DNA of 64,000 nucleotides from Hydrogenophaga sp. (GTDB lineage Bacteria > Pseudomonadota > Gammaproteobacteria > Burkholderiales > Burkholderiaceae_C). How positions within the stretch are numbered: the stretch's first letter is position 1; the number at the start of each line of letters is the position of its first letter. A program made the position numbers and the translations under genes. The notes under the pieces are model-generated. The model was not told where the DNA came from and did not search any database. It saw only the letters and a list, made by a program, of their open reading frames with translations. The stretch is from positions 1 through 64,000 of the forward strand of contig JACVCO010000001.1 of the NCBI GenBank assembly GCA_016741995.1, given 5' to 3'. Shown here in pieces: positions 1-64,000 of the stretch.

Positions 1-387
1 GTGGCCGACCACATCCCCGTCTGGTGCGACGTGCGCCTGTGCAGACAGGCCATTGCCAACCTCGTGCTCAACGCCGCGCAGCACGGCCCCGCGGGCGGTG
101 CGATCGAGGTCGGCGTGGTGCTCGAACCGGGGGCCTGGTGCCTGCGCGTGCGCGACCAGGGGCCGGGCTGGGCCGACAACGGCCCCCTCGGCCGGCGCGA
201 TGCCCCGCCCGGCGCCCCGCGCCCCGCGCACGACGGCAAGGGCGGCAGCGGCCTGGGCCTGGCCATCTGCGAGGTGGTGGCGCGCCTGCACGGTGGCACC
301 ATCGGCGTGCGCCACGAATTCGGTGCCTGCCTCGAAATGCGATTCCCCCAACCCGCCCACCCGCCGGCCCTGGCGTCGATCGCATGA
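1..387 (+). CDS. kdpD: Sensor histidine kinase, C-terminal fragment (KdpD-like)
   Basis: Only the C-terminal ATPase part of a sensor kinase is present; the gene enters from the left edge. The 128 visible residues contain an N-box (NLVLNAAQHGP), a G1 box (DQGPGW) and a G2 box (GSGLGLAI), the ATP-binding elements of the HATPase_c domain. The stop overlaps the start of the next gene in an ATGA junction, so kinase and regulator are translationally coupled. The KdpD assignment rests on the KdpE-like partner; the KdpD N-terminal, Usp and membrane domains would lie outside the window. In the Kdp family this kinase senses potassium limitation at the inner membrane and phosphorylates KdpE. Confidence 0.8.
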   Translation: MADHIPVWCDVRLCRQAIANLVLNAAQHGPAGGAIEVGVVLEPGAWCLRVRDQGPGWADNGPLGRRDAPPGAPRPAHDGKGGSGLGLAICEVVARLHGGTIGVRHEFGACLEMRFPQPAHPPALASIA

Positions 388-1079
388 GCGTCCTGAACGT
401 GCTCGTGGTGGACGACGAGCCGGCCATCCGCGAGCTGCTGCGCGCCACGCTGCAGGCCGAGGGCCACGGCGTGCACGAGGCCGACGGCGTGCGCGAGGGC
501 GAGCGCCTGGCGGCCAACCGGCGCATCGACCTCTTTCTCATCGACCTCGGCCTGCCCGACGGCGATGGCGTGGAGCTGGTGCGCCGCATCCGCGCCTGGA
601 CCAACCGGCCGATCCTCGTGCTGTCGGCCCGCGCGCAGGAACACCAGAAAGTCGAGGCGCTGGACGCCGGGGCCGACGACTACCTCACCAAACCCTTCGG
701 CGTGGCCGAGCTGCACGCGCGCATCCGCGTCGCCCTGCGCCACGCGGGGATCACGCCGGGGCACACCCGGCACCTGGCGCTCGGTGAACTCACCGTCGAC
801 CTCGACGCCCGCCAGTTGCGCCGCGGCGACGCGCCCGTGCACCTCACCGCCACCCAATGGCGGCTGCTGGAGGTGCTCGCGCGCCACGCCGGGCGCGTAC
901 TCACCACGCGCCAGTTGCTGCGCGAGGTGTGGGGCCCGGCGCACGCCGAGCAGAGCCACTACCTGCGCATCTACGTGCGCCAGTTGCGCCAGAAGATCGA
1001 GCCCGACCCGCAGCAGCCACAGCACCTGCTCACCGAGATCGGCGTCGGCTACCGGCTTGTGACGGGCACCGCGGACTGA
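384..1079 (+). CDS. kdpE: OmpR-family response regulator, KdpE-like
   Basis: A 231-residue two-domain regulator. The receiver domain (about 1-120) has the acidic pair D10-D11, phosphoacceptor D54 in LIDLGLPD and the conserved lysine K103 in YLTKPF. A winged-helix OmpR-type DNA-binding domain follows (about 130-228). The C-terminal stretch with HYLRIYVRQLRQKIE and GVGYRL is typical of KdpE, which activates the high-affinity K+ ATPase operon kdpFABC. That operon would lie to the left, outside the window. The start ATG at 384 overlaps the kinase stop. The KdpE call is firm at family level, but the target operon is not visible. Confidence 0.87.
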   Translation: MSVLNVLVVDDEPAIRELLRATLQAEGHGVHEADGVREGERLAANRRIDLFLIDLGLPDGDGVELVRRIRAWTNRPILVLSARAQEHQKVEALDAGADDYLTKPFGVAELHARIRVALRHAGITPGHTRHLALGELTVDLDARQLRRGDAPVHLTATQWRLLEVLARHAGRVLTTRQLLREVWGPAHAEQSHYLRIYVRQLRQKIEPDPQQPQHLLTEIGVGYRLVTGTAD

Positions 1080-1211
1080 CGCTCGCCTGACAGGCCGGCG
1101 GCGGCGCCACGCGTTTTTACGCGGCGTTTACACCACCCTCCCTAGGCTTCGCGCGGCCCCAATCCGGGGCCCGGGTCGGGCATTCGCCGGCCCGCCGCTT
1201 GGAGACACGGC
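1080..1211. promoter_or_regulatory. Intergenic region with two inverted repeats before the TRAP genes
   Basis: This gap holds CGCGT-TTTT-ACGCG (1110-1123) and GGCCCC-AATCC-GGGGCC (1155-1171). Either could end the kdpE transcript or act as an operator or leader structure for the TRAP genes. Neither is followed by a clear T-run. A Shine-Dalgarno-like GGAGA precedes the ATG at 1212. The promoter itself was not resolved. Confidence 0.35.
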
Positions 1212-1751
1212 ATGAAATCCCTGCTGGCCCTGGCGCGGCTGATCGACGCGGTCAATGACCGTGGCGCCGGCATCGCCAAATGGGCCGTTTTCCTCGCCTG
1301 CGCCATCAGCGCGGGCAACGCCTTCGTGCGCTACGGGCTGAGCATCAGCTCCAACGCCTTCCTCGAAATCCAGTGGTACCTGTTCGCCTACTGCGTGATG
1401 CTCGGCGCCTCGCAGGTGCTGCGCGTCAACGAACACGTGCGCGTGGACATCCTCTACGCCTGGTACCCCACCCGCCTGAAGGTCGTGGTCGACCTGCTGG
1501 GCCTGACCTTCTTCCTGATTCCGGTCTGCCTGTTCATCGCCTGGTCGTCGATGCCGGTGTTCCTGAACATGCTGCATTCGGGCGAGATGTCGAGCAACGC
1601 GGGGGGCCTGATCCGCTGGCCCGCGATGCTCACGATCCCCCTGGGCATGGGCCTGCTGGTGTTGCAGGCGGTGGCTGAAATCATCAAGCGGGTGGCGTGG
1701 CTGGCGGGCGCTTTCGAGATGGACACGCACTACGAAAGGCCGCTGCAATGA
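1212..1751 (+). CDS. TRAP transporter small permease subunit (DctQ family)
   Basis: A 179-residue inner-membrane protein with four hydrophobic segments (roughly residues 18-40, 55-75, 90-115 and 138-165), the usual size and topology of a DctQ subunit. The motif around EIQWYLFAYCVMLGA matches the conserved second helix region of this family. It pairs with the large subunit, whose start overlaps its stop (ATGA at 1748-1751). The type resembles the FcbT2 branch (mannitol/chloroaromatic-type TRAP, COG4665). The substrate is unknown because no periplasmic DctP-type binding protein is encoded next to it. Confidence 0.88.
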   Translation: MKSLLALARLIDAVNDRGAGIAKWAVFLACAISAGNAFVRYGLSISSNAFLEIQWYLFAYCVMLGASQVLRVNEHVRVDILYAWYPTRLKVVVDLLGLTFFLIPVCLFIAWSSMPVFLNMLHSGEMSSNAGGLIRWPAMLTIPLGMGLLVLQAVAEIIKRVAWLAGAFEMDTHYERPLQ

Positions 1752-3271
1752 CCGCCGAATCCTTCGCCCCGCTGATGTTCGCGGGGCTGATCCTGATCAT
1801 GCTGATCGGCTTCCCCGTGGCGTTCTCGCTCGGTGCGCTCGGCCTGGGTTGCGGCCTGTTCGCCATCCACATGGGCTGGTTCCCCGCCAACTTCATGGGC
1901 AACCTGCCGCTCAACCTGTTCGGCATCCTCTCGAACGACCTGCTGCTGGCGATCCCGTTCTTCACCATGATGGGCGCCATCCTGGAGAAATGCGGCCTCG
2001 CCGAGGACCTGCTCGAATCCCTGAGCCAGCTCTTCGGCACCGCGCGCGGCGGCCTGGGCTACTCAATCATCGTGGTGGGCTTCATCCTCGGCGCCATCAC
2101 CGGCACCGTGGCCGGCCAGGTGATCGCCATGTCCATGATCGCGCTGCCGATCATGATGCGTTACCGGTACGACATGCGCTACGCCACCGGCGTGCTGGCG
2201 GCCTCGGGCACCATCACGCAACTGGTGCCGCCCTCGCTGGTGCTGGTGGTCATGGCCGACCAGCTCGGCCGCTCGGTGGGCGACATGTACAAGGGCGCCT
2301 GGGGCCCGTCGATCCTGCAGGTGCTGATCTTCCTGGTCTACACCTTCGTGCTCACGCGGCTGCGGCCCGCGGCCCTGCCCGGCATCCCGCCCGAAGACCG
2401 CACCATGACCGGCTGGGTGCTGTGGCGCACCGCGCTGCGCGGCATCGTTCCGTCGGCCGCGCTGATCTTCGCGGTGCTCGGCAGCATGGGGGGCCTGCCC
2501 TTCATGGACCACGCCATCGCCACGCCCACCGAGGCCGGCGCCATGGGCGCCGTGGGCGCCTTCCTGCTCGCGGCCCTGCACAAACGGCTCACCTGGCCGC
2601 TGGTGCGCGACGCCATGACCGGCACCATGCGCATCACCGCCATGGTGGTGTTCATCCTGATCGGCTCGCGCGTGTTCTCGCTCGTGTTCCAGGGGGTGGA
2701 CGGCGGCCTGTGGATCGAGCACATGCTGCGCGATCTGCCCGGCGGCCAGACCGGCTTCCTGATCGTCGTCAACGTCTTCATCTTCTTCCTGGCCTTCTTC
2801 CTCGATTTCTTCGAGATCGCCTTCATCATCCTGCCCATGCTCGGCCCCGTGGCCGACAAGATGGGCATCGACCTGATCTGGTTCGGCGTGCTGCTGTGCG
2901 TGAACATGCAGACCAGCTTCATGCACCCGCCGTTCGGCTTCGCGCTGTTCTACCTGCGCGGCATCTCCGACACGCTGTTCAAGAACGGTGCGCTGCCACG
3001 CAAGGTCGAATCGAAGGACATCTACCTGGGCGCGATTCCCTTCGTGCTGCTGCAACTGCTGCTCGTGGTGGTGGTCATCTTCGTGCCACAGACGGTGACC
3101 GTGTTCCTCGACAAGCCGCTGGTGGTGGACCTCGAGAAGGTCGAGATGCCGGACGTGCCCGACCTCGGCGCCGAAGAGAACGAGGAAGACACCGACCGGG
3201 ATGCCGACGCCTTGCTGCGCGAGGCCGCGCCCGCCGAAGAAGCGCCGGCGGAACCGGACAAGAAGCCGTGA
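1748..3271 (+). CDS. TRAP transporter large permease subunit (DctM family)
   Basis: A 507-residue polytopic protein with about 12 hydrophobic segments, forming the sodium- or proton-coupled translocation subunit. The stretches GFILGAITGTVAGQV and ITQLVPPSLVLVVMADQLG fit the DctM family, closest in style to FcbT3/COG4664. Unlike a plain DctM it ends in an acidic, Pro/Ala-rich tail of about 45 residues after the last membrane segment (from about residue 460). The start ATG at 1748 overlaps the small-subunit stop, and the stop overlaps a GTG start of the next gene. The binding protein must be encoded elsewhere. Confidence 0.9.
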   Translation: MTAESFAPLMFAGLILIMLIGFPVAFSLGALGLGCGLFAIHMGWFPANFMGNLPLNLFGILSNDLLLAIPFFTMMGAILEKCGLAEDLLESLSQLFGTARGGLGYSIIVVGFILGAITGTVAGQVIAMSMIALPIMMRYRYDMRYATGVLAASGTITQLVPPSLVLVVMADQLGRSVGDMYKGAWGPSILQVLIFLVYTFVLTRLRPAALPGIPPEDRTMTGWVLWRTALRGIVPSAALIFAVLGSMGGLPFMDHAIATPTEAGAMGAVGAFLLAALHKRLTWPLVRDAMTGTMRITAMVVFILIGSRVFSLVFQGVDGGLWIEHMLRDLPGGQTGFLIVVNVFIFFLAFFLDFFEIAFIILPMLGPVADKMGIDLIWFGVLLCVNMQTSFMHPPFGFALFYLRGISDTLFKNGALPRKVESKDIYLGAIPFVLLQLLLVVVVIFVPQTVTVFLDKPLVVDLEKVEMPDVPDLGAEENEEDTDRDADALLREAAPAEEAPAEPDKKP

Positions 3272-3702
3272 ACACGCCGCCCGACACCGCGGCCGGGGCC
3301 TCCTACCCCTGGAGCTACCGCGCCGCCGCGGCGCTCACGGTGCCTGGCCTCGCGCTGGGCGCCTGGCTGACACGCAACGAACTCGCTGCCCTGCACTGGA
3401 ACGCATCGGGCCTGTTGCTGGTGGCCGCGGTGGTGGCGCTGGTGGTGATGGGCAGCGGCCACATCCTGTTCAGCCGCACGGCGCTGCGCGACAGGGTCAT
3501 CGAACACGGTTGGCTCTGGATCGATCGCATCGACTGGCGCGATGTGTCGCAGGTGCAGTTGCTGCACTGGCCCGCCCTGGCCTGGGTGGTGGCGCCGCGC
3601 CTCACGGTGCGCGCGCGCGGCCGTGGCCGCCACCGCATCCCGATGGCCGACGCGCGCACCTTACAACTCGTGCGGGGCCTCGTGTTCGGGCCCGCGGACT
3701 GA
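3268..3702 (+). CDS. Hypothetical membrane protein downstream of the TRAP pair
   Basis: A 144-residue protein not recognised as a named family. It has two hydrophobic segments (about 20-38 and 48-66), then a basic cytosolic C-terminal half with an RARGRGRHR patch. The layout (two helices followed by a short PH-like beta-rich tail) resembles small bacterial PH-domain membrane proteins, but that is only an impression. The GTG at 3268 overlaps the dctM stop (GTGA), so it is probably co-translated with the transporter. GTG was chosen because the reading frame enters from within dctM and no ATG suits the N-terminus. Confidence 0.65.
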   Translation: MNTPPDTAAGASYPWSYRAAAALTVPGLALGAWLTRNELAALHWNASGLLLVAAVVALVVMGSGHILFSRTALRDRVIEHGWLWIDRIDWRDVSQVQLLHWPALAWVVAPRLTVRARGRGRHRIPMADARTLQLVRGLVFGPAD

Positions 3703-3712
3703 ACCTCCGCCC

Positions 3713-4588
3713 TCAGGCGCGCCAGCGCCCGAGCAGGCGGCCCACCTCGGCCAGCGTCTGTTCGCGCACCGCGGGCGTGGCCGGGCTGTCGGCCAGGTAG
3801 GCACTCACCAGCAGCGGGGCGCGGCCCGGCGGCCACACGATGCCGGCGTCGTTCGCGCTCTGGCCCGCGGTCCCGGTTTTCTCGCCGATCGGCCACCCCT
3901 CGGGCACGCCCGCACGCAGGCGCTTGCCGCCCGTGGTGTTGGCCTTGAGCCAGGCCGCCAGCCGGGCGCGCGACGCGGGCGACAAGGCATCGCCCAACAA
4001 CAGCGTGCGCAGGGTGCGCGCCATGGCGCGCGGCGTGGTGGTGTCGAAATCCTGGCCCGGCACGGCGGTGTTGAGCGCGGGTTCGGTGCGGTCCAGCCGC
4101 GTCACACCGTCGCCGATGCGGCGCAGGAACGCGGTGAGCGCGGCCGGGCCACCCACCTCGGCCAGGATCAGGTTGGCCGCGGTGTTGTCGCTGGTGGTGA
4201 TGGTGGCCTCGCACAGTTCGGCCAGGCTCAGGCCCTCGCCGCCCACGTGCTTTTCCGTCACGGGCGACCAGCTCACCAGATCGGCCTTCGCATAACGCAC
4301 GCGCTTCGTGAGCGGTGCCAGGCCTTCGTCGGCCCGCGCCAGCACCAGCGCGCCGATCAGCGTCTTGAACGAACTGAGCATGAGGAAGCGCTCGTCGCTG
4401 CGGTGGCCCCATTCGCGGCCACTGCCCCCGTCGAGCAGGTGCACACCCAGCCGCCCTTGCGCCCGCGCTTCGAGGTCGCGCACGGCGGCGTCCAGCGCGG
4501 CGGTATCGGCCATGCCGGCGGCCAGCGCCCAACCCGGGGCGAACACGGTGAACAGGCTGGTGGCGATGGCGGCGCGGCGGTCGGGCAT
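3713..4588 (-). CDS. Class A beta-lactamase (serine)
   Basis: A 291-residue exported enzyme that hydrolyses beta-lactams in the periplasm. It has an N-terminal signal region ending near ALAAG. All active-site elements are present: S72-S-F-K75 (Ambler S70xxK73), S133-D-N135 (SDN loop), E169 in EPALN (Ambler E166) and K237-T-G-T240 (KTG). Length and motif spacing are normal for class A, so the gene looks intact. It is a single gene, convergent with the preceding TRAP unit, and no ampR-type regulator adjoins it. Substrate range cannot be read from sequence. Composition matches the neighbours, so it appears to be a resident chromosomal gene. Confidence 0.92.
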   Translation of the reverse strand: MPDRRAAIATSLFTVFAPGWALAAGMADTAALDAAVRDLEARAQGRLGVHLLDGGSGREWGHRSDERFLMLSSFKTLIGALVLARADEGLAPLTKRVRYAKADLVSWSPVTEKHVGGEGLSLAELCEATITTSDNTAANLILAEVGGPAALTAFLRRIGDGVTRLDRTEPALNTAVPGQDFDTTTPRAMARTLRTLLLGDALSPASRARLAAWLKANTTGGKRLRAGVPEGWPIGEKTGTAGQSANDAGIVWPPGRAPLLVSAYLADSPATPAVREQTLAEVGRLLGRWRA

Positions 4589-4589
4589 G

Positions 4590-4607
4590 GGGCTTCCTGC
4601 AAAGCCC
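4590..4607 (-). promoter_or_regulatory. Hairpin overlapping the beta-lactamase ribosome-binding region
   Basis: On the minus strand GGGCTT-TGCAGG-AAGCCC lies immediately before the beta-lactamase ATG. The Shine-Dalgarno-like AGGAAG spans loop and right arm, so the hairpin could limit ribosome access. It may also act as a weak end for the carbamoylase transcript, but no T-run follows. Confidence 0.4.
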
Positions 4608-4630
4608 GGGATGCTAGCGCGCCGGGGCGA

Positions 4631-5890
4631 CTACCGTGCCACGCCCGCGCGCTCCAGCATCACCCGCAGCAGCACGTCCGCGCCCGCGGTGATGTGCGCG
4701 GGTTGCGCATCTTCGATCTCGTTGTGGCTGATGCCGTCCTTGCACGGGATGAAGACCATGCCCGCGGGCGCGAGGCGCGCGGCGTAGATCGCGTCGTGGC
4801 CCGCGCCGGAAATGGTGGGCATGTGCGAATGGCCCAGCGCCTGCGCGGCGCGGCGCACCGCGTCCACGCAGCCGGCATCGAAGGGCTGCGCGGCGTAGTT
4901 CGACACCGGCTTGATCTCGATCGGCAAACCGGTCTGCGCCTGCAGGCGCTCGGCCAGCGCCTTCACTTCGGCCACCTGCTGCTCCACCAGCGCGTCGCTC
5001 GCGTTGCGCAGGTCGATCGAGAACTGCACCTGACCGGGAATCACGTTGCGGCTGTTGGGGTGCACACGCACCATGCCCACGGTGCCGCGGCCGTGCGGGC
5101 CGTGGCGCAGCGCGCTGGCCACCACCTCCTGCATCAGCACCGTGGCCACCTGCAGCGCATCGCGGCGCAGGCCCATGGGCGTGGGGCCGGCGTGGGCTTC
5201 CATGCCGGTCACGGTGCAGTCGAACCAGCGGATGCCAAGCACGCCCTCGACCACGCCGATGGTCACGCCCGCGTCTTCCAGCACCGGGCCTTGTTCGATG
5301 TGCACCTCGAAGTACGAGCCGATGGGGTGTTGCCCCGGCTCTTCGTCGCCGAGGTAGCCGATGGCCTCCAGCGCCTCGCGCACGCTCACGCCGTCCGCAT
5401 CTTTCGCGGCGTAGGCGTGCTCCAGCGTGAAGGCGCCCGCGAACACGCCCGAACCCATCATCACGGGCACGAAGCGCGAGCCCTCTTCGTTGGTCCAGAA
5501 CGCCACCTCGATCGGCGCCTCGGTTTGGATGCCGTGGTCGTTGAGCGTGCGCACCACCTCCAGGCCCGCGAGCACGCCGTAGTTGCCGTCGAACTTGCCG
5601 CCCGTGGGCTGGGTGTCGATGTGGCTGCCGGTCATCACCGGCGGCAGCGCGTTGTTGCGGCCTGCGCGGCGCATGAAGACGTTGCCGATGCGGTCCACCG
5701 TGACGGTGAGGCCAGCTTCGCGCGCCCACTGCACCACGCGGTCGCGGCCCTGGCGGTCGAGCTCGCTGAGCGCGATGCGGCACACACCGCCCTTGGGTGT
5801 GGCGCCGATGGCGGCGAGGTCCATCAGCGAACGCCACAGGCGTTCGCCGTTGATGCGCAGGGCGTCGATGTCGGTGGTGGTGGTGCTCAT
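4631..5890 (-). CDS. M20-family Zn-dependent N-carbamoyl-amino-acid / allantoate-type amidohydrolase
   Basis: A 419-residue enzyme of the hydantoinase/carbamoylase branch of peptidase family M20. Metal-ligand motifs are visible: GSHIDTQPTGGKFDGNYG (His/Asp), EEGSRF (Glu pair), EVHIEQGPVLE (His) and a late ISHNE (His). GMEAHAGPTPM belongs to the dimerisation/lid domain. Members hydrolyse N-carbamoyl amino acids, ureidopropionate or allantoate, releasing ammonia and CO2. The start at 5890 forms ATGA with the stop of the GntR gene. Adjacent amidase, ABC importer and racemase favour a hydantoin/ureide catabolic role, but the precise substrate is not deducible. Confidence 0.88.
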   Translation of the reverse strand: MSTTTTDIDALRINGERLWRSLMDLAAIGATPKGGVCRIALSELDRQGRDRVVQWAREAGLTVTVDRIGNVFMRRAGRNNALPPVMTGSHIDTQPTGGKFDGNYGVLAGLEVVRTLNDHGIQTEAPIEVAFWTNEEGSRFVPVMMGSGVFAGAFTLEHAYAAKDADGVSVREALEAIGYLGDEEPGQHPIGSYFEVHIEQGPVLEDAGVTIGVVEGVLGIRWFDCTVTGMEAHAGPTPMGLRRDALQVATVLMQEVVASALRHGPHGRGTVGMVRVHPNSRNVIPGQVQFSIDLRNASDALVEQQVAEVKALAERLQAQTGLPIEIKPVSNYAAQPFDAGCVDAVRRAAQALGHSHMPTISGAGHDAIYAARLAPAGMVFIPCKDGISHNEIEDAQPAHITAGADVLLRVMLERAGVAR

Positions 5891-6642
5891 GGGGTGTCCG
5901 GCTCGTCGGCTTCGGGGGCATCGCGGTAAGCGTCGAAGGCGTCGCGGCGGCGGCGTTTCCGCGGGCCGGAGAGCGAACGCTCCAGCTCGACGAGGTGCTT
6001 GCGCATCTCGGCCGAGGCCGCACCCGAGCCCTGGCGCAGCGCGCCGATGATGTCGACGTGGCGGTGCGCCACGCACACCTGGCCGCCGTGGCGCTTGAAG
6101 TGCGCCATCAGCAGCGAGGTGGTGGGCATGAGCCCGGTGAGCAGGCGCATGTAGACCGGGTTGCCGTGCATGCGCGCGAGCGCGTTGTGGAACTCGCCCG
6201 AAAGGCGGATCGCCTCGGGCCGGTCGCCGCGCTGGTCGGCGTCGACCTCTTCCTGCGCCAGGCGCTCGAGCTCGTCCACCTGCGCCGGCGTGAGGCGCCC
6301 ACCGAGCCGGCGCGCCACCTCGCACTCCACCATGCGGCGGGCATCGAACACGTGGCGCGCGTCCTCCTCGCTGGGCAGGGGCACGCGCGCGCCGCGGTTG
6401 TGCAGCAGCTCCACCACCTGGTCCTGCGCGAGGCGCTGCAGGGCCTGGCGCACCACGGTGCGCGAGACGCCGAACTCACCCGCCATCGCCTCTTCGATCA
6501 GGCGCTGGCCGGGCTCCAGGCGGTGTTCCATCACCGCGCGGTACACGGCCTGGTAGACGCGGTCGGTGGCCGTGAGTGCGCCCGCCTCGGCGTCGCTCGC
6601 CGCGGGGTTGGCATCGGGGGGCAAGGCGGTGTCCACGCTCAC
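5887..6642 (-). CDS. GntR-family transcriptional regulator (FCD/FadR subfamily)
   Basis: A 251-residue regulator. The N-terminal winged helix (about 25-90) contains FGVSRTVVRQALQRLAQDQ, the typical GntR recognition region. The C-terminal half is an all-helical FCD ligand-binding domain with conserved residues in EFHNALARMHGN and HRHVDIIGAL. A basic tail (RKRRRR) follows. The GTG start at 6642 forms GTGA with the amidase stop, and the end overlaps the carbamoylase start, so it sits inside the catabolic operon. It is the natural candidate to bind the TTGTATGCAA repeats at 13608 and 13784. The effector is unknown. Alternative GTG start: 6636. Confidence 0.87.
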   Translation of the reverse strand: MSVDTALPPDANPAASDAEAGALTATDRVYQAVYRAVMEHRLEPGQRLIEEAMAGEFGVSRTVVRQALQRLAQDQVVELLHNRGARVPLPSEEDARHVFDARRMVECEVARRLGGRLTPAQVDELERLAQEEVDADQRGDRPEAIRLSGEFHNALARMHGNPVYMRLLTGLMPTTSLLMAHFKRHGGQVCVAHRHVDIIGALRQGSGAASAEMRKHLVELERSLSGPRKRRRRDAFDAYRDAPEADEPDTP

Positions 6643-7844
6643 GCCATCGATTGGGCCACACGTTCGGCCAGCCTGACGAGGCTGCGGTCGCTGCCCGCGG
6701 GGCCGAGCAGGGAAATGCCCAGCGGCGCGTCGGCGCGGCGCGCGAACGGCAGCGAGATCTGCGGAAAACCCGACAGGCCCGCCACGCAGAGCAGGCGGAT
6801 CGCGCGGTTGCGGTAGTCCTCCAGCGCGGACTCGGGCTCGTCCACGCGCGGCGCGATGTCGGGCATGGTGGGCATGAGCAGCACACCATCGGTGCCGAGC
6901 AGCGCCGCCAGGTGGGCGCGGAAGCGCTCGCGGAACGCGCGGGCGCTGGCGGCCTGGGCGTCCGTCACCTTCGAGCTCCAGTCGAAGCGCTCGGCCACGC
7001 CCGGGCCCAATGGCGGCGCGAAGCGGCGGATGAAACCACCATCGACCTGCCAGGCCTCGGCACCCTGCACGTGGCGGAAATGCCAGTACATGTCGTCGAT
7101 CCCGTCGAGCACCACCTTGGCCGGCTTCGCCTTGCCCAGCGCGTCTTCGATGGTGCGGCGCGCGGGCGCGAGCGCCTTGGTGGCGGCCGCCGTGGCCAGT
7201 GGCCACAGGTCGCTCGGTGCAAGCAGGCGCACGGCCTTGGGCAGCGGCCTGGCGTCGTCGCCCAGCAGCACATCGGCCACGCGCGCGAAGGTGGGCACGT
7301 CGCGCGCGAACCAGCCGCAGGTGTCCAGGCTGGGCGAGAGGTCCAGCGCGCCCTGCAGGCTCACGCGGCCGTGCGTGGGGCGCAGGCCCACCAGGCCGCA
7401 GTGGCTGGCGGGTGCGCGCACCGAGCCACCGGTGTCGGTGCCGAGCGCGAAGTCGCACAGGCCGTGGGACACGGCGGCCGCCGAGCCCGAGGACGAACCG
7501 CCCGCGATGCGATCGGGCGCGGCGCCGTTGATGGGGGCGCCGAAGTGCGCGTTGCGCCCGTTCATGGAGAACGCGAGTTCGTCGGTGATGGTCTTGCCCA
7601 CGAAGCGCGCGCCGGCGTCGAGCAGGGTCTGCACGGTGGGCGCGGTGCGGGTCTGAACGCCCAGCAGGGCCAGCAGCAGCGGCTGGCCACCGCTGGTGGG
7701 GTAGCCGGCGATGTGGAACAGGTCTTTCACCCCGAAGCCCAGGCCGGCGAGCGGGCCCGTGGGCGCGTGCGGCACGGGCACCGCGGGGTACGGCATGAAG
7801 GCGTGGGCGGGGTCGTGGTGAACGTCGGTGTGTGGCATGGACAT
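6639..7844 (-). CDS. Amidase signature (AS) family amidase
   Basis: A 401-residue amidase with the Ser-cisSer-Lys machinery. The lysine lies in GFGVKDLFHIAG, and the glycine/serine-rich signature GGSSSGSAAAV is followed by FALGTDTGGSVRAPASHCG with the nucleophilic serine region. It hydrolyses a carboxamide to acid and ammonia in the cytosol. Start MSMPH at 7844 is chosen; the second ATG at 7838 is equally possible because neither has a strong Shine-Dalgarno. It lies between the importer ATPase genes and gntR, consistent with deamidation of an imported compound. AtzF/allophanate-hydrolase-like activity is possible but not demonstrated. Confidence 0.88.
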   Translation of the reverse strand: MSMPHTDVHHDPAHAFMPYPAVPVPHAPTGPLAGLGFGVKDLFHIAGYPTSGGQPLLLALLGVQTRTAPTVQTLLDAGARFVGKTITDELAFSMNGRNAHFGAPINGAAPDRIAGGSSSGSAAAVSHGLCDFALGTDTGGSVRAPASHCGLVGLRPTHGRVSLQGALDLSPSLDTCGWFARDVPTFARVADVLLGDDARPLPKAVRLLAPSDLWPLATAAATKALAPARRTIEDALGKAKPAKVVLDGIDDMYWHFRHVQGAEAWQVDGGFIRRFAPPLGPGVAERFDWSSKVTDAQAASARAFRERFRAHLAALLGTDGVLLMPTMPDIAPRVDEPESALEDYRNRAIRLLCVAGLSGFPQISLPFARRADAPLGISLLGPAGSDRSLVRLAERVAQSMA

Positions 7845-7870
7845 CGGAACAGGATCGGGCGGTGGACCGG

Positions 7871-8859
7871 TCAGGCGGTGGCTGGCTCGCTCACGAGCCA
7901 GCAGCGCGCGCGGTGCGCAGTATCGATCCAGGTGTTGTCGGGGCGCTCGTCGAGGCATTTGGCGTGCGCCTGCGGGCAGCGCTCGGCAAAGGCACAGCCC
8001 TTGGGCAGCGCGGTCAGGTCCGGTGGCGAGCCGGCGATGGTCTGCAGGCGCGCGCCTTTCTCCAGCGCCCCGTGCGCGCGGCTGCGCAGCAGCGCGAGCG
8101 TGTAGGGGTGGCGCGGCGAACGCAGCAGCGTGGCGGCTGGGCCCTCCTCCACGATGCGCCCGGCGTACATCACGGCGATGCGGTCGGCCACCTCCACCGC
8201 GGCGCCGATGTCGTGCGTGACGAAGATGACGGAGAGGCCGAGTTCGCGCTGCAGCTCGCGCAGCAGCAGCAGGATCTGGATCTGCACCGTGGCGTCGAGC
8301 GCGGTGGTGGGCTCGTCGGCCAGCAGCAGTTGCGGCTGGCAGGCCAGGGCCAGCGCGATCATGGCGCGCTGGCGCATGCCGCCCGACATCTCGTGCGGGT
8401 AGGCCTGCAGGCGCCGCTCGGGGCTGGGGATGCGCACGCGCTCGAACAGCTGCAGCGCGCGCTTCTGCGCCTCGGCGGCGCTCAGGCCCTCGTGGCGGCG
8501 GATCGATTCGACGATCTGCTGGCCCACGGTGTAGACCGGGTCGAGCGCGAGCAGCGGCTCCTGGAAGATCATGGACGCGACCTTGCCGCGGTAGTCGGCC
8601 AGCGCGCGGTTGCCGAGCTTGAGCACCTCGTGCCCCGCGACGCGGATCTCACCCTCCATGCGCGTGCGCGCCGCGGGGTGCAGGCGCAGCAGGCTGCGCA
8701 GCGTCACGCTCTTGCCCGAGCCGGATTCGCCGATCAGTGCCACCACCTCGCCGCGTTTGAGGCGCAGGTCCACCCCGCTGACCGCCTCCACGGGTTTCTT
8801 GCCGCCCGTGAAGGTGACGCGCAGGTTGCGAAGTTCGACGTGGGCTTCGTCGGGGGTGT

Positions 8860-8863
<4 letters not shown>
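7871..8863 (-). CDS. Peptide-type ABC importer ATPase (DppD/OppD-like)
   Basis: A 330-residue nucleotide-binding protein with Walker A GESGSGKS, signature [13 protein letters not shown], Walker [13 protein letters not shown] and the H-loop in FVTHDIG. The C-terminal part (about 240-330) carries the Cys-containing oligo_HPY extension typical of dipeptide/oligopeptide/nickel importers. It overlaps its partner ATPase by 4 bp and would form a heterodimer powering import from the periplasm through the two permeases encoded upstream. Confidence 0.92.
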
Positions 8864-9918
<1,055 letters not shown>

Positions 9919-9925
9919 GCGGGCC

Positions 9926-10819
9926 TCACTGCTTGATTTCCATGGCCGAGCGCAAGCCGTCGGCCAGGAGGTTGAAGGCCACGGAGGTGATGAAGATCAT
10001 CACGCCGGGCAGGGCCGCGATCCACGGCTGCAGGTAGATCGCGGTGCGCAGGGTGTTGAGCATCAGGCCCCACTCGGGTTCGGGCGGCTTCACGCCCAGG
10101 CCCAGGAAGCTCAGGCCCGACGCGAGGATCATGCTGACCGCGATCAGGCTGGTGGCGTACACGAAGATGGGCCCGAGCACGTTGCCCAGCACATGCACAC
10201 GCACGATGGTGAAGGCGTTGGCGCCCGAGGCGCGCGCGGCGTCCACGAACTCGCGCCCGCGGATCTGCGTCGTCACGCTCTCGGCCACCCGCGCGATCGG
10301 CGGAATGAACACGATGGTGAGCGAGATCAGCGAGTTGGTGATGCCCGCGCCCAGCGCACCGGAGAGCGCGATGGCCAGCAGCACCGAGGGGAAGGCGTAG
10401 AACACGTCGATGGTGCGCATGAGCACGGTGTTCACCGCACCGCCCGCGTAGCCCGCGGTGATGCCGATGACCGAGCCGAGCACGAAGGCGAACAGCACGG
10501 GCGTGATGCCCATGAACAGCGAAAGCCGCGCGCCGACCATCAGGCGCGAGAGCATGTCGCGGCCCAGCTCGTCGGTGCCCAGCGGGTGGCCCTCGAAGCC
10601 AATGGGCTTCAGGCGCTTGAGCATGCTCGACTGGTACGGATCGGCCGGCACCAGCCAGGGGCCGAAGATGGCCAGCACGATCAGCAGCAGCACGATGCCT
10701 GCGGCCGCCATGGCCACGCGGTCGCGCAGGAAGCGCCGGCCCACGGTCTGCCAGTAGCCGGGCGAGCGTTCGTAGGCCGCGGCGTTCACGGCGGTGCGGG
10801 GGAGCACGATGTCGTTCAT
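9926..10819 (-). CDS. Peptide-type ABC importer permease (DppC-like)
   Basis: A 297-residue inner-membrane permease. The N-terminal OppC_N helix (about 35-55) is followed by the BPD_transp_1 core with five to six helices. The EAA-type cytoplasmic loop that contacts the ATPase lies around FVDAARASGANAFTIVRVHVL. The HPLGTDELGRDMLSRLMVG motif is characteristic of DppC/OppC. It is spaced 13 bp from the DppB-like gene and 7 bp from the ATPase gene. Confidence 0.92.
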   Translation of the reverse strand: MNDIVLPRTAVNAAAYERSPGYWQTVGRRFLRDRVAMAAAGIVLLLIVLAIFGPWLVPADPYQSSMLKRLKPIGFEGHPLGTDELGRDMLSRLMVGARLSLFMGITPVLFAFVLGSVIGITAGYAGGAVNTVLMRTIDVFYAFPSVLLAIALSGALGAGITNSLISLTIVFIPPIARVAESVTTQIRGREFVDAARASGANAFTIVRVHVLGNVLGPIFVYATSLIAVSMILASGLSFLGLGVKPPEPEWGLMLNTLRTAIYLQPWIAALPGVMIFITSVAFNLLADGLRSAMEIKQ

Positions 10820-10832
10820 GGGCAGCTCCGTT

Positions 10833-11783
10833 TCAGCGCGCGATCCGCGGGTCGAGCAAGGTCTGGATCACGTCGACCACCAGGTTGAGCACGACGAAGA
10901 ACATCGCGAGCACGAGGATGGTTCCCTGCAGCAGCGGCAGGTCGCGCTGGAAGATGGCGGAGTTCAGCAGGAAGCCGGTGCCGGGCCAGGAGAACACGGT
11001 CTCGATCAGGATGGAGCCGCCGAGCAGGTAGCCCAGTTGCAGGCCCATCACCGCGAGCGCGGTGGGTGCGGCGTTCTTCACCACGTGCCAGAACACCCCC
11101 AGGTCGGTGAGGCCCTTGGCGCGCAGGCCCACGATGAACTCCTGCGCCAGGATCTCGGCCACCAGCGCGCGCACGGTGCGCGCGATGATGCCCATGGGGA
11201 TCACGCTCATGGTGATGGCGGGCAGCAGCATGTGCTGGATGTGGGCCCAGTCCCAGGCCCAATCGCTGGAGCCGCCGGGGCCGGCACCGCCCGGGGGCAG
11301 CCACATCAGCGTGGCCGAGAAGATGATCACCAGCACCATGCCCAGCCAGTAGTGCGGCACGCTCACGCCCAGCACCGAGGTGAGCGAGGCCGCCTTGTCG
11401 AGCCAGGAGTTCTGGAAGTAGCCGGCGACGAAGCCGAACAGGCAGCCGAAGATGAAGCCGATGAAGGTGGCCAGCACCGCCAGCCGCAGCGTGTTGCTGA
11501 CCGCGCGCAACACCTCGTCGGTGACGGCGCGGCCCGAGGCGATGGACGTGCCGAGGTCGCCCTGCAGCGCACGCCACACCCACGAGACGAACTGCTCGGG
11601 GTAGGAGCGGTCGAAACCGTAGAGCGCGATGAGCTGTTTCTGCAGATCGACCGAGGCGTCGGGCGGCAGGATGGAGACCAACGGGTCGCCCGGCGACAGG
11701 TGCACCAGCGCGAAACACACCAGGGCCACGCCCAGCATGATGGGCAGGGTGTACAGCACGCGGCGCAGCAGGAACTGGATCAT
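10833..11783 (-). CDS. Peptide-type ABC importer permease (DppB-like)
   Basis: A 316-residue permease beginning with MIQFLLRRVLYTLPIMLGVALVCF-type first helix, the classic DppB/OppB N-terminus, followed by a periplasmic region (LSPGDP) and five further helices. The EAA loop is around EFIVGLRAKGLTDLGVFWHV. It pairs with the DppC-like protein to form the translocation pore. The gene follows the binding-protein gene after a 92-bp gap that holds a stable hairpin. Confidence 0.92.
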   Translation of the reverse strand: MIQFLLRRVLYTLPIMLGVALVCFALVHLSPGDPLVSILPPDASVDLQKQLIALYGFDRSYPEQFVSWVWRALQGDLGTSIASGRAVTDEVLRAVSNTLRLAVLATFIGFIFGCLFGFVAGYFQNSWLDKAASLTSVLGVSVPHYWLGMVLVIIFSATLMWLPPGGAGPGGSSDWAWDWAHIQHMLLPAITMSVIPMGIIARTVRALVAEILAQEFIVGLRAKGLTDLGVFWHVVKNAAPTALAVMGLQLGYLLGGSILIETVFSWPGTGFLLNSAIFQRDLPLLQGTILVLAMFFVVLNLVVDVIQTLLDPRIAR

Positions 11784-11820
11784 GGCGGCACGCTCGTGGG
11801 TTTGTGTTCTGGGAAGGCAA

Positions 11821-11847
11821 CCCCGGCCGCGCGCGCGGCGACCGGGG
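11821..11847 (-). promoter_or_regulatory. Intercistronic hairpin between binding-protein and permease genes
   Basis: CCCCGG (11821-11826) pairs with CCGGGG (11842-11847) around a GC-rich inner arm. It lies 29-55 bases past the binding-protein stop. Hairpins at this place commonly protect the binding-protein message and reduce read-through into the permeases. That role is inferred; there is no T-run typical of a full terminator. Confidence 0.5.
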
Positions 11848-11875
11848 CGGGATCAAGCCGTGGGGCCTGAGGTGG

Positions 11876-13546
11876 TCAGTCCATCGTCACCGGCGCCAGG
11901 TCGACGAACCAGCTGCGCGGCTGCACGAAGTTCTTGACCTTGGCGCTCATCGCACGCGGGCCCACGTCGTGCGCGATCCACACGAACGGCGCTTCCTCCA
12001 CGATGCGTGCGTGCAGCTTGGCCAGCGCCTCGTCGCGCTTCTTGTCGTCGAAGGTGGTGCGCGCGTCGGCGATGAGCTTGTCGAACTCGTCGTTGCCGAA
12101 GTAGCCCCAGTTGTTCGACGTGGGCGGGAAGGTCTTGGTGCTGGTGAAGCGGACCATGGCGAAGAACGGGTCCATCGCGGCGTAGCTCACGTTGGTGGCG
12201 TGCGAGCCGTTGGCCGACGGGTCCTTCGCGCCCTTGCGCCAGTTGGTGAACAGCGTGTTCCACTCGATCACATCGAACTCGACGTCGAAGTAGCAGGCCT
12301 TCAGCGACTGCTGCACGAACTCGTTCATGGGCAGCGGCTGCATCTGGCCGGAGCCCGACGCGGAGATCTGCACCTTCACCTTCAGCGGCTTGGCCGCGCT
12401 GTGGCCGGCCTGTGCCATCAGCGTCTGCGCGGCCTTCACGTCGTACTTGATGTCGAACTTGGGGTTGCCCCACCACGGGTGGCCGGGGGGCACGGTGCCC
12501 TTGGGCACGGCCATCATCCCGCCGAGCAGGGTCTTGAGGCCTTCGCGGTCCACGCACAGGTTGGCGGCGTGGCGCACGCGCTTGTCGAGCCAGGGCGAGC
12601 CTTCGGCGAAAGACAACTGCCACGGCCACACGTGCGGCTGCGCGTTGCTCTCGATCTTGAAGCCGCGCTGGCGGATCTGCGGGATCGCGTCGGGCGACGG
12701 GGCCTCGATCCAGTCGACCTGGCCAGACAGCAGCGCGGCGGTGCGCGCGTTGGCTTCGGGCATGGGCAGCATCACCACGCGGTCGATCTTGGGCGTGCGC
12801 TTCGGATCCCAGTAGGCCTTGTTGGCCACCACCTCCAGGCGCTCGCGCGGCATGAAGCGCGCCATCTTGAACGGGCCCGAGCCCGAGGCGTCGGCGGCGA
12901 AGGCCGTCCACGCGGCCTTGGCCTTGTCGGCCGGGGTGGCACCGGGCGCGGCGTCGAACTTCTTCTGCCAGTGCGCGGGCGAGGCGATGAACAGGTTGGT
13001 GAGGTTGAGCGGCAGGAAGGCGTCGGGCTCGCTGGTGGTGAGCTCCACCGTGAGGTTGTCGATCTTGCGCGCGGTGCGCAGCGTGGGCATGCGCGAGGCC
13101 GTCACGCCGACCTGGCTGGCGTCGAAGTGCACGGCGTCCTTGTCGAGCACCTTCTGCACGTTCCACACGATGGCGTCGGCCGTGAGGTCGGAGCCGTCGT
13201 GGAACTTCACGCCCGGACGCAGCTTGAAGACCCACTTGGTCTTGTCCTTGTCGTCCACGGCCCACGAGGTGGCCAGGCCGGGGATCAGCACGCTCGGGCC
13301 GTCGAACTTCGACAGATCCCAGTGCGTGAGGGCGTCGTACATCGGGATGCCGGTGAAGCGGTTGCCTTCGAAGCCCTGGTCGGGCTGGCCCAGCGTGCGC
13401 GGGATATCGGCGGCCGTCATGGCGATGCGCAGCACCTTTTCCTGTGCGAAGGCGGTACTGGAAAACGCCGCCAGGCTGGCGGCGGCAACCAGGGACAGCC
13501 CCAGGGAACGGGCGGCGGAACGGGGCGTGGTGGTGGACCGGTTCAT
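11876..13546 (-). CDS. Peptide-type ABC importer substrate-binding protein (SBP family 5)
   Basis: A 556-residue periplasmic binding protein with a Sec signal peptide ending at AFAQE (cleavage near residue 35). The mature part carries the family 5 signature region with LRPGVKFHDGSDLTADAIVWN. Family members bind peptides, nickel, opines, glutathione or other amides, so the ligand is not fixed by family. The start at 13546 is supported by AGGAG (13552-13556 complement) at good spacing. An in-frame extension to 13720 exists but would place residues before the signal peptide. The gene opens the minus-strand catabolic/transport operon and faces the racemase gene. Confidence 0.92.
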   Translation of the reverse strand: MNRSTTTPRSAARSLGLSLVAAASLAAFSSTAFAQEKVLRIAMTAADIPRTLGQPDQGFEGNRFTGIPMYDALTHWDLSKFDGPSVLIPGLATSWAVDDKDKTKWVFKLRPGVKFHDGSDLTADAIVWNVQKVLDKDAVHFDASQVGVTASRMPTLRTARKIDNLTVELTTSEPDAFLPLNLTNLFIASPAHWQKKFDAAPGATPADKAKAAWTAFAADASGSGPFKMARFMPRERLEVVANKAYWDPKRTPKIDRVVMLPMPEANARTAALLSGQVDWIEAPSPDAIPQIRQRGFKIESNAQPHVWPWQLSFAEGSPWLDKRVRHAANLCVDREGLKTLLGGMMAVPKGTVPPGHPWWGNPKFDIKYDVKAAQTLMAQAGHSAAKPLKVKVQISASGSGQMQPLPMNEFVQQSLKACYFDVEFDVIEWNTLFTNWRKGAKDPSANGSHATNVSYAAMDPFFAMVRFTSTKTFPPTSNNWGYFGNDEFDKLIADARTTFDDKKRDEALAKLHARIVEEAPFVWIAHDVGPRAMSAKVKNFVQPRSWFVDLAPVTMD

Positions 13547-13607
13547 CTGGACTCCTGCAAAGTTCATTGAGATGAGGCGCTGGCGGCGCGGTGGGTTGGC
13601 AGGCTTT

Positions 13608-13617
13608 TTGTATGCAA
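13608..13617. promoter_or_regulatory. Putative GntR operator, copy 1 (TTGTATGCAA)
   Basis: TTGTATGCAA, 62 bp before the binding-protein start. It is near-palindromic (TTG..AT..CAA), like the TTGTATACAA-type sites of several FCD GntR regulators. An identical copy lies before the opposite gene. Confidence 0.55.
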
Positions 13618-13758
13618 TCACCGTGCCAAACCAGTGTGCACCCGAACCACTCAAACGTGCAAAGCCGTTGATCTGATTGATGTTTTCAGAAAATCTCCAC
13701 CAAAATCGAGCGCACGCCATTCACGCTGATGCGCAAAATCGTGCATTGATTCGCCGAT

Positions 13759-13772
13759 CTGGTGCGCACCAG
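13759..13772. promoter_or_regulatory. Perfect 14-bp palindrome in the divergent promoter region
   Basis: CTGGTGCGCACCAG is a perfect palindrome 66 bp before the racemase start. It contains TGGT...ACCA, also seen in FadR-type operators, so it could be an alternative or additional regulator site. Confidence 0.45.
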
Positions 13773-13783
13773 GTTTGGCCGCT

Positions 13784-13793
13784 TTGTATGCAA
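13784..13793. promoter_or_regulatory. Putative GntR operator, copy 2 (TTGTATGCAA)
   Basis: Identical in sequence and orientation to the site at 13608. It lies 45 bp before the racemase ATG, so one copy serves each divergent promoter. Both copies are preceded by a short T-run (CTTTTTG and GCTTTG). Confidence 0.55.
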
Positions 13794-13837
13794 AATGCCC
13801 CTTCATGGGGCCTTACCCATTCCACCCGGGCACCGAC

Positions 13838-14566
13838 ATGAAGATCCTGCTGATCAACCCCAACACCTCAGCCGGCATGACCGCCGGCATCGCCGCCGCC
13901 GCGCGCGCGGTGGCCGGCCCCGGCACACAGATCGTGGCCACGCAGCCCAGCTTCGGCCCGGCCTCCATCGAAAGCCATTTCGACGAAGCCATCGCCGCCG
14001 CCGGCGTGGCCGAGCAGGTGCGCCTGAACGGGGCCGACGCCGATGCCGTGGTGGTGGCGTGCTTCGGCGACCCGGGCCTGGACGCCGCCCGCGAGGCCAC
14101 GCACGCGCCCGTCATCGGCATCGCCGAAGCCGCGTTCCAGGCCGCCTCGCTGCTGGCCACAGGCTTCTCCGTCGTCACCACCATGACGCGCACCTGCGTG
14201 ATGGCCGAGCGCCTGCTGCAGCGCTACGGCATGGCCGGCGCCTGCCGCGGCGTGCACGGCACCGACGTGCCGGTGCTCGCCCTCGAACACTGCGACGAAG
14301 CCACCCTCACCCAGCTCGAAACCGCCGCCCGCCACGCCCTGGACCGCGACCGCAGCGGCGCGATCGTGCTCGGCTGCGCCGGCATGGCCCCGCTGTGCGA
14401 CACCCTCACCGAACGCCTGGGCGTGCCGGTGGTGGATGGCGTGGCGGTGGCGGTGAAATGGGCCGAGGGCCTGGTGTCACTCGGGCTGCGCACCAGCAAG
14501 CGCGGGGACTACGCGGTGCCGCCGGCGAAGGCGATGGTGGGGTGGGCGCAAGGATTGCAGTGGTAG
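13838..14566 (+). CDS. Asp/Glu/hydantoin racemase family protein
   Basis: A 242-residue cytosolic protein of the cofactor-independent Asp/Glu/hydantoin racemase superfamily. It opens with MKILLINPNTS, the hallmark of hydantoin/allantoin racemases, and has the two catalytic cysteines C75 (VVACFGDPG) and C180 (VLGCAGMAPL). The likely role is to interconvert enantiomers of a 5-substituted hydantoin or allantoin so that the stereospecific amidohydrolases can use both. The start at 13838 is chosen because it gives the conserved N-terminus; an ATG at 13775 would add 21 unconserved residues and include the second operator copy. It is divergent from the importer operon and probably co-regulated with it. 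Confidence 0.86.
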   Translation: MKILLINPNTSAGMTAGIAAAARAVAGPGTQIVATQPSFGPASIESHFDEAIAAAGVAEQVRLNGADADAVVVACFGDPGLDAAREATHAPVIGIAEAAFQAASLLATGFSVVTTMTRTCVMAERLLQRYGMAGACRGVHGTDVPVLALEHCDEATLTQLETAARHALDRDRSGAIVLGCAGMAPLCDTLTERLGVPVVDGVAVAVKWAEGLVSLGLRTSKRGDYAVPPAKAMVGWAQGLQW

Positions 14567-14579
14567 GGGACGCAGCGGC

Positions 14580-15686
14580 TCAGCCGGGCGGAGTCGCCCC
14601 CTTCAGGCCGCCCCGCCCCCAGGACAACCGCGCCACGCCGCGATTGAGGAAACGGGTCAACGGCTTTTCCACGACCAGGTGAAACACCAGGCCGGCGAGG
14701 GTGCACACCACCACCCCGAGCACGACAAAACCGCCCATCTGCCACCCGTTCACATCCAGGGTCACGGCCTTTGCCCACACCACCCGGAACACGCCGAGCG
14801 CCAGGATGTGCGTGAGATAGATCGAATAGGACGCGTCCCCCAGCAGGTGCAGCGTTCGCGATGAAAACATCCGCCCGCGCGACTCCAGCAAAACGACGCC
14901 GGCCACCAGCAACGCGCCCGGAACCCCCCAGTAGAACGCGCGCGCAGGGCCGGACACCGCGGCCTGTGCCGTGAGCAGGAAGCCGGCAACACCGGCCAGA
15001 ACCATCAGCAGGCCCGCGGCCGGTGGGAGCTTTTGAAGACGCCCGTCGGTATAGGCCTTGGCCAGAAGCACCCCGGCAACGAACTCCAGCAACAAGGTGC
15101 TGGTGTAGGTCTGCGCGATGGCGCCCTGCGGCTCGAACACCAAGCCCAGGACCACGAGCAGGCCGAATGCCAGCGGCAGAATGAACCAGATCAGGGGCCG
15201 CACCACCAGCAGGCAGCCGAACACCAGATAGAAAAACATCTCGTAGTTGAGCGTCCAGCCCGGCACCAGGATCGGGTAGATGAAGCCCGGTTGCCCCAGG
15301 CTGTGGTGCGGAATGAAAAAGAGCGACTGCAGCAGTTGCGTCGCCCCGAATTGCGTCGAACGGAACAGCGAAGGCATCAGCGTGGCCATGACGGCGATCG
15401 CCAGCGTGATCAACCAATAGATCGGCGCCACGCGCACAACGCGCTTCGCGAAGAACTCGCCGGCACCCACCGGCCGTTCGCTGGTGACCAACCAGATCAC
15501 GAAGCCGCTGATCACGAAGAACACGTCCACGCCCGCAGCGCCGACGTTGAACTGCCGCAACGCTTGTTCATACACGTCGATCTGGATGATCGAGTGGTGA
15601 AAGACAACCATCAGGGCGGCCACGGCGCGCAGGTACTGAATGGAGCGCACCGTCGGGTGCGTGGGGCGATCCAGGGCCGTGGTCAT
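14580..15686 (-). CDS. Membrane acyltransferase 3 family protein (OafA/YrhL type)
   Basis: A 368-residue protein with about ten membrane segments. The N-terminal SIQYLRAVAALMVVFHHS contains the family's R...H catalytic histidine region, and the next helix carries DVFFVISGFVI. Such enzymes transfer acyl groups (often acetyl) to surface polysaccharides or lipids at the inner membrane. There is no C-terminal SGNH domain. Start at 15686 (MTTALD) is preferred; an upstream ATG at 15758 adds 24 residues without conservation. It is convergent with the racemase gene with a 13-bp gap, and no glycan gene is adjacent, so the acceptor is unknown. Confidence 0.87.
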   Translation of the reverse strand: MTTALDRPTHPTVRSIQYLRAVAALMVVFHHSIIQIDVYEQALRQFNVGAAGVDVFFVISGFVIWLVTSERPVGAGEFFAKRVVRVAPIYWLITLAIAVMATLMPSLFRSTQFGATQLLQSLFFIPHHSLGQPGFIYPILVPGWTLNYEMFFYLVFGCLLVVRPLIWFILPLAFGLLVVLGLVFEPQGAIAQTYTSTLLLEFVAGVLLAKAYTDGRLQKLPPAAGLLMVLAGVAGFLLTAQAAVSGPARAFYWGVPGALLVAGVVLLESRGRMFSSRTLHLLGDASYSIYLTHILALGVFRVVWAKAVTLDVNGWQMGGFVVLGVVVCTLAGLVFHLVVEKPLTRFLNRGVARLSWGRGGLKGATPPG

Positions 15687-15817
15687 CGAGATGGGCTCCG
15701 TCGGCGGGTTGCCGAACACGAAATCCGGTGATTGTGCTTGGTGCGTGCCATGAAACATGTAGCGCGCGCAACACAGCGGTGGCGGCCGGGCAGCGCGCCG
15801 TCCACTTGCGCACGCAC

Positions 15818-16276
15818 TCAGGGTCCGATGGGGTAGACAAGCGTGAGGCGCAGCATGTCCTTGTGTTGCATGCCCGACTCGATCACCGGTTCGTCGTAAT
15901 GACGGAGGAAAAAATCCCGCTCGACGCCGGTGACGCGAAAGCCTTGCCGCTGGTAGAAGGCGAGCGGATGGCCGAAGGCGCCGGTGCCCACCTCCAACCG
16001 CTCGGCACCGCTCTGGCCTACAGCGTCGATCACGTGCCGCAGCAAGCGCGCGCCCACACCGGCCCGCTGCCGTTGCGGGGCCACGGCGATGTTCATCAGT
16101 TCATGGGCGCGGGGGCCGATGGGCGTGACCAGGCAGGCGCCGACCACGGCCTCGCCGTCGCGCACCACGAAACAGCGTGAACGCGGCAGGTAGCCGAGGA
16201 TTTTTTCTCGCGACGGATCGGCCAGCAGGAGCAAGTCCATCGGCGCATCGGCCGCGGCGATTTCGTCGATCGTCAT
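15818..16276 (-). CDS. GNAT-family N-acetyltransferase
   Basis: A 152-residue GNAT protein. The acetyl-CoA pyrophosphate-binding loop is QRQRAGVGARLL (motif A, Q/RxxGxG/A), preceded by the beta-4 strand ELMNIAVAP and followed by AFYQRQGFRVTG (motif B). It acetylates an unknown amine. It has the usual length and is part of a run of small minus-strand genes. Nothing in the context fixes the substrate. Confidence 0.85.
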   Translation of the reverse strand: MTIDEIAAADAPMDLLLLADPSREKILGYLPRSRCFVVRDGEAVVGACLVTPIGPRAHELMNIAVAPQRQRAGVGARLLRHVIDAVGQSGAERLEVGTGAFGHPLAFYQRQGFRVTGVERDFFLRHYDEPVIESGMQHKDMLRLTLVYPIGP

Positions 16277-16303
16277 GTCGTTCTGCCAGATCGGTTGGCC
16301 ACT

Positions 16304-16705
16304 TCAGCCCACCGCCCGCGCCACCAATATCAACATCCACGGCATCACCAGCAGCAACACCAGCCTGAGCACCCGCGCCACCCCGGTGGGCTCCGGTTCC
16401 CCGCCCTGCCCCGGCGCGAAGCACAGCCAGGCCAGCAGCAGCGGAATGGGCATGACCAGCAGGATGGACAGCGCGAACACCACGGTGGTGGTGGTGCCCG
16501 ACCATCCCAGGTCGCGCGCGCGGCGCACGCCCGCCAGCAACACGGCCATCGCCATCACCAGCACGGCCAGCAAGGCGACCACCAGCGAAGCGCCCGCGCC
16601 GCCCGTGCTGCCGGTGACGATGAAGATGCTGTGGATGAACAGCGCCAGCGCGTTGAGTACCGGCAGCAGGCCGAAGGCGATGAACTGCAGGCGGGTGTCG
16701 CGCAT
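16304..16705 (-). CDS. Hypothetical four-helix membrane protein
   Basis: A 133-residue, strongly hydrophobic protein with four membrane segments (about 8-28, 36-58, 70-90 and 112-132). I do not recognise a family. The only charged stretches are the short loops RRARDLG and PGQGGEPEPTG. The start at 16705 is the first ATG after the preceding GNAT gene (9-bp gap), so it is probably co-transcribed with the two acetyltransferase genes. Confidence 0.65.
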   Translation of the reverse strand: MRDTRLQFIAFGLLPVLNALALFIHSIFIVTGSTGGAGASLVVALLAVLVMAMAVLLAGVRRARDLGWSGTTTTVVFALSILLVMPIPLLLAWLCFAPGQGGEPEPTGVARVLRLVLLLVMPWMLILVARAVG

Positions 16706-16713
16706 GGGTGGCC

Positions 16714-17190
16714 TCAGAGGTCGAGCCGCATGAAGGCGCTGTGCGGGTCTTCGCGGTAGTCGGCGAAGGGTTCGCACGGCACGAAACCATGGGCCGCGTA
16801 GAGCGTGCGCGCGGCGAGGAAGTGGTCGGTGGAGCCGGTTTCCAGCCACAGGCGTTGCACACCGTCGGCGCGCGCGTGGGCCACGATGTGCGCGAGCACG
16901 GCACGCGCCACGCCGCGGCGCTGGTGGCGCGTGGCGGTGCGCATGGACTTGATCTCGGCGTCGTGCTCGCCCAGGCGCTTGAGCGCGCCGCAGCCCAGCA
17001 GCTCGGCGCCGTCCCACACAGTCCAGAAGGCGATGCCGGGTTTGCGCAGGCGGTCGAGGTCGAGCGCGTGCACGCTGTCGGGCGGCGAGATGGCGCGCAT
17101 GTGCGCGAGGTGCTCTTCGAGCAGCGCGCGGATCTCGGGGCCGCGCAGGTCGTCGCGGCGGATCTGCAGCGGGGGGGTGGCGGCGTTCAT
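16714..17190 (-). CDS. GNAT-family N-acetyltransferase
   Basis: A 158-residue GNAT enzyme with the CoA loop [15 protein letters not shown] and the strand EIKSMRTA before it. [23 protein letters not shown] is typical of the PhnO/YhhY-like branch. The ATG at 17190 forms ATGA with the queC stop, so the two genes are translationally coupled. A substrate linked to queuosine is not implied; the pairing may be positional only. Confidence 0.86.
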
Positions 17191-17906
17191 GCCCAGGCCC
17201 CCTTGCGGTAGGCGGCCCAGCCGCGCGCCCGCAACCGGCAGGCCGGGCAGGTGCCGCAGCCCCAGCCCCAGTCGTGCCGGTGTTCGCGGTCGCCGCGGTA
17301 GCAGGTGTGGGTGTGCTCCACGATCAGGTCCACCAGCGCTTCGCCGCCCAGGTCGCGCGCCATGCGCCAGGTCTCGGCCTTGTCGATCCACATGAGCGGG
17401 GTGTCGATGAGGAAGCGCTGGTCCATGCCGAGCGATAGCGCGAGCTGCATGGCCTTCATGGTGTCGTCGCGGCAATCGGGGTAGCCGGAAAAATCGGTTT
17501 CGCACACGCCGGTGACGAGGACCGTGAGGCCGCGCCGGTAGGCCAGCGCCCCGGCCATGGTGAGGAACATGAGGTTGCGCCCGGGCACGAAGGTGTTGGG
17601 CAGGCCGTTGGCCTCCATGCGGAACGCCATGTCGCGCGTGAGCGAGGTGTCGGACACGGCGCCGATCACCCCGAGGTCGAGGGTGTGGTCCTCGCCGAGC
17701 TTGGCGGCCCAGGCGGGAAACTTCTCTCGCAACTGCTGCAGCACCACGCGGCGCGCGTCCAGCTCCACCCGGTGGCGCTGACCGTAATCGAAGCCGAGGG
17801 TCTCGACGCGGTCGAAGCGCGTGAGGGCGTGGGCCAGGCAGGTGGTGGAATCCTGGCCGCCGGAGAACAGGACGAGGGCGTGGGCGTGGCGAAGGGGTTC
17901 GGACAT
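17187..17906 (-). CDS. queC: 7-cyano-7-deazaguanine synthase QueC
   Basis: A 239-residue enzyme of queuosine biosynthesis that converts 7-carboxy-7-deazaguanine to preQ0 using ATP and ammonia. The N-terminal P-loop-like PP motif is SGGQDS (15-20), followed by FDYGQRH and the conserved [12 protein letters not shown]-terminal zinc site is visible in [13 protein letters not shown] plus an upstream Cys (HTCYRG). Length is normal. Other queuosine genes (queD, queE) are not in the window. No preQ1-type riboswitch was recognised upstream. Confidence 0.95.
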
Positions 17907-17938
17907 GGGTCGTCAGTTCAAGGTCTGCCCGATCGGCA

Positions 17939-18256
17939 TCAAGCGGATTTTTGTGGCACGAGCCGAACCTGCAATTCGCACCCCACGGCGGCGGCGTAGC
18001 GTTTCAAGGTGGCCAACGAAGGCGCGTGCTTGCCCGCCGCCTCAAGCCGCGAAATGGCACTCTTGGTGGTTCCCATGCGTTCGGCCACCGCGTCCTGCGT
18101 CAACCCGGCCTTGGCGCGGGCCTTGATCATCTGATGGGCCAGGGCGTACTCCAGGGCCAGCTCCTCGTAAGCCTGTTCGAAGCCCACACGCTCACGCGCC
18201 TTGCGCAGGAAGGCGGCGTGGTCATGGCGAACGGGGCGGTACTTCAGGTCAGTCAT
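17939..18256 (-). CDS. HigA-type antitoxin, XRE helix-turn-helix
   Basis: A 105-residue protein. The C-terminal half (about 40-95) is an XRE/Cro HTH with LTQDAVAERMGTTKSAISRLEAAG as the recognition region. The N-terminal 40 residues form a helical segment likely to embrace the toxin. The ATG at 18256 lies inside the end of the toxin gene (8-bp overlap), the toxin-first order typical of HigBA. It should repress its own operon through the inverted repeat at 18582-18599. Confidence 0.85.
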   Translation of the reverse strand: MTDLKYRPVRHDHAAFLRKARERVGFEQAYEELALEYALAHQMIKARAKAGLTQDAVAERMGTTKSAISRLEAAGKHAPSLATLKRYAAAVGCELQVRLVPQKSA

Positions 18257-18575
18257 GCTGTACCTCCTTGAGGCGCTTGCGCGCCAGTTTCAGTTCTCTG
18301 TCGGGAGTCTGCTGGCTCTTCTTGATGAAGGCATGCAGAACGATCACCCTTTTGCCAACCAGATAACAGTAGAAAACACGCCCGATACCACTGCGCCCTT
18401 TTGGCCGAAGCTCGAAGAGCCCGTCGCCAAAGGCGCGCGAGTGAGGCAGACGCAGATCAGGCCCGTACTCGACCAGCAACTCGATCAGGCGGGCATAGTC
18501 GGCCAGCACATCGACAGGCCAGGCCTGCACTTCGGCAAGAACGCGTTCGTGGAAATAGGTGACGCTGAACGGCAT
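18249..18575 (-). CDS. HigB-type toxin (Gp49-like, RelE superfamily)
   Basis: A 108-residue basic protein of the phage-derived Gp49-like/HigB group (DUF891). It has a conserved LPHSRAFGDGLFELRPKG core, the strand RVFYCYLVGKRVIVLHAF and the C-terminal FIKKSQQTPDRELKLARKR helix. These toxins are ribosome-dependent mRNA interferases. Start MPFSV at 18575 is preferred over the ATG at 18605 because the latter would put the operator and -10 element inside the coding region. No Shine-Dalgarno is visible before 18575, consistent with a leaderless message. Confidence 0.84.
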   Translation of the reverse strand: MPFSVTYFHERVLAEVQAWPVDVLADYARLIELLVEYGPDLRLPHSRAFGDGLFELRPKGRSGIGRVFYCYLVGKRVIVLHAFIKKSQQTPDRELKLARKRLKEVQHD

Positions 18576-18579
18576 GGGG

Positions 18580-18608
18580 ATGTTAGCACTGATGCTAACC
18601 GCCATGAA
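18580..18608 (-). promoter_or_regulatory. HigBA promoter with embedded operator
   Basis: GTTAGCA-CTGA-TGCTAAC (18582-18599) is a perfect 7-bp inverted repeat. On the minus strand TTCATG (18603-18608) and an extended -10 TGC-TAACAT (TAACAT at 18580-18585) flank a 17-bp spacer occupied by the repeat. Antitoxin binding would therefore block RNA polymerase. The transcript would begin at or very near the toxin ATG. Confidence 0.6.
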
Positions 18609-18722
18609 CCGGGGCTACCGATCCCATGGCTCAAGAGGCGGATCGCGGGGCGCCCACTGTGCCCGCGTGTCACGGCGAATACCGTCCCGCCGTTGCCTGG
18701 CATCACGGCCGCAGGAGAAAAC

Positions 18723-18744
18723 CGCTGACTCCCTTTGGTCAGCG
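18723..18744 (-). terminator. Terminator after the HDOD/flgL end of the flagellar operon
   Basis: CGCTGAC and GTCAGCG form a 7-bp stem with an 8-base loop just past the HDOD-gene stop. On the minus strand it is followed by GGTTTTC, a short T-run, consistent with Rho-independent termination of the flgB...flgL-HDOD transcript. Confidence 0.6.
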
Positions 18745-18746
18745 TC

Positions 18747-19949
18747 TCAGTGCATCAGCCGCTCGGAGCGCCGGCTGGAATGGTCGCGGCTGGTGGCCAC
18801 CATGCGCAGCAGGGCGCGGTTGGCCTGGTCGAGCGTGATCTCGTGCCGGCGGCACAGGGTTTCCATGCGCTCGATGCGCTCGGGTTCGCCCATGGCCTTG
18901 GCGACGTCGAGCAGCGAGAAGTAGGGGCCGCTGCGGCGCAGCAGCGCGTCGGTCATGCGCGCGGCCAGGGGCAGGCGGTGCAGCAGGTCGGCCAGTGGCT
19001 GGTGCAACAAGTGGTCGAGCTGGGCCAGCGCGGCGGTGGTGTAGACCTCGGCGCGCAGGAGGTCGTCGGAGCCGCTGGCGAGCAGGTGCTGGGCCAGGCG
19101 CGAGCGCATCACCATGGCGTAGCGCACGGGTTGCAGGTCGGCGTCGGGTTCGATGCCCGGCAGTTGCTCGACCAGCCAGCGGCCCAGCTCGCGAAAGCCC
19201 AGCATCATGAGCGCGTGGCGCAGCGAGCCGATTTCGCGGTGGGCGCCATAGGCGGCCGAGTTCACGAGCGTGAGGATGCGGTACACCAGCACCGGGTCCT
19301 GGCGCACCAGGCGCTCCAGGTACTCGATCGAACACTCCTCGTCGTCGATGACGGAAAGCACCTGGTCCACGACGCGGCGGTCGTATTGCAGCGGGGTGTT
19401 TCGGTGGCCACGCAGCACGTCGGCCGAGGGCCAACCGAGCACGGCGGCCACGTTGGCCTCGTCGAGCGCGTGCCGCACGGCCGTCTGGTTGACGAGCCCG
19501 TCCACCAACTGGCCCGGCAAGGACGCGAAGTGGTCGGCCTCGGTCATCTGCAGCAGGTTGCGGTGGTCGATGCCGGGTGTGGCCCGGCCGCGCAGGTCGG
19601 CATAGGCGCCGCTGCGCACCAGCTGGTGGCCGCGGCGTTGCGCGATCGACAGGCGCGACAGCGTCTCCTGGCCTTCGAACATCGAGGCCGGTACCTCGAG
19701 CCAGGTGTTGCGGATCGGCGGGCAGGACAGCGCCTGCTGCAGCAGGCGCGGCGTCTGCAGCGACAGCAGCAGCGGCGGCGCGCCCTCGGGCCAGTCTTCG
19801 CCGATGGCCTGCAGCAGGTGGTTGGCGTCCACGCCTTCGGGGTGGATGGCGCGCACGCACAGGCGCACGCCCGCGAGCTCGCGCGCGCGGTTCCACAGCG
19901 GCACATAGGCCATGGCCACGCTGTCGAGGACGGTGTGCGCGTGCAGCAT
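18747..19949 (-). CDS. HDOD-domain signalling protein (YuxH-like, degenerate EAL + HDOD)
   Basis: A 400-residue protein. Residues about 190-390 form an HDOD domain (AVLGWPSADVLRG, RLVRQDPVLVYRILTLVNSAAYG, LRHALMMLGFRELGRWL), a helical domain found in signalling proteins. The N-terminal half resembles the catalytically dead EAL-like region of YuxH-type EAL-HDOD proteins, since no EAL/ExL phosphodiesterase motif is seen. It follows flgL after 6 bp and precedes a terminator, so it is the last gene of the flagellar operon. A role in tuning motility, perhaps via cyclic-di-GMP without catalysis, is an inference. Confidence 0.82.
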   Translation of the reverse strand: MLHAHTVLDSVAMAYVPLWNRARELAGVRLCVRAIHPEGVDANHLLQAIGEDWPEGAPPLLLSLQTPRLLQQALSCPPIRNTWLEVPASMFEGQETLSRLSIAQRRGHQLVRSGAYADLRGRATPGIDHRNLLQMTEADHFASLPGQLVDGLVNQTAVRHALDEANVAAVLGWPSADVLRGHRNTPLQYDRRVVDQVLSVIDDEECSIEYLERLVRQDPVLVYRILTLVNSAAYGAHREIGSLRHALMMLGFRELGRWLVEQLPGIEPDADLQPVRYAMVMRSRLAQHLLASGSDDLLRAEVYTTAALAQLDHLLHQPLADLLHRLPLAARMTDALLRRSGPYFSLLDVAKAMGEPERIERMETLCRRHEITLDQANRALLRMVATSRDHSSRRSERLMH

Positions 19950-19955
19950 GCGGAA

Positions 19956-21176
19956 TCAGATCTGGTTGAAGAGCGAGAGGCGTTGCACCTGCGCGTAGGA
20001 CTTGATGGCCGCGTCCAGCGCCAGTTGCTGCTTCTGGAAATCGGAGATGCCCTTGACCATGTCGATGTCGACCAGGCGCGATTGCTCGGCCTCGAGGTCG
20101 ACCACGCGGTCTTCCATCAGCACTTCCTGGGAATCGGCGCGGTTGAGCCACTCGCCGGCGCGCCCGCGCGCCAGCAGCACGCGGTCGTGCGCGCTGTCGA
20201 GTTCGGACATGGCGCGCCCGAGTTCCTGCGCGCGGTAGCCCACCTCGCCAACGCCGTCGTGGCGCAGCGCGTTGATGGCGTTCTGCACCACGCTGAAGAT
20301 GTCGGTCACGTCGGTGTTGCTGGTGAGGTCGATGCGGTCGCCGCTGGCGGGAATGCCCGACATCGTGAGGCTCAGCCCGTCGAAACTGAGGGTGGCGCCG
20401 CTGCGGTAGGGCACGCCCGTGTGGCCGGGCACGGCCACGCCGGTGGTGGCGTTGGTCAGCGTGTACTGCATCTCCTCGCCCACCAGGGTGAAGTCGATGC
20501 GGTAGTCGTCGCCGGTGACGGCGCTGGCGTCGACCACTTCGCCGGCGTTGGTGTGCGCGGTGCCGGTGTTGGTGGTGGGCACGGTGAGCGTGAACTGGCC
20601 GTTGCCCTGGGGCACGCGCATCCAGATGGCTTCGCCATCGAGCGTCTGCGGCAGCGTGGTGTCGCCGGGCGCGGGCTGGCCGCGCAGGCCCTGGAACACC
20701 ACGCCGGTGCCGCCGGGGGTGTAGACGTCCACGAACGGCACCGCGGCACCGCCCAGGCCACCATAGAGCGTGCGGCCGTTGCTGTCGGTGCGGTTGGACA
20801 CGGCGAGGAGCTGCTCGCGCAGGCCTTCGAGCTGGCGCGCGATGTCGGCGCGCTCGGCGTCGGTGTAGGTGCCGTTGCCGGCGGACACCAGCAGCTCCTT
20901 GATCTTGATCATGAGCTCGCCCGATTCGGCCAGGCCCGATTCGGCCTGTTGCAGGCTGGTGCGCGAGGCGTCGAGCGCGCGCAGGTCGGCTTCGAGCCGG
21001 GCCGAGCGGTTGCGCGAGGCCTCGTTGAGCGTGGCAGCCACCGGGTCGTCGCTGGCCTTGAGCACGCGCTTGCCGGTGGCCAGGCGCTCCTGCTGTTGCG
21101 CGAGCTCGGTCTGGCGCGCACCGAGCTGGTAGATGGTGCGGTCGAACTGGTTGGCGGTCGAGATGCGGAAGGTCAT
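19956..21176 (-). CDS. flgL: Flagellar hook-filament junction protein FlgL (HAP3)
   Basis: A 406-residue junction protein exported by the flagellar type III system, forming the layer between FlgK and the filament. It has the flagellin-like N-terminal coiled coil (MTFRISTANQFDRTIYQLG, ATGKRVLKASDDPVAA) and a C-terminal helix ending VQRLSLFNQI. The central variable part (about 170-300) is longer than in E. coli FlgL (317 residues), as in other Burkholderiales. It follows flgK after 5 bp, and its chaperone FlgN is encoded at 31486. Confidence 0.94.
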   Translation of the reverse strand: MTFRISTANQFDRTIYQLGARQTELAQQQERLATGKRVLKASDDPVAATLNEASRNRSARLEADLRALDASRTSLQQAESGLAESGELMIKIKELLVSAGNGTYTDAERADIARQLEGLREQLLAVSNRTDSNGRTLYGGLGGAAVPFVDVYTPGGTGVVFQGLRGQPAPGDTTLPQTLDGEAIWMRVPQGNGQFTLTVPTTNTGTAHTNAGEVVDASAVTGDDYRIDFTLVGEEMQYTLTNATTGVAVPGHTGVPYRSGATLSFDGLSLTMSGIPASGDRIDLTSNTDVTDIFSVVQNAINALRHDGVGEVGYRAQELGRAMSELDSAHDRVLLARGRAGEWLNRADSQEVLMEDRVVDLEAEQSRLVDIDMVKGISDFQKQQLALDAAIKSYAQVQRLSLFNQI

Positions 21177-21181
21177 GGTGA

Positions 21182-23095
21182 TCAGCGTCCCACGGTTTGC
21201 AGCAGGCTGTCGAAGGTGCTTTGCGCGATCTGCAGGAACTTGGCCGAGGCCTGGTAGGCCTGCTGGTACTGCAGCAGGCGCGCGGCCTCTTCATCGAGGT
21301 TCACGCCCGAGACGTTGCTGCGCGCCTGCTCGGCGCTCAGCGCCACATTGCTGCTGAACTCGGCCGAGAACTTGGCGTTCTGCACCCGCCCGCCGACGTC
21401 GGCGAACAGGCTCACGTAGCCATCGGAGAGCGAGGTGCCGTCGAAGGTGGCCATGCTGCGCAGCGCGAGCATGCCGTTGGCGTTGCCCGCGTTCTGCGCG
21501 ATCGCGCTCGACGGCGCGGCGCCGATGTCGAAGCTGTCGCCCGGGGTGGGGCTGCCGCGCAGCGTGAGGCTCCAGCCATTGAGCTGGATGGGTTGCCCCG
21601 GCGTGAAGTTGTAGCTCGCCGGCGGGCCGGGGTTGTCGGGCGGCGGGTTGCCCGGGCCCAGGCCGGTGGCGCTGTAGGTGCCGTCGGCGTTGAAGGTGAT
21701 GGTCACCGGGTCGGTGAGGTTGGCCGACGCCTCCACCGCGTAGAGCGATTCCACGCCCAGGCTGCCCGAGTTGGCCGTGGCGGGCGTGACCAGCACCGGG
21801 CTGGCCACCGCGACGTTCTGCGACGAGGCGATCGCCACCTGCAGGTTGCGCGCCGCGGCCTCGAAGGGGCGGATGCGGAAGCTGTCGCCGGTGGCGGCGG
21901 GGCCGGAGCCGATGTCGAAGCTCAGGCCGTCGACCTCGGCCGGCAGCGCGGCGAACGAGGTGCTGGTGTTGTCGGACAGGCGCACCACCGTGAAGCCGGT
22001 GGCCTCCACGCGCAGTTCGTAGTCGGAGGCGACGAGCGCGGTCGGGTTGCTCACGCTCGCGCTGGCGGTGGCGGTGCTGGCGTTGCCGGCCGCGGGCAGG
22101 CCGAGGGCCGGGCCCAGGGGCACGAAGAAATCGCCGCCCATGTTGCCGTTGAGGTCCACGCCCAGGCGGTGCTGCGCGTTGATGATTTCGGACGCCGCGA
22201 GCGCGATGCGGCCCACCTGGTTCTGCACCGCCTGCAAATCCTCGTTGAGGAAGCGCAGCGTGCCCGCGAGCGCACCGCTGCCCAGCGAGTTCGCGTCCAG
22301 CGGGGAGGACATGGCGCCCTGCTGGAACATCACGTTGATGCGCGAGCTGTCGTTCGGGTCGCGCTGCACGGCCAGCTGGCCGGTCTGCGTGCCCAGCACC
22401 AGCGGCTGGCTGCCCGCGATGAACACGTTGGCGGTGCCGCCTTCGCCGGGCACCACGCTCACCTGCGCGTACTGGCTGATGTCGGCCAGCAGCTTGTCGC
22501 GCTGGTCGAACAGGTCGTTGGGCGTGTGGCTGCCGCCGGCCGTTTCGATGATGCGTTTGTTGACGCTGGCCAGCTCCGTGGCCAAGCGGTTGAGGGCACC
22601 GACCTGCTCGCCCACCTGCTGCTGCGTGCTGTTGCGCAGCAGGTCGATCTGGCCCGCGGTGTCGCGCAGCCGGGCAGAGAACGCGTCGGCGCGCGAGATC
22701 ACCACCGTGCGTGCGGTGCTGTTGCTCGGCGAAGCGACGAGGTTGCTCCAGGCGTTGAGCATGTCGTTGAGTGCGGTGCCCAGGCCGTTGCTGCCGAGGG
22801 GGAACAGCGATTCGAGTTGCTGCAGGCGCTCCAGGCGCGCGGCGTCGCCCGCGGCGGCCGAGGCGGTCACGCGCGCTTCGCGCGTGAGGTGGGCGTTGTA
22901 GGCGCGCTCGACGGTGGCGAGCTCGACGCCCTTGCCGAAGTAGCCGCCGCCGGTGGACTGGTAGCCCGCACTCTGCAGCTGCACCGTCTGGCGCGAATAG
23001 CCCGCGGTGTTGACGTTGGCGATGTTGTGGCCGATGACCTGCAACGCCGCCAGGTTGGTGTTGAGTGCGCGTGTGGCGATGTTGAGCGAAGACAT
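21182..23095 (-). CDS. flgK: Flagellar hook-associated protein FlgK (HAP1)
   Basis: A 637-residue hook-filament junction protein. The N-terminus has the rod/hook signature region (LNTNLAALQVIGHNIANVNT with AGYSRQ) and the C-terminus the conserved NVSGVNLDEEAARLLQYQQ with AYQASAKFLQ helices, the export/assembly elements. The central domains are long and variable. The start at 23095 gives the canonical MSSLNIATRAL; the frame extends upstream only as a shadow. The gene is 2 bp from flgJ and 5 bp from flgL. Confidence 0.95.
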   Translation of the reverse strand: MSSLNIATRALNTNLAALQVIGHNIANVNTAGYSRQTVQLQSAGYQSTGGGYFGKGVELATVERAYNAHLTREARVTASAAAGDAARLERLQQLESLFPLGSNGLGTALNDMLNAWSNLVASPSNSTARTVVISRADAFSARLRDTAGQIDLLRNSTQQQVGEQVGALNRLATELASVNKRIIETAGGSHTPNDLFDQRDKLLADISQYAQVSVVPGEGGTANVFIAGSQPLVLGTQTGQLAVQRDPNDSSRINVMFQQGAMSSPLDANSLGSGALAGTLRFLNEDLQAVQNQVGRIALAASEIINAQHRLGVDLNGNMGGDFFVPLGPALGLPAAGNASTATASASVSNPTALVASDYELRVEATGFTVVRLSDNTSTSFAALPAEVDGLSFDIGSGPAATGDSFRIRPFEAAARNLQVAIASSQNVAVASPVLVTPATANSGSLGVESLYAVEASANLTDPVTITFNADGTYSATGLGPGNPPPDNPGPPASYNFTPGQPIQLNGWSLTLRGSPTPGDSFDIGAAPSSAIAQNAGNANGMLALRSMATFDGTSLSDGYVSLFADVGGRVQNAKFSAEFSSNVALSAEQARSNVSGVNLDEEAARLLQYQQAYQASAKFLQIAQSTFDSLLQTVGR

Positions 23096-23097
23096 GG

Positions 23098-23949
23098 TCA
23101 GCCCTGTGCGCGCTGCAGCGACAGCGTGGTATTGATGGCGCGGCTGAGCTTGGCCGCGTAGGCCGGATCGGTGGCGTAGCCGGCGCGCTGCAGGCCGCTG
23201 GCGAAGCCCTGCACGGAGTGCAGTTGCTCCATCACGCCTTCGTAGCGCGGGCTGTTGCCGATCAGGCGCGCGTAGTCGCGGAACGACTCTTCGTACGAGT
23301 CGTAGGCACGGAACTTCGCCGTCACCTTGCGCGGCTCGCCGTCGACGTATTCGGTCGTGGTGATCTCCGCCACCTTGCCGGTCCACCCCCCGGTGGCCTT
23401 GATGCCGAACAGGTTGTGCGCGGGCGCACCGTCGGCATGTCGTATTTCTCCACGGCCCCAGCCGCTCTCGTGCCCGGCCTGGCCAAGCATGAAGGCCGCG
23501 GGGATGCCGGTGTCGCGCGCCACGGCCTGCGCCGAGGCGGTGTGCTGCGCCACGAAATCGGATTGGCGGCCCGAGGCGCTCACGCGCTCCACGGTGCTGG
23601 GCTGCGCGGGCATGGCCGGCAGGCCGCTCTGGCCGGGGTTCTGGCCCACCAGCTGGGCGCCGAGCTGGCGCTCGATCGCCGAGGCCAGGCCACCGGGCAG
23701 GCCCGAGAGCTGCACGGAGAACTGCTGGTCGAGCAGGTCGGTGCCGAGTTTTTCGCCCTCGTTGTCCATCAGGCCGCTCTTGGCGGTGGCCTCGCGCATG
23801 CTCTTGAGCAGCTCGCGCATGAACAGCGCCTCGAATTGCTTCGCGGCTTCCTTGAGCGCGGCCTTGTCGTTGCCCGCCGCGCCCTTGAGCGCGTTGAGCG
23901 ACGTCGGGTCGGCCGCGAGGCCGCCGGGCATCAAGGGGTTGGTGGCCAT
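23098..23949 (-). CDS. flgJ: Peptidoglycan hydrolase / rod-cap protein FlgJ
   Basis: A 283-residue dual-domain FlgJ. The N-terminal rod-capping domain (about 30-100) contains AAKQFEALFMRELLKSMREA. The C-terminal glucosaminidase domain (about 125-280) includes GIPAAFMLGQAGHESGWG with the catalytic glutamate and a YDSYEESFRDYARLI region. It opens the cell wall so that the rod can pass. Fused two-domain FlgJ is normal for beta/gamma-proteobacteria. It sits 1 bp from flgI. Confidence 0.94.
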   Translation of the reverse strand: MATNPLMPGGLAADPTSLNALKGAAGNDKAALKEAAKQFEALFMRELLKSMREATAKSGLMDNEGEKLGTDLLDQQFSVQLSGLPGGLASAIERQLGAQLVGQNPGQSGLPAMPAQPSTVERVSASGRQSDFVAQHTASAQAVARDTGIPAAFMLGQAGHESGWGRGEIRHADGAPAHNLFGIKATGGWTGKVAEITTTEYVDGEPRKVTAKFRAYDSYEESFRDYARLIGNSPRYEGVMEQLHSVQGFASGLQRAGYATDPAYAAKLSRAINTTLSLQRAQG

Positions 23950-23950
23950 G

Positions 23951-25066
23951 TCAGATGACCTCCAGCTCCGCGTTCAGGGCGCCCGAGGCCTTGATGGCCT
24001 GCAGGATGGCGAGCAGATCCTGCGGCGTGGCGCCGAGCGCGTTGAGCGCCTTCACCACGTCGGCCAGTTGTGTGGCCGGGCCCATCTGGATGAGCGAGCC
24101 CTTGTCCTGGCTGATCTGGATGTTGGCCTGCTCGCGCACCACCGTCTCGCCACCAGAGAACGGCGCGGGCTGGCTGATGACGGGCGTGGAGCTGATGCTG
24201 ACCGAGAGGTTGCCGTGCGCCACCGCGACCGCGCCGAGCGTGACGGCCTGGTTCATGACGATGGAGCCGGTGCGGGCGTTGATGACCACCTTGGCCGAGG
24301 GCACGCTCGATTCGATGCGCACCTCTTCCACGCGCGCCAGGAAGGCGACGCGCGCGCCCGGGTCGGCGGGCGCGTTCAGGCGCACCACGCGGCCGTCCAC
24401 CGCGCTCGCGGTGCCCGCACCCAGGGCTTTGTTGATGGCGTCGGTGACGCGGCTGGCGGTCTGGAAATCGTGGCTGTTGAGGCCGAGGTCCACCGTCTCG
24501 CCCACGTGCAGCGGCGTGGGCACGGCGCGCTCGACCTGGCCACCGCCGGGAATGCGACCGGCGCTCAGGTGGTTGATCTGCACCTTGCTGCCGCCGGCCG
24601 AGGCGCCCGCACCGCCGACCATGAGGTTGCCTTGCGCGAGCGCGTAGATCTCGCCGTCGGCACCGCGCAGCGGCGAGACGATGAGCGTGCCGCCGCGCAG
24701 CGACTTGGCGTTGCCGATGGAAGACACCGTGACGTCGATGGCCTGGCCGGGCTGCGCGAAGGGCGGCAGCTCGGCGGTGATCATCACCGCCGCCACGTTC
24801 TTGAGCTGGGGGTTGGCGCCCGCGGGCAGCGTGAGGCCGTGCTGCTGCAGGAAGTTGGCCAGGCTCTGGCCGGTGTAGGGCATCTGCGTGGTCTGGTCGC
24901 CGGTGCCGTCCAGCCCCACCACCAGGCCGTAACCGGTGAGCATGTTGCTGCGCACGCCCTGCACCGCCGCGATTTCCTTCACGCGCATGCTCTGCGCGGC
25001 CGCGGGCAGCAGCGCGAAGGCGCAGCAGATCACCATCAAGTGGCGCAGAAATCGGTCGATGAACAT
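23951..25066 (-). CDS. flgI: Flagellar P-ring protein FlgI
   Basis: A 371-residue periplasmic P-ring subunit that forms the bushing in the peptidoglycan layer with the help of FlgA. A signal peptide (residues 1-24, ending LLPAAAQS) is followed by MRVKEIAAVQGVRSN and GYGLVVGLDGTGDQT, the family hallmark. The C-terminus contains TPQDLLAILQAIKASGAL. The start at 25066 (MFIDRF) gives a compact signal peptide; an ATG at 25090 would add eight residues. Neither has a strong ribosome-binding site, and translation may depend on coupling with flgH. Confidence 0.93.
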   Translation of the reverse strand: MFIDRFLRHLMVICCAFALLPAAAQSMRVKEIAAVQGVRSNMLTGYGLVVGLDGTGDQTTQMPYTGQSLANFLQQHGLTLPAGANPQLKNVAAVMITAELPPFAQPGQAIDVTVSSIGNAKSLRGGTLIVSPLRGADGEIYALAQGNLMVGGAGASAGGSKVQINHLSAGRIPGGGQVERAVPTPLHVGETVDLGLNSHDFQTASRVTDAINKALGAGTASAVDGRVVRLNAPADPGARVAFLARVEEVRIESSVPSAKVVINARTGSIVMNQAVTLGAVAVAHGNLSVSISSTPVISQPAPFSGGETVVREQANIQISQDKGSLIQMGPATQLADVVKALNALGATPQDLLAILQAIKASGALNAELEVI

Positions 25067-25110
25067 GGCAGGACAGAGCAAGGGGTTCATGCCACCGATG
25101 GTGGCGGGGT

Positions 25111-25794
25111 TCAGAACGGGAGAACGCTCAAAAAGAACCGTGCGAGCCAGCCAATTGACATGGCTTCGCCCTGCGCGCCGCGGTTGCGCGACTCGATGCG
25201 CGCGTTGGCCACCTGGGTGGAGGGCACCACGTTGCCGGGGCGGATGTGGCGCGGATCGATGGTGCCGCTGAAGCGCAGCATGTCGACGTTGGCGTTCACG
25301 CCGATCTGTTTTTCGCCGACCACGACGAGGTGGCCGTTGGGCATCACGTCCTGCACGGTGGCGGTGATCGAGCCGGTGAAGGTGTTGTTGCTGCGCGTGC
25401 TGCCGTCGCCCGAAAAGCTGTTGTTGCTCTGCGCGCCGAGGTTGGCCTTGTTCCAGGGCGACGACCCGCCGAACAGCGGGATGGCGCTGATGCCGGCCGA
25501 AGCATCGGCGCTGCGGTCGATCGAGGCCGACGAGCTCTGGCTCGCGGTCACGCGCTCGGTGATCTGGATGGTGACGATGTCGCCGGGCAGGCGCGCGCGC
25601 GGGTCTTCCAGCGCGGGGCGGTAGGTGGCGGCGCGAAACAGCGAGCCACTGGGCGCGGCGGCCGGCACCGCGGTGTCGCTCTGCACGTAGCGCACGGGTT
25701 GCGCCGGCTGCAGGTCCACCTTGGGCTGGTTCTGCAGGGTTTCGCAACCGCTGGCGAGCACGGCCATGGAGAGCACGAGGGCGAGGCGGATCAT
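25111..25794 (-). CDS. flgH: Flagellar L-ring lipoprotein FlgH
   Basis: A 227-residue outer-membrane lipoprotein forming the L-ring. The N-terminal signal has a lipobox (VLASGC, acylated Cys near residue 20). Conserved FlgH regions include GDIVTIQITERVTASQ, a Ser/Asn-rich NNSFSGDGSTRSNNTFTGS, NGHLVVVGEKQIGVN and FSGTIDPRHI. The protein ends in a hydrophobic aromatic strand (SIGWLARFFLSVLPF). The next gene, flgI, starts 45 bp downstream. Confidence 0.95.
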   Translation of the reverse strand: MIRLALVLSMAVLASGCETLQNQPKVDLQPAQPVRYVQSDTAVPAAAPSGSLFRAATYRPALEDPRARLPGDIVTIQITERVTASQSSSASIDRSADASAGISAIPLFGGSSPWNKANLGAQSNNSFSGDGSTRSNNTFTGSITATVQDVMPNGHLVVVGEKQIGVNANVDMLRFSGTIDPRHIRPGNVVPSTQVANARIESRNRGAQGEAMSIGWLARFFLSVLPF

Positions 25795-25802
25795 GGCGTT
25801 CC

Positions 25803-26585
25803 TCAGAGTTGGCTCAGGCGCTGCAGCATCTGGTCCGACGTCTGGATCGCCTTGGAATTCATTTCGTAGGCGCGCTGGGTCTGGATCATGTCGACCAGTT
25901 CCTGCACCACGTTGACGTTGGACGCTTCGGTGTAGCCCTGCATCAGGTGGCCCATGCCGGTGGCGCCGGGGGCGGACGCGATCGGCGCGCCCGAGGCCAC
26001 GCTCTCGCGGTACAGGTTCTGGCCCAGCGGCTCCAGGCCGGGTGGGTTGATGAAGTTGGCGAGTTCGATCTGGCCCACCTGCTGCGGCTGCGTCTGGCCC
26101 GCCAGCTTGGCGCTCACGATGCCGTCGGACGAGATCGTCACGCTCTCGGTTTCGGCCGGCAGCGTGATGCCCGCGGTGAGCGGGAAGCCGCTGTGCGTGA
26201 CCATGCGGCCCTGCGAATCGATCTGGAAGCTGCCGTCGCGGGTGTAGCCGGTGGTGCCGTCGGGCATCTCGATCTGGAAGAAGCCCGCGCCGTTGATGGT
26301 CACGTCCAGCGAGCGGCCGGTCTGCTGCGGCGTGCCTTGCGTGAAGGTGCGGCTGGTGGCCACGGTGCGCACACCCAGGCCCACCTGCAGGCCCGTGGGC
26401 AGCTCGGCCTGCTCGGTGGCGTTGGCACCCACCTGGCGCAGGTTCTGGTACATGAGGTCTTCGAACACCGCCTTGGAGCGCTTGAAGCCGGTGGTGCTGA
26501 CGTTGGCCAGGTTGTGCGAGATGACGTCGAGCTGCGTCTGCTGCGCGGTCATGCCGGTGGCGGCGGTCATCAGGGAATTGATCAT
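25803..26585 (-). CDS. flgG: Distal rod protein FlgG
   Basis: A 260-residue distal rod subunit. It carries the N-terminal rod signature (QLDVISHNLANVSTTGFKRSK), the central FlgE/F/G domain with NGAGFFQIEMPDGTTGYTRDG, and the C-terminal VNVVQELVDMIQTQRAYEMN. The length equals that of the E. coli protein (260). It is exported without a cleaved signal by the flagellar type III system. Spacing is 8 bp to flgH and 14 bp from flgF. Confidence 0.96.
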   Translation of the reverse strand: MINSLMTAATGMTAQQTQLDVISHNLANVSTTGFKRSKAVFEDLMYQNLRQVGANATEQAELPTGLQVGLGVRTVATSRTFTQGTPQQTGRSLDVTINGAGFFQIEMPDGTTGYTRDGSFQIDSQGRMVTHSGFPLTAGITLPAETESVTISSDGIVSAKLAGQTQPQQVGQIELANFINPPGLEPLGQNLYRESVASGAPIASAPGATGMGHLMQGYTEASNVNVVQELVDMIQTQRAYEMNSKAIQTSDQMLQRLSQL

Positions 26586-26599
26586 GGTGATTCCTTGGA

Positions 26600-27334
26600 T
26601 TAGCCGACGTTGAGCAACTGCGCCGCACTGCGGTCGTTGCCTTCGCCGTTCTGCAGCATGCGCATCTGCAGTTCGTACTGCCGGGCCGCGGCGATCATGC
26701 CGACCATGGCCTCGACGGGATTGACGTTGGAGCCTTCGAGCGCGCCGTCCTGCAGGCGCGCCACTTCGCTGGCGGGCAGCGGGTTGCCCTCGGGGCCGCG
26801 GAACAGGCCGTCTTCGCTGCGGCGGATCGGGTTGTCGGCGTCGGGCACCACCATCTTCAGGCGGCCCGCCACCTGGCCGGGTTCGTTGCCCACGCGCGTG
26901 TTGATCGTGCCGTCGGCGCCGATGTCCACGTGCGCGTTGGCCGGCACCACGATGGGGCCGCCGTCGCCCAGCACGGGCAGGCCGCTGGCGGTGACCAGCG
27001 TGCCATCGGCATTGACTTCGAACGCGCCGGCGCGCGTGTAGGCCTCGGTGCCATCGAGCCCCTGCACCGCGAACCAGGCGTCGCCCGTCGCGGCCACGTC
27101 GAGCGCGCGGCCCGTCACCTGCACGGCGCCGGGCTTGTGGTCGTGGCCGGCGGTGGCTTCGAGCGCGAACACGCGCGTGCTCGCGCCGTCGCCGCGGATG
27201 GGCACCGCGCGGAAGGTGGAGAGCTCGGCGCGAAAACCCGGCGTCGAGACGTTGGCCAGGTTGTTGGTCAACACCTGCTGGCGGTGCGCGGCGGCGTTCG
27301 CGCCGGTCATCGCGGTGTAGATGAAGCGGTCCAT
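26600..27334 (-). CDS. flgF: Proximal rod protein FlgF
   Basis: A 244-residue proximal rod subunit with the N-terminal QVLTNNLANVSTPGFRAE signature and the FlgF-typical start MDRFIYTAMTGA. The middle region has GDAWFAVQGLDGTEAYTRAG and the C-terminus has NPVEAMVGMIAAARQYELQM. The gene is 14 bp from flgG and follows flgE after 34 bp. Confidence 0.96.
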   Translation of the reverse strand: MDRFIYTAMTGANAAAHRQQVLTNNLANVSTPGFRAELSTFRAVPIRGDGASTRVFALEATAGHDHKPGAVQVTGRALDVAATGDAWFAVQGLDGTEAYTRAGAFEVNADGTLVTASGLPVLGDGGPIVVPANAHVDIGADGTINTRVGNEPGQVAGRLKMVVPDADNPIRRSEDGLFRGPEGNPLPASEVARLQDGALEGSNVNPVEAMVGMIAAARQYELQMRMLQNGEGNDRSAAQLLNVG

Positions 27335-27368
27335 GTCGCGTCAGGCCCGGGCGGTGTTCAGGGGTTCA

Positions 27369-28577
27369 TCAACGCATGGCCAGGAGCGTGCTCAGCACCT
27401 GGTCCTGCGTCTTGATGGTCTGGGCGTTGGCCTGGTAGGCGCGCTGGGCGGTCATCATGTTGACCAGCTCGGCGGTGATGTCGACGTTGGAATCTTCCAG
27501 CGCGCCGGCGCGCAACGCGCCGAAGTTGCCGGTGCCGGGTTCGCCGCGCAGCGGTTCGCCCGAGGAGAAGGTGGCCGCCCACATGCCGCCGCTGGAGGGC
27601 TGCAAGCCCTGCGCGTTGCGGAAGTTCACCAGCGCGACCTGGCCGGCCGCGCGCGTTTCGCCGTTGGAGTACTGGCCGGTGACGACGCCGTTCTCGTTGA
27701 TCTTCAGGCCGATGAACTGGCCCGGGCGGTAGCCGTCCTGCTCGAGTTCGGTCACGCCGAAGGCGGTGCCGTACTGCGTGATGTTGTTGAAGTCGAAGTC
27801 GACGTTGAAGGTGCCGTTGGGCGAGGTCAGCGCCAGCGGCGGGATCGTCGTGGTCGCGGTGTCGAGCGAGCCGTCGGCCAGGAAGTTGACCGTGAACGGC
27901 GTGGACAGCGCGGGGTCGGCACCGTTCACGCCGGTGTAGACCTCCCAGCTGTTGTTGCCGACCTTGCGGAAGGCCAGGCTCACCGGGATCTCGATGCCCT
28001 GCGAGTCGAAGGCCACGAGCGAGGTGCCGTAGGTCGTCAGCGGCGTGGGCGGCGTGACCGTGTTCCACACCGGCGCGCGCGCGTCGAGGTTGAACTCGGC
28101 GGTGATCTCGCTGGTCTGCTGCGCGGGAATCGGGCTGGCCGTGGGCAGCGAGAGCGGGATCGGGTTGTAGCTGAGGCGGTTGCCGTCGGGGTCGGTGGGG
28201 TAGCCCATGAGCTGGCCGCCCGCGTTGGTGACGATGTTGCCCTGGTCGTCGAGCTTGAACATGCCGGCACGGCTGTAGCTGGTGGTGCCGTTGGGCATGG
28301 TGAGCTCGAAGAAGCCCGCGCCGTTGATGGCGATGTCCAGGTCGTTCCCGGTGATGGTGATGTTGCCCTGCGTGAACTGCTGCGAGACCGCGGCCACCGA
28401 CACGCCGATGCCCTGGTTGACGCCGCCGGCGGCGTTGACCGAGCTCGCATACACCTCGGCGAACTCGGCGCGCGAGGATTTCATGCCCACGGTGTTGCCG
28501 TTGGCGATGTTGTGGCCGATCACGTCGAGGTTCTTGCTCGCGCTGTTGAGGCCGGAGAGTCCTTGCTGGAATGCCAT
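27369..28577 (-). CDS. flgE: Flagellar hook protein FlgE
   Basis: A 402-residue hook subunit, the same size as E. coli FlgE (402). N-terminal MAFQQGLSGLNSASKNLDVI and GHNIANGNTVGMKSS, a central variable surface domain (about 145-290) and C-terminal VDITAELVNMMTAQRAYQAN are all present. It polymerises on the rod under FlgD capping. A 30-bp gap to flgD contains its Shine-Dalgarno. Confidence 0.96.
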   Translation of the reverse strand: MAFQQGLSGLNSASKNLDVIGHNIANGNTVGMKSSRAEFAEVYASSVNAAGGVNQGIGVSVAAVSQQFTQGNITITGNDLDIAINGAGFFELTMPNGTTSYSRAGMFKLDDQGNIVTNAGGQLMGYPTDPDGNRLSYNPIPLSLPTASPIPAQQTSEITAEFNLDARAPVWNTVTPPTPLTTYGTSLVAFDSQGIEIPVSLAFRKVGNNSWEVYTGVNGADPALSTPFTVNFLADGSLDTATTTIPPLALTSPNGTFNVDFDFNNITQYGTAFGVTELEQDGYRPGQFIGLKINENGVVTGQYSNGETRAAGQVALVNFRNAQGLQPSSGGMWAATFSSGEPLRGEPGTGNFGALRAGALEDSNVDITAELVNMMTAQRAYQANAQTIKTQDQVLSTLLAMR

Positions 28578-28607
28578 GTCGGTTTCCTTGTGACGCGGGA
28601 TATGGGG

Positions 28608-29273
28608 TTACAGGAACGTGGTGATCTTGTCGTGCGAGAGGGTGGTGCCGTCCTGCAGTTCGAGCTGCATGACACCGTCCTTCTGGCCAACCGCCGTCAC
28701 CGTGAGGCGGCTGAATGTGGTGGCGGCCACCGGGGTGCCGCCGTTGGAGGCGCGCACGCGGAAACCGGCCACATCGGTCGGGTTCACGTCGCTGCCGTCC
28801 CAGTTGAAGGAATGCTGGCCGGCGGTGAGGCCACCGAAATCGAGCGTGTCGATCACGGAGCCGTCCTTGCCGATCACGTCGAGCTGCACGTTGCCGGCGG
28901 CGGCCGGCAGGCGGAACGCGCCCTTGCCCACGGTGCCGTCGAAGCCGAGCTGCGTGCCGGCGACGAGCGCCTCGCGGCCGATCAGGGCCACGCCCTGCAT
29001 GGTCTGCATCGCGCTGTACTGCGCGGCCATGCCCTTGAGCGTGGTGTTGAGCGACTCGATGCCCGCGACCGTGTTGATCTGCGTCATCTGCGTCGTCATC
29101 TGCGCGTTGTCCATCGGGTTCATCGGGTCCTGGTTGTTGAGCTGCGCGACGAGCAGCTTCAGGAACCGGTCCTGCGTGGCCTCGGCGTTGGTGGCCGAGG
29201 TGGCGGACTTCGCGGTGGAACTGCCCGGCGTGTTGCCGAGGCCGGACAGATCCAGGGGGTTGGAGAACATCAT
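28608..29273 (-). CDS. flgD: Flagellar hook-capping protein FlgD
   Basis: A 221-residue hook scaffold protein. The conserved N-terminal part has QDRFLKLLVAQLNNQDPMNP and the MTTQMTQINTVAGIESLN helix; the C-terminal half is a FlgD Tudor-like/Ig-like fold with FNWDGSDVNPTD. The ATG at 29273 is followed directly by a second ATG at 29270, and either may be used. It lies between flgC and flgE in the usual order. Confidence 0.95.
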   Translation of the reverse strand: MMFSNPLDLSGLGNTPGSSTAKSATSATNAEATQDRFLKLLVAQLNNQDPMNPMDNAQMTTQMTQINTVAGIESLNTTLKGMAAQYSAMQTMQGVALIGREALVAGTQLGFDGTVGKGAFRLPAAAGNVQLDVIGKDGSVIDTLDFGGLTAGQHSFNWDGSDVNPTDVAGFRVRASNGGTPVAATTFSRLTVTAVGQKDGVMQLELQDGTTLSHDKITTFL

Positions 29274-29309
29274 GGTGCGGGGTTCCTTGGCTTAAGCGTC
29301 AGCGGCGGC

Positions 29310-29714
29310 TCACTGGCCCATCTGCAGCGTCTTGAGCATCAGGCTCTTGGCGGTGTTCATCACCTCGACGTTGTTCTGGTACGAGCGCGAGGCGGAAATC
29401 ATGTTGACCATCTCCTCCACCGGGTTCACGTTGGAGTGCGTCACGTAGCCGTCGGCGTCGGCGCTGGGGTGCTGGGGCGAGAACACGCGGCGGTTGGGCG
29501 CGTCGCTCTCGGTGATGGTCTGCACCTTCACGCCGGCGCTGCCGGGGCCACCCATGGTCTGCGTCTGGAAGTGGATGTGGCGCGCCTTGTAGGCCTGGCC
29601 ATCGGGGCCGGCTACGGCGTCGGCGTTGGCCAGGTTGCTGGCCACCACGTTCAGGCGTTGCTGCTGCGCGCTGATCGCGCTGCCGCTCACGTTGAAGATC
29701 TGGAACATGGACAT
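29310..29714 (-). CDS. flgC: Proximal rod protein FlgC
   Basis: A 134-residue rod subunit (E. coli: 134). N-terminal MSMFQIFNVSGSAISAQQ and LNVVASNLANADAV match the rod signature, and the C-terminal NPVEEMVNMISASRSYQNNV is the typical end. It follows flgB after 16 bp, with flgD 36 bp downstream. Confidence 0.96.
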   Translation of the reverse strand: MSMFQIFNVSGSAISAQQQRLNVVASNLANADAVAGPDGQAYKARHIHFQTQTMGGPGSAGVKVQTITESDAPNRRVFSPQHPSADADGYVTHSNVNPVEEMVNMISASRSYQNNVEVMNTAKSLMLKTLQMGQ

Positions 29715-29730
29715 GGCGGGGTCCTTTCAA

Positions 29731-30132
29731 TCACTGGCCGGTGATGGCGCTGAGCATGGTCTTCACATGACCATTGATGAACCGCAGCGTGGATTCGTAG
29801 CGGATCGTGTTGTCCACGAAGGACGCGCGCTCGCGGTCCAGGTCGACGGAGTTGCCGTCCTGCGAGGGTTGCGTCTGCACCGCGTAGCCGAGCTTCGGGT
29901 CGCCGCCCGGGCGCGCGCCCACGCTGTTGAAGTGGCGCGCGTCGGTGGTGGCCGCGGGGCCGGCGGCGCTGCCGCTGGCGCTCTTGAGCGCGGCGGCGAA
30001 ATCGAAATCGCGCGCGGTGTAGCCGGGCGTGTCGGCGTTGGCGATGTTGCTGGCGATCACCTGCTGGCGCTGCGAACGCAGCACCAGCGCCTTGGCATGG
30101 AAATCCAGCCGGTCGGTCATCTGTTCGAGCAT
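29731..30132 (-). CDS. flgB: Proximal rod protein FlgB
   Basis: A 133-residue rod subunit starting MLEQMTDRLDFHAKALVLR with the signature QQVIASNIANADTPGYTARD. It is the first gene of the minus-strand flgB-L operon. The ATG at 30132 is chosen because GAGGTGA stands just upstream at good spacing and gives the family N-terminus; a GTG at 30138 is a two-residue-longer alternative. Its promoter region (30133-30322) is shared with flgA. Confidence 0.95.
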   Translation of the reverse strand: MLEQMTDRLDFHAKALVLRSQRQQVIASNIANADTPGYTARDFDFAAALKSASGSAAGPAATTDARHFNSVGARPGGDPKLGYAVQTQPSQDGNSVDLDRERASFVDNTIRYESTLRFINGHVKTMLSAITGQ

Positions 30133-30201
30133 GGTCACCTCGCAAGCGGTGGTGTCGGGGCCGGTCTCGGAAGGGGTCCGGGACCGGGGCTTGGCGCATT
30201 G

Positions 30202-30227
30202 TCAAAAGACTTGAGGGCAGCCGATGA
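30202..30227 (+). promoter_or_regulatory. Weak sigma-28-like element upstream of flgA
   Basis: TCAAAAGA (30202-30209) and GCCGATGA (30220-30227) resemble the sigma-28 hexamer pair, but the spacer is 10 rather than 11 bp. It points toward flgA. It is weaker than the other sigma-28 sites in the window. Confidence 0.3.
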
Positions 30228-30230
30228 GCG

Positions 30231-30257
30231 GAACAGCGGGGTGCAAAACCGGCATTT
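30231..30257. promoter_or_regulatory. Putative FlhD4C2 box in the flgB/flgA divergent region
   Basis: GAACAGCG (30231-30238), an 11-bp spacer, then CGGCATTT (30250-30257). Against the enterobacterial half-sites AAATAGCG and CGCTATTT, 12 of 16 positions agree, with the consensus spacing. It is centrally placed to serve both flgB and flgA as class II promoters. Confidence 0.5.
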
Positions 30258-30322
30258 CCCGGCTTAGCGGCGGCGGCACGCTTCTAGAGTGACTGCCTGT
30301 GTCCGAGCCCCTGGAGAGCGCC

Positions 30323-31048
30323 ATGAACCGCCCCGCCCTGCGCCTTTTATTCACCGTGAGCTTCGGCCTCGTGCTGCTGGCCGCCGCCGCGAGCGCGCGC
30401 GCCAACCCCGCCGCCGGCCTGGAGCAGCTCGCGCGCGATTTCCTGCAACCCGCGGTGGAGCAGGCCCTGGCCGAACAGGCCGGCATGCCCCTGCGCGCCG
30501 AGGTGGTGATGGGCAACCTGGACAACCGCCTCCGCCTGGCGCCGTGCAACGGCATCGAGCCCTTCCTGCCCCCGGGTGGGCGGCTCTGGGGCCGCAGCCG
30601 CGTGGGCCTGCGCTGTGTGGACGGCCCCACGCGCTGGAGCGTCTACATCCCCGTCACCGTGCAGGCCTTCGGGCCGGCCTGGGTGCTCAAGGCCCCGGTG
30701 CCCGCGGGCACTACCCTCACTCAAGAACACGCCGAACGCGCCGAAGTGGACTGGGCGGCCCATCCGTCGATGGCGCTGGCCCTGCCGGAACGCTGGGTCG
30801 GCCTGCAGGCGGCCTACGCCCTCACCCCGGGCCAGGTCATCCGCGAGAACATGGTGCGCGCACCCCAGGCTTTCGAGTCGGGTACGCCAGTGAAAGTGAG
30901 CGCCAACGGCCGCGGCTTTGCCGTGACGGTGGTGGGCCAGGCGCTGAGCACCGGCCACGTGGGCCAGGCCGCCCGCGTGCGCCTGCCCAGCGGCCGTGTG
31001 GTCAGCGGCACGGTGCGTGCCGACCAGACGGTGGAACTGCCCCTCTGA
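30323..31048 (+). CDS. flgA: Flagellar P-ring assembly chaperone FlgA
   Basis: A 241-residue periplasmic protein. It has a signal peptide (1-28, ending ASARAN) and a C-terminal SAF/FlgA domain with VLKAPVPAGTTLT, LTPGQVIRENMVRAP and GRGFAVTVVGQALSTGHVG. It assists P-ring (FlgI) assembly. The start at 30323 has GGAGAG upstream; an in-frame start at 30299 would precede the signal peptide. It is transcribed divergently from flgB and followed by flgM under a separate promoter. Confidence 0.94.
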   Translation: MNRPALRLLFTVSFGLVLLAAAASARANPAAGLEQLARDFLQPAVEQALAEQAGMPLRAEVVMGNLDNRLRLAPCNGIEPFLPPGGRLWGRSRVGLRCVDGPTRWSVYIPVTVQAFGPAWVLKAPVPAGTTLTQEHAERAEVDWAAHPSMALALPERWVGLQAAYALTPGQVIRENMVRAPQAFESGTPVKVSANGRGFAVTVVGQALSTGHVGQAARVRLPSGRVVSGTVRADQTVELPL

Positions 31049-31101
31049 CGGCGCGTGGCCCCCACCGACAGATGAACGGTAGAAAAACTGCCTCAAAACC
31101 C

Positions 31102-31128
31102 TAAAGTTCCGGAGATCGAGACCGATAC
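31102..31128 (+). promoter_or_regulatory. Sigma-28 (FliA) promoter of flgM
   Basis: TAAAGTTC (-35, 31102-31109), an 11-bp spacer and ACCGATAC (-10, 31121-31128) closely match the FliA consensus TAAAGTTT-N11-GCCGATAA. It lies 40 bp before the flgM ATG. This would place flgM under FliA control, giving the known feedback loop. Confidence 0.8.
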
Positions 31129-31168
31129 AGCAACGACATGGCCCCGAAACCGGGGCACGGAGCGTGAC

Positions 31169-31474
31169 ATGAAAGTCGATTCCTCTAGCGATTCCTACAT
31201 TGGCAGCGTCGCCGGTGGCCCCCAGAAGGTGGCTGCCCAGCCGAGCGCGCCCGTCGAAGGCGCCGCGAAGCAGGCCCCGGGCACCCCGCAGCCGGGCGTG
31301 ACGGTCACGCTCTCGTCCACCGCCAACGCCGGCGGCGGCGATGTGTTCAACAGCGAGAAGGTGGAGGCCATGAAACAGGCCATCGCCAGCGGCACGTTCA
31401 AGGTCAACCCGGAAGCCATCGCCGACAAGCTGCTCGCCAACGCGGCCGAAATGCTCAACGCCGGCCGCGCCTGA
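31169..31474 (+). CDS. flgM: Anti-sigma-28 factor FlgM
   Basis: A 101-residue protein with a disordered N-terminal half rich in Ser, Ala, Pro and Gly, and the conserved C-terminal FliA-binding region VFNSEKVEAMKQAIASGTFK followed by VNPEAIADKLL. It sequesters FliA until the hook is finished and is then exported through the flagellar channel. It is preceded by a strong FliA promoter (31102-31128) and followed 11 bp later by flgN. Confidence 0.94.
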   Translation: MKVDSSSDSYIGSVAGGPQKVAAQPSAPVEGAAKQAPGTPQPGVTVTLSSTANAGGGDVFNSEKVEAMKQAIASGTFKVNPEAIADKLLANAAEMLNAGRA

Positions 31475-31485
31475 GACCCCGCCCC

Positions 31486-31830
31486 ATGACCCTCCCCGCC
31501 CAGCCCGCCCACACCTGGATCGCCCAGCTTCACGGGCACCTGGACGGGCTGGAGCGCGCCCTGCTGCAAGGCGACGCCCCCGGCGTGGAGCGTGGCAGCG
31601 CCGCCGTGCAGGCCGCGCTGCAGCAAGCCCCCCGCACCCTGGACCTGCGCGGCGCCGACGCCGATGCCCTGCAATCGGCCGCGCAACGCTTCACCCACCT
31701 GCGCGCCGCCACGCTGCGCGCCGGCGCACTCAACGAGCGCGCCCTGGGCAGCCTGCTGCCCGACCACCTGCAAAAGCCCACCTACCAAGGCCTGGGCAAA
31801 GCGGGTGGACGCCGCCACGCGGCGGCGTAA
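31486..31830 (+). CDS. flgN: FlgN-like export chaperone
   Basis: A 114-residue, mostly helical protein identified chiefly by position after flgM and by its general pattern: an N-terminal amphipathic helix (IAQLHGHLDGLERALLQGD) and a second helix (ALQSAAQRFTHLRAATLRAG). FlgN chaperones FlgK and FlgL before export. It is shorter than E. coli FlgN (138). Sequence conservation in this family is low, so the call depends on synteny. Confidence 0.75.
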   Translation: MTLPAQPAHTWIAQLHGHLDGLERALLQGDAPGVERGSAAVQAALQQAPRTLDLRGADADALQSAAQRFTHLRAATLRAGALNERALGSLLPDHLQKPTYQGLGKAGGRRHAAA

Positions 31831-31858
31831 CCCCACTCCCCATCCCCCCGCCACTCAT

Positions 31859-31873
31859 CCATCCTGAGGATGG
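31859..31873 (+). terminator. Small hairpin after flgN
   Basis: CCATCC-TGA-GGATGG forms a 6-bp stem in the 102-bp gap after flgN. A GC-rich hairpin (ACGCCGCC-ACGC-GGCGGCGT, 31809-31828) also covers the flgN end. Neither has a T-run, so termination is only possible. Confidence 0.3.
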
Positions 31874-31932
31874 GCGCGGCGTCGCGCCCGCTCTAATCTC
31901 CGTGCTCTTTCCTGTGTGCAGGAGCGAGCCGC

Positions 31933-33891
31933 ATGAAGAAGACCGCCGTCGTCGTCGTGCATGGCGTGGGAGACCCCCTGCCGGGCGATGCCATGGAAAG
32001 CCTGGTGCAAGGGCTCAGCGCCTGGGGATGGCGCGAAGTCGCCTCGCGGCGCATCGAGCACGTTCCCGAACCCGCCACCAGCGCCACCCTTTCGCCGCTG
32101 GTACAGACCTTCCCGGTGTCGTCCACCGCCATCCGGCAAGAGGCCACAGGCAACGAGCTGCACCTGCGCGAGGTGTACTGGGGCGATCTGTCGCGGGTGC
32201 GTGGCAGCGTCGTCGCCCTGCTGCTGGCCCTGTTCGACCTGATCTTCGGCCTGCGCCATTTCGTGGGCGCGGCCGCCGACGACGCGACGCGCCAGACCCA
32301 GGGCAACGGCCGGCTCGTCCGGCTCGGTGTGGCCCTCACCCGGGGCTGCTGCGAGTTCGCCCTGTCGGTGGTGCGCGGGCCGATGGTGGCCTTCAACCTG
32401 CTGGCCGCGATCACCTGCCTCTTCTATGTGATGGCGAGGCCACTGCACACGACGTCCGCGCAAGACGCGCTGCTGGCCAGCGTGGCGGGCGCCATCGTGC
32501 TGGCCTGGGCCGCGTGGTTGCTGCACAGGCACGCCAGCCACTTGCAGTGGTCACCACAAACGGGCCGTTCCCTGGGCATCGCGGGCATCGCCGGGCTCGT
32601 GCTGGCGCTCTGGGCTGTCTGGTGGTTGCCACCCTTTTCCATTCAGGCGGTCGTCGAGCGCATCACGTCGGCCATGAGCGTGGGCGCCGCCATGATGGGA
32701 ACCGCCGCCGTGCTCGCCATGCTGATGTGCCTGGGCACGCTCTGCCTGCACCAGCGTTTCCAGTTGCAGAGCGCACTGCAGCGCGCGATGACGGTGATGC
32801 TGTTCTGCACCACGTTCTCCATCGGTCTGTTCACGTTCTTCGTCATCCTGGGCTGGCTGGCCCTGATCGAACTGCTGAAGGACGGCTTCGGCAACAGCTA
32901 CCGCGCGCATGCGCTGGCCGATCGCATCGACTGCGGCATCCACCTGTTCCCGATGGTGGCGCTCACCTTCATCGTGGTGGGGGTCTGTTACCTGGTCATC
33001 CACTGGACGAACCGCAGCCACATGCGCCACCGCTACATCGTGAGCCCCCTGGTGATCTCGGTGTTCCTGGCCATGACCTGCGTCACGGGCGTGATCTTCG
33101 TTTTCATGATCAACATCCTGGAAAGTGTCGGCGGCTGCCAGTTGCCGGTGCCCGAGGCCATGGACCGCCCCATCGACCAATGGGTGGTCCGCATCGTTTC
33201 CTGGCTGGAAGCGGGCAAGGCCCTCTTCATCGGCGCCGGTGTGGCGCTGCCGGCCCTGCTGGTGGCCAACCGCGCGCACCTGCTGTCGGCCCTCGATCTG
33301 GTGCTCGACGTGCTGGCCCACTTCCGGGTGGATGAGACCGATCCCGCACCGAGGGCGGTGCGCCGCCAATGGGAGAGAACCCTCGCGCGCTTTCGGCTGG
33401 TGGTGGAACAGACCCTGCGCGACACCGGTGCGGAACGGCTCATCGTCGTGTCGCACAGCCAGGGAACCACGATCTCGCTGCAGGGCCTGGGCATGTTGGT
33501 GGTGCAGGACGACCCATGGCAACCCGCGGTCAAGCGCCCGAATCTCGAGCTCGGGCTCATCACCATGGGCTGCCCGCTGGACCACCTGTACCGCCATTAC
33601 TTCCCTGCGCGCTACGCGTTGCGGGCGGATGCCGATGCGCGCGCCGACTGGTGGCACAACATCCACCGGGCCGACGATTTCATCGGCACCGACGTGCAGG
33701 GCCTGGGCAACGGCTACCCGGTGAACACCTCGGTGGGCCCGCGGGGCCACACCGACTACTGGCGCGACGCCGAGGTGCTGGTTCACATCGTCGGGCGGCT
33801 CGATGGCGCGGCACCGCCACCGAAGCCCGCGGACCCTCAGTCCGGCGGCCCTTTGAGCTCCACCCCGTTGCCCTCCGGGTCCGTCACGTAG
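31933..33891 (+). CDS. Membrane-embedded alpha/beta hydrolase-like protein, function unknown
   Basis: A 652-residue protein. The first strand and turn of an alpha/beta hydrolase (AVVVVHGVGDP, residues about 5-15) are separated from the nucleophile elbow (VSHSQGT, S509) by about 490 residues holding at least seven hydrophobic segments (about 95-115, 140-160, 178-195, 215-233, 245-268, 285-310, 335-355, 370-392). A second cytosolic part follows with TMGCPLDHLYRHYFP and HTDYW, which may carry the acid and histidine. It could be a lipase/esterase acting at the membrane. The Shine-Dalgarno GGAGC is good. The 3' end overlaps the convergent VOC gene by 55 bp. I do not recognise a named family. Confidence 0.75.
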   Translation: MKKTAVVVVHGVGDPLPGDAMESLVQGLSAWGWREVASRRIEHVPEPATSATLSPLVQTFPVSSTAIRQEATGNELHLREVYWGDLSRVRGSVVALLLALFDLIFGLRHFVGAAADDATRQTQGNGRLVRLGVALTRGCCEFALSVVRGPMVAFNLLAAITCLFYVMARPLHTTSAQDALLASVAGAIVLAWAAWLLHRHASHLQWSPQTGRSLGIAGIAGLVLALWAVWWLPPFSIQAVVERITSAMSVGAAMMGTAAVLAMLMCLGTLCLHQRFQLQSALQRAMTVMLFCTTFSIGLFTFFVILGWLALIELLKDGFGNSYRAHALADRIDCGIHLFPMVALTFIVVGVCYLVIHWTNRSHMRHRYIVSPLVISVFLAMTCVTGVIFVFMINILESVGGCQLPVPEAMDRPIDQWVVRIVSWLEAGKALFIGAGVALPALLVANRAHLLSALDLVLDVLAHFRVDETDPAPRAVRRQWERTLARFRLVVEQTLRDTGAERLIVVSHSQGTTISLQGLGMLVVQDDPWQPAVKRPNLELGLITMGCPLDHLYRHYFPARYALRADADARADWWHNIHRADDFIGTDVQGLGNGYPVNTSVGPRGHTDYWRDAEVLVHIVGRLDGAAPPPKPADPQSGGPLSSTPLPSGSVT

Positions 33892-34241
33892 ATCGACGGC
33901 CCTTCGCCTTCGGCGCCGAAGCGTTGCTCCACGGGCCCGACGAGCAGGTCGTGCTGCGCAAAGTGCGCGCCGATCAGCTCGGGGTCGAACGGCTCGACCC
34001 GCAGGCAGAAGTGATCGAGGTTGCGGCCCTCGCGGCCCGCGGCGGCGCCCCCGGCGCGGCCCAGCTCGCCATCCACCGGCACCAGGTCGATCAGCGCCGA
34101 GCCCGCGCGCAGCTGGACCAGGCCGATGTCGTCGCGGCGGCGTTCGACGGTGCAACCCAGCACGTCGACATAAAAGCCCAGCATGCGCGGCAGGTCGCTG
34201 ACGCGCAGCACGAGGTGGTCGAGGGTGATCAGGCGGAACAT
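33837..34241 (-). CDS. VOC-superfamily (glyoxalase/bleomycin-resistance-like) protein
   Basis: A 134-residue protein with one VOC module pair: LDHLVLRVSDLPRMLGFYVDVLG at the start and DHFCLRV...YVTDPEGNGVELKG at the end. Candidate metal ligands are the first His (DHLVLRV), the second His (DHFCLRV) and the final Glu (GNGVEL). It is similar to small virulence-associated or dioxygenase-like VOC proteins; the substrate is unknown. The ATG at 34241 gives the family N-terminus; a GTG at 34268 forms GTGA with the upstream GGCT-like gene and is a real alternative. The 3' end overlaps the convergent hydrolase gene. Confidence 0.86.
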   Translation of the reverse strand: MFRLITLDHLVLRVSDLPRMLGFYVDVLGCTVERRRDDIGLVQLRAGSALIDLVPVDGELGRAGGAAAGREGRNLDHFCLRVEPFDPELIGAHFAQHDLLVGPVEQRFGAEGEGPSIYVTDPEGNGVELKGPPD

Positions 34242-34264
34242 GCGTTTCACGCCGGCCCTTGCAC

Positions 34265-34675
34265 TCACCAGCGGAGGGCCTTGGCGTGCTCCATCGTGTA
34301 CTCGGCGATCGGCCCCGGGTGGGGGCCGCCACGGCCGAGCAAAGCGGCATCCTGAACGTAGACGAAGGCCGGGGTCAAGCGATCGGGTGTGTCGATCGGA
34401 AACACGTCGATGGTGACGCGCTGGTAGCCACCGGGCTCACCGATGCGTTCCAGCGCATCCATCGCGGCCAGCGCCGCGCCGTCCACCTCGAACAACTGCC
34501 CGCGCACCGGCAGGCCCGCGCCGGGTTGCAGGAACAGGCAGGGCAGCACCGAATCGACCAGGTGCAGCGGGTAGGCCTGCGCGGTGCGGTACTCGCCGGG
34601 CACGCGGCGGCCGCGGTTGACGGGGTGGTTGGGGTAGCCCTCTTTGAGCGAGCCGTAGACGAAGAGCAGGGTCAT
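34265..34675 (-). CDS. Gamma-glutamylcyclotransferase (GGCT/AIG2-like) family protein
   Basis: A 136-residue protein with the family opening LLFVYGSLKEGYPNH (the YGSLK loop binds the gamma-glutamyl moiety) and a following GQLFEVDGAALAAMDALE with a candidate catalytic glutamate. Family members release 5-oxoproline from gamma-glutamyl compounds. The start at 34675 is chosen because the strand begins there; an ATG at 34702 adds nine residues. It is probably co-transcribed with the VOC gene downstream and the lipoprotein gene upstream (13-bp gap). Confidence 0.87.
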   Translation of the reverse strand: MTLLFVYGSLKEGYPNHPVNRGRRVPGEYRTAQAYPLHLVDSVLPCLFLQPGAGLPVRGQLFEVDGAALAAMDALERIGEPGGYQRVTIDVFPIDTPDRLTPAFVYVQDAALLGRGGPHPGPIAEYTMEHAKALRW

Positions 34676-34688
34676 GGGGCCCGGCACC

Positions 34689-35459
34689 TCACCGCTGGAC
34701 ATCGGCCGACTGAAGCGTGTAGCGGCTGGTCGATCGCGCGCTGGTGTACTCGGTCTGGAACGCCACCCCGAGGTCGGCGATCCACACGAACTTCATCTTG
34801 TTGACGACCACGCCGTTCTGGTCCGTGCGGGTGCAGTCGATGGGAATGCCGGACCCGGTGAAGCCGGCAAAGACGGTGGAGGCCGGCACGGGCTGGCCCG
34901 CGGTGCAGACGCGCTTCTCGTAGGTGAATCCCGTCACCTGGGGGGTGAAGCCGGTCCGGGCCTCGATGGTGTAGGTGCCGCCGGTTTTCGGCTGGCCCAG
35001 CGCCCGATCGAAACGGATCAACTCCTTGGTGTCCAGCGGGTGTTCGGCGTTGGCCCGGTCGAGGAAGGTGGTCTGCGCCCGCAGCACATAGATGCCCGCG
35101 AACGTGAGAACGAGGTTGACCCGGTACGGCACACCGTTGCGCGAGTACTCGGTGCGCTGCTGCATGTAGCCGTTGCCCGCGTTCGTGAGCGTGTTGTTCG
35201 ACTCGGCCTGCACGCTGCGGCCCTCTTCCTCGATCTGGGCCAGCACGCGGTACTGGATCTGGCGGAAGGGCGCCGACAGTGGCTCCCCCTTGTCCACCTG
35301 GGCGCGCACCGGCGGCGCCAGTTGCGCGGCGGTGAACTGCTCGGCCATGTAGGCATTGCTGTTGGTCACGACGGTCCGGGTGTCGACGGCGGCGCAGCCA
35401 CCGAGCACCGCGGCAAGGGACAACAGGAGGACGCGCAAGCGCAGGCTGGGGTGCGGCAT
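34689..35459 (-). CDS. Hypothetical lipoprotein
   Basis: A 256-residue predicted lipoprotein. The signal LLLSLAAVLGGC gives a lipobox (LGGC) with the acylated Cys near residue 22. The mature part is soluble, with no recognised domain; it contains regularly spaced hydrophobic strands (YRVNLVLTFAGIYVLRAQ) and two further cysteines (RVCTAG, IDCTR) that might pair. A periplasmic location is inferred. A 161-bp gap without a convincing ORF separates it from the cupin gene upstream. Confidence 0.7.
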   Translation of the reverse strand: MPHPSLRLRVLLLSLAAVLGGCAAVDTRTVVTNSNAYMAEQFTAAQLAPPVRAQVDKGEPLSAPFRQIQYRVLAQIEEEGRSVQAESNNTLTNAGNGYMQQRTEYSRNGVPYRVNLVLTFAGIYVLRAQTTFLDRANAEHPLDTKELIRFDRALGQPKTGGTYTIEARTGFTPQVTGFTYEKRVCTAGQPVPASTVFAGFTGSGIPIDCTRTDQNGVVVNKMKFVWIADLGVAFQTEYTSARSTSRYTLQSADVQR

Positions 35460-35620
35460 GTTGGAGGGGGTTGGAGGGTTGTTCGGCGGGGGAAAGGCCG
35501 CCGGCATTGTCGCCATCGGCCCTGGCCCCGCCAAGCGGACCGTTGCGCCCGGCCCACCCCCGACCGCCCCATCGGTGCACGCCCGTGGCCAAGCCAGGGC
35601 GGGCGCCAAGGCGCGCTGGC

Positions 35621-36013
35621 TCAGGCCGCCCAGGCCCCTGGCACTGTCACTGCCTCGTCCATTCCCGGCCACGGTGGCATGGTGATGGCCATTGCACTCA
35701 ACGCCGCGTGCGCCGCAGCACGGAACTGGAAGTGCGTGCCCGCGGGAATCGTGAGGCACAGGCCGGGTTGCAAGCGGACGGTCTCCTCGCGCTCGCCCTG
35801 GCGACGCCACATCTCGCCTTCACCAGCGAGCCCGTACCAGATCTCTTCGACGATACGGTGCGTGACGGCCCGCGAGACGCGACCGGCGTGCAGTTCGAAA
35901 TGGGCCATGCTGCCGCCGCGCAGCGCGAGCAGCACACGCACATCTGAGCCGTCGGGCGCCACCACGATGGGCTCGGTGGACAGGGTTTGGGTAGCGAAAG
36001 GGGTCACCGGCAC
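35621..36013 (-). CDS. Small cupin-domain protein
   Basis: A 130-residue single cupin. Motif 1 resembles THRIVEEIWYGLAGEGEMWR and motif 2 is CLTIPAGTHFQFRA. Histidine ligands are partly present (THRIVEE, GTHFQF), so metal binding is possible but not sure. The start is GTG at 36013 with no ATG nearby in frame. It could be a sugar/ectoine-type cupin or a binding protein without activity. It is a single gene between the lipoprotein and the AT-richer orphan. Confidence 0.78.
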   Translation of the reverse strand: MPVTPFATQTLSTEPIVVAPDGSDVRVLLALRGGSMAHFELHAGRVSRAVTHRIVEEIWYGLAGEGEMWRRQGEREETVRLQPGLCLTIPAGTHFQFRAAAHAALSAMAITMPPWPGMDEAVTVPGAWAA

Positions 36014-36041
36014 CTCATAACGCCGTGGACTTCAACGACCT

Positions 36042-37082
36042 TCAGTCTTCCGGCCACTTCGTTCCGTACAGCTGCCCCATCGCTCCCTGCAATGCATCGT
36101 TGTACATGGTGACCTCTCGCACTTTGAAGTTGCGCACCCTCCACTTGAACGCTTGAACTTCATTCAGATTGGGTGGGAGCGAAGGGATGTATCCAAATAC
36201 ATCGTTGGGAAGTAAGTGCGCGTTGTCGATTGATAGGGAATGCCAATGTGCATACGCCTGCATCGCGCGCAAGCGGCTCCGCTCAAGCCACTCCGCAACC
36301 TTGGCGATATGTCCATCTAGGACAGATCGGTCTTTGGCAGAGAGCTCATTCACGAAACGAGATCTACTGAGTGCCTCATGAACGCATTGCTGAATGCTTC
36401 TCGGGAACACAATGTCGGCTCCGATGGAATCCAGTTGCAGCACCTCGTTCGATTGATCGTTTTGCGATACATGGCCGCGCTGAGGATGGTTGTTCGTATC
36501 ACAAGCTTTAGATATCTCAATCAACACATCGCCCAGAGCCAATAGACGGATACGACCATAAAAGGTTGCAAGTGTCGATTCCAAACCAACAGCACGCGCC
36601 CGCGCCACCTCCTCATCCCTCTTGGCTCGAGTCAGATCGTCTTGAAGGGCATTCACTTCGACACGCAAAGAAGCTCTCTGCGCAGACAGAAGATGCTTCT
36701 CCTGCGCTAACTTTGATCGGTCAGCATTGAGCACCTCCAAACTCGCAGCAAGAGCCTTCTCTTGTTCAGCAAGATCTCTATTCCTGACAACGATCTCTTT
36801 CCCTTCGATCTCCAAGAGCTTCCTTTGAACATCAAACACGCCTTGTTGCCACGCAAGCCCAATGGTCCCCACCGTGGCAAGGATCGGGATGATTGTTCCT
36901 GGCTGCAGCCAAGGCTTTCTTCTCAGCCCCTTGATTTCCAGTTGAGTCTTTTGGACTCGAAGATCACTTTCCAAGATGGCGAGCCTCGCGTCCGAAGACA
37001 GTCTTTCAATCTCCAATTGCAACTTTCGTTGAAGGAGCGGCCTCTCCAAGTTAGAGCGATCTGCACGCAAAAATTTTTTCAT
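36042..37082 (-). CDS. Orphan membrane-anchored coiled-coil protein, AT-richer than its surroundings
   Basis: A 346-residue protein of unknown function. A short helical N-terminus (LLQRKLQLEIERLSSD) precedes one membrane segment (about 65-85, TIIPILATVGTIGLAW), then a long heptad-rich coiled coil (about 90-170, RDLAEQEKALAASLEVLNAD) and a C-terminal globular part with several His, Trp and Asp residues (AYAHWHSLSIDNAH). Start 37082 is backed by GGAG five bases upstream. The gene uses many A/T-ending codons and is visibly less GC-rich than both neighbours, suggesting recent transfer. No domain was recognised. Confidence 0.72.
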   Translation of the reverse strand: MKKFLRADRSNLERPLLQRKLQLEIERLSSDARLAILESDLRVQKTQLEIKGLRRKPWLQPGTIIPILATVGTIGLAWQQGVFDVQRKLLEIEGKEIVVRNRDLAEQEKALAASLEVLNADRSKLAQEKHLLSAQRASLRVEVNALQDDLTRAKRDEEVARARAVGLESTLATFYGRIRLLALGDVLIEISKACDTNNHPQRGHVSQNDQSNEVLQLDSIGADIVFPRSIQQCVHEALSRSRFVNELSAKDRSVLDGHIAKVAEWLERSRLRAMQAYAHWHSLSIDNAHLLPNDVFGYIPSLPPNLNEVQAFKWRVRNFKVREVTMYNDALQGAMGQLYGTKWPED

Positions 37083-37198
37083 GACGACTCCGCGATTGTC
37101 CAAGGCAAATAGCCCAAGTAGCCATCGGCCCTATAAGGACGCTTGCGAAGCATATCGGTTGCGCCAGCGAGGCGCCCCAATTCGTGGGAGTTTGAAAC

Positions 37199-39145
37199 TC
37201 AGGCCACTAATTCGACCGGCCCGCTCGCGGCCGCGTCGGCGGGCTCGCGGCCTTGCAGGCGCTGCAAGGTGTCGTTCAAGGTGACGAGCAGGCCGTCGAA
37301 GGCTTCTTGCGCGAGTTCGCGGTAGCGCTGCGAGCCGCGCAGGTAGTCGGCGAGTTCTTCGGACGCTTCCCAGCGGGTGAGCACGTCGTCGAAGCCCTGC
37401 ATGCGTTCTTCCATGAGGTACTGCAGGCGGTCGACGCGGGCGCGCAGGGTGTCGTCTTCGCGGCCGAGGCGGGTGAGGAATTCGGGGCCGCGGTGGGCCT
37501 GGCTGGCGTGGCGGGCGCTGCTGGCCACCTGCGCCTGCCCGGCCTTCACCTGCTCGATGACCTGCTGCAGGCGGGTGGCGATCTCGCGCTGGCGCACGCC
37601 GCTGCGGCTGGTGCCGGCGGGCGGTGCCACGGTGGGCAGCGGCGGCAGGGTCAGCACGTGCTGCTGCAGCATGTCGTGCAGCGGCAGCTGTTCGAAGCCG
37701 GCAATGGACGCGCCGCCTTCGGTGCAGTTGAAGAGGCGCAGTTCGGGGTTGGCCGCGCGGTAGGTAGCGGCCAGGCCCTGGAACTGGTGGTGGAAGAGGA
37801 AGTAGTCGGGCGCGGTCTGCACGGTGCCCCCGTGGTAGCCGGGCAGTTCGCGCAGCACCTGGGGCGCGGGCGCGTCGCGGCCGGCACCGGCGGCGTAGCG
37901 CTGGCCATCGGCGGCGAAGGCCAGGTCCTGCCCCACCAGCGCGATGGGCGAGCAGCCCCAGTGGTGCGCCAGGCGCAGGCAGGTGACGGCCACCGAACCG
38001 GCGCTCAGCGCGGGCCAGGGCGAGCTCATGGCGCGCGCCAGCATCAGGTCCAGCGGGCCACCGGCGTCGAAGAAGTAGGTGCGGGCCTGCGCGAAGCGGC
38101 GCAGCACGTTGGCGTGGGCCGAGTTGCTGGCGATCAGGTCGGGCAGCCAGGCGTCGGGGATGTCGCCGATGAAATCGCGCGGCGCGCTGGCGTGATCGTG
38201 CGAGTCGAGCACCACCGCGAAATCGGGCCGGATGCCTTCGCGGTGCAGGCGCTTGAGCGTCTGCAGCGGGGCGATGAGCAGCGCTCGGCCCTGGGCGGCC
38301 TTGAGCACGCCGATGTTCTTCGACAGCGAGGGGCCGGGCGAGACGACGATGGCCGGGCGGCCGGCGAAGCGCTGGCCGAGGGCGTTGATGTCGGGTGCGG
38401 TGGCGGCGGCGGGCAGGTTGTCCAGGCCCTGGCGCAGCCACATGGCGGCGTGTTTGCCCCAGGTGATCCAGCTCATGCGCAGGTTCTGGATGGCGGTGCC
38501 CACGAAGGCGTCCATGCGCTGCACGGCCTCGGGTTCGAGCAGGCCGTCGGCCACGTCGATGCCCACGTGGCGCTTGGGCAGCAGGCGCTTGAAGCTGTTG
38601 AGGTGCGTGGTGAGGGTCTGTTCGTCGTCGACGCGCACGCAGCCCGGGGGCAGCGGCGTTTCCGCCGCGGGGCCCGCCAGCAGGCTGCGGCGCTGGCCGC
38701 GCGCCTCGATCGCGGCGGCCAGTTCGGGGGGCATGCGCCCGTGCACCAGCAGCACGTCGCATTCGAAGTTCCAGCGCAGCGGCAGCAGGTGGTCCAGCAC
38801 GGCGTGCCAGCCCTGTTCGTCCAGCGCTTCGCCGCTGCCGGCGGCCTGTTCGAAGCACTCCTTCGTCCAGAGCTTCACCACCTCTTCGCAGGTGGCGAGC
38901 ACCTGCAGGCCGTGGAACAGGGCTTCGGCGCCTTCGGCCGAACCGGCGCGGCCGAAGCGGGCCTGCAGCTGGCGCGTGTCGCCATGGCGCAGGGTGGACC
39001 AGTGCATGCGCAGCTTGTCCACCGCGCGCCGCGCGGCGGCGTTGTCGCCCTGGCCGATGGCCTGCACGGCGGTGGCCGCGGTGGTGGCCACACGCGTCAT
39101 GTGGGCGATGAGCTGCGCGTCGGGGGCGCCGGTGGGGGTGGTCAT
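37199..39145 (-). CDS. Motility-associated factor (Maf) family flagellin glycosyltransferase
   Basis: A 648-residue protein of the Maf/DUF115 family (6-hydroxymethylpterin-pyrophosphokinase MptE-like core). The core is visible from about residue 245 to 480, with GRPAIVVSPGPSLSKNI (nucleotide-sugar loop), FAVVLDSHDHA, SGSVAVTCLRLAHHWGCSP and LVGQDLAF. In other bacteria such enzymes transfer pseudaminic or legionaminic acid to flagellin in the cytosol. It lies 4 bp after fliA as the last gene of the flhB-fliA block. No nonulosonic-acid synthesis genes are in the window. Its targets are probably the two flagellins at 50036 and 51549. Confidence 0.85.
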   Translation of the reverse strand: MTTPTGAPDAQLIAHMTRVATTAATAVQAIGQGDNAAARRAVDKLRMHWSTLRHGDTRQLQARFGRAGSAEGAEALFHGLQVLATCEEVVKLWTKECFEQAAGSGEALDEQGWHAVLDHLLPLRWNFECDVLLVHGRMPPELAAAIEARGQRRSLLAGPAAETPLPPGCVRVDDEQTLTTHLNSFKRLLPKRHVGIDVADGLLEPEAVQRMDAFVGTAIQNLRMSWITWGKHAAMWLRQGLDNLPAAATAPDINALGQRFAGRPAIVVSPGPSLSKNIGVLKAAQGRALLIAPLQTLKRLHREGIRPDFAVVLDSHDHASAPRDFIGDIPDAWLPDLIASNSAHANVLRRFAQARTYFFDAGGPLDLMLARAMSSPWPALSAGSVAVTCLRLAHHWGCSPIALVGQDLAFAADGQRYAAGAGRDAPAPQVLRELPGYHGGTVQTAPDYFLFHHQFQGLAATYRAANPELRLFNCTEGGASIAGFEQLPLHDMLQQHVLTLPPLPTVAPPAGTSRSGVRQREIATRLQQVIEQVKAGQAQVASSARHASQAHRGPEFLTRLGREDDTLRARVDRLQYLMEERMQGFDDVLTRWEASEELADYLRGSQRYRELAQEAFDGLLVTLNDTLQRLQGREPADAAASGPVELVA

Positions 39146-39149
39146 GGGC

Positions 39150-39866
39150 TCAGTGCTCGCGCAGCTTGGTGCGCAGGCGCGCGATGGACTGGCTGTGCAG
39201 CTGGCACACGCGCGATTCGGTGACGCCGAGCACGGCGGCGATTTCCTTGAGGTTCATGTCGTGCTCGTAGTACATGCTCATGATGTGCTGTTCGCGCTCG
39301 GGCAGCGTGGTGATGGCGCCCACGAGCGCCATGCGCATGCGCTGGTCCTGCAGCATGGACGACGGGTCGGCCTCGTGGTCGCCCATGTGGCGGTCGAGGA
39401 AGCTGTCTTCGTCGTCGCCGCCACCGCTGATGTCTTCCAGGTAGACGAGCTGGGTGCCGCGCACCTTGGCCAGCAGCGACTGGTAGTCGGCCAGCGTGAG
39501 GCCCATCTCGGCCGCGATCTCGCTTTCCTTGGGCGCACGGTGCAGCTTCTGCTGCAGGCGGTGCACGGCGTGTTCGATGTCCTTCTGGCTCTTGCGCGAG
39601 CCACGGCTCATCCAGTCGCCGTCGCGCAGTTCGTCGATCATCGCGCCGCGGATGCGCTGGCTGGCGAAGGTTTCGAACTGCACGCCCTGCGAGGGCTCGT
39701 AGCGCGCGATGGCTTCGGTCAGGCCGATCATGCCGACCTGGATCAGGTCGTCGATCTCGACGCTCGGGGGCAGCTTGGCGATCATGTGGTGCGCCAGGCG
39801 ACGCACCAGCGGGCTGTACTTCTTCAGCTGGTCGTCGCGTTCGAGCGTGCCTTTGGCGGTGTACAT
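39150..39866 (-). CDS. fliA: Flagellar sigma factor FliA (sigma-28)
   Basis: A 238-residue sigma factor with regions 2 (YSPLVRRLAHHMIAKLP, DLIQVGMIGLTEAIARY), 3 (ESEIAAEMGLTLADYQ) and 4 (LKEIAAVLGVTESRVCQLH). Length matches E. coli FliA (239). It directs RNA polymerase to class III promoters; matching sites stand before flgM, both flagellin genes and fliS. FlgM (31169) is its anti-sigma. It is 4 bp before maf and 2 bp after the flhG-like gene. Confidence 0.96.
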   Translation of the reverse strand: MYTAKGTLERDDQLKKYSPLVRRLAHHMIAKLPPSVEIDDLIQVGMIGLTEAIARYEPSQGVQFETFASQRIRGAMIDELRDGDWMSRGSRKSQKDIEHAVHRLQQKLHRAPKESEIAAEMGLTLADYQSLLAKVRGTQLVYLEDISGGGDDEDSFLDRHMGDHEADPSSMLQDQRMRMALVGAITTLPEREQHIMSMYYEHDMNLKEIAAVLGVTESRVCQLHSQSIARLRTKLREH

Positions 39867-39868
39867 CG

Positions 39869-40624
39869 TCAGCTCCAGAAGGGGGAGGCGGCCCCGGCCA
39901 TCAGGCCGCGAGCGGGTGAGCGAGTGGGTGAGAAGGGGGCCGTGTCGGTGCGCACCAGCGCGCCATCGGGCACGCGCCGGGCCCAGGCGTCCTGGGTCCA
40001 CACGGGCGCGCGCAGGCCGAGGTGGCGCTGGGCGGTGTCGATCACGTTGGCCAGCACCTGCGCGGGCGCGTCCAGCGGCGCGAGCACCGGGCACAGGCCG
40101 GTGCCGTGCAGCCACTTGAGCGCGCCGTAGGCGTCGATGCTGGCCTGGGGTTGTTGCAGCACCGGCACCAGCACGCGCGCGCTCAGGCCACCCAGCAGGC
40201 CGGCAAGCGCCTGCGCGGGTGCGTAGAGCAGCAGCACCACGCCGGCCGCGAACGGCGCGAACAGGCGCGAGAGCGCGGTGTCGGCACCGCCGGCGGCGGC
40301 CGTGTTCACCAGCGATTGCAGGCCTTGGGCGCCGGGCATCACGAGCCAGTCGCCACCGTCGCTGCGGGTGGCGCCGAGGTTGGCCACGCTGCCGTCGCCG
40401 AGCGCGTGCACCAGGCCACCGCTGTCGCCGCGCTCGGTGGCGCAGGCGTCGATCACGACCACGCGCTGGCCGGCGTCGGCCAGGGCCATGGCCAGGCGGC
40501 ACAGCCATTCGAAGCCGTGCGAGGGCTGGGCCGGGCTGGCCAGGGGCATGAGGGCCGGGCTGCCGTCGCGCGCCTGGAGATCCAGGCGCAGGCCGGCGGC
40601 CTGGTCGAAGCCGAACTCAAACAT
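39869..40624 (-). CDS. flhG: FlhG/FleN-like protein without a P-loop
   Basis: A 251-residue protein in the position of FlhG (FleN), the MinD-like partner of FlhF. The N-terminus MFEFGFDQAAGLR contains the DQAxxLR motif (D7-R13) that in FlhG stimulates the FlhF GTPase. The body retains a MinD-like strand (RVVVIDA) and hydrophobic strands (VVLLLYAP), but the deviant Walker A (KGGxGKT) is missing. ATP binding is therefore doubtful. The start 40624 lies within the end of flhF (8-bp overlap). An upstream ATG at 40654 is less likely. An alternative view is a fast-diverging FlhG with residual folding only. Confidence 0.78.
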   Translation of the reverse strand: MFEFGFDQAAGLRLDLQARDGSPALMPLASPAQPSHGFEWLCRLAMALADAGQRVVVIDACATERGDSGGLVHALGDGSVANLGATRSDGGDWLVMPGAQGLQSLVNTAAAGGADTALSRLFAPFAAGVVLLLYAPAQALAGLLGGLSARVLVPVLQQPQASIDAYGALKWLHGTGLCPVLAPLDAPAQVLANVIDTAQRHLGLRAPVWTQDAWARRVPDGALVRTDTAPFSPTRSPARGLMAGAASPFWS

Positions 40625-42080
40625 GCAGGCCACCGAGGTCGATGCCGCGGCCACCGGACTGGGCGAAGTAGAAGCCCATGTCGGCGCTGGCCGGGTCGAA
40701 GGCGGACTTGCCGGCCGAGCCCATGCTGAGCTTGACGAGCGAGCCCGCGTCGGCGTGGTGCCAGTCTTCGGGCACGCGCTGGCCGTTGGCCACGCCGCGC
40801 AGCGTCACGTGGTGGCGGATCAGGGTGTCGATGGCAGGGCCGAGCTTGACGGCTTCGTCCACCTTGGAGAGCACCACGCCGTGCAGCTTGTCGGCCTTGA
40901 AGGCGGAAAGCGTTTCGTCGATGGTGTCGCCCTGCGAACCGGCGTTGAGCACCAGCACCTTCTTGAGCGAGGGCATTTCCAGCACGTCGAGCATGTCCTG
41001 CACGCGCTGGTCGCGCTGGCCCAGGCCGGCGGTGTCGATGATGACCAGGCGCTTGCCCGAGAGCAGGCCCAGCATGTCCTTCAGCGCAGCGCGGTCGTGC
41101 GCCAGGTGCGCCACCACGCCGAGCATGCGGCCGAAGGCGCGCAGTTGTTCGTAGCCCGAGACGCGGTAGCTGTCGAGCGTGACCAGGCCCACGCTGCCGG
41201 GGCCGAACTGCTTGACGCACTGCGCGGCGAGCTTGGCGGCGGTGGTGGTCTTGCCCACACCGGTGGCGCCCACGAGGGCGACCACGCCGCCCTCTTCGGC
41301 CAGGCTGGCGCCGGGCTGGGCGGTGCGCAGGTTGCGCTGGATCGCGTCCATCAGCCAGCGCAGCGATTCACCGGCACCGGCGTCGGCCGGCAGGCGCTCG
41401 AGCAGGGCACGCGAGACCGCGGGCGAGTAGCCGGCGCGGATGAGCTTGTGCATCAGGCTCGACTGGATCGGGTTGCCCTTGCTGGAGCCGAGCCAGGCCA
41501 GGGTGTTGAAGCGCTCTTCGATCATGTCCTTGAGCGCGCCCAGCTCGACGGCCATGCGCTGGTCGTCCTGCTTGGCGAAGCGCGCGGGCGGCTCGGAATC
41601 CTGGAACGCGGCTTCGCGGGTGCGGATGGCCTGCGGGCGCGGCGTGGGCACGGTGGCGGGGCGCGGGTCGTTCATGCGCTGCACCGGCACCATGATGGGT
41701 TCGTCGCGCTGGTCGTGCGCGCTGGCGGCCTCGGGCTCGGCACCGCCCAGCGTTTCGCGGCGCTTGCGCAGCATGCGCTCGCGCACGTAGTCCTGGAACG
41801 AGAGCGTGCTCATGGCCATCGCTTCGGTGTCGTTGGCGACCGAGCTCTGCGTGTTGGCGAACGGCTCCTTGCGCACGGCGGGTGCGGCCTGGGCCGCGGT
41901 GGCCGCCGTGGGCTGCGTGCCTTGCGCGATGCTGGCCAGGCTTTCCTCGGCCGCCGCCATGACCTCGAAACCCTCGGTGGTCTGGCGGGTGGAGAGGATC
42001 ACGGCGCTGTCGCCGATCTGGCGGCGCGCCTTGGCCATGGCCTCGCGCGAGGTGGGGGCGATGAAGCGTTGGATGTTCAT
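40617..42080 (-). CDS. flhF: Flagellar SRP-like GTPase FlhF
   Basis: A 487-residue SRP-type GTPase that positions flagella. The N-terminal B domain starts MNIQRFIAPTSREAMAKARR and is followed by a variable region (about 70-200), then the NG domain with G1 GATGVGKTTTAAKLA, DSYRVSGYEQLRAFG, G3 DTAGLGQRDQR and a late SKVDEA. It overlaps the FlhG-like start by 8 bp. The start 42080 yields the canonical N-terminus. In polar or mixed flagellation it sets site and number with FlhG. Confidence 0.95.
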   Translation of the reverse strand: MNIQRFIAPTSREAMAKARRQIGDSAVILSTRQTTEGFEVMAAAEESLASIAQGTQPTAATAAQAAPAVRKEPFANTQSSVANDTEAMAMSTLSFQDYVRERMLRKRRETLGGAEPEAASAHDQRDEPIMVPVQRMNDPRPATVPTPRPQAIRTREAAFQDSEPPARFAKQDDQRMAVELGALKDMIEERFNTLAWLGSSKGNPIQSSLMHKLIRAGYSPAVSRALLERLPADAGAGESLRWLMDAIQRNLRTAQPGASLAEEGGVVALVGATGVGKTTTAAKLAAQCVKQFGPGSVGLVTLDSYRVSGYEQLRAFGRMLGVVAHLAHDRAALKDMLGLLSGKRLVIIDTAGLGQRDQRVQDMLDVLEMPSLKKVLVLNAGSQGDTIDETLSAFKADKLHGVVLSKVDEAVKLGPAIDTLIRHHVTLRGVANGQRVPEDWHHADAGSLVKLSMGSAGKSAFDPASADMGFYFAQSGGRGIDLGGLHV

Positions 42081-42116
42081 GCGGTCAATCCCGGGAAGGA
42101 GCAATCAATCGAAAAA

Positions 42117-44192
42117 TCAGGCCGCGAGCTGGCCCAGGATCGGGCCGATGCGGATGAGGTGGGTTTCGGGGATCTCGCTGTGCGCCAGCACCTGCAGGCG
42201 CGGCGCGGCGCGGCGCAGCAGGCGCGCCATGGCGCTGCGGATGGCGTCGGGCACCAGCAGGCAGGCGGGCACGCCCTTTTCTTCCTGCTGGTTGGCGATG
42301 TCGGTGGCCGATTTGCTCAGCATCTCGGCCACACCGGGGTCCAGCGCGCCGGCGTTGGTGCCGGTCAGGGCCTGCATCAGCAGGCGCTCCAGGCCGGGTT
42401 CGATGGCGATGACCTCGAGTTCCTTCACCGCGCCGTAGATCTGCTGGACGATGGCCGGGGCCAGCGCCATGCGCACGCGGCGCGCCAGTTCGTAGGGTTC
42501 GGTGGTGTGGGCGGCGTGCTCGGCGATCGATTCGATGATGGTGCGGATGTCCCGCACGTGCACGCCTTCTTCCAGCAGCAGCTGGAGCACTTTCTGGAAG
42601 GTGGCAACCGAAACCATCTTGGGCACGACTTCTTCGATCAGCTTGGGGGCCAGGCGGGTCACGTGTTCGACCAGTTCCTGGGTCTCCGTCCGGCTCAGCA
42701 ACTTGGCCGCCTGGACTTGCATCAAGTGTGAAAGATGGGTCGCGAGCACAGTCTCGGAATCAACCACGGTGAAACCGGCCATTTGCGCGGTTTCCTTCTG
42801 GCGCTCGTCGATCCAGTGCGCGGGCAGGCCGAAGGCCGGGTCGGTGGTGGGGGTGCCGATGAGGGGCGTGCCGGTGCCACCGGGGTCGATGGCCAGCCAC
42901 ATGCCGGGGAACACCTCGCCCTCGCCCACCACCACACCGCGCAGGGTGATGCGGTAGGCGCTGGGGCGCAGCTCCAGGTTGTCGCGCACGTGCACCGCCG
43001 GCGGCAGGAAGCCCACGTCCTGGGCGAATTTCTTGCGCACGCCCTTGATGCGGGTGAGCAGGTCGCCCTGGCGGGTCTTGTCGACCAGCGCGATCAGGCG
43101 GTAGCCGAGCTCCAGGCCGAGCAGGTCCACGGGTTGCAGGTCGTCCCAGGTGGCTTCGCCGTCGTTGGCGGGGCCGGTGGGTGCTTCGCTGGCCGCGGCC
43201 TTGGGTGCCAGTTCCTGCTGGTGGCGCCACCAGGCCAGGCCACCCAGCAGCGCGGCGAACACCAGGAAGAAGATGTGCGGCATGCCGGGGATGATCCCGA
43301 GCAGGAACAGCACGCCGGCGGCGATGGCCAGCACGCGCCAGGAGAAGAACATCTGGCGCGCCACCAGGGTGCCCACTTCCTCGTCCTTGCCGACACGCGA
43401 CACCACCATGGCCGAGGCCACCGAGATCAGCAGGCCAGGGATCTGCGCCACCAGCGCGTCGCCCACCGCGAGCAGGATGTAGTTATCGGCCGCCTGGCCC
43501 ACCGACAGGCCGTGCTGGCCCATGCCGATGGCGAAGCCGCCGATGATGTTGATGATCAGGATCAGGATGCCGGCGACCGCGTCGCCGCGCACGAACTTGG
43601 AGGCACCGTCCATGGAGCCGAAGAACTCGGCTTCCTCGCCCACCTCGAGGCGGCGGCGCTTGGCCTCCTTCTCGTCGATCAGGCCGGCGCCCAGGTCGGC
43701 GTCGATCGCCATCTGCTTGCCGGGCATCGCGTCCAGGGTGAAGCGGGCCGACACCTCGGCGATACGCTCCGCACCTTTGGTGATCACCACGAAGTTGATC
43801 ACCACCAGGATCACGAACACGATCAGGCCGACCGCGAAGTTGCCGCCGATGAGGAAGTGGCCGAAGGCCTCGATCACCTCGCCGGCCGCGCCCGGGCCGG
43901 TGTGGCCTTCGAGCAGCACCACGCGGGTGGAGGCCACGTTGAGCGACAGGCGCAGCAGCGTGGTGAGCAGCAGCACCGTGGGAAAGACCGAGAAATCCAG
44001 CGGGCGCTTCATGTGCGCCGCCACCATCATCACCACCAGCGCGAGCGCGATGTTCAGCGTGAAGAAGGTGTCCAGCAGCCAGGGCGGCAGCGGCAGCACC
44101 ATCATGGCGAGCACCGTCATCACGAGCATGGGCGCGGCGAGCGCCCCGGCCATGGCGCCATTGCGCTTGAGCCATTGCTGCACGAAGTTCAT
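42117..44192 (-). CDS. flhA: Flagellar type III export apparatus protein FlhA
   Basis: A 691-residue export-gate protein. About eight N-terminal membrane segments (residues 20-330) include the FHIPEP-family signature RIAEVSARFTLDAMPGKQMAID and the cytosolic acidic loop LIDEKEAKRRR. The large C-terminal cytosolic domain (about 365-691) binds chaperone-substrate complexes and includes AKLLSRTETQELVEHV. Length matches E. coli FlhA (692). Its ATG overlaps the flhB stop. Confidence 0.97.
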   Translation of the reverse strand: MNFVQQWLKRNGAMAGALAAPMLVMTVLAMMVLPLPPWLLDTFFTLNIALALVVMMVAAHMKRPLDFSVFPTVLLLTTLLRLSLNVASTRVVLLEGHTGPGAAGEVIEAFGHFLIGGNFAVGLIVFVILVVINFVVITKGAERIAEVSARFTLDAMPGKQMAIDADLGAGLIDEKEAKRRRLEVGEEAEFFGSMDGASKFVRGDAVAGILILIINIIGGFAIGMGQHGLSVGQAADNYILLAVGDALVAQIPGLLISVASAMVVSRVGKDEEVGTLVARQMFFSWRVLAIAAGVLFLLGIIPGMPHIFFLVFAALLGGLAWWRHQQELAPKAAASEAPTGPANDGEATWDDLQPVDLLGLELGYRLIALVDKTRQGDLLTRIKGVRKKFAQDVGFLPPAVHVRDNLELRPSAYRITLRGVVVGEGEVFPGMWLAIDPGGTGTPLIGTPTTDPAFGLPAHWIDERQKETAQMAGFTVVDSETVLATHLSHLMQVQAAKLLSRTETQELVEHVTRLAPKLIEEVVPKMVSVATFQKVLQLLLEEGVHVRDIRTIIESIAEHAAHTTEPYELARRVRMALAPAIVQQIYGAVKELEVIAIEPGLERLLMQALTGTNAGALDPGVAEMLSKSATDIANQQEEKGVPACLLVPDAIRSAMARLLRRAAPRLQVLAHSEIPETHLIRIGPILGQLAA

Positions 44193-45343
44193 TCTTCAGC
44201 CTCCTGCGGCTTTTTCTTGAAATGGGGGTCGAGCTCGGGCGGCACCTGCGGCTGCGGGTCGGCGGGCATCACGCCCTCGCCACGCAGCGCGGCCTTGAGC
44301 TGGTAGACCCAGGCCAGCACCTGGGCCACCGCGGTGTAGAGCGCACCGGGGATTTCCTGATCGATCTCGGCGTTGGCGTAGAGCGCACGCGCCAGCATGG
44401 GCGACTGCAGCACCGGCACGTTGTTGGCCTTGGCCACCTCGCGGATCTTGAGCGCGATGAGGTCGGAGCCCTTGGCGATCACGCGCGGCGCGGCCATGGT
44501 GGCCTCGTCGTAGCGCAGCGCCACGGCGTAGTGGGTCGGGTTCATCACCACCAGGTCGGCCTTGGGCACGGCACCGATGCTGTTGCGCTGCGCGAGTTCG
44601 CGCTGGCGCTGGCGGCGCTTGCCCTTCACGTACGGGTCGCCCTCGGCTTCCTTGTGCTCGCGCTTCACCTCGTCGTGCGACATGCGCAGCTTGTGCCGGT
44701 GCAGCGCGCGCTGGGTCGGCACGTCGATCGCGGCCACCACGCCCACCACCAGCATGAGCAGGCCCACGCCGACCATGAGCCACTGCGCGAGCTGGCTGAT
44801 GCCCGCCTCCAGCGGCCGCATGAGCAGGGTGGCGAAGGGGTGCGCGTGCGACTTGATGAACTGGGTCGCCACCAGCAGCAGCACGGCGATGATGACCACG
44901 AGCTTGCCGGTCTCGACCAGCTGCTGGCGCGAGAACAGGCGCTTGATGCCGGCCAGCGGGCTCAGGCTGGACAGCTTGGGTTCGATGGGCTTGGTGCTGA
45001 GCGCGAAAGAGCCCGAGGCCACGATGGCGGTGATCACCAGCGCGACCACCAGCAGGCCCAGCGGCAGCACGAGGATCAGGCCCTGGCTGGCGCCGTCCAC
45101 CAGGCGCTGCAGCATGAGCTCGGGCGTGCGCGCGGTGGCGTTGTCGAAGCGCATCTGCATGGCCATGGCCTCGCGCAGGCGCCCGAAACCCAGGGGAGCG
45201 AGCACGGCCAGCGACGCCAGGCCACCGCCGAGCACGGCGAGGTGGGTGAGGTCTTTGGAACGCGGTACCTGGCCGTCCTTGTGCGCCTTTTTCAGGCGCT
45301 GAGGCGTGGCTGGCAGGTTCTTGTCTTGGCTGGACGAATCCAT
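44189..45343 (-). CDS. flhB: Flagellar type III export switch protein FlhB
   Basis: A 384-residue protein with four membrane segments (about 33-53, 90-112, 145-165, 185-205). The cytosolic C-domain holds the self-cleaving NPTH motif (VVMNPTHYAVALRY), where cleavage between N and P switches export from hook to filament substrates. N-terminal ATPQRLKKAHKDGQVPRSKDL is typical. The start has no Shine-Dalgarno; a perfect hairpin (45346-45371) ends two bases before the ATG. Confidence 0.96.
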   Translation of the reverse strand: MDSSSQDKNLPATPQRLKKAHKDGQVPRSKDLTHLAVLGGGLASLAVLAPLGFGRLREAMAMQMRFDNATARTPELMLQRLVDGASQGLILVLPLGLLVVALVITAIVASGSFALSTKPIEPKLSSLSPLAGIKRLFSRQQLVETGKLVVIIAVLLLVATQFIKSHAHPFATLLMRPLEAGISQLAQWLMVGVGLLMLVVGVVAAIDVPTQRALHRHKLRMSHDEVKREHKEAEGDPYVKGKRRQRQRELAQRNSIGAVPKADLVVMNPTHYAVALRYDEATMAAPRVIAKGSDLIALKIREVAKANNVPVLQSPMLARALYANAEIDQEIPGALYTAVAQVLAWVYQLKAALRGEGVMPADPQPQVPPELDPHFKKKPQEAEE

Positions 45344-45345
45344 CG

Positions 45346-45371
45346 ATCAGGCTCGGGTAGGTGAGCCTGAT
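45346..45371 (-). promoter_or_regulatory. Perfect 9-bp hairpin at the flhB start
   Basis: On the minus strand ATCAGGCTC-ACCTACCC-GAGCCTGAT ends two bases before the flhB ATG and occupies the place of the ribosome-binding site. No T-run follows, so it is not a normal terminator. Confidence 0.6.
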
Positions 45372-45402
45372 TGTGGAAAGCGACCGGAAAAACTAAAGGG
45401 CG

Positions 45403-45429
45403 ATAAGGCGCGGTGAAACCGCGCTTTTC
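45403..45429. promoter_or_regulatory. Putative FlhD4C2 box upstream of flhB
   Basis: ATAAGGCG (45403-45410), an 11-bp spacer and CGCTTTTC (45422-45429) match the FlhDC half-sites at 11 of 16 positions. The spacer and edges also form GCGCGGT-GAA-ACCGCGC (45408-45424), which could end the cheZ transcript. It lies 60-86 bp before the flhB ATG. Confidence 0.42.
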
Positions 45430-45436
45430 CCGGGGA

Positions 45437-46051
45437 TCAGAAACCGAGCGAAGCCAGCAGGTCGTCGACCTGCTTCTGGTCGGTCACCACGTCCGTGCGG
45501 CCGTCGGCGTTGACCACCGGGCCCGCGAGTTCATAGGCCTTGTCCTGCCCCGGCTGGCCGGCGGGTGCCGACTCGAGCAGCAGCGAGAGCAATTGCTCTT
45601 CGATGGCACCGGCCAGATCGACCACGCGCTTGATCACCTGGCCGGTGAGGTCGTGGAAATCCTGCGCCATCATGATTTCGGTCAGGCGCTGATCGGTCTT
45701 CTCGGCCAGCGCCACCACGTCGTTCGACCACTCCAGCAGCTCCGGCATGGCCTTGGCCAGCGCGGGCACCCGTTTGATGGTGTCGGCGAGTTCGCGGCCG
45801 CGCTGGGCCAGCTGTTCCTGCTCGCGCTTGCCCTCTTCCACCTGGCTGAGCACCTTCTCGGCGGCTTCGCCGGTGAGGCGGGCGATGTAGGACAGGCGGC
45901 TCTGCGCGTCGGGCAGTTGTTCCACCGAACCCTGCAGCTTGTCGGCGTAGCCAAGCTCCTTGAGCGCGTCGTGCAACTGGCGCGTGATGCCGCCGAGCTT
46001 GCGGAACATGTCCGGACTGCCGTTGCCCTGCGTGTCGTCGTTGTCGGTCAT
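45437..46051 (-). CDS. cheZ: Chemotaxis phosphatase CheZ
   Basis: A 204-residue helical protein that dephosphorylates CheY-P. The catalytic helix QDFHDLTGQVIKRVVDL carries the conserved Asp-Phe...Gln pair, and the C-terminal peptide (QKQVDDLLASLGF) matches the CheY-binding tail. It follows cheY after 16 bp. CheA, CheW, CheR and CheB are not in the window. Confidence 0.94.
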   Translation of the reverse strand: MTDNDDTQGNGSPDMFRKLGGITRQLHDALKELGYADKLQGSVEQLPDAQSRLSYIARLTGEAAEKVLSQVEEGKREQEQLAQRGRELADTIKRVPALAKAMPELLEWSNDVVALAEKTDQRLTEIMMAQDFHDLTGQVIKRVVDLAGAIEEQLLSLLLESAPAGQPGQDKAYELAGPVVNADGRTDVVTDQKQVDDLLASLGF

Positions 46052-46067
46052 GGCGGGGCTCCGGGGC

Positions 46068-46454
46068 TCAGAGACCGAGCTTCTTGAAGATGTTGGCGAG
46101 CTTCTCTTCCAGCGTGGCCTTGGTGAAAGGCTTGACGATGTAGCCGGCCGCACCGTTCTGCGCCGCAAGCACGATGTCTTCCTTGCGCGCCTCGGCCGTC
46201 ACCATCAGCACCGGCAGGTGCTTGAGCTTTTCGTCCGCCTTGATCGCGGCCAGCAGCTCGAAGCCGTTCATGTTCGGCATGTTGATGTCGGTGACGACGA
46301 AGTTGAACGCGCCGGCCTTGAGCTTGCCCAGCGCGATCGCACCGTCCTCGGCCTCGTCGGCATCGGCGTGGCCGATTTCCTTGAGGAGGTTGCGCACGAT
46401 GCGGCGCATGGTGGAGAAATCGTCAACGATCAGGAATTTCATCGGGGTGGACAT
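46068..46454 (-). CDS. cheY: Chemotaxis response regulator CheY
   Basis: A 128-residue single receiver domain. It contains the acidic pair D11-D12, phosphoacceptor D56 in [14 protein letters not shown] switch residues in VTAEARKED and K108 in YIVKPF. Phospho-CheY binds FliM to reverse rotation. The start MSTPMKFL at 46454 has GGAG upstream; an internal ATG at 46442 is a weaker alternative. It follows motB after 42 bp and precedes cheZ. Confidence 0.95.
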
Positions 46455-46496
46455 GTCGACTCCACGGAAAGGTGGCAACGGGCAGGCGCGCCGGGG

Positions 46497-47579
46497 TCAG
46501 CGCGTATTCCCTTGGCTGGGTTTCGTCAGGTTGGCGGAAATCTGTAGGGGCGGCACCACCACCGGCGGCACGATCGCGATCGGGGCGGGTGCGGGATCGG
46601 GGGTGGTGACCGGTGCGGCCGCGGCCGGCTCGGCCACGGGCGCCGGCGGGATCGCCGCCGCGGGGGTGTCGGCAATGCCGGGCGCGGCCGGGATGGGGGC
46701 GGCCGGCAGCGCGGGCGGGAACATGCGGTCCTCGTACTCGCGCGTCATGATCACGATGCTGATGCGCCGGTTCGAGGGGTCGAAGGGTTTGTCGGGCAGC
46801 AGCGGCACGCTGGCGGCCAGGCCTTCCACGCGGCGCAGCTTGTCGTCGGGCAGGCCACCGGCCACGAGTTCGCGGCGCGAGGCGTTGGCGCGGTCGGCCG
46901 AGAGCTCCCAGTTGCTGTAGCCGCGCTGGCCGCTGCCGTAGGGCGTGGCGTCGGTGTGGCCGGCCAGGGCGAGGCGGTTCTCCACGTCACCCAGCGCGTG
47001 GCCCAGGGTGCGCAGGATCTCCTGCATGTAGGGCTTCACCAGCGCGCTGCCGGTGTCGAACATGGGCCGGTTCTGGTCGTCCACGATCAGGATGTGCAGC
47101 CCGTCGGGCGTCTTGATCATGCGGATCTGCGAACGGTGCTCGCCCAGCTTTTCGTTGCTGTCGATCAGCGTGTTGATCTTGCGTTCGAGCGCGTCGATGC
47201 GCTCCTGGTCCTTGCGGGCCAGCTCGGCGCGCGCCATCTGGGCGCCGAGTTCCTTGGTGGTGCGGCTGGTGTCGCCCGAGTCGCGCTGGCCAAAGGCCTG
47301 CGACAGGTCGCGCCCGCCGCCGGTGATGATGCTGTTGCTGTTGCCGGCACCGCTGCCGCCCATGAGCGACACCTTCACCGGGTTCTGGAAGTAGCTCGCG
47401 ATGCCTTCGAGCTCGCCCTTGGCGGTGGAGCCCAGCAGCCACATCAGCAGGAAGAAAGCCATCATGGCCGTCACGAAGTCGGCGTAGGCAATCTTCCACG
47501 CGCCGCCATGCGCCGCGTGGCCGGCCTTCTTGACCCGCTTGACGATGATCGGCTGAAGCTTCTTCCCGTCGCCGGCCAT
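46497..47579 (-). CDS. motB: Flagellar motor stator protein MotB
   Basis: A 360-residue stator subunit. A basic N-terminus precedes one membrane segment IAYADFVTAMMAFFLLMWLLG with the ion-binding aspartate D34. The periplasmic OmpA-like peptidoglycan-binding domain (about 170-275) includes LAGHTDATPYG and NWELSADRANASRREL. The C-terminal 70 residues are an Ala/Pro/Val-rich low-complexity tail not found in E. coli MotB (308 residues). It is 3 bp from motA, with which it forms the proton-type stator (inferred). Confidence 0.95.
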   Translation of the reverse strand: MAGDGKKLQPIIVKRVKKAGHAAHGGAWKIAYADFVTAMMAFFLLMWLLGSTAKGELEGIASYFQNPVKVSLMGGSGAGNSNSIITGGGRDLSQAFGQRDSGDTSRTTKELGAQMARAELARKDQERIDALERKINTLIDSNEKLGEHRSQIRMIKTPDGLHILIVDDQNRPMFDTGSALVKPYMQEILRTLGHALGDVENRLALAGHTDATPYGSGQRGYSNWELSADRANASRRELVAGGLPDDKLRRVEGLAASVPLLPDKPFDPSNRRISIVIMTREYEDRMFPPALPAAPIPAAPGIADTPAAAIPPAPVAEPAAAAPVTTPDPAPAPIAIVPPVVVPPLQISANLTKPSQGNTR

Positions 47580-47582
47580 GAC

Positions 47583-48446
47583 TTACGCCTTCTTGCCTTT
47601 GACGTGGTTCTCGAGTTCCGAGAACGAGGGGCGCACGTCGCTGAACAGCACCTTGCGGCCGAATTCCACGGCGGTGGCCGGTGCGTAGCCCTGCATGCTG
47701 GCCAGCAGCGTGGTCTTGATGCACTGGAATTCCTTGCTGCTCTCTTCCACCTTCTGGTCCATCAGGCCGCCCAGGGGTTCGAACACGCCGTAGGCCAGCA
47801 GGATGCCGAGGAAGGTGCCGACGAGAGCCGAGCCGATCATGGCGCCGAGGATGGCGGGCGGCTGGCCCACCGAGCCCATGGTGTTCACCACACCGAGCAC
47901 GGCGGCCACGATGCCGAAGGCCGGCAGGCCGCCGGCCAGGCGGCCGATGGCCGCCACGGGCGCGTGCGCTTCCTGGTGGTGGGTTTCGATCTCGCTGTCC
48001 ATCAGCGTCTCGATCTCGTGGGCGTTCAGGTTGCCCGAGACCATCATGCGCAGGTAGTCGGTGATGAACTCGACGACGTGGTGGTCGGCGGAAATCGTGG
48101 GGTACTTCTTGAACACCGGCGACTGGTCCGGGTTCTCCACGTCCTGTTCAATGGCCATCAGGCCTTCCTTGCGGGCCTTCTGCAGCAGGTCGTACAGCAG
48201 CGCCAGGAGCTGCATGTAGCGCTCCTTGGTGAAGCGGCTGCCCTTGAAGCAACCCGCCAGGCCTTTGAAGGCGGCCTTGACCACCTTCATCTGGTTGTTG
48301 ATCAGGAAGGCCCCGAGCGCGGCGCCCAGGATGGTGGTCATCTCGAAGGGCAGCGCCTTGAGCACCACGCCGATGTTGCCCCCGTGGGCGATATACACCC
48401 CGAAGATGCAAAGCATCGAAACCACGAAGCCGATGATGACGAACAT
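47583..48446 (-). CDS. motA: Flagellar motor stator protein MotA
   Basis: A 287-residue stator protein with four membrane segments (about 2-20, 33-50, 170-190, 202-222). The conserved prolines lie in AGGLPAFGIVAAVLGVV, and the cytosolic loop (about 55-160) has the charged residues that contact FliG. Length is close to E. coli MotA (295). No clear Shine-Dalgarno precedes the ATG at 48446. A GCCGATAA element stands 61 bp upstream. Confidence 0.95.
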   Translation of the reverse strand: MFVIIGFVVSMLCIFGVYIAHGGNIGVVLKALPFEMTTILGAALGAFLINNQMKVVKAAFKGLAGCFKGSRFTKERYMQLLALLYDLLQKARKEGLMAIEQDVENPDQSPVFKKYPTISADHHVVEFITDYLRMMVSGNLNAHEIETLMDSEIETHHQEAHAPVAAIGRLAGGLPAFGIVAAVLGVVNTMGSVGQPPAILGAMIGSALVGTFLGILLAYGVFEPLGGLMDQKVEESSKEFQCIKTTLLASMQGYAPATAVEFGRKVLFSDVRPSFSELENHVKGKKA

Positions 48447-48506
48447 GTGCTTGGCCGGATGAGGGGCACGCGCGCCGCACGCACTTGCCGAAAAGGGATG
48501 TAGGAC

Positions 48507-48514
48507 TTATCGGC
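48507..48514 (-). promoter_or_regulatory. Sigma-28 -10 element before motA
   Basis: The minus strand reads GCCGATAA, a perfect sigma-28 -10. The region 11 bp upstream (TTCATCCC) is a poor -35, so promoter strength is unclear. It would express motA-motB-cheY-cheZ as a class III unit. Confidence 0.5.
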
Positions 48515-48549
48515 CAACTCTAGGGGGGATGAAGACCGCCGGAAACGAA

Positions 48550-48575
48550 AAAAGGGCCTCTGGAAAGGCCCTTTT
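48550..48575 (-). terminator. Rho-independent terminator after flhDC
   Basis: AAAAGGGCCT pairs with AGGCCCTTTT around a 6-base loop. On the minus strand the stem is followed by further T residues (CCCTTTTTTCG). It ends the flhDC transcript before motA. Confidence 0.82.
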
Positions 48576-48598
48576 CAAGCTTTGACGGCGCCGGCCGA

Positions 48599-49138
48599 TC
48601 AGTGCAGGCGAAGGCTGTTGGCGCTGGAGCCCTTGCCGGCACGCGCCGGGGGCTGGCACAGGCCGCAGACGAAGTGGCGGGCGTTCTCGTAGGGCTCGGT
48701 GACGAAGTGGCCACTGCAGCAGGAGCACTTGGTGAGCGTGAGCATGCCGTTGTCGACGAACTTCACCAGGCGCCAGGCGCGGGTGATGGACAGCAGCGGT
48801 TCAATGGCGCTGGCGCTCATCTGCTCGCTGTAGAGGCGGAAGGCCTTGATGACGGCGTCGATCTCCTCCAGCGCGCTGGACTTGGAGAGGTATTCGTGGA
48901 TGTTGAGGAACAGCGAAGCGTGGATGTTGGGCTGCCAGGTCAGGAACCAATCCGTGGAGAACGGCAGCTGGCCCTTGGAGGGGCTCTTGCCGGCGACTTC
49001 CTTGTACAGGCGCAGCAGGCGCTCGTAGGACAGGCTGGTTTCGTACTCGAGCACCTGCAGGCGCGCGCCGAGCTGGATCAGGGCCACCGCGCGTTCGATG
49101 TCGCGCGATTCGTTGAGGATGCTTTTGCCAGCGGCCAT
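48599..49138 (-). CDS. flhC: Flagellar master regulator subunit FlhC
   Basis: A 179-residue protein that forms FlhD4C2 with FlhD and activates class II flagellar promoters. It carries the four-cysteine zinc site in CSCCSGHFV and FVCGLC near the C-terminus and the DNA-binding region before it. E. coli FlhC has 192 residues. It follows flhD after 30 bp and is closed by a strong terminator. Confidence 0.95.
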   Translation of the reverse strand: MAAGKSILNESRDIERAVALIQLGARLQVLEYETSLSYERLLRLYKEVAGKSPSKGQLPFSTDWFLTWQPNIHASLFLNIHEYLSKSSALEEIDAVIKAFRLYSEQMSASAIEPLLSITRAWRLVKFVDNGMLTLTKCSCCSGHFVTEPYENARHFVCGLCQPPARAGKGSSANSLRLH

Positions 49139-49168
49139 GTTCGTGCTCCTGCGCAGGGGGGTCGGGGA

Positions 49169-49510
49169 TCAGTGGGCGGTGGCGGCCATGGACTCGGCGT
49201 ACTTGCCGGCCATGAGGATGCTGGCGTGCAGCTGGGTCGTGGTGCTGTTCTCGACCTTCTTCACGTTGTGGCTGGTCAGCAGGTTCCACACCAGGTCGTC
49301 GTCCACGCGGAAGCGGCACAGCAGCATGTTGCTGGAGGCGATCTTGAGGAGCTGCGCGGTGGAGAGCATGCCGAGCAGGTCGGCGGCTTCTTCCGTCAGG
49401 CCCAGGCGGAACAGGGCTTCGGCGCGGTCCTTGCGAATCAGGTTCTGCGCCAGCATCAGGTACGTCAGGTTGGCTTCGCGGATCTCGGCCAGAAGTTGTT
49501 CGCTGTCCAT
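49169..49510 (-). CDS. flhD: Flagellar master regulator subunit FlhD
   Basis: A 113-residue protein close to the E. coli size (116-119), starting MDSEQLLAEIREANLTYLML. It contains ASSNMLLCRFRVDD with the cysteine that can form the FlhD dimer disulphide. It has AAGGAG upstream of the ATG. FlhD with FlhC is the class I activator. Its long upstream region (49511-50035) is shared with the flagellin gene. Confidence 0.95.
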   Translation of the reverse strand: MDSEQLLAEIREANLTYLMLAQNLIRKDRAEALFRLGLTEEAADLLGMLSTAQLLKIASSNMLLCRFRVDDDLVWNLLTSHNVKKVENSTTTQLHASILMAGKYAESMAATAH

Positions 49511-50035
49511 CTATCGCTCCTTGACGGTTTCGTCAGTTGGGGGTTTCGCTGCCGGCTGGCTTTGCTGGACCCGATGTGATGAATTGTGTCGAGCGGTTAA
49601 GAAACTTGAATCGGTAAATCGCTGTGCAACGTGTCGGGAGAACCGGTAGGGGGTGTCAGTGACTTACCTACATCTTTGGTTCTCATTGCGGCCTGTTCGC
49701 GCGTGAGCGGGCACCGCGGTGGTCTGAACGGTGCCAGGTGCGCCACAACGCACGGGGCAGACCACACAGAGCGGTACTGGGGGGCGAGTGGCCTGCTTAT
49801 CGAGCGATCAACGCACGGACAGGCCTAAAGAAACCGCAGCCACCACCGAAATTGGACTCAACGGACTTCGAAAGGGGTTCGTCGTCCGGCCAGTCAGGGC
49901 CTGCGTGACGGTGATGACCAAGAGGCAGCACCGAAGCAAAGGTCCGAAGCTCCGGTCAAGCCGCCGGTGGCATCGCCGGCAACTGATTGGCAGCAATGCC
50001 GGATTACCCAGTCCTATCTCTTTCAGGAGTTCTTC
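49511..50035. promoter_or_regulatory. Divergent control region between flhD and flagellin gene 1
   Basis: A 525-bp gap without a convincing gene. It holds the sigma-28 promoter of the flagellin gene (49826-49852) and about 180 bases of flagellin leader. The flhDC side has an AT-richer stretch (49580-49640) where the promoter probably lies, but no hexamer pair stands out. A short repeat GTCAGTGAC occurs near 49657. Its length suggests complex control of flhDC. Confidence 0.4.
49826..49852 (+). promoter_or_regulatory. Sigma-28 promoter of flagellin gene 1
   Basis: TAAAGAAA (-35, 49826-49833), an 11-bp spacer and ACCGAAAT (-10, 49845-49852). Spacing is canonical. The message would have a leader of about 180 bases. 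Confidence 0.72.
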
Positions 50036-51232
50036 ATGACCACCATCAACACGAACGTGATGTCGATGAATGCCCAGCGAAACCTCATGGCTTCGCAGGG
50101 TTCGCTTGCCACCTCCATGCAACGCCTGTCTTCGGGCCTGCGTGTCAACAGCGCCAAGGATGACGCCGCCGGCCTGGCGATCGCCGAACGCATGAACGCG
50201 CAAGTCAAGGGCCTGACGGTTGCGGCCCGCAACGCCAACGACGGCGTGTCCCTGGCGCAGACCGCCGAAGGCGCGCTGGGCAAAGTGGGCGACATGCTGC
50301 AGCGCATGCGTGAACTGTCTGTGCAGTCGGCCAACGCCACCAACAGCGAAGACGACCGCAAAGCCCTGCAAGCCGAAGTGAAGCAGCTGACCGACGAAAT
50401 CGACCGCGTCGCCAAGCAAACGTCCTTCAACGGCAAGAAAGTGCTCGACGGCTCGTTCGTCGGCGCGACCTTCCAGGTCGGCGCGAACGCTGGCGACAAC
50501 ATCACCGTGGGCTCGCTGGCCGACACCACCGCCGAGAACCTGAGCACGATCGCCTACGCCGAAGGCACGGTGTCGGGCATCGACACCTCCGCTTCCGGCT
50601 TCGCCACCGGCTACGCCAGCGAACTGAGCGGTCTGTCCATCACCGTGGGCAGCTCCAGCTACGACCTCGGCACCCTGGCCGAAACCACGTCGGCCACCGC
50701 CCGCATGGGCCAGGTGATCGAAGCGATCAACCGCAAGACGGCCGACACCGGCGTGAGCGCCTACCTGGTGACCAACGACGACGGCACGTTCACCCTGGAA
50801 GTCGTGTCTTCCAAGCTCGACGCCAACGGCGACGCCGAAGCGGTGACCTTCTCCGGCTTCGCTGTGTCGTCCACCGGCTTCGACGGCCCGACCATCGCCG
50901 CCGCGACCGACGACCTGACCGGCATCGACTCGATCGACATCACGACCGAGAAGGGCGCCTACCTCGCGCTGAAGAAGATCGACGACGCACTCGACCAGGT
51001 CAACGGCGCGCGCGCCACCCTGGGTGCCGTGCAGAGCCGCTTCGAGAACGCGGTGGCCAACATCCAGATCGGCGTGGAGAACATCTCCGCCTCGCGCGGT
51101 CGCATCATGGATGCCGACTTCGCCAAGGAAACGGCCAACCTGTCGCGTGCACAGATCCTGCAGCAGGCCGGCACCGCGATGGTGGCGCAGGCCAACCAGG
51201 CACCGCAAGGCGTGCTCTCGCTGCTGCGCTGA
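50036..51232 (+). CDS. fliC: Flagellin 1
   Basis: A 398-residue filament subunit. N-terminal D0/D1 ([18 protein letters not shown] to about 180) and C-terminal D1/D0 (from about 300, ending [10 protein letters not shown]) are conserved coiled coils; the middle (about 180-300) is the surface-exposed variable domain. The ATG at 50036 is preceded by AGGAGT. A close paralogue follows at 51549. It is exported by the flagellar type III system and is probably glycosylated by the Maf protein (inferred). Confidence 0.96.
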
Positions 51233-51258
51233 TCGCGCCAGCGCGAGACCTCGCAACA

Positions 51259-51280
51259 CACCACGCCAGCTGGCGTGGTG
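51259..51280 (+). repeat. 22-bp perfect palindrome after flagellin gene 1
   Basis: CACCACGCCAG-CTGGCGTGGTG, no loop, 27 bases past the flagellin stop. It can form a stem in the message and may stabilise its 3' end. Confidence 0.65.
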
Positions 51281-51285
51281 GCCCC

Positions 51286-51321
51286 GGGCGGCGGTGGCGG
51301 TGAAAACCGCCACCGCCGCCC
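51286..51321 (+). terminator. 16-bp GC-rich hairpin with GAAA tetraloop after flagellin gene 1
   Basis: Perfect 16-bp stem: GGGCGGCGGTGGCGGT at 51286-51301, loop GAAA, complement at 51306-51321. A GNRA loop makes it very stable. A T-run is lacking (TGCTTGG follows). A related hairpin stands after flagellin gene 2. Confidence 0.6.
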
Positions 51322-51395
51322 TGCTTGGTGGGTTTGATCGGTGGAATTGAGCGGCGTAGCACTTGCTTTTTCGGGCGATGGGGGTTGCCCGAATC

Positions 51396-51422
51396 TAAAG
51401 AATACGTCAGGGCTACCGAAAT
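51396..51422 (+). promoter_or_regulatory. Sigma-28 promoter of flagellin gene 2
   Basis: TAAAGAAT (51396-51403), an 11-bp spacer and ACCGAAAT (51415-51422), nearly the same as at flagellin gene 1. The leader to the ATG at 51549 is about 120 bases. Confidence 0.72.
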
Positions 51423-51548
51423 CAAACCCAATGGACGTCTGGACAGCATCCATCTCCAGCGGGTGAACACGGCGACACGGTCATAGCCCTGAACCCCGAC
51501 AGGGGCAGCAATGCCGGATCGCTTTTCATTCATCCATAGGAGTGAGTC

Positions 51549-52748
51549 ATGACCACCATCAACACCAACGTGATGTCGTTGAACGCCCAGCGAAACCTCA
51601 TGGCTTCGCAGGGTTCGCTTGCCACCTCGATGCAGCGCCTGTCCTCGGGCCTGCGCGTCAACAGCGCCAAAGATGACGCCGCCGGTCTCGCGATCGCCGA
51701 GCGCATGAACGCGCAAGTCAAGGGCCTGACGGTTGCGGCCCGCAACGCCAACGACGGCATCTCGCTGGCCCAGACCGCCGAAGGCGCGCTGGGCAAAGTG
51801 GGCGACATGCTGCAGCGCATGCGCGAGCTGGCCGTGCAGTCGGCCAACGCCACCAACAGCGCCGACGACCGCAAAGCCCTGCAGGCCGAAGTGAAGCAGC
51901 TGACCGACGAAATCGACCGCGTCGCCAAGCAGACCTCGTTCAACGGCAAGAAAGTGCTCGACGGCTCGTTCGTCGGCTCCACGTTCCAGGTCGGCGCGAA
52001 CGCCGGCGACAACATCACCGTGGGCTCGCTGGCCGACACGCGCGCCGACCAGCTGAGCAACATCGCCTACCAGGAAGGCACGGTCTCCGGCATCGACACC
52101 ACCGCCACCGGCTTCGCCGCTGGCTACAACACCGCACTCAGCGGCCTGTCGATCGATGTCGGCAGCGCCACCTTCGAGCTCGGCAACATCGCCGCGGCCA
52201 CGTCGGGCACCCAGCGCCTCGGTCAGGTGGTCGAGGCCATCAACCGCCAGGCCAGCGACACCGGCGTGAGTGCCTACCTGGTCGAGCAGAGCGATGGCTC
52301 GTTCCACCTGGAAGTGATCTCCTCCAGGCTGCAGGCCGACGGGACGCCCGAGGCGGTGGTTTTCTCCTCCGGCTTCACCGCGACCAACACCGGCTTCGAC
52401 GGCCCCACCATGGCCGCCGCAACCGACGACCTGACCGGCATCGACAGCATCGACGTGTCCACCGACAAGGGTGCGTACATCGCGATGAAGAAAATCGACA
52501 GCGCGCTCGATCAGATCAACGGCGCGCGCGCCACCCTGGGTGCCGTGCAGAGCCGCTTCGAGAACGCGGTGGCCAACATCAGCATCGGCGTGGAAAACAT
52601 CTCCGCTTCGCGCGGTCGCATCATGGACGCCGACTTCGCCAAGGAAACAGCCAACCTGTCGCGTGCACAGATCCTGCAGCAGGCTGGCACCGCGATGGTG
52701 GCGCAGGCCAACCAGGTGCCGCAGGGGGTGCTCTCCCTGCTGCGCTGA
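51549..52748 (+). CDS. fliC: Flagellin 2
   Basis: A 399-residue flagellin, paralogue of flagellin 1. Only a handful of residues differ in the first 165 (for example MSLN for MSMN, RELAVQ for RELSVQ) and in the last 100. The surface domain (about 180-300) differs much more. It has its own sigma-28 promoter and a 3' hairpin of the same design. Together they suggest a tandem duplication kept similar at the ends by gene conversion or selection. Filament composition with two subunits is unknown. Confidence 0.96.
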   Translation: MTTINTNVMSLNAQRNLMASQGSLATSMQRLSSGLRVNSAKDDAAGLAIAERMNAQVKGLTVAARNANDGISLAQTAEGALGKVGDMLQRMRELAVQSANATNSADDRKALQAEVKQLTDEIDRVAKQTSFNGKKVLDGSFVGSTFQVGANAGDNITVGSLADTRADQLSNIAYQEGTVSGIDTTATGFAAGYNTALSGLSIDVGSATFELGNIAAATSGTQRLGQVVEAINRQASDTGVSAYLVEQSDGSFHLEVISSRLQADGTPEAVVFSSGFTATNTGFDGPTMAAATDDLTGIDSIDVSTDKGAYIAMKKIDSALDQINGARATLGAVQSRFENAVANISIGVENISASRGRIMDADFAKETANLSRAQILQQAGTAMVAQANQVPQGVLSLLR

Positions 52749-52767
52749 TCGACAGATCGCAAGAGAA

Positions 52768-52789
52768 AGCCGCGCCTTCGGGTGCGGCT
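52768..52789 (+). terminator. TTCG-loop hairpin after flagellin gene 2
   Basis: AGCCGCGCC-TTCG-GGTGCGGCT, a 9-bp stem with one G-T pair and a stable UUCG loop, 19 bases past the stop. No T-run follows. Confidence 0.55.
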
Positions 52790-52794
52790 GCTCC

Positions 52795-52828
52795 GGGCGG
52801 CGGCGGCGGTACCTACCGCCCCGCCGCC
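52795..52828 (+). repeat. GC-rich hairpin related to the one after flagellin gene 1
   Basis: GGGCGGCGGCGGCGGT (52795-52810), loop ACCT, then ACCGCCCCGCCGCC (52815-52828). It differs from the hairpin at 51286 by a few bases, so the duplication extended past the coding region. Confidence 0.55.
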
Positions 52829-52839
52829 TCGGGCCTTGC

Positions 52840-52882
52840 GGGATAAGCACAACGCATGCGCTGCGTGCGCTGTGCTCATCCC
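52840..52882 (+). promoter_or_regulatory. Long hairpin directly before the fliD ribosome-binding site
   Basis: GGGATAAGCACA (52840-52851) pairs with TGTGCTCATCCC (52871-52882) with a single A-C mismatch; the inner part adds ACGCA/TGCGT. It ends 17 bases before the fliD ATG, just before AAGGAAGG. No T-run follows. Confidence 0.62.
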
Positions 52883-52899
52883 GGAAAGGAAGGAAACCC

Positions 52900-54318
52900 A
52901 TGGCCATCACGTCCCCCGGTCTTGCCAGCGGCCTGAACGTCAAGGACATCGTGTCCCAGCTGGTCGCTCTCGAGCGCCGCCCGCTGGTTCCGTTGCAGCA
53001 GGCGGCCGCTTCCTTTTCGAGCAAGCTCTCCATCTACGGCACCATCAAATCGATGGTGTCGGCCCTGGGCGACGCGGCGAGCAAGCTCACCGGCACCACG
53101 GCCTGGAACGGCGTGAAGGCCACCACCACGTCCGACGCCGTGGGCATCAGCGCCCGCGCGGGCACAACGCCCACCTCGATGTCCATCGAGGTGCAAAGCC
53201 TGGCCCGTGCGCAGTCCAACGCGTCGGCCGCCGTGCCCAACGGCAGCACCATGGGCAGCGGCACGCTGAGCATCCAGATGGGCAGTTGGGCCACCGGCAG
53301 CTTCGAGGCCGGCACGGCCGCCGCGGTGAACGTCACCGTGGCCGCGACCGACACCCTCAGCGACATCGCCACCAAGATCAACAACGCCGGCGGCGGTGTG
53401 AACGCCACCGTGCTGCGCGATGCATCCGGTGAGCGCCTGCTGGTGCGCTCGTCCACCACCGGCGAGGTCAACGGCTTCCAGATCACCGCGACCGACGACG
53501 ACGGCGACAACACCGACGCCGCCGGCCTTTCGCGCCTGGCCTACGGCGGCACCAGCGGCGCCATGCACGGCATGACGCTCAGCCAGGCCGGCGCCAACGC
53601 GCAGGCCACGGTGAACAACGTGCCGATCACCTCGGCCACCAACACCGTCACCGACGCCCTGCCCGGCATCACGCTCAACCTGAACAAGGTGACGACCGGC
53701 CCGGTGGAAGTGGGCGTGATGCAGGACAAGGACAGCATCCGCAAGAACCTGCAGGCCTTCGTGGATTCCTACAACGCCATCAACAGCATGCTGGGCACCG
53801 CCACCCGCTACGACCCGGACACCAAGGTGGCCGGCTCGCTGCAGGGCGACAGCACCGCCGTGGGCCTGCAAACCTCGCTGCGCAACATGATGCGGTCCAT
53901 CACGCCCGGCGGCGATCTGCAGCGCCTGAGCGACGTGGGCATCGAGATGAAGAGCGGCGGCGTGCTCGCCATCGACAACACCAAGCTGGACCGCGCGATG
54001 GAGAACCCCGCCGCGCTGCAGCGCCTGTTCGCCAACACCAGCACCATCGCCACCGAGCAAGGCTTCGGCCTGAAGGTGAAGGCGTTTGCCGACGGCCTGA
54101 ACGCCACCAACGGCCTGGTGACCACGCGCACCGAAAGCCTGCGCGGCTCCATCACGCGCAACGGCAAAGAACAGGACAAGGTGAACGATCGCGCCGTTCG
54201 CGCCGAGGCCCGCTACCTGGCGCAGTACAACGCCATGGACGCCGCGGTGGGCCAGCTCAACGGTTTGAGCAACTTCGTGAACCAGCAGGTCACGCTCTGG
54301 AATAACCAGAAAGGATGA
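52900..54318 (+). CDS. fliD: Flagellar filament cap protein FliD (HAP2)
   Basis: A 472-residue cap protein. The N-terminal coiled coil starts MAITSPGLASGLNVKDIVSQ and LVALERRPL, the family signature. Central domains contain the flagellin-IN-type repeat ATDTLSDIATKINNAGGG. The C-terminus is helical (AEARYLAQYNAMDAAVGQLN). Length is typical (E. coli 468). The start 52900 has AAGGAAGG. No sigma-28 promoter was found between flagellin gene 2 and fliD, so it may rely on read-through. FliT (54803) is its chaperone. Confidence 0.95.
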   Translation: MAITSPGLASGLNVKDIVSQLVALERRPLVPLQQAAASFSSKLSIYGTIKSMVSALGDAASKLTGTTAWNGVKATTTSDAVGISARAGTTPTSMSIEVQSLARAQSNASAAVPNGSTMGSGTLSIQMGSWATGSFEAGTAAAVNVTVAATDTLSDIATKINNAGGGVNATVLRDASGERLLVRSSTTGEVNGFQITATDDDGDNTDAAGLSRLAYGGTSGAMHGMTLSQAGANAQATVNNVPITSATNTVTDALPGITLNLNKVTTGPVEVGVMQDKDSIRKNLQAFVDSYNAINSMLGTATRYDPDTKVAGSLQGDSTAVGLQTSLRNMMRSITPGGDLQRLSDVGIEMKSGGVLAIDNTKLDRAMENPAALQRLFANTSTIATEQGFGLKVKAFADGLNATNGLVTTRTESLRGSITRNGKEQDKVNDRAVRAEARYLAQYNAMDAAVGQLNGLSNFVNQQVTLWNNQKG

Positions 54319-54331
54319 AGCCCGCGGTCAC

Positions 54332-54358
54332 TACAGTCGGCGGCGGGGCTGCCGATAC
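54332..54358 (+). promoter_or_regulatory. Sigma-28 promoter between fliD and fliS
   Basis: TACAGTCG (54332-54339), an 11-bp spacer and GCCGATAC (54351-54358). The -10 is nearly perfect; the -35 agrees at five of eight bases. It lies 35 bp before the fliS ATG. Confidence 0.55.
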
Positions 54359-54392
54359 AACAAGGCATCAGCAGAACACAGGAACCGATGCC

Positions 54393-54800
54393 ATGTTCAC
54401 CCCCGTCAGCACCCGTGCAGCCTCCGCCTACAAGCGCGTCTCGGTCGAGACCGGCGTCGACAGCGCCGACTCGCACCGCCTGATCGGCATGCTCTACGAC
54501 GGCGCGTTGCAGAACATGCACCTCGCCAGTGGTGCCATGCAACGGGGTGACACGGCCGCCAAGGCCGCTGCCCTCAGCAAGGCCATGCGCATCATCGACG
54601 AAGGCCTCAAGGCCTGCCTGAACCCCGCTGGTGGCGATCTCAGCGTGCGCCTGCAGGCCATCTACGAATACAGCATCAAGCGACTCACCCTGGCCAACCT
54701 GCACAGCGACACCGTGGCCGTGGCCGAGGTCATCGGCCTCATCGAGCCCCTGGCCGAGTCCTGGAAAAGCATTCGCTCGCAGGCATTGAAGGGAGTCTGA
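54393..54800 (+). CDS. fliS: Flagellin chaperone FliS
   Basis: A 135-residue helical protein that binds the flagellin C-terminus. It has the conserved start with AASAYKRVSVETGVDSADSH, LIGMLYDGAL and the C-terminal YEYSIKRLTLANLHSD. The start 54393 (MFTPV) is preceded by AGGAA; the longer frame start at 54315 lacks support and would cross the sigma-28 -10. It is followed 2 bp later by fliT. Confidence 0.95.
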   Translation: MFTPVSTRAASAYKRVSVETGVDSADSHRLIGMLYDGALQNMHLASGAMQRGDTAAKAAALSKAMRIIDEGLKACLNPAGGDLSVRLQAIYEYSIKRLTLANLHSDTVAVAEVIGLIEPLAESWKSIRSQALKGV

Positions 54801-54802
54801 GC

Positions 54803-55105
54803 ATGGGTCACGAACTCATCGATTACTACAAGGCCATCGAGCGAACGAGCGAGCAGATGCTCGCCGCCGCCCAGGCCGAAAACTGGGACCAGGTGGTCCG
54901 CCTCGAAGGCGCCTGCGCGGTGCTGATCGCGCAGCTGCGCTTCAAATCCCGCGACACCGACCTCGCCCCGGACGAGCGCAAGGAAAAGGCGCAGATCATG
55001 CAGCGCATCCTGCGCACCGACGCCGAGATCCGCTGCCTGGCCGAGCCCTGGCTCAGCGACCTGGCCCAGATCCTGGACCGGCCGAGCCCGGCACCGACAC
55101 ACTGA
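54803..55105 (+). CDS. fliT: FliD chaperone FliT
   Basis: A 100-residue helical protein with MGHELIDYYKAIERTSEQML and ENWDQVVRLEGACAVLIAQL, matching the FliT pattern. FliT chaperones FliD and in enterobacteria also binds FlhDC to lower class II transcription; that second role is not shown here. GGGAG precedes the ATG. It ends the fliC-D-S-T stretch, before a strong terminator. Confidence 0.88.
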   Translation: MGHELIDYYKAIERTSEQMLAAAQAENWDQVVRLEGACAVLIAQLRFKSRDTDLAPDERKEKAQIMQRILRTDAEIRCLAEPWLSDLAQILDRPSPAPTH

Positions 55106-55117
55106 GCGACGCGCTCC

Positions 55118-55149
55118 ATGACAAAAGGCCCCTCGGGGCCTTTTGTCAT
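55118..55149. terminator. Bidirectional Rho-independent terminator after fliT
   Basis: Perfect 15-bp stem: ATGACAAAAGGCCCC, loop TC, GGGGCCTTTTGTCAT. T-runs are present in both directions, so it serves fliT and the convergent NTF2-like gene. Confidence 0.9.
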
Positions 55150-55171
55150 TGGTGGGCCGCCACCCCACCTC

Positions 55172-55558
55172 TCAGGAGGCACCACCCGCTGGCCGTGGCA
55201 CGAACTGCGCAGGGTCGTAGAAGAATTGCTCTTTCTCGATGCGTTCACCGCGCCAGACCTGATAGGCCAGCTCCTCCAGCTCGCGCACGGCGCCATCGGG
55301 TGCCTCAAAGCGAAACCGCCAGCGGATCACCACGTGGTCCCCATTGACGAACACCGGGCCCACGCACCACGACTGCACCGACTTCGCGGCCGCCAATACC
55401 CGGGCCTCGCGGGCCGCCAGCTCGTCGCGGCCTGTGCGCGGTGGCAAGTGGTTCTCCTGCATGCTGGCGTCGGGCGTGTAGAACTCCTCGATGGCCTGCA
55501 CGTGGGCGTTCTGCTCCACGCGGGCGATGAAGCGGGCCAGGGTGTCGGGTTGGGGCAT
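55172..55558 (-). CDS. NTF2-like / SnoaL-like domain protein
   Basis: A 128-residue protein of the NTF2-like fold: helix LARFIARVEQNAHVQAIEEFY, then DASMQENHLPPRTGRDELAARE and the strands HVVIRWRFRFEAPDG and REELAYQVWRGERIEKEQFFYDP. Such proteins act as small enzymes or binding domains; no catalytic residue set is certain here. The ATG at 55558 is chosen because the fold starts there. It is convergent with fliT across a strong terminator. Confidence 0.83.
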   Translation of the reverse strand: MPQPDTLARFIARVEQNAHVQAIEEFYTPDASMQENHLPPRTGRDELAAREARVLAAAKSVQSWCVGPVFVNGDHVVIRWRFRFEAPDGAVRELEELAYQVWRGERIEKEQFFYDPAQFVPRPAGGAS

Positions 55559-55587
55559 GGGGGCTCCGATGGGTGGGCGCGAGCAGA

Positions 55588-56271
55588 TCAAGGAGGCGCA
55601 GGCAGGCGGTGCTGGCGAGCGGTGGCCCGCGCCTGCTTGTGCAGGCTGTCGGCTTCGCGGTGCGCCACGATGCCCCGGTCTCGGTACGCGGCGTAGTCGG
55701 CGATGAAACTGGCCAGGTCGGGGTATGGCCCGGCCACCGCGCCGGGGCGCTTGGAATCGGCGGTGAAGAAGAGCTGGCCGCCCTGCTCGTACACCACCAG
55801 CCAATGCCGCCGCAGCACACGGCCCTGCAAGGTGAGTGGATCGAATTCGATCATCAGGTAGCGCGGGCGGGTCTGCGGGGCGATCACCTGCAGCGTTTCG
55901 AGACCGAAGCGCGCCAGATCCACGCACACGCCGCGCGGCTGCTCGAAGAAACGCGCGGGCTCGGTGATGGCCGGGGCCCGGCCGGCATGGCGCTCGGATT
56001 CCGAGAGTGCCAGCGCACGCGCCATGTCGTACTCGAAGTACGCGCCGGCCCAGGCACTCATGTCTTGCGCGTCACGCCAGCGGGCGAGCGCGTCGGCGTG
56101 GCTTGCAGGCCGCGCGGGCAGTGGCAGGCTGGCATCGCGCGCTTCGGGCGCATCGGAGGCGCGATCGGCAAGCACCGGGGGCGCCAGCAGCGCGAGCGCG
56201 ACGGCAGCCAACCAGGCCCGGCGCCGGACACGTCGGGCATTCGACACCGCCTCGATGAACCGTGCACTCAT
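55588..56271 (-). CDS. Exported transglutaminase-like (Cys-His-Asp) protein
   Basis: A 227-residue protein with a signal peptide (about 1-36, ending PPVLADRAS). The middle and C-terminal region has a possible papain/transglutaminase-type triad: C116 in GVCVDLARFG, H156 in RRHWLVVYE and D172 in FTADSKRPG. Length and spacing suit a minimal transglutaminase-like domain acting in the periplasm. The ATG at 56271 overlaps the DUF4256 stop (ATGA). The family call is an inference from the triad pattern; the substrate is unknown. Confidence 0.68.
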   Translation of the reverse strand: MSARFIEAVSNARRVRRRAWLAAVALALLAPPVLADRASDAPEARDASLPLPARPASHADALARWRDAQDMSAWAGAYFEYDMARALALSESERHAGRAPAITEPARFFEQPRGVCVDLARFGLETLQVIAPQTRPRYLMIEFDPLTLQGRVLRRHWLVVYEQGGQLFFTADSKRPGAVAGPYPDLASFIADYAAYRDRGIVAHREADSLHKQARATARQHRLPAPP

Positions 56272-56813
56272 ACCCGCAGCGACCCGCGAAAGCCGCGCAC
56301 CGCGTAGTACGACGGCGCACCGTTGTGATAGATGAACACGCGGCCATAGCGGCGATCGCCGAACAGGGCGCCACCGAGCTTTCGCACGTCGGCCGGCGTC
56401 TGGAGCCAGCTCGAGGTTTTGGTGTCGAACGGGCCGAGCGCCTGCAGCGCGTGGTACTCGGCCTCGGTCAACAGCGCGATGCCCATGGCCTCGGCCATCG
56501 CCACCGCGCTGCCCTGGGGTTTGTGTTCCTTGCGGCTGTCGAGCGCCGCGGGGTCGTAGCAAAGGCTGCGGCGCCCGGCGGGCGTTTCCGCGGCGCAATC
56601 GCAGAACACGATCTGGCCGCTGGCGGCGTCGCGCGCCACGACATCGGGCTCGCCGCCGGTGGCTTCCATCTCGGCCAGCGAGCGCCAGGCGGCCGGCTGC
56701 GCGTCGAGCCGGGCGAGCACATCGGCCCAGGCCACGCCGGCGTGCCGGGGCATGTGCTTGTCGAAGCGCGCCTTCAGGGTGCGCAGCAGGGTGTCGCGTT
56801 CGGTGGTGTTCAT
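56268..56813 (-). CDS. DUF4256 family protein
   Basis: A 181-residue protein of uncharacterised family DUF4256. Recognised features are LLRTLKARFDKHMPRHAGV, MEATGGEPDVV, CDCAAETPAGRRSLCYD, SRKEHKP and the C-terminal GRVFIYHNGAPSYYAVRGFR with GSLRV. Three conserved Cys (VFCDCA, SLCYD) might bind metal. No signal peptide. The start 56813 gives the usual N-terminus; an ATG at 56843 adds ten residues. It is translationally coupled with the exported transglutaminase-like gene. Confidence 0.85.
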   Translation of the reverse strand: MNTTERDTLLRTLKARFDKHMPRHAGVAWADVLARLDAQPAAWRSLAEMEATGGEPDVVARDAASGQIVFCDCAAETPAGRRSLCYDPAALDSRKEHKPQGSAVAMAEAMGIALLTEAEYHALQALGPFDTKTSSWLQTPADVRKLGGALFGDRRYGRVFIYHNGAPSYYAVRGFRGSLRV

Positions 56814-56826
56814 GGTGCTGTGCCGT

Positions 56827-57396
56827 TCAGGCGTGTGGAGCAACGCCCTTGGGCAAGCGGTAACGCAACTCGGCGAACCCCTTGCCCACCTGGCGCACCG
56901 ACAGCAGCTCCCACGGCGGGTTCGTCACCCGGCGTGGAAACAGCGGCTTGCCCTGGCCCAGCGTCACGGAGGCCACCTGGATGATGGCCTCGTCGAGCAG
57001 GCCCGCGTCGAAGAACTGCCCGGCCAGATCGCCACCCCCGACGACCCAGACGTTCCTGCCCGCCGCCGCACGAACCATCTCCGCGTGCACGGCCCGCACA
57101 TCGCCCCGCACGAAACGGATGTCGGCGCCGTCGATGCCCGGCAGTTCCCGGTGCGTGAACACCCAGGTCGGCTGCGTGTACGGCCAGGCCGCCCCGGCCT
57201 CGGCCTTCACCGCATCCGCGTGGCGCAACATCCATTCGTAGGTGGACGCCCCCATGGCCAGCGCGCCCACCTGCGCGATGAACGCGGGGTAGCTGGTGTC
57301 GTTGATGTCCCCGAGCGGAAACAGCCAGTCGAGCGAATCGTCTTCGGTGGCGATGAAGCCGTCGAGGCTGGTGGCGGTGTAGTACTGGGTGGGCAT
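56827..57396 (-). CDS. DHFR-like / RibD C-terminal domain reductase
   Basis: A 189-residue protein of the RibD-C/dihydrofolate-reductase-like family (YyaP type). It opens with YYTATSLDGFIA, has GASTYEWMLRH and the NADPH-binding stretch VWVVGGGDLAGQFFDAGLLDE. Such small reductases have unknown natural substrates and are distinct from FolA. The start at 57396 (MPTQYYTA) is preferred to upstream frame extensions. Confidence 0.86.
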   Translation of the reverse strand: MPTQYYTATSLDGFIATEDDSLDWLFPLGDINDTSYPAFIAQVGALAMGASTYEWMLRHADAVKAEAGAAWPYTQPTWVFTHRELPGIDGADIRFVRGDVRAVHAEMVRAAAGRNVWVVGGGDLAGQFFDAGLLDEAIIQVASVTLGQGKPLFPRRVTNPPWELLSVRQVGKGFAELRYRLPKGVAPHA

Positions 57397-57434
57397 GGGC
57401 GCGAATGGGCGAAGGGGGGGCTGGCTCGGTGACC

Positions 57435-57857
57435 TCAGGCGGGCCCCACAAGATCCGGGTTGAACGCGACTTCCCACAGGTGCCCGTCCGGGTCCTGGAA
57501 GTACCCGGCATATCCGCCCCAGAACGTGGGCTGCGCGGGTTTGACCACGCGGGCCCCGGCGCGCTCGGCCTGACCCATCACCGCGTCCACCTCGGCCATC
57601 GAGGCCACGTTGTGGGCGAGTGAAAAGCTGGTGGTGCCTGGCGGCGACAGGGGGAGCCCGGTGTCGGTGGCCAGGCTGGTGCGAGGCCAGAGGGCGAGTT
57701 TCAGACCGGACTCGAGATCGAAGAAGGCCACGGCGCCGAGGGCGAACTCGGTGCCCATGATCCCCTGGGTGGGAAGCCCGAGGCCATCCCGGTAGAACGC
57801 CAGCGAGCGTTCAAGGTCGTCGACGGCCAGGGTGATGAGGGTGACGTGGGGGCGCAT
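57435..57857 (-). CDS. VOC-superfamily (glyoxalase-like) protein
   Basis: A 140-residue VOC protein: LITLAVDDLERSLAFYRDGLG at the start and FQDPDGHLWEVAFNP at the end. It has the Glu of WEVAFNP but an unusual first strand (T instead of H ligand in VTLITLAV), so metal binding is uncertain. It is distinct from the VOC gene at 33837. It is the first gene of the minus-strand block that ends at 55172. Confidence 0.86.
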   Translation of the reverse strand: MRPHVTLITLAVDDLERSLAFYRDGLGLPTQGIMGTEFALGAVAFFDLESGLKLALWPRTSLATDTGLPLSPPGTTSFSLAHNVASMAEVDAVMGQAERAGARVVKPAQPTFWGGYAGYFQDPDGHLWEVAFNPDLVGPA

Positions 57858-57958
57858 GGGAAGCGAGCCGACCGAAGCGCCGGCCCCATCGGGTTATAGC
57901 CGCAGGCCACCCGATGACCAAATCCGCGGCGGCGGCGATCGGTCGCCCCGCCCCGCCC

Positions 57959-58279
57959 TCAAACCGACATGTTCATGATGTCCGAGTAAGCCTGCACCAT
58001 CCGGTTCCTCACGTGCAGCGCGCTCTGGAAACCGATCTGCGCTTTCTGCATGGCGATCATGGTTTCTTCCAGGCTGACGTTGGGGTTGCCCATCTGCACC
58101 TGGGTCTGCAGCTTGCTGGCGTGGTTCTGGGCGTCGCTGACCTTGCCCAGGGCGGTCTTGAGGTTGTCGGCGAAGGCGGCGCCCGTGCCGCCGGCCGCGG
58201 CGGTGCCGGCGGCGGGGCGCTTGAGGGCGCCGGTGCCGGCCAGGCCCTGGCTGCTCAGGGGGGAGAGGCGCATGTCCAT
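57959..58279 (-). CDS. fliE: Flagellar hook-basal body protein FliE
   Basis: A 106-residue protein linking the MS-ring to the proximal rod and an early export substrate. The C-terminal NPNVSLEETMIAMQKAQIGF and ALHVRNRMVQAYSDIM match the family; the N-terminal part is Gly/Ala-rich. The start 58279 is supported by AGGAG; an ATG at 58273 is internal. It stands divergent from fliF with a 179-bp control region. Confidence 0.95.
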   Translation of the reverse strand: MDMRLSPLSSQGLAGTGALKRPAAGTAAAGGTGAAFADNLKTALGKVSDAQNHASKLQTQVQMGNPNVSLEETMIAMQKAQIGFQSALHVRNRMVQAYSDIMNMSV

Positions 58280-58351
58280 GGGGGACTCCTTCAACACGTG
58301 TGGCTTTTCACAGGCCCCGATCCTAGGGACCCCCTCGGCAGCTCGGGCGGG

Positions 58352-58378
58352 AAATAAAGGCCCATAACCGCGCCTTTT
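58352..58378. promoter_or_regulatory. Putative FlhD4C2 box between fliE and fliF
   Basis: AAATAAAG (58352-58359), an 11-bp spacer and CGCCTTTT (58371-58378) agree with FlhDC half-sites at 12 of 16 positions, with consensus spacing. It sits between the two divergent genes and could activate both. Confidence 0.52.
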
Positions 58379-58458
58379 TGCGGGACTGGCCGCCGGGGCA
58401 CCCCGGGATACTCGTTCGCATTCGGGGCCCCCGTGCCCTCTGACGAGTCATCCCGCCC

Positions 58459-60141
58459 ATGAGCACCACCGCCGTTGCCGAACTCGATATCCAGCCCGCG
58501 CGCCCGAACGCGCTGGCCGATGGATTCGCCCGCATGAGCACCAGCCAGAAGGCCAAGCTGGGCATCGGGGTGCTTGCGCTGCTGGGCGTGGCACTGGCCT
58601 TCTTCTTCATGGGCCGCCAGCCGGACTGGCGCGTGCTCTACACCAACCTGGGCGACAAGGACGGCGGCGCGATCGTGGCGCAGCTCTCCCAGATGAACGT
58701 GCCCTACAAGCATTCCGAGGGTGGCGGCGCGATCATGGTGCCGGCCGACAAGGTGCACGACACGCGGCTGCGCCTGGCCTCGCAAGGCCTGCCCAAGGGT
58801 TCGGTCACCGGCTTCGAGCAGATGGAGAGCAACCGCTTCGGCATGACGCAGTTCCAGGAGCGGCTGACGTTCCAGCGCGGCCTGGAGGGCGAGCTCACGC
58901 GCTCGATCCAGTCGCTTGCCTCGGTGCAGAGCGCGCGCGTGCACCTGGCGCTGCCGAACCAGAACGGTTTCTTCCGCGAACAGCAGAAGCCCCGCGCGTC
59001 GGTGCTGCTCACGCTGTTTCCCGGCCGCGCGCTGGACCGCGCCCAGGTGGCCGGCATCGTGCACCTGGTGGCCAGCAGCGTGCCCGAGATGAACCCCAAG
59101 GCCGTGAGCGTGGTGGACGACCAGGGCAACCTGCTCTCCAACCCGCCCGACGGCCAGTCCACGCAGGGCGCCGACGTGCAGAAGCTGCAGTACACGCAGC
59201 AGCTCGAACAGCTCTACACGCGCCGCATCATGGACATGCTCGAACCCCTGGTGGGCGCGGGCAACGTGAAAGCGCAGGTGAGCGCCGACATCGATTTCTC
59301 CGAAGCCGAGATGACCTCGGAACAGCACCGCCCCAACCAGGGCACCGAGCCCAGCGCGGTGCGCAGCCAGCAGACCATCGAAGACAGCAACGGCACCGCC
59401 GCCCAGCCCGCGGGCGTTCCGGGCGCGGTGAGCAACCAGCCGCCGGCCCCGGGCAACGCGCCCATCAACGGCCCCGCCGCCCCGGTGGGCGTGAACGGCC
59501 AGGGCGCGGGCGACAAGACGACGTCGAACCGGCGCGAGTCGGTGGTGAACTACGAGGTCGACAAGACCGTGCGCGTGGTGCGCGAAGCCACCGGCACCAT
59601 CAAGCGCCTGAGCGCGGCCGTGGTGGTGAACCACAAGACCACGCTGGACCGCACCGGCAAGCCGGTGAGCGCGCCGATCCCGCCACAGCAGCTGGAGCAG
59701 ATGACCGCGCTGGTGCGCGAGACCATCGGCTTCAGCCAGACCCGCGGCGATTCGGTGAACCTGGTGAACGCCGCGTTCAACGACGTGAAGCTGCCCGAGG
59801 CCGAGGCCCTGCCCTTCTGGCAACAGGCCGACACCATGGACCTGGCGCGCAGCCTGGCCTTCCCGGCCGGCATGGTGCTGCTCGCGCTCATCGTGTTCCT
59901 GGGCCTGGTGCGCCCCGCGCTGCGCCTGATGAAGGCCCCGCCGGCCCAGCGCGAAGTCACGCCGCTCAACGCCATCCTGAACGAAGCGCCCGAGCGCCCC
60001 GGCCTGCCGCAACCCGAGGCGGTGGACGAAAACACGCCCGAGAAGCGCCGCATCACCGACGCCAAGCGCCTGGCGCTGGAGAACCCGGCCGGGGTGGCGA
60101 ACATCGTCAAGGGCTGGGTCAACGGCGAAGCCGCGGCCTGA
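58459..60141 (+). CDS. fliF: Flagellar MS-ring protein FliF
   Basis: A 560-residue membrane ring subunit. It has two membrane helices (about 35-52, GIGVLALLGVALAFFFMG, and about 466-486) and a periplasmic region with the YscJ-type ring-building motifs (DWRVLYTNLGDKDGG). The cytosolic C-terminus binds FliG. Periplasmic residues about 290-360 form a Pro/Gly-rich linker. Length is normal (E. coli 552). First gene of the fliFGHIJK operon. Confidence 0.96.
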   Translation: MSTTAVAELDIQPARPNALADGFARMSTSQKAKLGIGVLALLGVALAFFFMGRQPDWRVLYTNLGDKDGGAIVAQLSQMNVPYKHSEGGGAIMVPADKVHDTRLRLASQGLPKGSVTGFEQMESNRFGMTQFQERLTFQRGLEGELTRSIQSLASVQSARVHLALPNQNGFFREQQKPRASVLLTLFPGRALDRAQVAGIVHLVASSVPEMNPKAVSVVDDQGNLLSNPPDGQSTQGADVQKLQYTQQLEQLYTRRIMDMLEPLVGAGNVKAQVSADIDFSEAEMTSEQHRPNQGTEPSAVRSQQTIEDSNGTAAQPAGVPGAVSNQPPAPGNAPINGPAAPVGVNGQGAGDKTTSNRRESVVNYEVDKTVRVVREATGTIKRLSAAVVVNHKTTLDRTGKPVSAPIPPQQLEQMTALVRETIGFSQTRGDSVNLVNAAFNDVKLPEAEALPFWQQADTMDLARSLAFPAGMVLLALIVFLGLVRPALRLMKAPPAQREVTPLNAILNEAPERPGLPQPEAVDENTPEKRRITDAKRLALENPAGVANIVKGWVNGEAAA

Positions 60142-60162
60142 CCGAACGAAGGAAGCACGACC

Positions 60163-61161
60163 ATGGACGACCAGGGACTGCAGGACGCCGCGATCTTCCT
60201 CATGTCGATCGGCGAGGAAGAAGCGGCCGAGGTCTTCAAGCACCTGAGCCCGAAAGAGGTGCAGAAGCTCGGCGAGACCATCGCGCGCACGCGCGCCGTG
60301 TCGCACGAGCGGGTGGACCAGGTGATGCAGCGCTTCACGACGACCGCGTCGTCGCAGAGCCTGCTGGTCTCCGACACCGACAACTACGTGCGCAGCGTGC
60401 TCAAGCGCGCGCTGGGCGACGACAAGGCCGCGCTGCTGATCGACCGCATCCTGCAGGGTGGCGACGTGTCCGGCATCGAAAGCCTGAAGTGGATGGACCC
60501 GCTGTCCATCGCCGAGCTGCTGCGCAACGAGCACCCGCAGATCGTGGCCGCCATCCTGGTGCACCTGGAGGCCGAGCAGACGGCCGCGGTGCTCAAGAAC
60601 TTCTCCGACCGCCCGCGCAACGAGGTGATGCTGCGCATCGCCACGCTCGAAGGCATCCAGCCCACCGCGCTGAAGGATTTGAACGAGGTGCTCTACAAGG
60701 TGCTGGCCGGCGGCGACAAGATCCGCAAGGCCTCCATGGGCGGCGTGAAGACGGCGGCCGAGATCATCAACATGATGGGCACGCAGATCGAGAGCTCGGT
60801 GATCGAGGCGATCCGCGACCACGACGCCGACCTGGCCCAGAAGATCATGGACAAGATGTTCATCTTCGAGGACCTGCTCAAGCTCGACGGCAAGGCCATC
60901 CAGCTCATCCTCAAGGAAATCGCCACCGACCAGCTGGTCATCGCGCTCAAGGGTTCGAGCAACGAACTGCGCGAACTGGTGTTCGCCAACATGTCCTCGC
61001 GCGCCGCCGAGTCGCTGCGGGAGGACCTCGACGCACGCGGCCCGATCCGCCTGTCCGAGGTGGAGACGCAGCAGAAGGACATCCTCAAGGTCGTTCGCCG
61101 CCTCTCCGACGAAGGCCAGATCATGATCGGCGGTGGCGGCGACGAGGAAGCTTTCGTCTGA
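60163..61161 (+). CDS. fliG: Flagellar motor switch protein FliG
   Basis: A 332-residue rotor protein (E. coli 331). Domains: N (1-100, binds FliF), middle (about 115-190 with LLRNEHPQIVAAILVHL, the EHPQ motif binding FliM) and C (about 195-331, torque domain with MFIFEDLLKLDGKAIQ and charged residues facing MotA). GAAGGAAG precedes the ATG. It lies 21 bp after fliF. Confidence 0.97.
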   Translation: MDDQGLQDAAIFLMSIGEEEAAEVFKHLSPKEVQKLGETIARTRAVSHERVDQVMQRFTTTASSQSLLVSDTDNYVRSVLKRALGDDKAALLIDRILQGGDVSGIESLKWMDPLSIAELLRNEHPQIVAAILVHLEAEQTAAVLKNFSDRPRNEVMLRIATLEGIQPTALKDLNEVLYKVLAGGDKIRKASMGGVKTAAEIINMMGTQIESSVIEAIRDHDADLAQKIMDKMFIFEDLLKLDGKAIQLILKEIATDQLVIALKGSSNELRELVFANMSSRAAESLREDLDARGPIRLSEVETQQKDILKVVRRLSDEGQIMIGGGGDEEAFV

Positions 61162-61168
61162 CCCGGCC

Positions 61169-61867
61169 ATGACCCAGCGACCCAAGAACGACCCCTACTC
61201 GCGCTTCATCCCGCGCGAGGAAATCGACGGCGTGGCCGCCTGGCAGTTCGCCGCCGTGGACGGCAGCGACCAGCGCACCCCCGTGCCCACCGACAACGGC
61301 GGCGAACCCGCGGGCGAGGGCCTGGCCGAGGCGCGCGAGCAAGCCTACGCCGAGGGCTTCCGCCACGGCCACGACGCGGGCGCGCAGTCGGTGCGCGAGG
61401 CGATGGAAGCCACCATGCGCCGCACCGCCGAGGAAACCGCGGTGCGCATGGCCCAGCTGCTGCGCACCACGCGCGAGCACCTCAAGAACAGCGAGCACGA
61501 CATCTCGCGCCACATCCTCGAACTGGCGTGCGACCTCGCGCGCCAGGTGATCCGCCAGGAACTGGTGCAACACCCGGTGCAACTGCAGGGCGTGGTGAGC
61601 GAAGCGATGTCGCAACTCATCGACGACGGCCTGCCCGCCACCGTGCGCATGAACCCGGCCGACCTCGCGCTCATGAAGGGCGCGCTGCAGGAAACCATGG
61701 GCGAGCGCGCCCCCGAGTTCGTGGCCGATCCCGCCATCAGCCCCGGGGGCTGCGTGGTCGAGTCGCACACCAATTCGGTCGACGCGACCATCGAGAAACG
61801 CTGGCTGCGCGCCATCGGCAACCTGGGGCTGAGCACGCCCTTCAACCCCGCCGACGCGGACGTATGA
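61169..61867 (+). CDS. fliH: Flagellar export ATPase regulator FliH
   Basis: A 232-residue protein that dimerises and binds FliI. It has the helical GxxxG-like segment [20 protein letters not shown] and the C-terminal domain with [13 protein letters not shown] and [14 protein letters not shown]. The start 61169 lies 7 bp after the fliG stop; an upstream ATG at 61133 would lie inside fliG. Its stop overlaps the fliI start. Confidence 0.93.
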
Positions 61868-63345
61868 CCGACAGCACCTTCGACCAGACCCCGAGCCGCT
61901 GGGGCCACTACATGGAAGACCTGCGCGCCAGCGCGCAGGCCCCCACGCCGCTGGAGGTGCGCGGCACGCTCACCAAGCTCGCGGGCCTGGTGCTCGAGGC
62001 CGTGGGCCTGCGCGTGCCGGTGGGCTCGCAATGCCTGATCGACAACGGCCAGAAGCAGCCCGTGCTGGCCGAGGTGGTGGGGTTCTCGAAAGACCGCGCC
62101 TTCCTCATGCCCGCGGGCGACGTGCACGGCCTGGCCAGCGGCGCCAGCGTGACGCCGCTGCCGCCCTACCGCAGCGTGCCCAAGCTGGGCCAGGACAACC
62201 CGCCCCCCTCGCCCAACGACCGCAGCGTGCTCAGCCTGCCGATGGGCCGGGGCCTGCTCGGCCGCGTGGTCGATTCGCACGGCCACCCGCTGGACCACCA
62301 GGGCCCGCTGCGCGACGTGAGCATCGCGCCGCTGGAGCGCGCCCCGCTCAACGCCATGGACCGCGACCCGGTTCGTGTGCCGCTGGACACCGGCGTGCGC
62401 GCGATCAACGCCATGCTCACCGTGGGCCGCGGCCAGCGCCTGGGCCTGTTCGCCGGTTCCGGCGTGGGCAAGAGCGTGCTGCTGGGCATGATGGCCCGCT
62501 ACACCAAGGCCGACGTGATCGTGGTCGGCCTGATCGGCGAACGCGGCCGCGAGGTGAAGGAATTCATCGAGGACATCCTGGGTGAGGAAGGCCGCCGCCG
62601 CAGCGTGGTGGTGGCCGCGCCGGCCGACGCACCGCCGCTGGTGCGCATGCAGGGCGCCAGCTACGCCACCGCCATTGCCGAGCGCTTCCGCGACGACGGG
62701 CTGCACGTGCTGCTGCTGATGGATTCGCTCACCCGCTACGCCATGGCGCAGCGCGAGATCGCGCTGGCCATCGGCGAGCCGCCGGCCACCAAGGGCTACC
62801 CGCCCTCGTGCTTCGCGCGCCTGCCGCAACTGGTGGAGCGCAGCGGCAACGGCCTCAACGGCCGCGGCTCCATCACCGCCTTCTACACCGTGCTCTCCGA
62901 GGGCGACGACCAGCAGGACCCGATCGCCGACGCGGCGCGCGCCATCCTGGACGGCCACATCGTGCTCTCGCGCGCGCTCGCCGAATCGGGCCACTACCCC
63001 GCCATCGACGTGGAGGCCTCGGCCTCGCGCGTGATGCACAACGTGGCCAAGCCGCAGCACCTGGAGCTGGCGCGCAAGTTCCGCGCGAACTACTCGCGCT
63101 ACCAGAAGAGCCGCGACCTGATCCAGCTCGGCGCCTATGTGGCCGGCAGCGACCCCGAGACCGACCGCGCGATCCTGCTCTACCCGGGCTTGCAGCGCTT
63201 CCTGATGCAGGACATGCGCGAGGCCGCGCCGATGGGCGAGAGCCTGCGCCAGTTGCAGACCGCGCTGCAGGAAGACAAACCCGCTGCTCAAGCCGCACGC
63301 GGCACCCGCGCCCACCACAACCCCTATGAAGGCAACAACGGATGA
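61864..63345 (+). CDS. fliI: Flagellar export ATPase FliI
   Basis: A 493-residue F1-type ATPase. It has Walker [13 protein letters not shown], Walker [20 protein letters not shown] and [17 protein letters not shown]; the catalytic glutamate lies in [13 protein letters not shown]. Length is longer than E. coli FliI (457) by an extended N-terminus and a short tail. ATGA junctions at both ends join it to fliH and fliJ. Confidence 0.96.
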
Positions 63346-63821
63346 CCCGCCCGGCACAGAACCTGGACAAGGTCATTGAGCTGGCCGAAGGCCGCCGCGA
63401 CGACGCGCTGGCCGAGTTCGCGCGCGAACAGACCGAGCAGCGCCAGGCGCAGACGCAGATGGACCAGCTCACCACCTACGCCGACGAAGCGCAGCGCCGC
63501 TGGGCCGAGCGCGGCGCCGCCGGCGTGGACGTGGCGCTGCTGATGCACCACCGCCAGTTCATGGCCAAGCTCGACCACGCGATGGAGTTCCAGCAGGGCG
63601 TGCTGGCCGAGCGCGCGCAGCGCGTGGAACGCGCCCAGGCCGCCGTGCACGAGGCCGAGCGCGAGCTCGCCAGCCTGCGCAAGTACGTGGAGCGCCAGGT
63701 CGACGCCTGGCAGCAGACGCTGCAGCGCCGCGAGCAGAAACACACCGACGAGATGGCGCAGAACATCCACCGCCGCCGCCTCGAAAACGACAGCAGTTTC
63801 CAGCCGATGTCATCCTCATGA
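63342..63821 (+). CDS. fliJ: Flagellar export chaperone FliJ
   Basis: A 159-residue coiled-coil protein, stalk of the FliI hexamer, with heptad-rich helices ([40 protein letters not shown]). E. coli FliJ has 147 residues. Its start overlaps the fliI stop and its stop overlaps the fliK start. Assignment is by coiled-coil character and synteny. Confidence 0.92.
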
Positions 63822-64000
63822 GCACGCCCACGCCCGCCACCACCCACGCCCCGTCCCACGCCGCGCAAGCCGGCGCGCGCCCCGCCGCCAACGTGCACGG
63901 CCAGCGCCAGGCGCCGGTGGACCTGTTCGCCACCCTGCTCGCGCTCGCGGCCGACGCCACGCCGCTGGACGCCGCGGCCACCGACCCGCTGGCCGGCGAC
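63818..64000 (+). CDS. fliK: Flagellar hook-length control protein FliK, N-terminal fragment
   Basis: The first 61 codons of a gene that leaves the window. The translation is low-complexity Ala/Pro/His/Thr-rich and contains PVDLFATLLALAADATP, resembling the N-terminal hook-length ruler part of FliK in Burkholderiales. The ATG at 63818 overlaps the fliJ stop. The call is mainly by position. Confidence 0.78.
   Translation, partial: MSTPTPATTHAPSHAAQAGARPAANVHGQRQAPVDLFATLLALAADATPLDAAATDPLAGD

Follow-up and report, generated by a model that had tools for sequence, protein, structure and literature searches.

Introduction

FlhG has been described as an ATPase whose cycle between a monomer and a membrane-bound dimer helps to set flagellar number (PMC12826062, PMC7226244), and the glutamine of its activating motif has been reported to stimulate the GTPase of FlhF (PMC12826062). 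For example, a change of Q8 in the FlhG of Bacillus subtilis resembles deletion of the gene; in the view of the authors, the protein serves above all to stimulate FlhF (PMC12327844). In Geobacillus FlhG, the residues K177, R207 (printed once as 277) and F215 are reported to form a FliY-binding surface, and a change of K36 abolishes ATP binding (PMC12327844). Another example is the different nucleotide dependence of two FlhG partners: FliM is reported to bind FlhG irrespective of nucleotide, and FlrA to bind it solely as a dimer with ATP (PMC11236974). ATP binding is taken to matter in Vibrio alginolyticus because changes in the deviant Walker A motif have been reported to render its FlhG non-functional; the D60A variant of Vibrio FlhG, which binds ATP without hydrolyzing it, is described as only slightly affected (PMC7226244). 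Outside the FlrA/FleQ systems, almost nothing is known about FlhG and transcription, according to a 2025 review (PMC12826062). Finally, a survey of polar flagellates counts FlhG orthologs by their place, and the excerpts available of it do not remark on the absence of a P-loop (PMC7064773). The protein described here belongs, to judge from its sequence, to this known type, of which it appears to be a P-loop-less variant; no description of such an FlhG was found in the open-access literature, a scope outside which most subscription journals fall.

The flhG Locus of Hydrogenophaga

Hydrogenophaga carries a single polar or subpolar flagellum. The window analyzed here, a 64-kb stretch of Hydrogenophaga DNA, encodes on its minus strand a 251-residue FlhG homolog without a P-loop (39869–40624), in an open frame that starts with the ATG at 40624 and ends with the stop codon at 39871–39869. 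The gene order at the locus is flhA–flhF–flhG–fliA, with flhA (42117–44192; TIGR01398, 844 bits), flhF, which encodes the SRP-type GTPase partner (40617–42080; TIGR03499, 232 bits), and fliA, which encodes sigma-28 (39150–39866; NF005413, 294 bits), all on the minus strand. The stop codon of flhF ends at 40617, so that flhF and flhG overlap by 8 bases, and the ATG of fliA (39866) lies 2 bases past the end of flhG. Within the flhF frame, the G1 (GATGVGKT), G3 (DTAG) and G4 (SKVD) motifs are all present. The same strand carries flhB (44189–45343; PF01312) and the genes of the two master regulator subunits, flhC (48599–49138; PF05280, 276 bits) and flhD (49169–49510; PF05247, 134 bits), and motA, motB and cheZ are also encoded in the window. 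An earlier note, drawn from the sequence alone, had placed the gene between flhF and fliA and had counted FlhDC among the functions present; the coordinates and the profile scores of the neighbors confirm the first statement, and the finding of both FlhD and FlhC on the minus strand bears out the second. Downstream of fliA, a 648-residue protein with an MptE-like domain (PF01973) is encoded at 37199–39145, which we take to be possibly a motility accessory protein.

Of the 36 genus genomes searched with the window protein, 29 returned the gene (the genome of the window among them), and this rules out sequencing error as the cause of the missing P-loop, which is absent from all 29 genus copies (one of them cut by a contig end). 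At that sensitivity, the same search gave no match in 24 genomes of other families. The protein is encoded at 43 loci of Hydrogenophaga or close relatives, and no relatives of it were found among plasmids and viral contigs. In the window's genome, which is 82% complete, a search with canonical FlhG revealed no second FlhG; it returned proteins whose sequences look like MinD, ParA and Mrp, together with weaker matches. One MinD-like protein of the genome has a canonical P-loop and is 31% identical to canonical FlhG, and the MinD of Escherichia coli has been reported to affect flagella (PMC12826062). Both observations would suit a situation in which another MinD/ParA protein pairs with the P-loop-less FlhG and supplies the ATPase in trans, a solution that we consider very unlikely, given that no MinD/ParA-type P-loop partner was found among the nearby flagellar genes scanned.

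Relationship with FlhG Proteins

Profile comparisons with hhalign link the window protein to canonical FlhG through a series of intermediates. Alignment of 43 Hydrogenophaga-type sequences with 53 canonical FlhGs of other orders gave a probability of 96.9 (E 1.7e-10, 167 columns), which rises to 99.3 (E 1e-20) for 99 sequences of the family against the same 53 and to 100 (E 1.4e-73) for 40 sequences of the order's other families (among the matches listed) against the canonical set, and the genus profile matches the family profile at E 1.3e-35. A profile search of the PDB returned FleN (8pb9 and 5j1j) at E 0.003–0.004. In agreement with this, the AlphaFold model of the window FlhG (pLDDT 85.1, pTM 0.81) finds among its best Foldseek matches in the PDB the FlhG structures 4rz2 and 4rz3 (FlhG being first in rank), MinD 1hyq and the FleN structures 5j1j and 8p53, with E-values from 1.6e-5 to 6.2e-5 and TM-scores of 0.46–0.53 for the five best. 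Pfam and NCBIfam, for their part, give no match to the window FlhG at E ≤ 1, and on that silence the gene might be taken for one unrelated to FlhG, with a short motif that is alike by chance. This reading is refuted, because both the profile comparison and the Foldseek matches lead to FlhG, and synteny points the same way; its probability is close to nil. Judged from profiles and model, the gene is an FlhG homolog.

Loss of the ATP Site and of the Membrane Motif

In the alignment, the place of the deviant Walker A motif (GKGGVGKT) is occupied in the window protein by residues 31–38, PAQPSHGF (40511–40534, minus strand), and helix 34–50 of the model starts within this stretch. The pattern GxxxxGK[ST] is absent from the protein, whose sole lysine is K170. 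Residues 57–63 (VIDACAT; 40436–40456, minus strand) align as the remnant of the Walker A′ strand, for which an other-order FlhG has VMLMDADLG, and the position of the catalytic aspartate (the D60 position) is C61. At the positions of the signature lysine, the invariant lysine, the catalytic aspartate and the Walker B aspartate, the window protein reads A, G, C, and Y. Regarding the C-terminus, no helix-capable 12-mer occurs in the last 50 residues, and residues 230–247 of the model have a pLDDT below 50; the other FlhGs of the order may carry a different C-terminal amphipathic helix. To judge from these residues, the window protein is not an ATPase. Several points raised in the earlier note can be settled here. 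The alignment with FlhG and FleN of other orders establishes the homology and the absence of the ATP-site residues, KGGxGKT included; the strand that had been read as RVVVIDA corresponds, in the profile alignment, to the Walker A′ strand of FlhG; and the structure prediction retains a MinD-like fold, with a helix that begins inside the old P-loop stretch.

Extent of the Loss in the Order

The survey of relatives was anchored on flhF, reading what follows this gene, because searches with the window protein (29 of 60 genomes) and with the genus profile (47 of 200) undercount. Order, family and class are used here as unnamed ranks; the name Burkholderiales comes from the NCBI lineage of Hydrogenophaga (Betaproteobacteria, Burkholderiales, Comamonadaceae), and the order may be wider. 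In the family, flhF was detected at E ≤ 1e-40 in 146 of 200 genomes. The 107 family loci that were read, 27 found via the P-loop-less profile and 80 via flhF, comprise 99 without KGGxGK[ST], three with KGGVGKT and five without flhG between flhF and fliA; for the 80 flhF-anchored loci alone, the figures are 72 without a P-loop, three with it and five without flhG. The other families of the order were represented by 40 loci, the top-scoring FlhF matches among the matches listed and not a random draw, and none of them has KGGxGK[ST]: 30 lack a GK[ST] loop as well and 10 keep it. The loop GRxGVGKT, in which the signature lysine is replaced by arginine, occurs in several families of the order, and it is possible that it represents an intermediate state of P-loop loss. 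Taking the order as a whole, 142 of the 147 loci have an FlhG-like frame after flhF (27 of the loci were chosen by FlhG similarity), and at one locus of the order the FlhG frame is found further downstream of flhF. Of five extra loci of the order, four yielded an FlhG, in each case lacking the motif (one of the genomes had already been counted), and at the fifth no FlhG was detected.

The sequences compared in the trees number 150, namely 99 of the family, 40 of the other families (among the matches listed) and 11 genus representatives of the 29 genus copies. KGGxGK[ST] occurs in 0/150, and GK[ST] at the same place in 10/150. Outside the order, KGGxGK[ST] is present in 132/132 FlhGs, that is, in 70/70 of other orders (from 70 of 93 FlhF-bearing genomes, listing counts), in 22/22 more of the class and in 40/40 of other classes (from 40 of 55 genomes, listing counts). 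With outgroups included, the tree places the 150 FlhGs of the order in one clade (support 0.995); masking of the P-loop, Walker A′, Walker B and N- and C-terminal columns leaves this clade in place, with a support of 1.0. The earlier statement that the Hydrogenophaga FlhG lacks a P-loop was thus correct, but the trait is not special to one genome, being common to all 150 sampled members of the clade. The three canonical FlhGs of the family group with other orders, their next relatives being two loci of one family (support 0.88–0.90); this grouping suggests transfer, by which, on the phylogeny, they were probably acquired. The FlhF proteins of these three genomes are about equally close to both groups.

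Residues Lost and Residues Kept

Across the clade, the signature lysine, the invariant lysine, the catalytic aspartate and the Walker B aspartate are kept in 2, 18, 2, and 35 of 150 sequences, respectively, as compared with K, K, D, and D in 70/70 and 40/40 outside the order. The full Walker B pattern is found in 2/150 versus 64/70 outside the order. The C-terminal FF motif, of the MTS-like type, follows the same division (0/150 versus 64/70; any FF, 2/150 versus 70/70), and it was relied upon because a hydrophobic-moment scan fails to separate the groups, with values of at least 0.5 in 63/70 sequences outside the order, 67/99 of the family, 33/40 of the other families (among the matches listed) and 2/11 of the genus. 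Some of the retained features might be read as a cryptic nucleotide site, in which the old pocket would bind a nucleotide or another ligand through different residues and dimerization would persist. The predicted structure still has the MinD-like fold, an aspartate stands in the Walker B column of the 35 sequences just mentioned, and the GK[ST] loop kept in 10/40 other-family loci (among the matches listed) makes partial ATP binding possible in those families; in 9 of these 10, however, the signature lysine is missing (GRRGVGKT, GRNGVGKT, and similar). In the family and the genus no such loop exists (0/110 clade sequences, one of which has a lysine there), and with the four divergent residues of the window protein this makes a cryptic site rather improbable.

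The conserved positions are of a different kind. The FlhF-activating motif reads DQAAGLR at residues 7–13 of the window protein (40586–40606, minus strand), just as the earlier note had it, and its glutamine, Q8, is the most conserved column of the whole protein (149/150), followed by L12 (148/150), Y166 (147/150) and K170 (145/150). The strict form DQAxxLR is found in 57/99 family and 9/11 genus sequences, the aspartate being often H or N and the final arginine often another residue. Among the 150, a single sequence, from a member of the genus (L028), lacks the motif glutamine. Hydrogenophaga isolate Bet4 (L061) has NPLADRH in place of DQAxxLR. In other classes of the phylum, a mirror image of the order is seen, with KGGxGK[ST] in 40/40 and the strict DQAxxLR in 0/40. 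In the model, the motif glutamine opens an N-terminal helix (residues 8–20), with a pLDDT below 50 for residues 1–7 and 14–16.

The second conserved element is DAYGALK, residues 164–170 (40115–40135, minus strand), whose K170 aligns with K177 of the FliY-binding surface of Geobacillus FlhG. This correspondence was obtained from the DAYxxxK lysine of the PDB chain, numbered 185, with an offset of 8, by which the published K36 and D60 are residues 44 and 68 of the chain. At this C-ring docking position, the clade has lysine in 145/150 and arginine in 5/150. The F215 position is aromatic or His in 141/150 (His in the window protein), and the R207 position is not kept in the clade (N in the window protein). 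The GTPase motifs of the partner are also intact, since FlhF shows its G1, G3 and G4 patterns in 107/107 family loci and in 40/40 loci of other families (among the matches listed); the pattern demands G1 and G4 together and misses 4/70 outside the order. As a whole, conservation falls on the residues for FlhF stimulation and C-ring docking, and the losses affect those of the ATP site and of the membrane helix.

The median dN/dS to the window is 0.59 for flhG, 0.44 for flhF and 0.20 for fliA, a faster evolution of flhG that is as expected of partly relaxed constraint. Another part of the gene seems to be held by its DNA. The last two codons of flhG contain GGAG (39873–39876, minus strand), the probable ribosome-binding site of fliA: the terminal Trp-Ser (39872–39877) is written TGG AGC or TGG AGT, which places GGAG 6–9 bases upstream of the fliA ATG, and the terminal serine codon is AGY in 41/41 sequences ending in Trp-Ser (42 read) versus 277/611 other serine codons. 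The conservation of the C-terminal Trp-Ser in Hydrogenophaga FlhG is therefore probably a DNA constraint. A decaying remnant, dispensable as a protein in the order and serving mainly as a spacer that holds the ribosome-binding site and the translational coupling of fliA, would account for this and for a dN/dS above that of the neighbors; moreover, 5 of the 80 flhF-anchored family loci have no flhG between flhF and fliA, which are spaced there by 19–123 bases. Against such decay, an FlhG-like frame is kept in 75 of those 80 loci and in 40/40 of the other families (among the matches listed), the most conserved columns are the ones listed above and not the C-terminus, and flhG has a dN/dS of 0.20 when compared with the nearest relative read. 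We regard a mere remnant as unlikely.

FleQ and FlhDC in the Order

The search for FleQ, the homolog of FlrA, was made with PF06490 and covered 80 genomes of the order together with 63 from other orders, out of the 70 read there. Matches of at least 39 bits were obtained in 45/63 genomes of other orders (counted from listings) versus 0/80 of the order, where the best score (80 genomes, including 40 from the matches listed) was 34.1 bits. In the order, 46/80 genomes match at E ≤ 0.001 and 38/80 pass the 22-bit cut-off of Pfam, and for this last reason the absence of FleQ is a judgment from scores. Many of the matches below 39 bits lie in short frames, and the 22-bit cut-off is also passed in 1/14 control genomes; we judge the low-scoring matches of the order to be other regulators. 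Outside the order, 18/63 genomes keep the P-loop without a 39-bit FleQ match, and no clear FleQ was found in the three family genomes with canonical FlhG.

FlhC was found in 57/80 genomes of the order (40 of them from the matches listed). Within the family, it is present in 36/37 genomes without canonical FlhG and in none of the three with canonical FlhG. In the other families, 19/40 genomes (among the matches listed; counted from listings) lack FlhC and yet have no canonical P-loop; two of the 21 FlhC matches in these families are weak. The presence of FlhDC as the cause of P-loop loss was dropped, because other families lose the P-loop without FlhC; FlhDC, whose presence the earlier note had pointed out, does not track the loss. 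In sequence searches, P-loop loss goes together better with the absence of a clear FleQ than with FlhDC, though imperfectly.

A Proposed Nucleotide-Independent FlhG and its Significance

The reading that we favor, and hold to be fairly probable on sequence and model, is that FlhG of this order would be a nucleotide-independent activator of FlhF and an adaptor to the C-ring, whose ATPase would have been lost along with FleQ/FlrA. According to it, evolution would have removed from FlhG the MinD-type ATPase and the membrane cycle, leaving a protein that would act in the absence of nucleotide. Its N-terminal helix, which carries Q8, would insert into the FlhF-GTP dimer and speed up GTP hydrolysis, a stimulation that would need no nucleotide on FlhG. 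The folded core would use the DAYxxxK helix to dock on a C-ring protein (FliM/FliN), and the arrival of C-ring parts would thereby release FlhF. ATP-dependent dimerization and membrane binding by the C-terminal helix would no longer occur. The ATPase might have become dispensable because FleQ/FlrA, the partner that needs the ATP-bound dimer, had been lost, with control in the lineage passing to other master regulators, mostly FlhDC. We infer, then, an FlhG that would not bind ATP, would activate FlhF and would bind the C-ring, in a lineage without FleQ, together with an order of evolutionary events in which FleQ would have been lost first, before the ATPase. Several observations speak against this reading: the deviant Walker A motif is needed in Vibrio, flhG evolves faster than its neighbors and is missing from its place at five family loci, strict DQAxxLR is only partly conserved and one genus member lacks the glutamine, the R207 position has changed, the TM-scores are near 0.5, and the FleQ matches above the Pfam cut-off, like the P-loop-bearing genomes without a clear FleQ, weaken the link with FleQ. 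Sequence, profile, phylogeny and model all support the core of the earlier proposal, an FlhG with the FlhF-activating motif but without a MinD-type ATP cycle. To call it reduced to a GTPase activator seems too narrow: the activator motif is indeed kept, but the whole fold is predicted and the docking lysine or arginine is present in 150/150. The adaptor role probably remains, since the fold is predicted to be whole and the K177 position is among the most conserved.

A wider claim, to which we give a little less than an even chance, is that the FlhF–FlhG switch would be ATPase-free throughout the order, that the ATP cycle would belong to the feedback with FleQ/FlrA and that the MinD-like model of flagellar number would not be general. 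If true, the ATP cycle of FlhG would serve transcriptional feedback and not the placing or counting of flagella as such. This is of biological significance because a natural, clade-wide loss of the ATPase that spares the glutamine and the lysine allows ATP-requiring functions to be told apart from those that may be ATP-free, making the order a natural test of what the FlhG ATPase is for. In addition, naming these proteins as MinD/ParA ATPases would mislead for a large bacterial group.

Comparison with Known Systems

With the deviant Walker A ATPases of the MinD/ParA type, the window protein shares the fold, whereas it lacks their ATP-site residues and their membrane-targeting motif. The FleN/FlhG proteins of Pseudomonas, Vibrio and Shewanella (5j1j, 8p53, 8pb9) have the same fold, their C-terminal half can be aligned with it, and the gene order reported for Pseudomonas putida, flhA–flhF–fleN–fliA, is that of the window. 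FleN is the antiactivator of FleQ; the order studied here, on the other hand, gave no clear FleQ in the 80 genomes searched, and its FlhG has lost the ATP site. Compared with FlhG/YlxH of Bacillus and Geobacillus (4rz2, 4rz3), the window protein is without the deviant Walker A motif, the catalytic aspartate, the Walker B aspartate and the C-terminal membrane-helix motif. It has in common with them, nevertheless, the DQAxxLR-type N-terminus (DQAEQLR in 4rz2), the MinD-like fold and the DAYxxxK helix with the docking lysine, and its gene adjoins flhF, as has been described for flhG/ylxH (PMC12826062).
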